A stretch of DNA of 24,819 nucleotides, from the IMG/VR virus record IMGVR_UViG_3300032242_000341, positions 1 through 24,819 of that record, one strand, 5' to 3'. This DNA comes from a virus. Each line of letters starts with the position of its first letter. Positions within the stretch are counted from its first letter, which is position 1. Position numbers and translations under genes: made by a program. Below the pieces are notes generated by a model. The model saw only the letters and a program-made list of their open reading frames with translations. It made no database searches and was not told where the DNA came from. Positions 1 through 24,819 of the stretch are shown piece after piece.

Positions 1-52
1 AGAAGCCTAAATTTTGTGTGTGGCTAACAATGTCTTGGAGAATGTTTTTCAT
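1..52 (-). CDS. Start of an unidentified gene, cut by the window edge
   Basis: Only the first 17 codons are present (M-K-N-I-L-Q-D-I-V-S-H-T-Q-N-L-G-F). An AAAGG Shine-Dalgarno lies about 8 nt before the ATG and a late-type CTAAATA box lies 28 nt before it, so the start is well supported. It follows gp43 on the same strand. The opening resembles nothing I can name with certainty; a replication protein such as a sliding clamp is possible from its position next to the polymerase, but this is weak inference. Confidence 0.6.
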   Translation of the reverse strand, partial: MKNILQDIVSHTQNLGF

Positions 53-79
53 GGTAATTTCCTTTGTATATTAAGATTA

Positions 80-86
80 TATTTAG
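80..86 (-). promoter_or_regulatory. Late-type promoter box CTAAATA
   Basis: CTAAATA on the minus strand, 28 nt before the ATG at 52. Same box and spacing as the other late-type boxes in the window. T4 late promoters have TATAAATA; use by the phage's gp55-like factor is inferred. Confidence 0.5.
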
Positions 87-91
87 ATCTA

Positions 92-117
92 GAGTAAAAA
101 GCAAATATATTTTACTC
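92..117 (-). other. Hairpin at the end of the polymerase gene
   Basis: GAGTAAAA and TTTTACTC form an 8-bp inverted repeat around a 10-nt loop, overlapping the gp43 stop codon. There is no T-run after it on the minus strand, so it is not a classical terminator; it may protect the mRNA 3' end or slow readthrough. Confidence 0.4.
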
Positions 118-2781
118 AAAGTCGAAAAGTTTTGCGAATGTATTGTCACTGCGAGTTAAACTGATGTCCCATTCCAAAACACCAATCAAGTTTCCTAACT
201 TCTCGTCAATAACTGTTGTTTCCATTTCAGCATCGTCGAAAGGTAAGTCTTTAAACCATTGTGGCAGTCTAAGTTCGTCTACTGGATAGGCAACACTGGT
301 AAAGCCCAACGGATTTTGTTTCAATCTACAAACAATAACCTTGGCACCGTCTGTGATGTTCATGGAGTATTTGTCATTGTACATACGTTTAAGCGTATTC
401 CAATTGATACTAGCACGAACATGTCCGGGCATGTTGGTCTTGCCTGCTTTTGCTTCCTTGGCTTGATAGTCTGTAATGTTGTTGGCACGTTTTGGACTAC
501 CTTTCTCCCAACCAGGACGCAGTTTAAACTCTGTTCTAAAGTCGGTAATGTATTCTAAAATCTCTTCTTTGTCTTTACCGTTCAGTGTTCTGGTCAATAC
601 TTCACTTAAGAAGTCTTGAATAACCACAGGAGTATCACTACGTTTAAGATCCAAACCCATGGCCTTGATCTTGCCCGGCTTTCCATCTACATCGGATCGT
701 TTACCTTCCTTGTCATAGTAAAGGACTGCATATCGTTTCTTTGTAATGAAAAGCCCTTTGGAAGCAACAATCTCGCGACCTGCTTTGATGACGTCTCCTC
801 TTGTTTTGGGACAATGGAAATTAGTTTGCATGAACTTAATAAAGCTGCCGTTGACTTCGTCTGCGATTTGATCATATAGAGTTACTACCGTTTCTTTGGT
901 CCATGGAAGTTGTTTGCTTTCGATTTCTCGTTTAAGCACGGGATAGGCTGAGAAATAACAAGAGTCTGTATCACCATAGATAATTGCCTTACCCATGTGA
1001 TTATTTTCGCCTGTTATGATCTCATTGACTTTGCCGGCCATGTGTTTGGCCACTTGTCTGCCTGTTAATGTAGTGCTTTGACCAATACGTTGGTCAAAGA
1101 ATCTACAACCTGGATTAAGAATAGCGCCATACAAACTGTTAAGCAAAATCTTTTTAACCAGTTGTCGCTTGTCCCAATATTCTTCTTCTACTTTATTTCC
1201 TGCTGCAATACATTCTTTTAGTTTGGCCTGCATCTCTTTACGTTCTGCATACCAACGCTTGAGCAATCCAGGGATAATACCTTCACGTTCATAGGTAAAG
1301 ATAGTACCATTGGCACTGATCATCCATGGTTGATTGTTTTCAAAGATTAGATCATGTATTTGTGCCGCACTCAGTGTGTCACTGCCGCCACCTTCCCAGT
1401 CAATGGTAAGTTCTTTGGCAACATTCTTTTCTAATACTGCTTCGTATTCAAGACTGCCAAACAATCCCTCCCACGCTGCTGCAAAACTTTTGCCTTTTGC
1501 CAGCTGTTCTTCGACGTAGTTCTTAGTCATGTCCTGACGAATCTGACCAACAATAGTTTCTGGACCCATGTTAAGTGCTCTAATTGCACTAGGATACAAC
1601 GAGTTAATGTCTAAACTACCAATCCAATCATGAATACCTTTCTTAGGAACTGCAACATACGCACCAGCAGCCTGTGTTGCTAGACTGTCATCACGTTCAA
1701 CACGACTAGGTACAACCATACCGCGATGGTGTGCCTCGTTGATAATAGCCTGTTCAGTAACAGCCACGGCGCCCATTGTTGTCTGCAGAAGAACTGTGTT
1801 CTCATGTGCAATGGTATTGGCAAGATCAATAAATTTTAACTTCTTATCTAGTTTATCCAACAGCGCACAGTCTTGAATGTTATATTCAATGAACTTGCGA
1901 AAGTCATTGTTGTACAACTGGTCAAGTGTGCCTTCATACTGTGTCTTGTGATCGCCTAGTTCATACTCTGCAATAGCATCAAGTCTGTATGTATGACGTT
2001 CTTCATAGGTATACTTACGATACAGTTCAAGACTATCTAAGTGTACACGACCGTGAAAGTCATATGTGACCGCGGCCTTGCCGTATTTTTCGTATTCACG
2101 TTTCTTAGGAAACTTGTCCCACAGACAGAATCTACGAGTATCTTCTTTGCTCAGTGCTTTGGTTACACGATTAACAGTATAGGGAACGTCAAAGCCCTCG
2201 CTATTCCAACCACTGATAACATCTGCATCTTCAATTAAGTTTAGAAATGTATCAAGTAGGTCCGATTCATGTGCAAACAAATGCACATTGGGAATATCGG
2301 CAACAAGTTCTTGTGCCTTCTCCATGGTAACTGTCTTAGGAGGCACAGCCAAACATATCATTGTATCTAACCATTGTAGGTAGACAGCAATCGCAGTAAT
2401 TGGCATGAACGCATCATCGGGTGATGCATAACCACGCTCTGGATCGAAGTCTACCTCAATATCAAAGAAGCAGGTGTTTAGTTTAGGAGCATCTTGTCCA
2501 AGATAATTATCTTCAAGACAACGATAAACGGGCTTGATGTCTTGCTCATAGAGCTTGTGTCCACTATGGATTCTTAATTCTTTATGGAATTCTTTAAGGT
2601 TTTTACAGCTGACTCTTGACAATTGCTCGCCAGAAGTACCTGTGTATTTGCCCTTACTATCTGGGTAGTAAAAAACATACTTTGCAGGATGTTCTTTAAA
2701 ATGCCGCCTACCCTTGGTATCGCGCTCAACAATAGAGACGATATCTTTTTCGCGGTCATAGAACGCATCGACGTAACTCAT
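112..2781 (-). CDS. 43: DNA polymerase, family B, T4 gp43-like
   Basis: Replicative polymerase with 3'-5' exonuclease, 889 aa, close to T4 gp43 (898 aa). Exonuclease motifs are intact: FFDIEVD (D107, E109), SGWNSEGFD, and Y-N-I-Q-D-C. Polymerase motifs follow: DINSLYPS (motif A), K-K-I-L-L-N-S-L-Y-G (motif B), YGDTDS (motif C) and the KKRY element. The C-terminus F-A-K-L-F-D-F-E looks like the clamp-binding tail of gp43. No intein or frameshift interrupts the motifs. The ATG at 2781 has a strong AAGGAGA Shine-Dalgarno. It follows the membrane-protein and DsbA-like genes and is probably transcribed with them from the sigma70-like promoter at 3431-3458. Its clamp loader gp44 is about 19 kb away, unlike the compact 45-44-62-regA-43 cluster of T4. 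Confidence 0.97.
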   Translation of the reverse strand: MSYVDAFYDREKDIVSIVERDTKGRRHFKEHPAKYVFYYPDSKGKYTGTSGEQLSRVSCKNLKEFHKELRIHSGHKLYEQDIKPVYRCLEDNYLGQDAPKLNTCFFDIEVDFDPERGYASPDDAFMPITAIAVYLQWLDTMICLAVPPKTVTMEKAQELVADIPNVHLFAHESDLLDTFLNLIEDADVISGWNSEGFDVPYTVNRVTKALSKEDTRRFCLWDKFPKKREYEKYGKAAVTYDFHGRVHLDSLELYRKYTYEERHTYRLDAIAEYELGDHKTQYEGTLDQLYNNDFRKFIEYNIQDCALLDKLDKKLKFIDLANTIAHENTVLLQTTMGAVAVTEQAIINEAHHRGMVVPSRVERDDSLATQAAGAYVAVPKKGIHDWIGSLDINSLYPSAIRALNMGPETIVGQIRQDMTKNYVEEQLAKGKSFAAAWEGLFGSLEYEAVLEKNVAKELTIDWEGGGSDTLSAAQIHDLIFENNQPWMISANGTIFTYEREGIIPGLLKRWYAERKEMQAKLKECIAAGNKVEEEYWDKRQLVKKILLNSLYGAILNPGCRFFDQRIGQSTTLTGRQVAKHMAGKVNEIITGENNHMGKAIIYGDTDSCYFSAYPVLKREIESKQLPWTKETVVTLYDQIADEVNGSFIKFMQTNFHCPKTRGDVIKAGREIVASKGLFITKKRYAVLYYDKEGKRSDVDGKPGKIKAMGLDLKRSDTPVVIQDFLSEVLTRTLNGKDKEEILEYITDFRTEFKLRPGWEKGSPKRANNITDYQAKEAKAGKTNMPGHVRASINWNTLKRMYNDKYSMNITDGAKVIVCRLKQNPLGFTSVAYPVDELRLPQWFKDLPFDDAEMETTVIDEKLGNLIGVLEWDISLTRSDNTFAKLFDFE

Positions 2782-2850
2782 TTTTCTCCTTATGTAATTT
2801 ATGGCTTACATATACCAACATAATCATTCATGGCTGATTAAACCTTTCTC

Positions 2851-3141
2851 TTAATTACTTATCATTCTAATCAGTCCGACGGTGTCGATACTGACCAGCA
2901 AGATGTAATTAGCCAGCATGCCAAAGGAACGCCGACTATAAGCACACCAAGCATATATAGCACATCCAAGAATCCATATTGGATAGAGAATAAGTAACGG
3001 GGGGTTTGGTACGGTGATGGCCATTGTGATAGAACAACCAATAGAAATAGCCCAAGCAAGGATCTCAAGTAAAAAACGTACTCGATAGCTTTTGTAATCT
3101 TGTTTGATCCAGTTGAATATGCCATATAGTATATTGTTCAT
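2851..3141 (-). CDS. Small integral membrane protein
   Basis: 96 aa with three hydrophobic stretches: about residues 24-44, 49-68 and 73-94. It overlaps the stop of the DsbA-like gene by 4 nt (ATGA), which indicates translational coupling and fixes the start. The last helix is vaguely like PnuC-type transporter helices, but the protein is too short to assign. A second hydrophobic frame lies inside it (2871-3125) without a coupled start, so I prefer this frame. Function unknown. Confidence 0.75.
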   Translation of the reverse strand: MNNILYGIFNWIKQDYKSYRVRFLLEILAWAISIGCSITMAITVPNPPLLILYPIWILGCAIYAWCAYSRRSFGMLANYILLVSIDTVGLIRMISN

Positions 3142-3404
3142 TTATCGTCTGGGAGATTTTTAGTGACACCAAGAATCATTTCGATCTCGTTCCACTCTTC
3201 TTCGTGTGATGCCCAATTGTCTTTGCGAGCAATCTTAATTGCCTTATTAATCCAACTTGGCTTAATATCGAGTTCTTCTGCAACTGCTTTAACAGTTTCT
3301 TTTAAACCTTCAGACAGGTCTTCGATCTCACGAAGTACATTAGAACCTTCGTTGATAAGACGTTCAAGTTTTGCTTTTTCTTCGGGTCCATACATTTTTG
3401 CCAT
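3138..3404 (-). CDS. dsbA: DsbA-like dsDNA-binding transcription protein
   Basis: 88 aa, almost exactly the length of T4 DsbA (89 aa), a double-stranded-DNA-binding protein linked to late promoters. The pattern agrees with the family: an acidic helical N-terminal half followed by K-A-V-A-E-E-L-D-I-K-P-S-W-I-N-K-A-I-K-I-A-R-K-D and a C-terminal acidic helix. I chose the ATG at 3404 (MAKMYGPEE) because AAAGGAGT lies about 8 nt before it; the upstream alternative start at 3440 has no such site and would fall within the promoter region. This is not the disulfide oxidoreductase of the same name. First gene of the dsbA - membrane protein - gp43 unit. Confidence 0.8.
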   Translation of the reverse strand: MAKMYGPEEKAKLERLINEGSNVLREIEDLSEGLKETVKAVAEELDIKPSWINKAIKIARKDNWASHEEEWNEIEMILGVTKNLPDDK

Positions 3405-3430
3405 GGTGTAAACTCCTTTGTTAGTAATAC

Positions 3431-3458
3431 AGTATAACACCTATATAACAAAGGTCAA
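3431..3458 (-). promoter_or_regulatory. Sigma70-like promoter for the dsbA-gp43 unit
   Basis: TTGACC (3458-3453), 16-bp spacer, TATACT (3436-3431). Transcription would start near 3424, leaving a leader of about 20 nt with AAAGGAGT. The match suggests expression by unmodified host polymerase. Confidence 0.7.
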
Positions 3459-3484
3459 TGATTTAGTCAAAAGAAAATGCTCAC

Positions 3485-3570
3485 TTCTGGATTCCCGGTA
3501 GCGAATCGGGCCGTCCAGGGCAGCAGCCGCCCCACACTTAAAATAACCATAAGGTCCTAAGGTAGTGTGT
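3485..3570. other. GC-rich structured intergenic island with 23S rRNA-like motif
   Basis: This stretch between the divergent dsbA-like and ALAS promoters is clearly more GC-rich than its surroundings and can fold into consecutive hairpins: CCCG/CGGG (3494-3497 with 3507-3510), GGGC/GCCC (3518-3521 with 3529-3532), and CACACT/AGTGTG (3533-3538 with 3564-3569) enclosing ACC-ATAA-GGT. Positions 3544-3565 match the universally conserved helix-69 segment of 23S rRNA with one substitution and one missing base; GGTCCTAAGGTAG is identical. GGTAGCGAA at 3497-3505 also matches sequence next to it in 23S. It has no ORF and lies upstream of both mapped promoters. Function unknown. Confidence 0.5.
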
Positions 3571-3578
3571 CTAATGTA

Positions 3579-3585
3579 CTAAATA
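3579..3585 (+). promoter_or_regulatory. Late-type promoter box CTAAATA for ALAS
   Basis: CTAAATA, 19 nt before the ALAS ATG. A start about 6 nt downstream gives a leader of roughly 14 nt that still contains AAAAGGA. Confidence 0.55.
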
Positions 3586-3604
3586 TTTACCTAAAAGGAC
3601 CACC

Positions 3605-4798
3605 ATGATAGATAAACAGCCATTTTTGGATCTAATTGATAAGTTAAAGACAGAAGGCAAGTATCGTGTGTTTAACGATATTTTAAGAGAGAACGGCAAG
3701 TTTCCATCTGCTATTTGGTATGGACCTTACAACATTAAAAACATTACCAATTGGTGCAGCAATGATTATCTTGGTATGGGTCAGCATAAAGTTGTACTTG
3801 ATGCTATGCATACTGCCCTAGACATGACAGGCGCAGGATCGGGCGGTACTCGCAACATTGCAGGCACTAGCCACTATCATGTGGCACTTGAACACGAGCT
3901 TGCAACATTACACAAGAAAGAACGATCACTATTGTTCAGCAGCGCCTATGTGGCCAACGAATGGTCGTTGATTGCTCTAGCTAAAATTATTCCAAACATA
4001 CACTATATCAGTGATAGTAAAAATCATAACAGCATGATTGTAGGCATGAGCCACAGCCGAGCTCGCAAGACTGTATTCAAACATAATGACATGCAGATGT
4101 TAGAAGAAATTTTACAAACAGTAGTTGCCGCAGGTGACACTCCGTGTATTGTATTCGAAAGTGTCTATAGCATGGACGGAGACGTTAGTTTATTAAAAGA
4201 GATATGTGATCTAGCAGACAAGTACAATGCTATGACCTATCTTGACGAAGTTCACGCAGTTGGATTATATGGCAAAACAGGTGCAGGAAAGTTAGAGTTA
4301 TATGGACTACAAGATCGGGTTGATATAGTCAACGGTACACTAGGTAAAGCGTTTGGAGTACAAGGCGGATACATTGCCGGCGATGCAATTGTTATTGATG
4401 CTATTCGCAGTATTGCAGCGGGTTTTATCTTTACAACATCAATGAGTCCTGTAACGTGCGCCGGCGCATTAGCAGCAGTAAAGTATCTAAAAGCCAATAG
4501 CGAACTGCGTGAGCAACATCAAGACCGTGCTCGTAAATTAAAATATCAATTAATTAAGGCAGGGCTACCTGTGATGGACAGTACTACACATATTGTTCCT
4601 GTACTAGTAGGTGATGCTAAACGTGCTAAGATGATGAGCGATAGATTACTTGACGAATTTAACATATACGTACAAAGTATAAATTACCCAACTGTTCCTA
4701 TTGGTACAGAACGATTGCGTTTTGCACCAACCCCTATGCATGATGATGGCATGATAGAAGATTTAATAGAAGCACTACAACAAGTGTTCAAGTCATAA
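3605..4798 (+). CDS. hemA: 5-aminolevulinate synthase (Shemin pathway)
   Basis: PLP enzyme joining glycine and succinyl-CoA to 5-aminolevulinate, the first step of tetrapyrrole (heme, bacteriochlorophyll, B12) synthesis in alphaproteobacteria. 397 aa, full family length. Visible: N-W-C-S-N-D-Y-L-G (49-57), [15 protein letters not shown] (78-92), [10 protein letters not shown] (214-223) with cofactor residues D214 and H217, and TLGKAFG with the PLP lysine K248, the same number as in the Rhodobacter enzyme. The substrate-specific TRNIAGT and YHVALE segments favour ALAS over its relatives KBL and BioF. It stands alone on the plus strand with its own late-type box and a terminator, a moron-like layout. 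Phage-borne ALAS has been described from aquatic metagenomes. No heme regulatory CP motif is visible. It likely boosts host tetrapyrrole flux during infection (inference). Confidence 0.95.
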
Positions 4799-4823
4799 AA
4801 AAAGGACCCGAAGGTCCTTTTTT
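4797..4823. terminator. Bidirectional intrinsic terminator between ALAS and the 336-aa ORF
   Basis: GGACC-CGAA-GGTCC with A-run before and T-run after, so it works on either strand. It serves ALAS (+) and the convergent 336-aa ORF (-). The ALAS stop codon overlaps its A-run. The CGAA loop recurs in the terminator at 17574. Confidence 0.9.
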
Positions 4824-4837
4824 ATTCTACTAATCAA

Positions 4838-5848
4838 TTACTCGTTGATTTGAGCAATACCCCATGTACCGCCCATACGCTCGTATGTAGTTGCAGCATA
4901 AACGTCAGCTTTTACGCTTTCGTTAAATTTAGTTGCAGCCACTCTACGTGCCCATGCCCATAGTTGATCATCTAATGGATCAATTTGTGCTGTACCGTTG
5001 CTTTCTTTAATAATTTGTAGTGCCTTGGCAAATGTTAGTGTGCCTTCAACGCCTTCTTTAACTGGACGCTTTTTGCCTTTTGGCATCATTGCGCTTTCAT
5101 CTTTCTTACCAAAGTATTTGGCCTGCTTGTCGCTCATGCCTTTCTTACCATCACCAGTCTTGCCAGCAGCTTTATCAGCAGCGGCTTTCTTCATTGGCTC
5201 TTTTGTATCGCCGTTGTTATTTAAATCTAAAAAGTCTGGCTTTGCGCCTTCTTTAACTGACTCGTCTTTCTTCTTATTTTTTGGCTTGTCTTCTGAACCG
5301 TCAGTAAATGTACTAGACTTTTTAGTGTAACGTGTTACGCCTGGTTCCATTTCTTTCTTGTCGAACTTGCCAGTAGTTTTTTCTTTTTCAGCACGAGCCT
5401 TGGCATCTGCTACAGTTGGGAAACTTTCTTTGACTTTCTTAGTTTTGATTTCTTCAACCATATCGTCCCAACCTTCTTCTAGGTCGCCTTCTAGGCTTTC
5501 TTCAACTTCTTCTTTCTTAACTTTCTTAGGAAGACCTTTATGCTTTGTTCCAGCAATTTTCTCTAACTCTGCTTTGCTCATTTTAGACATTTCAGCAGCG
5601 GCACCTTTGCCTTCTGGCTTCTTGCCTTCTTTCTTAGCGGCTAGTGCAATACCAGCGGCTTGTTGTTGTGCCTTGCTAGCAGCCTTTTCCATTAATGCAC
5701 TTTCTGCAAGAATAGTTGACTGACCAGCTAGTACACGTAGTTGTGCGCTTTCATCTAACTGTGCAGCTTTTGGTAATTCAGGAGCAGCAACACCTTTTAC
5801 AGGAGCTTCCATGCTGTCTAGTTTGTTTAATAGTGATTTGAAATCCAT
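4838..5848 (-). CDS. Lys/Glu/Ala-rich low-complexity phage protein
   Basis: 336 aa, function not recognised. The N-terminal 90 residues are Ala-rich and helical (A-Q-L-R-V-L-A-G-Q-S-T-I-L-A-E-S). The middle is a charged, probably disordered stretch with repeated K-E-G/E-S-V-K-E-G. A short DLNNNGD segment (about 206-212) resembles the D-x-N-x-N-G-D calcium loop and sits in the common phage phrase PDFLDLNNNGDTKEPMKKA. The last about 70 residues look folded (TFAKALQIIKES to the end). Several L-x-E tripeptides followed by small residues, and an EEGWDDM segment similar to one in the LysM-GH19 protein, suggest an internal head protein processed by the prohead protease; this is inference. AAGGAAA precedes the ATG, and a late-type box lies about 50 nt upstream. 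Confidence 0.8.
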   Translation of the reverse strand: MDFKSLLNKLDSMEAPVKGVAAPELPKAAQLDESAQLRVLAGQSTILAESALMEKAASKAQQQAAGIALAAKKEGKKPEGKGAAAEMSKMSKAELEKIAGTKHKGLPKKVKKEEVEESLEGDLEEGWDDMVEEIKTKKVKESFPTVADAKARAEKEKTTGKFDKKEMEPGVTRYTKKSSTFTDGSEDKPKNKKKDESVKEGAKPDFLDLNNNGDTKEPMKKAAADKAAGKTGDGKKGMSDKQAKYFGKKDESAMMPKGKKRPVKEGVEGTLTFAKALQIIKESNGTAQIDPLDDQLWAWARRVAATKFNESVKADVYAATTYERMGGTWGIAQINE

Positions 5849-5897
5849 TTCATTTTCCTTGATATTCTTGTAGCCAGCGGCTCAATAGTGTATATAT

Positions 5898-5905
5898 TAT
5901 TTATC
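5898..5905 (-). promoter_or_regulatory. Late-type promoter box GATAAATA
   Basis: GATAAATA on the minus strand, overlapping the stop codon of the 79-aa ORF and about 49 nt before the start of the 336-aa ORF. It would let that gene be transcribed apart from the cluster upstream of it. Confidence 0.5.
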
Positions 5906-6140
5906 GTTTGATGGCATTACCGCCACCAAATATGTTTTCTTTACTGTCTAGAGCGTTATCTGTTGGTTTTTGCATCTTAACCTTGGGAGGTTTTGGTGCC
6001 TTAGTACCACTTTTACCGGGACTACCTGTATACGATTTTGTGGATTTTCCAATGGCAAGATGCGGGCTAACTACTACCCCTACATCGGCTGCTGTAGTTC
6101 CCGCAGAATCTGCATATTCAAATAACTCTTTAATTCTCAT
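5901..6140 (-). CDS. Small protein with capsid-targeting-like N-terminus
   Basis: 79 aa, unknown function. It starts M-R-I-K-E-L-F-E-Y, with L-F-E at 6-8 matching the (I/L)-x-E prohead-protease consensus. The rest is Gly/Ser/Pro/Lys-rich and probably unfolded (SYTGSPGKSGTKAPKPPK), ending in N-I-F-G-G-G-N-A-I-K-R. Small proteins of this kind are common in marine T4-like phages. No clear Shine-Dalgarno precedes the ATG; the upstream stop is only about 7 nt away, so re-initiation after the LysM-GH19 gene is likely. Confidence 0.75.
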   Translation of the reverse strand: MRIKELFEYADSAGTTAADVGVVVSPHLAIGKSTKSYTGSPGKSGTKAPKPPKVKMQKPTDNALDSKENIFGGGNAIKR

Positions 6141-6147
6141 ACTGTAT

Positions 6148-7338
6148 TTAGCGCATAGCTACAAGGACATTTTTATAGTCCTTGAAGTTATCTTGACGGT
6201 CTTCTAAACCTCGCATCCCGGGATTAATCTTTTTAGTAACTGCCGCAGTATCGTTAAAGTTGTTAACGTGTGGGGCAACTCTAGTTTTCCAATACCACAC
6301 TGCAATCTTTGCTGCCACAGTAGGAGTAGATGCTAGTTCGGGTTTTTCTTCTAAAGGTAATCCCAGTGCTTCTCCTGCCATGCGATAGTTGTCGCGTCCA
6401 GTAATCTGTATATATCCGCGACCTGCATAACGAGAGCCGTCTCCTGCATGTTTGTTGCCCAGTATCTTTGCTTTCTTAGGAGCAAACTTAGGATCATATT
6501 TTTTAAAATCTAATGATCCACCAATTTCTTTCATATGCGTGAAATCAGCTGTTTCGTGTTGGCATTGTGCCATGAACTGTGCAAGTTCAGTACCCATCAG
6601 TCCGGCCTTCATTGCTATATTTTTTAATGTAGATTCAGCTTCAGTGGGATCAATCTTTTTAACGGGTTCTTTAATTGCTGGCGCAGCGGTATGTTTTACA
6701 TCTTGTTTGTGTGATGCAGTTGTGGGTTTGGTATTATCCGGTACTTTTACTTTTTGGCCTGGTTCTAATTTAGTAGCGTTGTTAAACTTATTAAGTTGCA
6801 TAACAACTGTTGGATCAACTCCGTTTTGTCTAGCAATAGAATAAACAGTATCGCCAGGCTCTACAATTTGTTTTACAATGCTGGCATTTGCACCTAGAGC
6901 GGCAGCACCCATAGCAGCACCTGCTACCCAGTCTTTCCAACCCTCGTCAACACTATCAATATCTTGCTCTAAGTCTCTTACAATTAAATGTAGTAGTTCT
7001 TTACTAGCACCATCGCCCCATTTTAAACTTTTAATAATGGCATGTGCGCCTTCGCTGCCGACTTGCTGTACAATGTGCTGTAGTAACTGCTTAGTTACAT
7101 GTGGAACACCATCGGCATCACCTTCGGATTCGTTTGCAGACTTGTGTTTAGCACGACCTGCTTTCATGTTGGCCAGCCAATGTGCCATACGTGCTTTTTC
7201 ACCTGTTGAGTGTTTAGCGGTATTTCTTAAACTGCTAACACTGGCTTTGGTATTAACTCCGCTGCGTTTGGCTAGACCTTTGCGACCCGGATGTTTACCG
7301 TCGGCAAAATTCTCAGATGTAAATTCATGGAATCTCAT
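6148..7338 (-). CDS. LysM-GH19 peptidoglycan hydrolase with possible head-targeting N-terminus
   Basis: 396 aa. Residues 1-70 are basic and begin M-R-F-H-E-F-T-S-E, similar to the capsid-targeting-like starts of its neighbours. A module at 72-150 includes VDEGWKDWV and an Ala/Gly-rich hydrophobic run (139-151). A LysM domain (about 156-200: V-E-P-G-D-T-V-Y-S-I-A-R ... L-E-P-G-Q-K-V-K-V-P) binds peptidoglycan. The C-terminal 160 residues are a GH19 chitinase/lysozyme-like domain with QCQHETADF (catalytic E262) and RYAGRGYIQITGRDNY (303-318). I chose the ATG at 7338 because it forms an ATGA overlap with the gene upstream; the longer reading would need a GTG at 7365. It differs from the compact endolysin at 18961-19590 and may act at entry rather than lysis (inference). 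Confidence 0.9.
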   Translation of the reverse strand: MRFHEFTSENFADGKHPGRKGLAKRSGVNTKASVSSLRNTAKHSTGEKARMAHWLANMKAGRAKHKSANESEGDADGVPHVTKQLLQHIVQQVGSEGAHAIIKSLKWGDGASKELLHLIVRDLEQDIDSVDEGWKDWVAGAAMGAAALGANASIVKQIVEPGDTVYSIARQNGVDPTVVMQLNKFNNATKLEPGQKVKVPDNTKPTTASHKQDVKHTAAPAIKEPVKKIDPTEAESTLKNIAMKAGLMGTELAQFMAQCQHETADFTHMKEIGGSLDFKKYDPKFAPKKAKILGNKHAGDGSRYAGRGYIQITGRDNYRMAGEALGLPLEEKPELASTPTVAAKIAVWYWKTRVAPHVNNFNDTAAVTKKINPGMRGLEDRQDNFKDYKNVLVAMR

Positions 7339-7733
7339 TTTACTATAGGCCCGCCGGTGATCCACAACTCACAACTGCGACTTCCTGCGCATTTAAAATG
7401 TAGTAGATTGCAATAGCCTAAGTCCGCAGCTTCACGAGTTTTTTCTGCTTCAAATGCTTCTTCACCCATTCCGTCTTCCATGCACTTGTACATGGCATCG
7501 GTAATGTTAAATGCCGCACAGTTGGCACACCGCATGGTCTTAGCAGTCTCTTCGGTTATCTTCCATTGTTTAGCAGAAGCCTTCCAGTAATCGCCGGGCT
7601 TGTCGGGATTAGCAGGACCGTAATGATGCTTGTCTATTGCAGTCTGTCGATTCTTAACATTAATGTCTAAATCGTGTGTGGCAATAGGACATCCTTTATT
7701 GGCCGCTTCTAAGATATTGATATATTGTCTCAT
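7335..7733 (-). CDS. Cysteine-rich protein, HiPIP-like cysteine pattern
   Basis: 132 aa with seven cysteines (15, 69, 72, 84, 108, 115, 121). The arrangement R-C-A-N-C-A-A-F, then C84, then L-G-Y-C is like the four cluster ligands of high-potential iron-sulfur proteins (C-x2-C ... C ... G-[YW]-C). Three cysteines are extra. Cluster binding is inferred; a structural zinc site is the alternative. The N-terminus [10 protein letters not shown] has an I-L-E/A capsid-targeting-like site. The ATG at 7733 shares a base with the upstream stop (TGATG), so I prefer it to the GTG at 7745. An A-type Fe-S carrier is encoded two genes upstream. Confidence 0.75.
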   Translation of the reverse strand: MRQYINILEAANKGCPIATHDLDINVKNRQTAIDKHHYGPANPDKPGDYWKASAKQWKITEETAKTMRCANCAAFNITDAMYKCMEDGMGEEAFEAEKTREAADLGYCNLLHFKCAGSRSCELWITGGPIVK

Positions 7734-8674
7734 CAACAATGCCACTTTCTTAATGCTAGTGCCTTACGTGTTGGCTCACCGTTGGGCTTTTTCATTGGGC
7801 CTTTACTACCGCCCATTCTAGCACAAAAACTCTTACGACGTTTAGCTGCCTTACTACCTGGTTTTAATTTACTTGGTTTTGTTGTGACTGCTGTTTGTAA
7901 ATGACTGCCAGGGTGTTCTCTACGATAGCTAGCAACGCCTTTCTTGTTCAAACCACCATTCTTATTCTTGCCTGCCTTGCGATGCCAAGCAGCTGATTCT
8001 AGTAGTTCATGATCATCAACTGATTCAAAGTCTTCCCAGATGGTTTCTGCGTCAACACCGTGATGCTGTGCAAATGTTTCCACCATTTCTTCAATGATGT
8101 CAAACTGCTCGTCCGCTGTCAAAGCTAGGCCACTTAAATCCAAAATTCTGCTCAGTTCATCCAAGCCTTCCGCCACACCTTGCTTTCTAATGCTGAGTTT
8201 GTCAGCGGGATTGCCACTGCCAAACATACTATCTATTGCTTGTTGTGTTTTTTCTTTATTTTGTTGTTTCTGTTCTTTGCGATCAGCAGTGGCCTGTTTG
8301 CCAGTGCCTTTCTTGATAGTCTTCATCATAGTGTCAAACGGCTTGTCACCAGTGGTCTCTGACATGCTCTCGTTAGGCACACAGTTACGCACCTGGCCAC
8401 CATTCTTACCCTTCTTAGTACCTACAGCATGTTTGCCTGGCCAGCAACGAGTAAATCCGTTTGCATCTTTAGCACTTTTCTTAATCTCATTGAGATTGCC
8501 GTGTGATTCGCACATGCCACAATCTGGGCATGTCATTTCCATTTCAATGGATTCATTGTGTTTCTTTTTGCCGGCACAATGAGCTTTTTGTGAAAAGCCT
8601 TTAGGATGAGAACAGTTGATACTGCGCTTATACTTTTGGCTCCAGGCCTCGTTTATTATTTCTGTAATTTTCAT
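7733..8674 (-). CDS. Multi-module Cys/Lys-rich phage protein with DUF6321-like C-terminus
   Basis: 313 aa. The N-terminus [10 protein letters not shown] fits the capsid-targeting pattern. Residues 20-58 hold [13 protein letters not shown] and C-P-D-C-G-M-C, probable zinc-binding knots; 77-98 hold C-W-P-G-K-H ... R-N-C. A Lys/Gln-rich linker follows, then the GVAEG repeat (166-170), a small acidic helical module (171-225), and a basic C-terminal module of about 85 residues ([19 protein letters not shown] ... [12 protein letters not shown]) that I recognise as the DUF6321-type family of phages. Basic and Cys-rich make-up suggests nucleic-acid binding, but no function is established. Start codon overlaps the iscA stop (ATGA). 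Confidence 0.85.
8159..8191 (-). repeat. In-frame GVAEG repeat, copy A (33 bp)
   Basis: 31 of 33 bases are identical to copy B at 10164-10196; the core GCCTTCCGCCACACCTT (plus-strand reading) is identical in all three copies. Read on the minus strand it encodes [11 protein letters not shown], at the junction between the Lys/Gln-rich part and the acidic helical module of the 313-aa protein. Confidence 0.85.
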
Positions 8675-8997
8675 ACACTAAAGCTACTCCCACATCCACA
8701 TGTTGATTGAGCATTTGGATTTTTAATGATAAATTGACTGCCCATCAGCTCTTCTTTATAATCTATACTTGCCCCAGTCATGTACTGCATACTCATTGCA
8801 TCTACTACTATTTTATATTTATTGGACACTTCGATCTCAAAGTCGTCATCGTTAATTTCAGTATCAAGCATGAATCCATAACTAAACCCACTGCAACCTC
8901 CACCTTGAACAAAGGAACGTAAGACAGTATTAGGTTTATTCTCATCGATTAAAATATCAATGATTTTTTCTTTGGCTGCATCAGTTACTTCAATCAT
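8671..8997 (-). CDS. iscA: A-type iron-sulfur cluster carrier (IscA/ErpA-like)
   Basis: 108 aa, full family length. The three cluster cysteines are present: C35 in G-G-G-C-S-G-F and C100/C102 in S-T-C-G-C-G-S-S-F. The opening I[10 protein letters not shown] is typical. Such proteins pass Fe-S clusters from scaffold to client proteins in the cytoplasm; related genes occur in several aquatic T4-like phages. It has no capsid-targeting-like start, unlike its neighbours, but is coupled to both by ATGA overlaps, so it is made with them. A plausible client is the HiPIP-like protein two genes downstream (inference). It might alternatively top up host Fe-S capacity during infection. Confidence 0.93.
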
Positions 8998-9386
8998 ACT
9001 CCGTACCTGTTACGTTTAGTCTGTGCTACTGGGCTTGTTGTTTTTACTGTAGGTGATTCGTGACTGGCATTGTCTGTAATTCTAGTGGGTGTCACACCCA
9101 TTAGTTTAGATGCTAGTCTAATTGTTTCTTCATCTTCTGGAGCATACATAACCTGAGTTAAGTTTTCTGCCCATGATGATTCCTGACTGAATTTAATATG
9201 ACCTTTGTTATCGGCACGTGCCGCAGCAACGGCCATTCCATAGCGATATTGCATATATGGATCAGTGTTGCGTAATTGATGTTGTACAAACACGCCAGGC
9301 AATTCATCAGCTGTACTTTGCTCAACGGCAGATGCACGGCCATTGGCTTTGGCATGATACTCAACAATAAATTCGTTTGCTCTCAT
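8994..9386 (-). CDS. Paralogous phage protein (KRNRYGV tail), capsid-targeting-like start
   Basis: 130 aa, unknown function. It starts [10 protein letters not shown] (I-V-E at 7-9). It is a diverged copy of the 117-aa neighbour upstream: both have a P-x-M-D/Q-x-x-Y-x-[LY]-Y-R-[YF]-G block, an acidic Y-[AS]-x-x-x-E-[ED] block followed by an I-x-x-A helix, and both end P-x-A-x-x-K-R-N-[RK]-Y-G-V. The core is probably a small folded domain flanked by disordered ends. ATGA overlaps join it to both neighbours. Confidence 0.8.
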
Positions 9387-9736
9387 ACACCGTATTTGTT
9401 ACGTTTAGGTTTTGCTGTGGGACTTACTTTATAAGTTCCTTCAGGTTCTCCACTATCAGTAGCAGATACATGTTGACCTTTTATTTTATGATGCTTTTCT
9501 GTGGCCTTGATGATATCCTCCTCACCTTTAGAATATGCATAAATGATAGGAACATCACCAACACCGGTAGTAGGAGTTTTTGCATTTGGAGATGCCGCCA
9601 TTGAAATACCAAATCTATACAGTTCGTAATTGTTATCCATTTGTGGATAAAATGTAGCCTTGCTGAATACCGCTTTCTGATCTGGCGATATGGCCTGCAT
9701 GCCTGTTTGTTCTACAATAATGTCTTTAATCTTCAT
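9383..9736 (-). CDS. Paralogous phage protein (KRNKYGV tail), capsid-targeting-like start
   Basis: 117 aa, unknown function, tandem paralogue of the 130-aa gene downstream. It begins M-K-I-K-D-I-I-V-E-Q, the closest match in the window to the T4 internal-protein leader pattern. The core has Y-E-L-Y-R-F-G-I-S-M-A-A-S and D-V-P-I-I-Y-A-Y-S-K-G-E-E-D. The C-terminus is Lys/Pro-rich and ends K-R-N-K-Y-G-V. Start overlaps the upstream stop by ATGA. Confidence 0.8.
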   Translation of the reverse strand: MKIKDIIVEQTGMQAISPDQKAVFSKATFYPQMDNNYELYRFGISMAASPNAKTPTTGVGDVPIIYAYSKGEEDIIKATEKHHKIKGQHVSATDSGEPEGTYKVSPTAKPKRNKYGV

Positions 9737-10023
9737 GTTGGTTTTTCTCCGGTCAGGTATGGCTTACTGAACCATAACTTAAACCATTCAGGAGTTCCTG
9801 GTTTAATGTTATTCTTTTTCATCAGCTGACCTTTTTCATTGCCAGTTATACTGATGTTACTGCCTTTATCTACTGGCTTATATTCGTGCAGTTTTGCAGA
9901 CGAACCTAACCCCGCAAGATATTTAATCGTTTTAATTTCGTTGATGGGATCACTGGCATCAAGTACGCAGTCATCTGCGCTATCTTGATTTAAATTATCT
10001 GTAGTGATTTTATACTGTTTCAT
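9733..10023 (-). CDS. Small phage protein with conserved TPEWFKLWFS motif
   Basis: 96 aa, unknown function. The C-terminus K-P-G-T-P-E-W-F-K-L-W-F-S-K-P-Y-L-T-G-E is a phrase I associate with small proteins of aquatic T4-like phages. The ATG at 10023 shares its last base with the stop of the ParB-like gene (TAATG), typical of re-initiation, so the longer reading from 10116 inside that gene is rejected. The N-terminus M-K-Q-Y-K-I-T-T-D-N resembles the targeting pattern but lacks the key glutamate. Confidence 0.75.
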   Translation of the reverse strand: MKQYKITTDNLNQDSADDCVLDASDPINEIKTIKYLAGLGSSAKLHEYKPVDKGSNISITGNEKGQLMKKNNIKPGTPEWFKLWFSKPYLTGEKPT

Positions 10024-10943
10024 TAGTACCCCATTGGCTTTTTGCCGGCTTGTACATTCTTGTACCACTTGATTAATTCGGCATCGGTGGCCAGTTCTAA
10101 ATAGTTTGCTTCCCAATCTAGTTTCTTTACTAGGAATTGAATTAATTGTTGTCTTTTATTATGATCCAGGCCTTCCGCCACACCTTTCTTTCTAATTTCT
10201 TCTATGTCAGAATCCGGAACTATTTGAGCGGGTATAGATTTTACACCTAATAATTTATATGCCCAAAATCTATGATGTCCATCTAATACCTGATATCCGT
10301 TTTTATATTTTCGAACTAACAACGGAGGAAGTTTGTCTCCTTGCTTCAGTCCTGCTACTATTTTTTCAACATTGGCTTTGCTTTTTGGTTGATTCATCTT
10401 ATCGTCGGGCTCAAATCCCACAAGTTGATTAGCAGGTATGTTTACTACTGGACCTGTAGCTTTATAGTTCTCTAGACCAATGGCTCCGTAGTAGCTTGGA
10501 TCTGTGCTTAATGTAATCTTGCCTTCCGCCACACCTTCGTTTTTCTTACCGTATGGAAATACTTCTGGCCAGCTATTACCTTGTTTCTGTACAAACTTCT
10601 TAGGATCATACTTACTACGTATAATGCCGTGTACTCGTAATGCAGCCTCATGGCTATCTCTATAACCCTGTTGATGAGCAACACGTTCTTCATCATTGTG
10701 AATCATTCGTTGACCAAGTAATCCTGTTTCCGGATTAAATCTATACATAATGTTAGCTTCGTCGTTTTGGAAAGCCTCCATAGTAGCCATATCTTTCTTG
10801 TGCTTGACATCACCTTGCTTCTCAGCTTTCTTTTTATCCTTGTGTTGACCAGCACCGCCCATCTTGGCGTTCTTGGCAACAAAATTACGAGGCTTTGGTG
10901 GAACTGCTGCTCGTTCTTCTGATAATAGATCTTTAATTCTCAT
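10023..10943 (-). CDS. ParB/sulfiredoxin-fold protein with two in-frame GVAEG repeats
   Basis: 306 aa in three modules separated by GVAEG repeats. Module 1 (1-135) starts M-R-I-K-D-L-L-S-E-E (L-S-E at 7-9), has a basic F-V-A-K-N-A-K-M-G-G-A-G-Q-H-K-D stretch and a helical part. Module 2 (about 142-250) is ParB-like, with G-Y-Q-V-L-D-G-H-H-R-F-W-A-Y (217-229) and V-K-S-I-P-A-Q-I-V; this fold serves CTPases, nucleases and phosphatases, so the activity is open. Module 3 (259-306) is a small helical unit. GVAEG occurs at 137-141 and 254-258, exactly between modules. ATGA overlap with the upstream gene. A DNA-handling role after ejection is conceivable, but this is inference. Confidence 0.85.
   Translation of the reverse strand: MRIKDLLSEERAAVPPKPRNFVAKNAKMGGAGQHKDKKKAEKQGDVKHKKDMATMEAFQNDEANIMYRFNPETGLLGQRMIHNDEERVAHQQGYRDSHEAALRVHGIIRSKYDPKKFVQKQGNSWPEVFPYGKKNEGVAEGKITLSTDPSYYGAIGLENYKATGPVVNIPANQLVGFEPDDKMNQPKSKANVEKIVAGLKQGDKLPPLLVRKYKNGYQVLDGHHRFWAYKLLGVKSIPAQIVPDSDIEEIRKKGVAEGLDHNKRQQLIQFLVKKLDWEANYLELATDAELIKWYKNVQAGKKPMGY
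10164..10196 (-). repeat. In-frame GVAEG repeat, copy B (33 bp)
   Basis: Differs from copy A (8159-8191) at two bases. Encodes I-R-K-K-G-V-A-E-G-L-D between the ParB-like and C-terminal modules of the 306-aa protein. Confidence 0.85.
10521..10537 (-). repeat. In-frame GVAEG repeat, copy C (17-bp core)
   Basis: The 17-bp core is identical to copies A and B; the flanks have diverged. Encodes E-G-V-A-E-G-K between the N-terminal and ParB-like modules of the 306-aa protein. Confidence 0.8.
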
Positions 10944-11209
10944 AGTCTAAATGCTCTTAAATTCTTTTTAGGTGTGTTCTTATTCACATCTGCTGTTGTA
11001 TTCTGTTTGGTAATAATGCCCACGCCAGCTGCATCTTCTTTAGTTGGCTTTTCTTTTTCCTGTTTAGCTTTCCATTCTTTTTCAAATTCAGCCTTTGCTT
11101 GTGCAGCACGATCTCTAGAGGCAGTTGATTTTGCCTGCTCACGTTCAAAAGCACGTTGTAGTTTAACAGCAGCACTCATACGTGCCTCTACGATGTCTTT
11201 AATCTTCAT
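10940..11209 (-). CDS. Charged helical protein with capsid-targeting-like start
   Basis: 89 aa, unknown function. It begins M-K-I-K-D-I-V-E-A (I-V-E/A at 6-9). Residues 10-60 form one long charged helix, probably a coiled coil rich in Lys, Glu, Gln and Ala. The tail K-K-N-L-R-A-F-R-L is basic. Size and composition are like T4 internal proteins. Its start lies inside the upstream gene (11-nt overlap) and its stop overlaps the ParB-like start (ATGA). Confidence 0.78.
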   Translation of the reverse strand: MKIKDIVEARMSAAVKLQRAFEREQAKSTASRDRAAQAKAEFEKEWKAKQEKEKPTKEDAAGVGIITKQNTTADVNKNTPKKNLRAFRL

Positions 11210-11537
11210 AATGACCTTTCTGAATATGCTTACTTTGCTCGTCTGCCATTTTTCTAGCTAAAGAAAGGATCTGATCATGAGGAATCTTTTCTTCAACATC
11301 CTTGATATTAAACTTATCGGCATACATCTTTCTGCATTTCATAGCAGGAAGAATATATAATTTGTATGCGTTAGGATGTTTTGCGTTGTTCATATGCTTT
11401 CGTACAACGGGAAGAATCATATCACGAACGATACTGTCGTTATGATCCATAAAGAATTTCAAATCGCCGATCCAGTCGACGTCTGTATCCTTTTCAGTAG
11501 GCCCACCAATAGGGCTAAACATTTCTTTTAATCTCAT
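11199..11537 (-). CDS. Conserved phage protein, first gene of the coupled cluster
   Basis: 112 aa, unknown function. It begins M-R-L-K-E-M-F-S-P-I-G-G-P, similar to the targeting-like starts nearby but with S-P where they have x-E, so cleavage is less likely. The rest is a compact helical domain (D-V-D-W-I-G-D-L-K-F-F-M-D ... H-P-N-A-Y-K-L-Y-I-L-P ... E-Q-S-K-H-I). A late-type box lies 28 nt before the ATG, so this gene heads the transcript that runs to about 5901. Confidence 0.8.
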   Translation of the reverse strand: MRLKEMFSPIGGPTEKDTDVDWIGDLKFFMDHNDSIVRDMILPVVRKHMNNAKHPNAYKLYILPAMKCRKMYADKFNIKDVEEKIPHDQILSLARKMADEQSKHIQKGHYED

Positions 11538-11564
11538 ATAGTACGAATCCTGGTGATCATACTA

Positions 11565-11572
11565 TATTTATC
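11565..11572 (-). promoter_or_regulatory. Late-type promoter box GATAAATA for the coupled cluster
   Basis: GATAAATA on the minus strand, 28 nt before the 112-aa gene's start. Only this box stands in front of the ten overlapping genes down to 5901, which points to late expression of the cluster. Confidence 0.6.
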
Positions 11573-11584
11573 GTTCTGAGGGAG

Positions 11585-11914
11585 TTAGTAATTATAACGG
11601 ATAGTGGTAATGGATCCGCTTGTTAGGGTTCCTGTAGCACGTACCCATACAAAATTGCCGTAGAAATTTACAAAATCAGATCCATTTACTGGATTTGTAA
11701 ATGTAGTATCGTTAATGGTAAACCAATCAGTGTTAGAGGGTGCTACAGCAAGGGTTCCTTCTAAATGTACCGATCCTACGAAGTTATTAAATGTAAATGT
11801 GGCAGTATGTAAGCCGTCGCCGAAGTTATAATATCCATCGCCCTTTTGTTGAGCGCCGGTAAACGTACCCACTGTATGGGTTTCTGGTAATAAAACAATA
11901 CTTTGACTAGGCAT
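11585..11914 (-). CDS. Probable virion protein, beta-rich
   Basis: 109 aa, rich in Thr, Gly, Asn, Phe and Tyr with alternating hydrophobic residues, as expected for a small beta-sandwich. The end N-F-Y-G-N-F-V-W-V-R-A-T-G-T-L-T-S-G-S-I resembles phage decoration or fibre-type modules (a structural domain seen repeatedly in aquatic T4-like phages). No signal peptide or membrane segment. It follows the 223-aa ORF by 18 nt and has no obvious Shine-Dalgarno. Structural role is inferred. Confidence 0.75.
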   Translation of the reverse strand: MPSQSIVLLPETHTVGTFTGAQQKGDGYYNFGDGLHTATFTFNNFVGSVHLEGTLAVAPSNTDWFTINDTTFTNPVNGSDFVNFYGNFVWVRATGTLTSGSITTIRYNY

Positions 11915-11932
11915 AATGATTCCAACGAGGGG

Positions 11933-12604
11933 TTATTTTTTCGCTATAACGTATTTATACGTTTGGCCCACTGCAGAACCGTCTCGTAGTTTAAGCATAA
12001 ACAGAGTTTTTTCGTCCTCTACAAGCATATACCTACGATCCCAGTTGTAGTAACAGGTTAGAAACCACTGTTTAACTGAGTCGCTTATTTTAATGCGATC
12101 ACCTTGCTCTTTAATCCATATAAGATAGTTAGCTCTTGTGATTCGATCACGAGGCATTGCATGCGGTGTTAGATATACTTTATATCTATACCGATCATGT
12201 GGCAGCTTATTTGCCACTACGGTATACGGACTGTCAAGTTGATCTATAGTTTCTTTGGTAGGTGCACTGGCATTCCTAATAATAGCACTAAATTGATTCA
12301 ACAACTTATTGTAAAACTCTTCATCATTAGTATATATGTCCATGATGTTAGTTTCAATCCGCTTGGACCAAGAATCTGCAGGATAACGGGCCAACATACT
12401 AGCAACTTTATAGATGTTAAGTCGATTGGCCCATGCTTTATCTTTAGTAGCATAGTGCGTTGGCTGTGGAGCAGGGTCTTGATTGCAAAATTCAATCACT
12501 GACATGATATCGGTATTTCTAAATATACCACTGCCCACGAGAGAAAGGCTGACTTTATACAGCCATTTCCCGTAGAACTTACGCTGCGTTTTCTGGATTT
12601 TCAA
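11933..12604 (-). CDS. Conserved phage protein, probably TTG start inside clpA
   Basis: About 223 aa, function unknown. The region K-F-Y-G-K-W-L-Y-K-V-S-L-S-L near the N-terminus looks like real folded sequence and comes before the first in-frame ATG (which would start at M-S-V-I-E-F). I therefore prefer the TTG at 12604, which has AGGAAGAG about 7 nt upstream, inside the 3' end of clpA; the two genes then overlap by 26 nt. Aromatic residues are frequent (W-S-K-R-I, Y-L-I-W-I-K-E-Q-G-D-R, W-F-L-T-C-Y-Y-N-W-D). No catalytic motif is evident. Probably co-transcribed with clpA. Confidence 0.75.
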   Translation of the reverse strand: MKIQKTQRKFYGKWLYKVSLSLVGSGIFRNTDIMSVIEFCNQDPAPQPTHYATKDKAWANRLNIYKVASMLARYPADSWSKRIETNIMDIYTNDEEFYNKLLNQFSAIIRNASAPTKETIDQLDSPYTVVANKLPHDRYRYKVYLTPHAMPRDRITRANYLIWIKEQGDRIKISDSVKQWFLTCYYNWDRRYMLVEDEKTLFMLKLRDGSAVGQTYKYVIAKK

Positions 12605-14930
12605 CTGTAGTCTCTTCCTGTTCAGCAGCGGCCTGTGCAAGCAATGCTCGATTAGCAGCTTTCATAGCCTTGCGTTGTTCTTTGGTTAACACCGGTGGCA
12701 TCTCGCTAATGGTAAATTCTAATTGATCGTTTACAATAGTAACATTGATACGACCGCCATCTTGTAGGTCACCAAATAGAATCTTACGACTTAACGGAGT
12801 CTTAAGTTTACTGTCAATGAGTCTAGCCAACGGACGAGCACCCATCTTACTGTCGAATCCGTGTGCTGCAAGCCAATCACGAGCAACATCATCGAGGATA
12901 ATCTCAATACGTTTGTCTTTAATCTGTACATTAAGTTCTTTAATAAACTTATCAACAATTAACTTAACACTGGCAACAGACAACTTGCTAAACTTGATAA
13001 TTGCATCTAAACGATTACGGAATTCCGGAGTAAAGAATTTTTTAATTGCTTTATCGTCTTCGCCTTCACGTTCTTGAGCACCAAAACCAATAACATTCTT
13101 TTCGCTATCACTAGCACCTAGATTACTAGTCATAACAAGAATGGTATTACGACCATCTGCTACTTTGCCATTAGAACCAGTAACAAATCCGTTATCCATA
13201 AACTGCAACAGAATATTGGTAACATCCGGATGTGCTTTTTCAATCTCGTCCAACAACAATACACAGTTAGGAGTTTCTTGCAGTTTAATAATCAACTGTC
13301 CGGCATTGTCTTCAAAACCAACATAGCCCGGAGGCGCACCGATCAGTTTTGCAACAGAGTGTTTCTCTTGATACTCACTCATATCAAAACGGATCATTGG
13401 CAAACCCATTTTATCTGCGAGCTGACGAGCAGTTTCAGTCTTGCCACAACCTGTTGGCCCAGAGAACAAAAATGCACCAATTGGCTTGTTAGGCGATTTC
13501 ATTCCTGCTTGTGCAACAAAGATCTTATCCAATACATTATCAACAGCAGAGTCTTGTCCAAACACTACTGCCTTCATGTTCTTTTCAAGATCAACAAGGT
13601 TCTTGCTTTCTTTCTGCGAAACTGTTTCAAGAGGCATATTAACCATCTTAGAAACTTCGTACATGACCTGTTCAATGTCTACGAAGTTTACAACACCGTC
13701 TTCGGGAGTATAGTCTTTAAGTTTGTAACGAGCACAGGCACAGTCAATAATGTCAATAGCCTTATCAGGTAACTTCTTTTCGGGCATGTACTTAACAGAC
13801 AATTTAACTGCCTGTTCGACAGCAACATCAGTAATCTTAACACCGTGATGTTCTTCGTAGTACTTACGAATGCCCTTGACAATCTTAATAGCCAACTCTG
13901 GAGTAGGCTCGTCAACAGTAATACGTTGGAATCGACGCATCAATGCACGATCTTTTTCAAAGTGCTTACGGTATTCTTCCCATGTAGTACTAGCAATAAC
14001 TTTCAATGTGCCTTTGCTCAATGCAGGCTTTAACATATTAGCCATATCGTTACTGCTACCATTAGCAGCACCAGCACCACTCATCATATGTGCTTCGTCA
14101 ATAAACAAGATGATCTTGCCTTTCTTTTCCAACGCACCTAACACTGCTTTAATACGTTCTTCAAAATCACCGCGATACTTACTGCCGGCAAGTAGTGCGC
14201 TGATGTCTAGTGTATAAACTTGATAGTCTTGAATAAACTTAGGTACTTTCTTTTCGAATACCTTACGTGCAAGACCTTCTGCAATGGCAGTTTTACCCAC
14301 ACCCGGATCTCCAACCATGAGCACATTGGCCTTGCTACGACGAGCAAGTACAAGTTGAATCTTTTCAATCTCTTCATCGCGGCCAATAACCGGATCAATC
14401 TTTTTCTCTTTGGCCAATGCACTTAAATTAGTACAGAATTGGTTAAGGATTTTTTCAACTTGGGAATTATTCACAGGCACTGCATCTTCCGAGATTTCAA
14501 CTTTTTCTTGATAGAATTCGATAAACTTATCTTTGTTAACGCCTGCTTTTAATAAGTAAAACGTGGCAAACGATCGTTTTTCTGAAAGGACACTGACAAT
14601 GATATCAGCAACTTCGATCTGATTACGACCGCTAAACAAAACTTGTGTAAAGCTGCGGTTAAGCACACGTTCAACACTGTTTGTTTTCTTTGGACGAGCA
14701 TCAGCAGGAAGATTGCTAATGTCGTTAAGTTGATTCTTTAAAAAATGATCTAAATTAGATTTAATGTAATTTGCATCAGCGCCGTAGTCAGTTAACAATT
14801 GAAAACATTCAGATTCCAATGTAATTGAATAAACGATATGCTCTAATGTTACATATTCGTGGTTAAGTTTCTTAGCAACATTTACTGCGCGATCAAAAAC
14901 TTTTTGCAATTTTGGGCTTGGTTCAAGCAT
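12579..14930 (-). CDS. clpA: ClpA-type AAA+ unfoldase
   Basis: 783 aa, full-length ClpA (E. coli 758 aa). N-domain at 1-145; D1 with GDPGVGKT (207-214), pore loop KYRGDFE (251-257) and LFIDEAH (275-281); D2 with GPTGCGKT (491-498), pore loop GAPPGYVGF and LLLDEIEKA. The N-V-I-G-F-G loop (612-617) carries the I-G-F tripeptide by which ClpA/ClpX dock onto ClpP, so the protein should be able to use host ClpP, none being encoded here. There is no ClpB-type middle coiled coil, which supports ClpA over a disaggregase. A poorly conserved Ala/Glu-rich tail of about 40 residues is added. It has a perfect-consensus sigma70 promoter. Possible roles: redirecting host proteolysis or removing defence proteins (inference). 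Confidence 0.95.
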   Translation of the reverse strand: MLEPSPKLQKVFDRAVNVAKKLNHEYVTLEHIVYSITLESECFQLLTDYGADANYIKSNLDHFLKNQLNDISNLPADARPKKTNSVERVLNRSFTQVLFSGRNQIEVADIIVSVLSEKRSFATFYLLKAGVNKDKFIEFYQEKVEISEDAVPVNNSQVEKILNQFCTNLSALAKEKKIDPVIGRDEEIEKIQLVLARRSKANVLMVGDPGVGKTAIAEGLARKVFEKKVPKFIQDYQVYTLDISALLAGSKYRGDFEERIKAVLGALEKKGKIILFIDEAHMMSGAGAANGSSNDMANMLKPALSKGTLKVIASTTWEEYRKHFEKDRALMRRFQRITVDEPTPELAIKIVKGIRKYYEEHHGVKITDVAVEQAVKLSVKYMPEKKLPDKAIDIIDCACARYKLKDYTPEDGVVNFVDIEQVMYEVSKMVNMPLETVSQKESKNLVDLEKNMKAVVFGQDSAVDNVLDKIFVAQAGMKSPNKPIGAFLFSGPTGCGKTETARQLADKMGLPMIRFDMSEYQEKHSVAKLIGAPPGYVGFEDNAGQLIIKLQETPNCVLLLDEIEKAHPDVTNILLQFMDNGFVTGSNGKVADGRNTILVMTSNLGASDSEKNVIGFGAQEREGEDDKAIKKFFTPEFRNRLDAIIKFSKLSVASVKLIVDKFIKELNVQIKDKRIEIILDDVARDWLAAHGFDSKMGARPLARLIDSKLKTPLSRKILFGDLQDGGRINVTIVNDQLEFTISEMPPVLTKEQRKAMKAANRALLAQAAAEQEETTVENPENAA

Positions 14931-14958
14931 GTAGACCTTCTCTTAAAGTAAGTAATTA

Positions 14959-14987
14959 ATTATAAACTAGAACAACAGACATGTCAA
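14959..14987 (-). promoter_or_regulatory. Perfect-consensus sigma70 promoter for clpA
   Basis: TTGACA (14987-14982), 17-bp spacer, TATAAT (14964-14959). Both hexamers and the spacing equal the bacterial optimum. It begins just after the dnaJ stop, making clpA independent of dnaJ. Confidence 0.85.
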
Positions 14988-14990
14988 CAT

Positions 14991-15827
14991 TTAAATGCCG
15001 TGTTTTAGTTCAATGATTTTTTGTTTTTGTGCGTCTGTTAAGTTCTTAGGTATTTGTATTTTTAATTTCACATACAAATTTCCACGCTGACCGCTATGAA
15101 TATTTTTCATACCTTCGTTCTTACACATCAATAATGTCTCGGGTTGACTGCCTTGCGGTATTGACACGCTTAATTGTCTGCCGTCTAATGTCTGAAAGGT
15201 TATGTCCATACCAAGCATGGCATCCCATACATCGACTTGTTTTTCGAGAATTAAATTATCATTTTCTCTTTTAAACACTGCATGTTGGCGAACGTGAATG
15301 ATAATAATTAAATCGCCAGGTGGTATTCCTGGAATACTGTCTTCTCCCATACCTTGGTATCGAATCTGAGAGTTGTTATCGACCCCTGCAGGGATATCAA
15401 CATTGATCAGCTTCTTTCTACCATTAGACATTTGAATTTCGGCATCTAATGTTTTTCCTAAAAATGCTTCTTCTAAAGAAATATCTAAGTTAATTGACAC
15501 AGTGGCATTTTGCTGACGTTGTTGTCTAAACCCAAATGGGTTACCGCCAAACCCACCGCCACCGAACATATTGCCAAACACATCATTGAATGGATTGTTT
15601 CCTGTATGAAAATGGAATTGATGCCCACCTGGATTTTGTTGACTAAAGTCATATTCCTGACGTTTTTGATCATCGCTTAGAGTAGCGTATGCTTCTTGTA
15701 TTTTTTGGAATTGTGCAGAGTCACCACCACGATCGGGATGGTGCTTCATAGCCAGGCCGCGATAGGCCTTTTTAATTTCTTCGGCATTTGCGCCTTTGTT
15801 TAAACCTAGTGTTGAATAGTAGTCCAT
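14991..15827 (-). CDS. dnaJ: DnaJ-type co-chaperone (class II, CbpA-like)
   Basis: 278 aa. J domain at 1-65 with the HPD tripeptide (H-H-P-D-R-G-G) that triggers Hsp70 ATPase, a Gly/Phe-rich linker (about 70-105) and two beta-barrel substrate domains (V-S-I-N-L-D-I-S-L-E-E-A-F onward). The four CxxCxGxG zinc motifs are missing, so it is a CbpA/DnaJB-like class II protein. I chose the ATG at 15827 (M-D-Y-Y-S-T-L-G-L) because it matches the family start; the longer reading would begin at a TTG inside a terminator stem-loop. No phage DnaK is in the window, so it presumably recruits host DnaK. Predicted mRNA has almost no leader (see promoter). Confidence 0.93.
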   Translation of the reverse strand: MDYYSTLGLNKGANAEEIKKAYRGLAMKHHPDRGGDSAQFQKIQEAYATLSDDQKRQEYDFSQQNPGGHQFHFHTGNNPFNDVFGNMFGGGGFGGNPFGFRQQRQQNATVSINLDISLEEAFLGKTLDAEIQMSNGRKKLINVDIPAGVDNNSQIRYQGMGEDSIPGIPPGDLIIIIHVRQHAVFKRENDNLILEKQVDVWDAMLGMDITFQTLDGRQLSVSIPQGSQPETLLMCKNEGMKNIHSGQRGNLYVKLKIQIPKNLTDAQKQKIIELKHGI

Positions 15828-15833
15828 AGTCTC

Positions 15834-15863
15834 ATTATACAAAAAAATATAGGACTGCGTCAA
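15834..15863 (-). promoter_or_regulatory. Sigma70-like promoter for dnaJ, -35 inside terminator loop
   Basis: TTGACG (15863-15858), 18-bp spacer, TATAAT (15839-15834). The -10 ends only 6 nt before the ATG at 15827, so the transcript should start at or next to the start codon (leaderless). The -35 occupies the loop of the terminator at 15841-15871. Confidence 0.7.
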
Positions 15864-15871
15864 GCAGTCCT
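15841..15871 (-). terminator. Intrinsic terminator after the small exported-protein gene
   Basis: AGGACTGC-TTGAC-GCAGTCCT: 8-bp perfect stem followed, after ATA, by seven T on the minus strand. It ends the lysis-region transcript and overlaps the dnaJ promoter. Confidence 0.85.
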
Positions 15872-15873
15872 AG

Positions 15874-15881
15874 TATTTAAT
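15874..15881 (-). promoter_or_regulatory. Possible late-type box ATTAAATA upstream of dnaJ
   Basis: ATTAAATA on minus, 46 nt before dnaJ and directly before the terminator, so its transcript would have to read through the stem-loop. Weaker candidate than the others. Confidence 0.3.
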
Positions 15882-15900
15882 GCGAAACTGTCTTACCGTA

Positions 15901-16128
15901 TTATTTTTTTACAGGAACGTCAGTACCTTCGTGTTTTTGGTGTACTTTCATAGTCTTGCAATCTTGCTTGGGTTTTTTAGTTTTTGGATCAATAACAGGT
16001 TTGCCGTCCTTGCCCACTGAGTCGATGCATACTTTTTTAGTTTCTGCTTCAGCATACGCCATGTTTGTTGTAGCTAAAAAACATAAAGAATAGATCACTG
16101 CAAGTTGTAGTGCTAATAATTTTTTCAT
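15901..16128 (-). CDS. Small exported protein with signal peptide
   Basis: 75 aa. Lys-Lys start, hydrophobic core (L-A-L-Q-L-A-V-I-Y-S-L-C-F-L-A) and an A-Y-A signal-peptidase-I site at about 24-26, giving a mature periplasmic peptide of roughly 49 residues. The mature part is Lys-rich with two cysteines (V-C-I-D and D-C-K-T), which could form a disulfide in the periplasm. AGGAAAA precedes the ATG. It is the last gene of the lysis-region transcript. Function unknown; a lysis or envelope role is inferred from place only. Confidence 0.8.
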   Translation of the reverse strand: MKKLLALQLAVIYSLCFLATTNMAYAEAETKKVCIDSVGKDGKPVIDPKTKKPKQDCKTMKVHQKHEGTDVPVKK

Positions 16129-16140
16129 TTTAATTTTCCT

Positions 16141-16698
16141 TTAAATTTCTGGTTGTGGTGGTTGCACTGGCGCAGGTTTGCCGCCAAACCCTGCTACTGG
16201 TGTTGAACCAAACGTTTGTGTTACTGTTGTTGAGACTGGTGCGCCAAACGCTGGTGCTGGAGGTGTGCTTCCAAACCCGCCTCCGCCAAAGCCACTTGGT
16301 GCTGGTGCTGGTGAATTAAAACCACCGGAGGAACCGAAGCCTCCTGTTGAAGGTGCGCCAAATGCTGGTGTCCCGCTCGCAAATCCTGTTGTTGGTGCTG
16401 TTGTTTGTAGTCCGCCATTATTTGCTCCGCCTAATTTTTCTTGTGTACGACCAAATGCCGCAATACCTAAAACCGCACCCATTGCAATGTGGAATAAACC
16501 AGCACCTTGCAATGTTAATGGATTCCATTGTGTAATTTGTGTATGGGTAAATGTCTGTAATAGACTCCATAAAATTGGAAATACAACCATGTCCATGGTA
16601 CAGACCAGCATGTACATCCAGCCCATCATTGGACGCCATTTACTGTTCATCCAATCTTCTTTTTTCTGTTCGCTTGCGCTTTTAACTTCGTCTGCCAT
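16141..16698 (-). CDS. Holin-like membrane protein with FG-rich tail
   Basis: 185 aa. Residues 1-85 hold W-R-P-M-M-G-W-M-Y-M-L and two transmembrane segments (about 26-48 and 64-82), resembling the holin families of GTA and pelagic phages (W-R-P at the start of the first helix, then L-x-G-A-G-L-F-H-I-A-M-G). Residues 88-185 are a low-complexity Gly/Phe/Pro/Ala tail with repeated F-G (G-F-G-S, A-F-G-A, G-F-G-G), unusual for a holin and probably disordered. A late-type box lies 26 nt before the start and GGAGCG serves as Shine-Dalgarno. It is close to the endolysin and spanin genes. Holin function is a fair inference, not proven. Confidence 0.75.
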   Translation of the reverse strand: MADEVKSASEQKKEDWMNSKWRPMMGWMYMLVCTMDMVVFPILWSLLQTFTHTQITQWNPLTLQGAGLFHIAMGAVLGIAAFGRTQEKLGGANNGGLQTTAPTTGFASGTPAFGAPSTGGFGSSGGFNSPAPAPSGFGGGGFGSTPPAPAFGAPVSTTVTQTFGSTPVAGFGGKPAPVQPPQPEI

Positions 16699-16723
16699 TT
16701 GGTTCGCTCCAATTATGTACTAC

Positions 16724-16731
16724 TATTTATC
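16724..16731 (-). promoter_or_regulatory. Late-type promoter box GATAAATA for the holin-like gene
   Basis: GATAAATA on minus, 26 nt before the ATG at 16698. Confidence 0.6.
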
Positions 16732-16751
16732 AATAGTACCACTAAAAGTAT

Positions 16752-17528
16752 TTACCTTCCTATGTATATCTGCGGTTCTGTTTCTTGCTGTCGTCGTTTT
16801 TCGCTTTTAGGAAATAACTCATTCCCGTATTGCGGATATTTTTGCTGACGATCATATGCTACCCAAATAAACACACCGCCCATGACAAAGATCGTTAATA
16901 TAATAAAAATACCTATTAAAAATTCGTCTCTAAGCTGTTTCATACGGGCTGCACGTCTACGCTGTTGTACTGCGTCTTTTTGCATTTGTATAGATATAAG
17001 AACTTTTTGTTCTTTACCCATTACCTTCATCATTTCCTCTACTTCGGTATACAGTGCTCCGAGTTCGGGAGGGCTTTGATAAACCATCAGTTCACGCAGC
17101 TCTGTACCCATTTGTTCCAACTGTTTTTTCATTAGAACACGCTGTAGAGCACGTTTACCCAAGCTGTCGTCACCTGAATAAATTTCAGTTTTACTTCGAC
17201 GTTCTTCTTCTGCAAACACTGCCATGCATTTGTAAAAATTATCATAGTATGTACCCAAGTGAGTACCAATTTCTGTATAGATACCAACAGTTTCACCGTC
17301 ACGCTTGTTTAGATCAATTACACGATTCTTTTCTTCTATATAGGCATTCTTCTGTGCCGGGGTAGGTGGTTTTTCTGGGGGGTGAAGTTTATGGAATTGA
17401 TCGTCAAGATCTCTGAGGACTTCTTTCACGTCCCCAGCAGCACCTTTTATATCTTTGTAGAGTTTACATCCAGCCTTGACAGCAGAAACTGCTCCGTTGG
17501 CCAGTGCAAATAATGTTAGTGGATCCAT
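16752..17528 (-). CDS. Coiled-coil protein with one C-terminal membrane helix
   Basis: 258 aa, function unknown. The N-terminus M-D-P-L-T-L-F-A-L-A-N-G-A-V-S-A-V-K-A-G is a short hydrophobic/amphipathic stretch found in similar phage proteins. Residues 30-200 are mostly charged helix (probable coiled coil), followed by a basic R-R-R-A-A-R cluster, a single transmembrane helix (about 203-225) and a short Lys/Arg-rich tail. It lies between the holin-like and DUF4337-like genes, each with its own late-type box, so a membrane role at late times is likely. Confidence 0.8.
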   Translation of the reverse strand: MDPLTLFALANGAVSAVKAGCKLYKDIKGAAGDVKEVLRDLDDQFHKLHPPEKPPTPAQKNAYIEEKNRVIDLNKRDGETVGIYTEIGTHLGTYYDNFYKCMAVFAEEERRSKTEIYSGDDSLGKRALQRVLMKKQLEQMGTELRELMVYQSPPELGALYTEVEEMMKVMGKEQKVLISIQMQKDAVQQRRRAARMKQLRDEFLIGIFIILTIFVMGGVFIWVAYDRQQKYPQYGNELFPKSEKRRQQETEPQIYIGR

Positions 17529-17552
17529 AACCGCTCCGATCCTTTATGTTAG

Positions 17553-17560
17553 TATTTAAT
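17553..17560 (-). promoter_or_regulatory. Late-type promoter box ATTAAATA for the 258-aa gene
   Basis: ATTAAATA on minus, 25 nt before the ATG at 17528 and just past the preceding terminator. Confidence 0.55.
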
Positions 17561-17573
17561 AAATTTTAGTCAT

Positions 17574-17599
17574 AAAAAAAGCACCCGAAGGTGCTTTTT
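17574..17599 (-). terminator. Intrinsic terminator after the DUF4337-like gene
   Basis: GCACC-CGAA-GGTGC stem-loop with an A-run on one side and a T-run on the other. On minus it follows the 196-aa gene by about 15 nt. Same tetraloop and build as the ALAS terminator. Confidence 0.9.
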
Positions 17600-17612
17600 A
17601 AGTTTTTCTTGT

Positions 17613-18203
17613 TTAGAAAAATAGATATACACCCTGTGCTGATAGCAGTATCCCTAGACCGGCAACAAAGAAACTGCCCCAAAACATGCTCATACTAACT
17701 GCAAGAATACTTGCTGATAGCACAACAATGCTTAGTTGATATAGTGTACTGGCATAGCCAATCCATGGACTACGTTTTTTAGCTTCGTCACGTTCAGCTT
17801 CTAAGGCACGGGCTTTTTCCATTAGCTCTTTCTTGCCTTCACCTGTTTTAGGATCGCTTTCGTAACGGTCAATCTTGGCCTGTAGTTTGGCCATTTTTTC
17901 TGTATCTTTACGATAGGTAGCGTCGTCGAGGCTTTGTTCAGCAAGTGTTTGTTTAATTGATTTTGCTTGGTAGAATGCCCAAACATTGTTTGAGGCAATG
18001 GTGTTGTTTAAGGTTTTGCTACTTAGAGTACCACCGTACCAGCTGTTAACAGCAAGTAATAATGCAAACACACTGATTACCATACCTGCTTTGTCTTTTA
18101 GTTTGGCTTCACGCTCGCTACGTGATCCTACCGGCGGCTTAACTGCGTTTGGATCTTTTGGTTGTTTTGTGATTAAATTTAATACTGAATCTATAAGTGC
18201 CAT
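17613..18203 (-). CDS. DUF4337-like membrane protein
   Basis: 196 aa. Transmembrane helix at about 41-58, then S-N-N-V-W-A-F-Y-Q-A-K-S-I-K-Q-T, the phrase I associate with DUF4337, a charged coiled coil (90-145), and two C-terminal transmembrane helices (about 150-172 and 174-195). Function of the family is unknown. It follows the Rz1-like gene with its own late-type box and ends at a terminator, so it is a single-gene unit within the lysis region. It could take part in lysis, for example as a holin or antiholin, but this rests on location. Confidence 0.78.
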   Translation of the reverse strand: MALIDSVLNLITKQPKDPNAVKPPVGSRSEREAKLKDKAGMVISVFALLLAVNSWYGGTLSSKTLNNTIASNNVWAFYQAKSIKQTLAEQSLDDATYRKDTEKMAKLQAKIDRYESDPKTGEGKKELMEKARALEAERDEAKKRSPWIGYASTLYQLSIVVLSASILAVSMSMFWGSFFVAGLGILLSAQGVYLFF

Positions 18204-18230
18204 TTCTGGTTCGCTCCTTAATGTGCTAAT

Positions 18231-18494
18231 TTATTTAACTGAATCGAAGATTTTCTTCTGTTCCTTATACCACTCTTGCCAGGATTGTGTTTTTAAATTG
18301 CATTTGTGGTAACGTCCGTAGTTCTTAATAACTGATTCTGCAGTTACACTTAGTTGCTTAGTATCAGCTGGTATCTTTTCAAGATCCTCACAGGCTTCTA
18401 ATAATTCAGCAGGTGCACCGGGAAACTTCTGTGCTACCGGAACTGTGGTACTGCACCCTGCTAATAACAACAATGAAATTAATAGATATTTCAT
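18231..18494 (-). CDS. Rz1-like outer-membrane lipoprotein (o-spanin)
   Basis: 87 aa. A lipoprotein signal with lipobox L-L-A-G-C (lipidated C14) is followed by a Pro-containing linker (T-V-P-V-A-Q-K-F-P-G-A-P) and a helical domain with two further cysteines (C35, C59). It lies directly after and overlaps (ATGA) a gene for an inner-membrane coiled-coil protein, which lies directly after the GH19 endolysin; this is the standard endolysin-Rz-Rz1 order. Spanins fuse inner and outer membranes in the last step of lysis, which implies a Gram-negative host. Confidence 0.8.
   Translation of the reverse strand: MKYLLISLLLLAGCSTTVPVAQKFPGAPAELLEACEDLEKIPADTKQLSVTAESVIKNYGRYHKCNLKTQSWQEWYKEQKKIFDSVK
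18232..18239 (-). promoter_or_regulatory. Late-type promoter box GTTAAATA for the DUF4337-like gene
   Basis: GTTAAATA on minus, overlapping the Rz1-like stop codon and 29 nt before the ATG at 18203. Confidence 0.5.
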
Positions 18495-18958
18495 TTAACG
18501 TCTTCCTTATTAGGATCTTCAGATGCTTTGTTTAATGCATCAATTACTCTAGGATCAACTTCGCATTTTGCATCAATTTCTTTGGCAATTTCTTTAATAC
18601 GATCAACATATTCAGTTGTTTTCTTTTCAACTATCTTTGTTTTGTAGATAATTTTTTCTTGTATAACTGTATTGACCTGTTGACTCTTTTCTTCTGCTAG
18701 TTTTAACTTAGCTTCTAAGTCTGCAACACGAGCTCTCCAGGACATTTCAGTGCCGTAGCCACCGAACAGATATGATCCTATTACCAACAATACAACACCC
18801 ACTAGTTCAGCGGGCAGTTTGTACTGCTTGATCATCGGTATCCACGTGACCATCTTGCTGGCCACGTACAGAGCGACACCTAATCCAAATAAGAAATAGG
18901 TTACCCAAATAAAAATACTATCTGGGATGAGACTTAACATCCATCCTAATTGCCACAT
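18491..18958 (-). CDS. Rz-like inner-membrane protein (i-spanin)
   Basis: 155 aa. Two transmembrane helices (about 13-33 and 50-67) followed by a long coiled coil (73-125: L-E-A-K-L-K-L-A-E-E-K ... I-Y-K-T-K-I-V-E-K-K) reaching into the periplasm. Position between endolysin and lipoprotein supports an i-spanin. Classical Rz has one membrane helix, so the second is unusual. I chose the ATG at 18958, two bases after the endolysin stop, over the TTG at 18964 that would overlap it. Confidence 0.78.
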   Translation of the reverse strand: MWQLGWMLSLIPDSIFIWVTYFLFGLGVALYVASKMVTWIPMIKQYKLPAELVGVVLLVIGSYLFGGYGTEMSWRARVADLEAKLKLAEEKSQQVNTVIQEKIIYKTKIVEKKTTEYVDRIKEIAKEIDAKCEVDPRVIDALNKASEDPNKEDVK

Positions 18959-18960
18959 GA

Positions 18961-19590
18961 TCAAGCGCCAAAGATATGTAATGCGTGATTATAGTGGTTA
19001 GTACGATCTTCAAGACCAATAGTTCCACCATTGATGCGTTTAGTCATTGTTAGAATATCGCCTTTGTCTGCAAATTGGTTTAGATTATTTGTTTCCCAAA
19101 ACCAGCAAGCTGATTGCACAGCACCTTCAAATGTTGCTAGATATTCAGGAACATCTTCGACATCCATTTCTAAACTGCCAGCAAAGAAACTGTAGTTTTG
19201 TTTACCAGTCAATTGAATAAGACCACGACCGCAGAACTTAAATCCATCGCCTGATTCTTCTGGACCATTGCCCATGCGGTTAGCATAGACTCTGTTGGCA
19301 ATCATTTCTTGTTGACCTGCATAATGTGCAGCAATAGTGTCATCTGGAAAATACTTAGGAAACACACGGCGCAGACTTGCTGCCTTGTAGTTTAAGTTTT
19401 CTTTTAGAGCAGTAAATCCGCCCGACTCGTGAGCGCACTGTGCTAGAAAACTAGCCACACGTTGCGGAGTATTGATTTCATACTCTGGAAGAATTTCATT
19501 TAGTGCATGGAACCAATGGTCAATGTAGGGATTCTTAGGAATCATTTGCGCCAATTGGTCGCGTGTAAAATTGAATGTAAAATCTGCCAT
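18961..19590 (-). CDS. GH19-type endolysin
   Basis: 209 aa, a single compact glycoside hydrolase family 19 domain that cuts peptidoglycan glycan strands. Visible: F-L-A-Q-C-A-H-E-S-G-G-F (catalytic E55), L-K-E-N-L-N-Y with the second acidic residue (E64), F-C-G-R-G-L-I-Q-L-T-G-K-Q-N-Y, and the C-terminal T-K-R-I-N-G-G-T-I-G-L-E-D-R. No signal peptide, so release through a holin is expected. TGGAGA precedes the ATG. It is followed at once by Rz- and Rz1-like genes. It is about half the size of the LysM-GH19 protein at 6148-7338 and is the likely lysis enzyme. Confidence 0.93.
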   Translation of the reverse strand: MADFTFNFTRDQLAQMIPKNPYIDHWFHALNEILPEYEINTPQRVASFLAQCAHESGGFTALKENLNYKAASLRRVFPKYFPDDTIAAHYAGQQEMIANRVYANRMGNGPEESGDGFKFCGRGLIQLTGKQNYSFFAGSLEMDVEDVPEYLATFEGAVQSACWFWETNNLNQFADKGDILTMTKRINGGTIGLEDRTNHYNHALHIFGA

Positions 19591-20334
19591 TTAAATCTCC
19601 ATAGATATTTTCATTGCACGTTTGCCGTTCTCAAGAACAAAGCTATCACCGTACTTGTTAATGCTCATGTCGCCTAGTAATTTAGTTAACCACATTACTT
19701 CGGCTTGACTTCTAGAGTCCATCTTGACTGTTTCTGTTAGATCTTTTTCTAATTGGTCTGCATCGGCAAACTGTAACATATTAAAAGAGATCTTAACGCC
19801 AAACGGTTTAACCACTGTAATCTTATTGCCTTCGACAATAAGTTCATCTTTGTAGGTGTTGTTAAAGAATTTTTGTATTCCTTCTACACGAAAGCCTTCC
19901 ATCATGGTGTCGTATGCTTCCGGCGTCATTGGCACAGTTTCTGTAATCTTTTCTTCACTAAATGGAACAGCATTATGTTTCTTGTAGTATCTAAACTTCC
20001 AATCTCTGTTGCCAGTTAGACGTTGTACACCATCTGCAATCTCGCCAATGAAACGTGGAAGTGATTTGTTACGTGGTATTTCCACAAACACGTGATAGTT
20101 ACCGCGTTCATCTTCACCCGAACTAACATCGGAGTCCAGAACAAAGCTGTAGCCTTTTTCAATAAACTCCATCATGTCTTGTGCGGGACTACGGTCTTTA
20201 ACCTTAAAAGACAACACAGCGACATCTCTATCTTCGCCCATCTTGCTGGCATAGCGATCAATCTCAAAAACATGAGATACTAGATCCTGTAGATCGTCAG
20301 CACGTAGGCCTTCTTTTAAAATTCTATTAGCCAT
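19591..20334 (-). CDS. Conserved T4-like phage protein (MANRILKEGLR)
   Basis: 247 aa, function unknown. It starts M-A-N-R-I-L-K-E-G-L-R-A-D-D-L, has V-F-E-I-D-R-Y-A-S-K-M-G-E-D-R-D-V-A-V-L-S-F and E-K-G-Y-S-F-V-L-D-S-D-V, a pattern I know from uncharacterised proteins of aquatic T4-like phages; it may be structural. No signal or membrane segment, mixed alpha/beta. The start overlaps the upstream stop by 8 nt and the stop abuts the endolysin start region, so it is part of one transcript with the 171-aa gene and probably the lysis genes. Confidence 0.82.
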   Translation of the reverse strand: MANRILKEGLRADDLQDLVSHVFEIDRYASKMGEDRDVAVLSFKVKDRSPAQDMMEFIEKGYSFVLDSDVSSGEDERGNYHVFVEIPRNKSLPRFIGEIADGVQRLTGNRDWKFRYYKKHNAVPFSEEKITETVPMTPEAYDTMMEGFRVEGIQKFFNNTYKDELIVEGNKITVVKPFGVKISFNMLQFADADQLEKDLTETVKMDSRSQAEVMWLTKLLGDMSINKYGDSFVLENGKRAMKISMEI

Positions 20335-20842
20335 TTGCTGTCATATCCTGTACTTGTTGTTCTGATTGGTCAACGATTTTATTTTTCATACCGTTAGCAG
20401 AATCATGAACTTGATTGCTGTCAAGATTCTTATAACCCTGACTAATATCAACCATTAATTTCTTTGGCATCTTAATAGTCACTGACCATACTGGTTCTTG
20501 ATCAATTTTACCCTTTTTAGTTCCAGGACGAATATCGTCTGGATCTTTAATTTTTCTAACATGTGATACCATCTCTTTAGAGTAGGTAACTTTACAGCCA
20601 TATTCTACTAGTCTGTATCCACCTTTCTTATCGGGCATTTCTTTAATGGGCCACATGAACGTGCATGTTGTCCAATAGCGTGAATCTTCGGGACCACGTA
20701 CTAGTTCCCCTTTAATCCAGTTTTCGAACACATATACGTCTAATTCGTCAATAACACGCTCGAAATCTTTAAGGATTTTAAGGCTATTATTTGATTCGTA
20801 GATCGTTTGTATGTTCTGTAGTATTTCTTTGGTATTATGCAT
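20327..20842 (-). CDS. Conserved T4-like phage protein (CTFMWPIKEMP)
   Basis: 171 aa, function unknown. The core F-E-R-V-I-D-E-L-D-V-Y-V-F-E-N-W-I-K-G-E-L and T-C-T-F-M-W-P-I-K-E-M-P-D followed by Y-G-C-K-V-T-Y is widely seen in aquatic T4-like phages. The C-terminal 40 residues are polar and probably flexible. It heads the transcript leading into the endolysin, with a late-type box 19 nt before its ATG, and is divergent from phoH. Confidence 0.82.
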   Translation of the reverse strand: MHNTKEILQNIQTIYESNNSLKILKDFERVIDELDVYVFENWIKGELVRGPEDSRYWTTCTFMWPIKEMPDKKGGYRLVEYGCKVTYSKEMVSHVRKIKDPDDIRPGTKKGKIDQEPVWSVTIKMPKKLMVDISQGYKNLDSNQVHDSANGMKNKIVDQSEQQVQDMTANG

Positions 20843-20860
20843 GTTGGAATATCCTCAATG

Positions 20861-20868
20861 TATTTATT
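20861..20868 (-). promoter_or_regulatory. Late-type promoter box AATAAATA for the 171-aa to lysis transcript
   Basis: AATAAATA on minus, 19 nt before the ATG at 20842. Confidence 0.5.
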
Positions 20869-20911
20869 TCGATCAAACGGATATGTAAACATATTACTTT
20901 TTATCCAAACT

Positions 20912-20919
20912 GTTAAATA
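20912..20919 (+). promoter_or_regulatory. Late-type promoter box GTTAAATA for phoH
   Basis: GTTAAATA on plus, 69 nt before the phoH start. A start site about 6 nt downstream falls at the first base of the inverted repeat at 20925-20970. Confidence 0.5.
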
Positions 20920-20924
20920 CCTAT

Positions 20925-20970
20925 GTGTTCGGACACGGACACATCGGTCGAAAAGGTCCGTGCCTAACAC
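20925..20970 (+). promoter_or_regulatory. Long hairpin in the phoH leader
   Basis: GTGTT, GG and CACGGAC (20925-20940) pair with GTCCGTG, CC and AACAC (20956-20970): 14 bp broken by one mismatch and one bulged A, loop of 15 nt. It ends 5 nt before the AGGAGG site at 20976-20981. No T-run follows, so it is a leader structure rather than a terminator. Confidence 0.7.
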
Positions 20971-20988
20971 TTAACAGGAGGCTATCCT

Positions 20989-21741
20989 TTGAGCAAAAAG
21001 CGTAGAGATGCTAGACACCTAGCAGTAAATCATAGCGACAACTATAACACTGTCAACACAAACGTAGTACAATTAAACAAGTACCTACCCAAGAAGAAGA
21101 ATAGGGTAACTATATACCCTAAAAACCTTAATCAAGAAACCTATCTACTAAAACTTCAAGAAGAGCATAAGAATATCTTATTTGCTGTTGGGCCAGCAGG
21201 CACGGGCAAAACAATGATAGCTTGTCAGTGGGCAATTAAATTGTTCCAAGAAGGGCTTATTGAGAAGATCATTGTGACTCGACCTGCAGTTAGCGTAGAT
21301 GAAGATCTTGGTTTCTTGCCGGGAACGTTAGAAGAAAAAATGGCGCCTTGGACACGCCCAATCTTTGATGTATTTGAAGAATACTACTACGCCAAAGAAA
21401 TTGCAAATTTTGTAGAAGAGGGAGTAATTGAAATCAGTCCATTAGCCTATATGCGTGGACGTACATTTAAAAACGCTTTTGTCATTGCCGATGAAATGCA
21501 AAACACAACACCAAGCCAAATGAAGATGTTGCTGACTAGACTGGGAGATAAGTCTAGGATGGTAGTTACGGGAGATTTAAATCAGGCAGACCGTCCTAGT
21601 GAGAACGGACTACTTGAATTCTTGAATCTTTATAACGGCTTCAAGAACAGTATGTATGTTGATGTATGCCAGTTCGACAAGGGCGACGTAGAAAGACACC
21701 CGGCTGTTAAGGAGATTCTATCGATCTATAAAGAAGACTAA
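20989..21741 (+). CDS. phoH: PhoH-family ATPase
   Basis: 250 aa. Walker A GPAGTGKT at 68-75, then V-T-R-P-A-V-S-V-D-E-D-L-G-F-L-P-G (PhoH signature), Y-M-R-G-R-T-F-K-N-A-F-V-I-A-D-E-M-Q-N (Walker B) and V-V-T-G-D-L-N-Q-A-D. PhoH-like proteins are among the commonest accessory genes of marine phages; RNA-related ATPase activity is suspected but the role in infection is not settled. The start is a TTG, supported by a perfect AGGAGG 7 nt upstream (20976-20981); no ATG fits. Together with ALAS it is one of two plus-strand genes. It has its own late-type box and a hairpin leader, and its stop codon overlaps the stop of the convergent 78-aa gene. Confidence 0.95.
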   Translation: MSKKRRDARHLAVNHSDNYNTVNTNVVQLNKYLPKKKNRVTIYPKNLNQETYLLKLQEEHKNILFAVGPAGTGKTMIACQWAIKLFQEGLIEKIIVTRPAVSVDEDLGFLPGTLEEKMAPWTRPIFDVFEEYYYAKEIANFVEEGVIEISPLAYMRGRTFKNAFVIADEMQNTTPSQMKMLLTRLGDKSRMVVTGDLNQADRPSENGLLEFLNLYNGFKNSMYVDVCQFDKGDVERHPAVKEILSIYKED

Positions 21742-21974
21742 CTTAGATAGGGGGTAATCTTATCCCCTAGTGCATTCTTATAGTAATCCAGAGCATCATT
21801 AAACGTGATCTCTGGATTCAATCTATGCCTAACAACCTTTTCTTCTCTTAGGTCAAGTATAACTGTCGCAGTTTGCAATTGTGCAGTCTTGAGTCTGTTA
21901 TGGAATGTTGTGCTCTCATCATACATGCCATCTGGTTGTTTGTAGTATAACACTACCATGTACCTATATGTCAT
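21738..21974 (-). CDS. Small conserved phage protein next to clamp loader
   Basis: 78 aa, function unknown. M-T-Y-R-Y-M-V-V-L-Y-Y-K-Q-P-D-G ... L-Q-T-A-T-V-I-L-D-L-R-E-E-K-V is a pattern I know from uncharacterised T4-like phage proteins. It is coupled to the gp44 gene by an ATGA overlap. In T4 the small clamp-loader subunit gp62 follows gp44, but gp62 is longer (187 aa) and I see no similarity, so I do not call it gp62. Its TAG stop overlaps the phoH stop on the other strand. Confidence 0.75.
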   Translation of the reverse strand: MTYRYMVVLYYKQPDGMYDESTTFHNRLKTAQLQTATVILDLREEKVVRHRLNPEITFNDALDYYKNALGDKITPYLS

Positions 21975-22891
21975 TTGTTAATCCTTGCTAGTCTAACCAT
22001 TGTTGCTGCCAAGTTAATTTCTGGATCAATTACCAATGCGTGATCCACTAGGCCTTGTTTAATAATTAGAATTGCAGTGTCTTGTGCGGTAGCATCGCCA
22101 AAGACATCAACATTATCGTATAACCAACGATACATTTCATCAATTTCGTCTGCACGGATCTTGGCACATACAAACTTACGTGCTTCGCCAATTTTACCAG
22201 CCTTGAACATATTAATAGCATCGAATCGCCATTCGTTACCGCTTACGTCATTAGATGGAGTTGCTAGTTTACCTTCAGATGAATTCATCTGTAGTGTGTT
22301 AATACACTTGCGTAGATCAGGGTAGGTTGCTTTAACATAGGTATCAAGCGTATCTAAGTCAAACTCTATGTTTTCTTCAACAAGAATAGTTGCAACACGA
22401 GCAGTGAACTCAGTTGGATCAATCTTTTCAAAGTGAAATCCTTGACAGCGACTATGTAGTGCAGGAATAATCTTGTTAGGATAGTTACAAGTAAGAATAA
22501 ATCTTGCAGTTTCGTGATACTGTTCCATTACTCCACGCAATACTGCCTGAGCACTAAGTGACAAATAGTCTGCTTCGTCAAGCAGTATTACCTTAAACGG
22601 ACCAAACGGAATCATCTGTACAAAATTTACAATCTTAGTGCGCACATGATCTACATCGTTGTCGCGACTTGCATTAATCTCAAGGATATCATAATCCTCA
22701 ATACCAATTTCATTTAACAGTAATTTTGCCAGAGTAGTCTTGCCAATACCTGCTGAGCCGCTAAACAACAAATGAGGAATTGATTTACTCTTAATCCATC
22801 CGTTAACTTGATTGCGTTGATTGTCATCACGCCATACGTAACCGTCTACTGTTTTAGGGCGATACTTTTCTACCCACAATTCTTTGCTCAT
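21971..22891 (-). CDS. 44: Sliding clamp loader large subunit, T4 gp44-like
   Basis: 306 aa, AAA+ ATPase that opens the sliding clamp and loads it on primer-template DNA for gp43. Family opening W-V-E-K-Y-R-P-K-T-V, Walker A GSAGIGKT (45-52), Walker B V-I-L-L-D-E-A-D, the S-R-C motif (H-S-R-C-Q-G-F) whose arginine acts in trans on the neighbouring subunit, and sensor 2 P-D-L-R-K-C-I-N. Length is like T4 gp44 (319 aa). GGAG lies 8 nt before the ATG. It is driven by the sigma70-like promoter at 22921-22949, fitting an early replication gene. Confidence 0.96.
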   Translation of the reverse strand: MSKELWVEKYRPKTVDGYVWRDDNQRNQVNGWIKSKSIPHLLFSGSAGIGKTTLAKLLLNEIGIEDYDILEINASRDNDVDHVRTKIVNFVQMIPFGPFKVILLDEADYLSLSAQAVLRGVMEQYHETARFILTCNYPNKIIPALHSRCQGFHFEKIDPTEFTARVATILVEENIEFDLDTLDTYVKATYPDLRKCINTLQMNSSEGKLATPSNDVSGNEWRFDAINMFKAGKIGEARKFVCAKIRADEIDEMYRWLYDNVDVFGDATAQDTAILIIKQGLVDHALVIDPEINLAATMVRLARINK

Positions 22892-22920
22892 TTAGAAACT
22901 CCGTTAGTGATCATTAATAT

Positions 22921-22949
22921 AGTATACAGGTAAAAAAAGGGCCTGTAAA
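22921..22949 (-). promoter_or_regulatory. Sigma70-like promoter for gp44, -35 inside terminator loop
   Basis: TTTACA (22949-22944), 17-bp spacer, TATACT (22926-22921); each hexamer is one base off consensus. The -35 lies in the apex of the terminator at 22932-22957, the same arrangement as before dnaJ. Confidence 0.7.
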
Positions 22950-22957
22950 GACCCTTT
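22932..22957 (-). terminator. Intrinsic terminator after the nitrilase-like gene
   Basis: AAAGGG and CCCTTT stem with a weaker inner CT/AG pair and a 4-nt apex, followed by a T-run on the minus strand; about 20 nt after the stop of the nitrilase-like gene. Confidence 0.8.
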
Positions 22958-22975
22958 AGCATTATTGGAATTATT

Positions 22976-23767
22976 TTATACAAAGTTGCATTTGTAATAT
23001 TGTAATCCGTTGTCGGGAGTTTTTACCATCCAGCCATGAGTTGGATCCATAACTCCGCTTGGTGATCCTATTTTCTTTGATTGATCAGGTCTTGGTGGGA
23101 TTCCTTTTTGCGAGTTAGCATTGTCTGATACTGCAATAACATACCCACCTTGTCTACTGTATGTTTGCACATGAATGTCGCTCCACGTGTAAAAATAATC
23201 AGGATCGTCATCTTTTCTTGGAGCATTAGATGCTAATAAACACAACTCTACTTTTTTATCATGCATTTCTTTTGCTAACTTGCCAGCATCTCCGCATCTT
23301 TGATAACCACATACCCACAGATCATTACAAATTAATCCGGCTAGTATTTTGCCTTTGTAATTAAATGTAGTTAATTCTGTGCCTGCACTATACGGTTCAT
23401 CAATTGTAAGCATGATCTTATTATGCTTATGTATTAATTTTCCGTTCTCGTATATCCGTAGTTGATTAAACCATTTCTTATCTTCGTGATAGTCAAAGGT
23501 ATCATCGTCAAAGATAGCGGTACCTAATGCTAGATCAACTTTCTTTTCTACAGAATATGCAACCAATTGATCTAGATACTCTTGTAAATTTTTAAGTCTG
23601 TGGTCTGATGCATTCTGTGGTGCCCAGGTATAATTGCTTAATGCGCACTCTGGTGTGAGCAAGAGATCAACTGAGTTCTCACTTGCCCAATCGATTGCTT
23701 TCTTTATGTTAATAAAGTTTTCATATACTTCCACCGATATTGGAAGTTGTACACCACCGATAATCAT
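22976..23767 (-). CDS. Carbon-nitrogen hydrolase (nitrilase superfamily)
   Basis: 263 aa, about the usual length. The Glu-Lys-Cys triad is intact: E40 in L-L-L-T-P-E-C-A, K117 in H-K-H-N-K-I-M-L, C147 in A-G-L-I-C-N-D-L-W. Members hydrolyse nitriles, amides or carbamoyl groups (for example omega-amidase, N-carbamoylputrescine amidase, beta-ureidopropionase). The substrate cannot be read from sequence. No signal peptide, so cytoplasmic. ATGA overlap with the MazG-like gene upstream and a terminator downstream. A nitrogen- or pyrimidine-salvage role would fit phage nucleotide metabolism, but this is inference. Confidence 0.9.
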   Translation of the reverse strand: MIIGGVQLPISVEVYENFINIKKAIDWASENSVDLLLTPECALSNYTWAPQNASDHRLKNLQEYLDQLVAYSVEKKVDLALGTAIFDDDTFDYHEDKKWFNQLRIYENGKLIHKHNKIMLTIDEPYSAGTELTTFNYKGKILAGLICNDLWVCGYQRCGDAGKLAKEMHDKKVELCLLASNAPRKDDDPDYFYTWSDIHVQTYSRQGGYVIAVSDNANSQKGIPPRPDQSKKIGSPSGVMDPTHGWMVKTPDNGLQYYKCNFV

Positions 23768-24141
23768 TTTGTTTCCTTCTTTAAAAACGACTCTAACTCA
23801 GGCGCGGCCCATCCAAGTGGCTTAAGCACCTTGCCATCTTCACGCTTACGCACCTTGCCAGTTTCTTTATCAATTTTAGCAAAGTTAGTATTCATAACTT
23901 CTTTCCATGCACCCTCTGCGTCATAACCTGCACTATGAATCGCACCAATAGTAACAACTAGAATATCAATAAGCGCATCTAGTGTTTCTACTTGATCGTG
24001 ATTATTAACTGCTTCTTTAAGTTCTTTATATTCTTCTTCAATTAGGCCAAGATACAACTTAAATTGATCTTGATTAAAGTCTTCGACTGATTGGTCGCAG
24101 GCCCGCATAAATTTCTCTTGGTCACGAAATGGATTTGTCAT
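23764..24141 (-). CDS. mazG: MazG-like nucleoside triphosphate pyrophosphohydrolase
   Basis: 125 aa, all-alpha NTP pyrophosphatase. The magnesium-binding motif is present: E-E-x-x-E (E36, E37, E40) and, 12 residues on, E-x-x-D (E52, D55) with D59 in L-D-A-L-I-D-I-L. Such enzymes hydrolyse (d)NTPs, or possibly ppGpp-type signals, and are common in marine phages. The C-terminal extension (K-R-E-D-G-K-V-L-K-P-L-G-W) is typical of the phage subgroup related to phosphoribosyl-ATP pyrophosphohydrolase. It starts one base after the co-chaperonin stop and overlaps the nitrilase start (ATGA). Confidence 0.9.
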   Translation of the reverse strand: MTNPFRDQEKFMRACDQSVEDFNQDQFKLYLGLIEEEYKELKEAVNNHDQVETLDALIDILVVTIGAIHSAGYDAEGAWKEVMNTNFAKIDKETGKVRKREDGKVLKPLGWAAPELESFLKKETK

Positions 24142-24142
24142 G

Positions 24143-24508
24143 TTAATAGTTTACGTTAGGAAAATATTCATCATCCGGGCCGGGCTCTTGTTCCTGCCAG
24201 CCCATGATACATTTAGTATCAATTTTGCGAATTTCTTTTTCACCGTCACCGTCGTTGATTGTCATGCCGCGGCTCCAACGTCCGTGTTCAACTAATATCC
24301 AGTCACCTTCTTTAACATCCAGTTGTTCTGGACCAACTTTATAGACCTTACACCATCGTGGACGAATACCGTGAGTTTTTCCGTTATCTGACTGCATGAT
24401 AATGCCCCCGGATGTTACTCGAGAGTCAAAGCTCATGTCAGTAGCAATAACGGCATCACCAATAGCACGGATTTTAACTTTCTTAGCTTCAAATGCAAAT
24501 GTTGTCAT
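24143..24508 (-). CDS. GroES/gp31-like co-chaperonin
   Basis: 121 aa. The GroES fold signature is readable: I-R-A-I-G-D-A-V-I-A, a mobile-loop region ending T-S-G-G-I-I-M (about 32-38) that would contact GroEL, then V-Y-K-V-G-P-E-Q-L-D-V-K-E-G-D-W-I-L-V-E-H-G. T4 gp31 replaces GroES in folding the major capsid protein gp23; an equivalent role is likely. The acidic C-terminus (about 20 residues) is an addition. I chose the ATG at 24508 (M-T-T-F-A-F-E-A-K) since it follows the upstream stop by one base; the longer reading to 24607 lies inside the upstream gene and lacks GroES similarity. Confidence 0.85.
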   Translation of the reverse strand: MTTFAFEAKKVKIRAIGDAVIATDMSFDSRVTSGGIIMQSDNGKTHGIRPRWCKVYKVGPEQLDVKEGDWILVEHGRWSRGMTINDGDGEKEIRKIDTKCIMGWQEQEPGPDDEYFPNVNY

Positions 24509-24509
24509 A

Positions 24510-24815
24510 TTACACTTTGCCGTCGGGTGTAATTGGCGCAACAGGTGCTTGTTCATCTGCTGGCGTTGGCGCAGCTTGTTCGTCGGCCTGTACACGAGCA
24601 CGGCCACCTACTTCGTCTTTAACTGCACGAGGATTCTTGCTGTAATAGTCTTGTAGAATATCTTCACGCTTGCGAATAATCTGCCCACCTGGGCCCAATT
24701 CATCACCGCGAGCATTTACCTTGGCATTGCCCACAGCTGGTGTTAGTTCATTGCGTAGTGCAAGTTTTTCCATGTCTAACTGTTTACCTTGCATGGTTGT
24801 ATATACTTTACCCAT
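24510..24815 (-). CDS. Conserved T4-like phage protein at the window edge
   Basis: 101 aa, function unknown. The first 65 residues (Q-G-K-Q-L-D-M-E-K-L-A-L-R-N-E-L-T-P-A-V ... V-N-A-R-G-D-E-L-G-P-G-G) follow a pattern I know from small conserved proteins of aquatic T4-like phages. The last 40 residues are Ala/Pro/Glu-rich with repeated A-D-E-Q-A and probably unfolded. The ATG at 24815 is 4 bases from the edge so its Shine-Dalgarno cannot be judged; the Met at residue 8 is an alternative. It precedes the co-chaperonin by one base and is surely co-transcribed. Confidence 0.8.
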   Translation of the reverse strand: MGKVYTTMQGKQLDMEKLALRNELTPAVGNAKVNARGDELGPGGQIIRKREDILQDYYSKNPRAVKDEVGGRARVQADEQAAPTPADEQAPVAPITPDGKV

Positions 24816-24819
24816 TTTC

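Follow-up and report, generated by a model that had tools for sequence, protein, structure and literature searches.

The internal proteins of phage T4 carry a short leader, MKTYQEFI[A/T]E, which is cut after its Glu by gp21. The ADP-ribosyltransferase Alt of the same phage is packaged in the head and also cut by gp21, and in the giant phages phiKZ and SPN3US ejection proteins are cut by gp21-like proteases and ejected with the DNA (PMC9026906). The stretch of DNA analysed here, called the window (24,819 nucleotides), comes from a freshwater relative of phage T4 and contains a run of genes, all on the minus strand, for mostly unrelated proteins with a common tag. This leader, M-[KR]-x2-3-[hydrophobic]2-x0-1-E (counted in the window as M[KR]x2-3[FILVM]2x0-1E), is found on seven of the 11 genes at positions 5901–11537 and on none of the approximately 24 elsewhere in the window (Fisher p = 5e-5). 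The ten N-termini quoted in the initial annotation, seven with the leader and three imperfect (MRFHEFTSE, MKQYKITTD, and MRLKEMFSP), were all found as written. Most neighbors within the cluster share a few bases or lie almost end to end. Neither gp21 nor gp22 was found in this record, a fragment of 24.8 kb, and the head genes fall outside the window. Among the relatives, G020 has the same gene cluster and a DNA polymerase with 82% identity.

The cluster starts with a 79-aa protein (5901–6140, leader MRIKELFE), assigned to a small tagged family by its 58% identity to the protein at 2989–3246 of L090 (MKIKDILE↓SATAGATSSGNIATVVSPH, the arrow marking the junction). It is followed by a 396-aa protein (6148–7338) with the imperfect leader MRFHEFTSE and with GH19 (E = 5e-12) and LysM (E = 2e-11) domains in Pfam, which confirms the peptidoglycan hydrolase originally called here. 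The next product (7335–7733, 132 aa, leader MRQYINILE) is cysteine-rich; its body is highly conserved, mostly 80–89% identical across 62 contigs, and in relatives is preceded by leaders of nine or ten residues (the latter T4-like, MKTFKELLSE↓A), both ending in E↓A. The earlier proposal of a HiPIP-like protein found no support, as neither a HiPIP family model nor a structure was matched (Pfam E up to 0.1; PDB sequence E up to 1). A 313-aa protein (7733–8674, leader MKITEIINE) contains a C-terminal DUF6321 (PF19846, E = 2e-21). Beyond it, the cluster is not as uniformly tagged as first described, since a 108-aa A-type iron–sulphur carrier of the HesB/IscA type (8671–8997; PF01521, E = 3e-19) lies inside the run without leader; its homologue in G020 (85384–85710) is leaderless too.

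The proteins of 130 aa (8994–9386, leader MRANEFIVE) and 117 aa (9383–9736, leader MKIKDIIVE) are paralogues (24% identity, E = 8e-6), so that the unrelatedness claimed for the bodies fails for this pair. The family of the former has 135 members bearing the leader. Homologues retrieved with the latter have E at position 9 in 41 of 41 cases, MKIKDIIV being one of the six search peptides, and the invariance of E9 inside two alignments (A1 and A2), biased by the choice of members, was kept out of the evidence. No DNA similarity to phage isolates was found for 8994–9736, and the AlphaFold2 model of this dominant tagged family of 117–130 aa (pLDDT 73, pTM 0.51) had no significant match in the PDB. 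Next in coordinates comes a 96-aa protein (9733–10023) whose degenerate MKQYKITTD is doubtful as a leader; its homologue in G020 (85178–85396) begins MELSDLKRL. The ParB-like call was borne out by a ParB_N domain (PF02195, E = 1.5e-6) in the 306-aa protein at 10023–10943 (leader MRIKDLLSE). An 89-aa protein (10940–11209, leader MKIKDIVE) had no match in a PHROG search, and the 112-aa protein that closes the cluster (11199–11537, imperfect leader MRLKEMFSP) has a homologue in G020 (82680–83027) beginning MRLFELFGPEP. Adjoining the cluster on the same strand, a 336-aa protein (4838–5848; PF11450, E = 3.5e-13) starts MDFKSLLNKLDSMEA; its orthologue in G020 begins MDFKSILSKLDNLSA and the RaK2 virion protein ORF051 begins similarly, MFDYRKLMEALDAIE. 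It is possibly a head-related neighbor with another kind of N-terminus.

Some homologues lack the leader, in settings in which no head tag would be expected. One of them is a GH19 paralogue of the cluster hydrolase (18961–19590, minus strand; 33% identity, E = 9e-25), which shares strand and region with a holin-like gene (16141–16698) and is probably the lysis endolysin, providing an internal control. The DUF6321 homologues of T7-like phages also lack the leader and are placed between scaffold and capsid genes, and the homologue of the T4-like P-SSM7 begins MKTYSQFIEE.

Across 80 related loci the leader was present on 164 of 1225 N-termini (13.4%) versus nine of 5809 interior ATGs (0.15%), with E preferred as its last residue. 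A DNA pattern for MRAxEFIxE matched at least 120 stretches in IMG/VR, versus 10 when EF was changed to FE at unchanged composition, and E occupied position 5 in 83% of 125 body-cluster representatives, in a search not requiring E there. It is evident that the similarity of the leaders between genes is not due to chance. Their consensus in relatives is M[RK][AI]x[ED][FI][IL]xE, compared to MKTYQEFI[AT]E in T4, whose ipII, ipIII, and gp61.1 were recovered with a similar leader pattern. The leader stands on otherwise unrelated proteins in the relatives: 428 tagged proteins fall into about 160 body clusters, for which 60% mutual coverage was required because single linkage without a coverage limit joined 315 of them via shared segments. 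These bodies include cytidylyltransferases, ADP-ribosyltransferases, zeta-toxin kinases, superoxide dismutase, GH19/LysM proteins, M48 peptidases, and ParB_N proteins. Repeats of the type GVAEG were considered as additional cleavage sites and discarded, their excess in tagged proteins being weak (0.099 vs. 0.041 per 1000 residues).

The end of the leader matches the gp21 site, and the gp23 junctions of eight relatives, ENTRK[YH]L-x-E↓[SAN]A[ST]xGxT, show the same cleavage consensus. The protease gp21 is encoded on the relatives' contigs that hold the portal–gp21–gp23 block, G020 included. Besides, the gp23 junction of relatives, YLSE↓SATAGATSAGN, recurs immediately after the leaders of the small tagged family, and the arm of the L090 member scored 66 against gp23 of G020 (2000 shuffles gave at most 52); the window copy (5901–6140) has diverged and its arm match to gp23 is not significant. 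The same build is seen in T4 gp61.1 (MKTFKEFIKE↓DMVAGDSGG...), whose body scored 69 against the mature arm of gp23 (at most 50 in 2000 shuffles). This suggests a place in the head for gp61.1, whose annotation still reads hypothetical. Some large leader-bearing contigs (G003, G004, and others) lack gp21, gp23, and portal altogether; they are probably fragments and, being also devoid of gp23 and portal, carry no weight against capsid targeting. RaK2-like phages have gp21, and RaK2 has the same gp23 junction, yet leaders are almost missing, so head type alone is no predictor of the tag. Since leaders are nearly absent from RaK2 and CBB, two jumbo phages of the T4 superfamily whose virions have been analyzed by mass spectrometry in published work, their proteomes provide no test of the rule.

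Mass spectrometry evidence comes from cyanophages with the 10-residue form of the leader, a lineage other than that of the window phage. According to the virion table of the T4-like cyanophage S-CREM2 (PMC10665884), all five leader ORFs (SAM hydrolase, kinase, cytidylyltransferase, and two unknowns) are among the 50 virion ORFs and none among the 160 undetected (p = 6.5e-4). A DNA pattern for the leader, fixed ahead of reading the S-CREM2 genome, had exactly two matches in it, both MS-positive, and a single match in S-SM1, a T4-GC190-type cytidylyltransferase. Another report (PMC3037559) gives the T4-GC190 cluster as detected in the S-SM1 virion, yet lists it as undetected in the virion of S-PM2, which also encodes it. 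The S-CREM2 authors concede that some virion detections may be contaminants. Published mass spectrometry places cyanophage proteins that carry this kind of tag in the virion.

The T4-type capsid targeting suggested by the initial annotation is thus supported by the gp23 site in relatives, the presence of gp21 on contigs with head genes, the cyanophage virion data, and the leaderless homologues. We regard it as highly probable that the common N-terminus is a propeptide for capsid targeting like that of the T4 internal proteins, cut after Glu by a gp21-type protease, and that the bodies then enter the host. For the window phage, we infer core binding, cleavage, ejection, and function from these comparisons. 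During head assembly the propeptide would bind a gp22-type core and the tagged protein would become enclosed in the prohead, where a gp21-type protease would cut behind Glu ([IL]-x-E) and release the body within the maturing head. These bodies would stay with the packaged DNA, enter the next host together with it and act ahead of phage gene expression, by wall hydrolysis, DNA binding, NAD or nucleotide enzymes, ADP-ribosylation, or other activities depending on the phage.

A rather unlikely alternative is that the leader does target the prohead core, but the proteins function in building the head or condensing the DNA, and either remain in the shell or are broken down, with no delivery to the host. 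Head building is suggested by the mimicry of the gp23 N-arm in the small tagged family together with the position of DUF6321 in T7-like phages. However, the cytidylyltransferase, SAM hydrolase, ADP-ribosyltransferases, and wall hydrolases among the tagged enzymes have no evident structural role, and the tagged internal proteins of T4 block restriction enzymes after being injected (PMC12373910). Much less probable is a localization or interaction signal within the infected cell, for instance an amphipathic helix for the membrane or the replisome, unrelated to virions. Short amphipathic N-termini can serve such functions, but Glu is conserved at [IL]-x-E, gp23 has the same junction and, in S-CREM2, leader ORFs are enriched in the virion. 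A nucleic-acid feature near the start codons (a translation or recombination module) with no peptide signal is hardly credible and already disfavored, for although Arg2 is mostly encoded by AGA and overlapping or adjoining genes, as most in the run are, give the starts a common sequence context, codon choice is free at E5, F6, I7, and E9 (for E, F, and I every synonymous codon is in use, n = 238) and one body bears leaders differing in length and sequence.

Returning to propeptide-directed delivery, the tag itself is already known; there appears to be no report of its spread to enzyme cargo among the T4-like phages of aquatic habitats. We lean toward the view that one short N-terminal tag serves aquatic phages of the T4 superfamily, including jumbo phages, as a general code for protein delivery, and that any gene acquiring it would become head cargo. 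If so, hundreds of unannotated phage proteins could be assigned as injected effectors by sequence alone (NAD and nucleotide enzymes, ADP-ribosyltransferases, kinases, redox proteins, and wall hydrolases), and "contaminant" enzymes of cyanophage virion proteomes would be specifically packaged, a possible explanation for the metabolic enzymes in these virions. The particle could bring ready-made proteins to the next host cell, and a sequence rule would predict head-carried, injected proteins, a matter so far settled phage by phage via mass spectrometry. It would also provide candidates for early-acting host-takeover or anti-defense proteins among abundant phages of fresh waters and the sea.

Compared to the described systems, the likeness to Alt lies in the ADP-ribosyltransferase domains among the tagged proteins of relatives, although the Alt propeptide has another sequence and no Alt homologue was seen in the window. 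phiKZ and SPN3US share with our model the cut after Glu by a gp21 relative, but their motif ([SA]-x-E in phiKZ) and their proteins are different. The cyanophage virion cytidylyltransferase (T4-GC190), SAM hydrolase, and kinase have the same kind of leader (MKNFSSFLTE, MKDFDSFLEE, and MKRFDAFLTE), differing in its 10-residue form; the parts consulted of the reports that detected these enzymes contain no mention of it. With the capsid-targeting sequences of T4 IPI, IPII, and IPIII the leader shares its short N-terminal placement, Phe/Ile core, Glu end, and unrelated bodies, as well as the gp21 site [IL]-x-E, with gp21 encoded by the T4-superfamily relatives. Unlike them, it is usually one residue shorter (MRAxEFIxE vs. 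MKTYQEFIAE), its genes are often in tandem within one operon and, instead of the few small proteins of T4, its many body clusters in relatives include recognizable enzymes.

The window is a 24.8-kb fragment from a phage of the T4 superfamily, encoding a DNA polymerase (112–2781) together with clamp-loader-like and PhoH-like genes, and no head genes were found within these 24.8 kb. A PLP-dependent synthase-like gene lies between phage genes on the opposite (plus) strand (3605–4798), and its product looks like a candidate 5-aminolevulinate synthase. The ten N-termini quoted in the initial annotation as T4 internal-protein-like leaders were all found, on the minus strand, seven fitting M[KR]x2-3[FILVM]2x0-1E and three being imperfect leaders that may be untagged or degenerate. 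Starts fitting this pattern belong to 7 of the 11 genes in the run at 5901–11537 vs none of the ~24 other window genes (p = 5e-5). The claim that the protein bodies are unrelated largely stands, with a small correction, since two tagged proteins are distant paralogues of each other and an A-type iron-sulphur carrier (8671–8997, minus strand) lies leaderless inside the run. The same leaderless carrier sits in the tagged cluster of the related contig G020 (85384–85710, L229). Genes for a ClpA-like ATPase (12579–14930), present in RaK2 too, and a DnaJ-like protein (14991–15830) adjoin the cluster. The pentapeptide GVAEG repeats in otherwise unrelated proteins, including those at 7733–8674 and 10023–10943, with 50 occurrences in 4538 ORFs from relatives.

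In related phages the leader is a peptide-level tag carried by many bodies. Across 80 IMG/VR loci encoding a DUF6321 relative, with genes called by a simple gene caller, the motif occurs at 13.4% of gene starts vs 0.15% of interior ATGs, with E as its commonest final residue. At least 120 IMG/VR stretches matched a degenerate DNA pattern for MRAxEFIxE, vs 10 in the whole collection for a control with E and F exchanged. Every synonymous codon is used at the conserved positions, so selection acts on the peptide. Over all loci retrieved, 428 proteins bear the leader and their bodies form ~160 clusters (60% mutual coverage). One representative per cluster gives the consensus M[RK][AI]x[ED][FI][IL]xE, whose acidic residue at position 5 emerged unasked, the search pattern not including it.

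The head protease gp21 cleaves at [LI]-x-E (PMC9026906), and comparison with gp23 shows the leader ending in the predicted gp21 site of its own lineage. G020 (269.7 kb; DNA polymerase 82% identical to that of the window) is a close relative that shares the cluster and has the whole block of portal, core, gp21, gp22 and gp23 genes. The gp23 junction there is KYLSE/SATAGATSAGN (the slash marking the putative cut), and in seven further relatives it is ENTRK[YH]L-x-E/[SAN]A. In a small tagged family including window 5901–6140, the gp23 junction is copied directly behind the leader: the member at locus L090 shares 58% identity with the window protein and reads MKIKDILE/SATAGATSSGNIATV, and its arm scores 66 against gp23 (2000 shuffles ≤52), while the window arm has diverged (score 36, not significant). 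T4 gp61.1, annotated as hypothetical (NC_000866, 18966–19130, L456), begins with the capsid-targeting-like leader MKTFKEFIKE followed by VAGDSGGNPENISIGTTSGAVVNKGP, which aligns to the mature gp23 arm IGGDHGYNATNIAAGQTSGAVTQIGP (score 69, shuffles ≤50); on this alignment it is an independent case of the leader plus gp23-arm build seen in the small family. Since the gp23 junction directly follows the leader in both, the Glu is the probable cleavage point. Cyanophage gp23 junctions, LLTE/A (S-CREM2) and ILTE/T (S-SM1), occur alongside leaders ending FLTE/A and FLNE/A. A weak point is that RaK2-like phages hardly use the leader, though RaK2 gp23 has the same junction. In some longer proteins (loci L111, L117, L127, L131 and L153) the arm module also follows a Glu directly, lying internally or at the end, as if such cargo were polyproteins with internal cleavage sites.

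Homologues occur with and without the leader. A GH19 hydrolase with LysM (6148–7338, minus strand) is tagged, and a second GH19 hydrolase (18961–19590, minus strand) is leaderless and probably the lysis enzyme. The DUF6321 proteins that T7-like phages encode lack the leader, and the position of their genes between scaffold and capsid genes, seen in Pelagibacter and cyanobacterial phages (L396, L397, L453, L455), suggests a head role; the homologue in T4-like P-SSM7 starts MKTYSQFIEE. The 132-aa cysteine-rich protein (7335–7733, minus strand; L478–L539) is mostly 80–89% identical in 62 contigs, far above the conservation of its neighbours. Its homologues bear alternative leaders, MKTFKELLSE among them, with A right behind the leader in nearly all those listed, and it looks like equivalent leaders have been swapped.

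The leader is enriched in virions of related phages. The S-CREM2 virion contains 52 proteins by mass spectrometry (PMC10665884), 50 of them included in our set of 210 ORFs; this lineage is other than that of the window and has the 10-residue leader form. The DNA pattern MKx[FY]xxF[IL]xE, set before the S-CREM2 genome was read, has exactly two matches there, a cytidylyltransferase and a SAM hydrolase, both on that virion list, and a single match in S-SM1, the T4-GC190-type cytidylyltransferase gene, T4-GC190 being reported from the S-SM1 virion (PMC3037559). A protein pattern of somewhat broader scope, drawn up with the virion list already known, finds five S-CREM2 ORFs, all in the virion (p = 6.5e-4), and an earlier generic pattern gave 6/6 (p = 1.4e-4), of which ORF17 and ORF204 are unlike true leaders. 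The S-CREM2 authors allowed either packaged enzymes or contaminants; the leader on these enzymes argues for packaging. A further weak point is S-PM2, where PMC3037559 places T4-GC190 among proteins undetected in the virion. The virion-detected Cas9-like protein of S-CREM2 (L460, 7704–10313) has RFASFMAE/A at residues 18–25, which resembles a leader preceded by an N-terminal extension.

By analogy with T4, tagged proteins would bind the prohead core, have their leader clipped by gp21, be packaged together with the DNA and be ejected; judging from its domains, the cargo may have early effects on the wall, on DNA, on NAD/nucleotide pools or on host proteins. GmrSD restriction enzymes are inhibited by T4 Ip1-3 (PMC12373910), which makes an anti-defence function likely for part of the cargo.

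The principle of a capsid targeting sequence is already known, and T4-like phages have been suggested to take up various proteins through it (PMC9026906), that T4 review being the only open-access paper found to combine capsid targeting and cyanophages. The open-access literature yielded no earlier description of a leader shorter than that of T4, of its occurrence on ~160 body clusters from freshwater and jumbo phages, of its connection with cyanophage virion enzymes or of the gp61.1 build. In T4, leader mutants assign targeting to residues 4 and 7 and processing to residues 8 and 10 (PMC9026906), and a similar pattern on the genome (268 ORFs) returned ipII, ipIII, gp61.1 and three probable false matches. 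The T4 internal proteins begin MKTYQEFI[AT]E; the aquatic leader, MRAxEFIxE, is shorter but has the EFIxE core in common with them.
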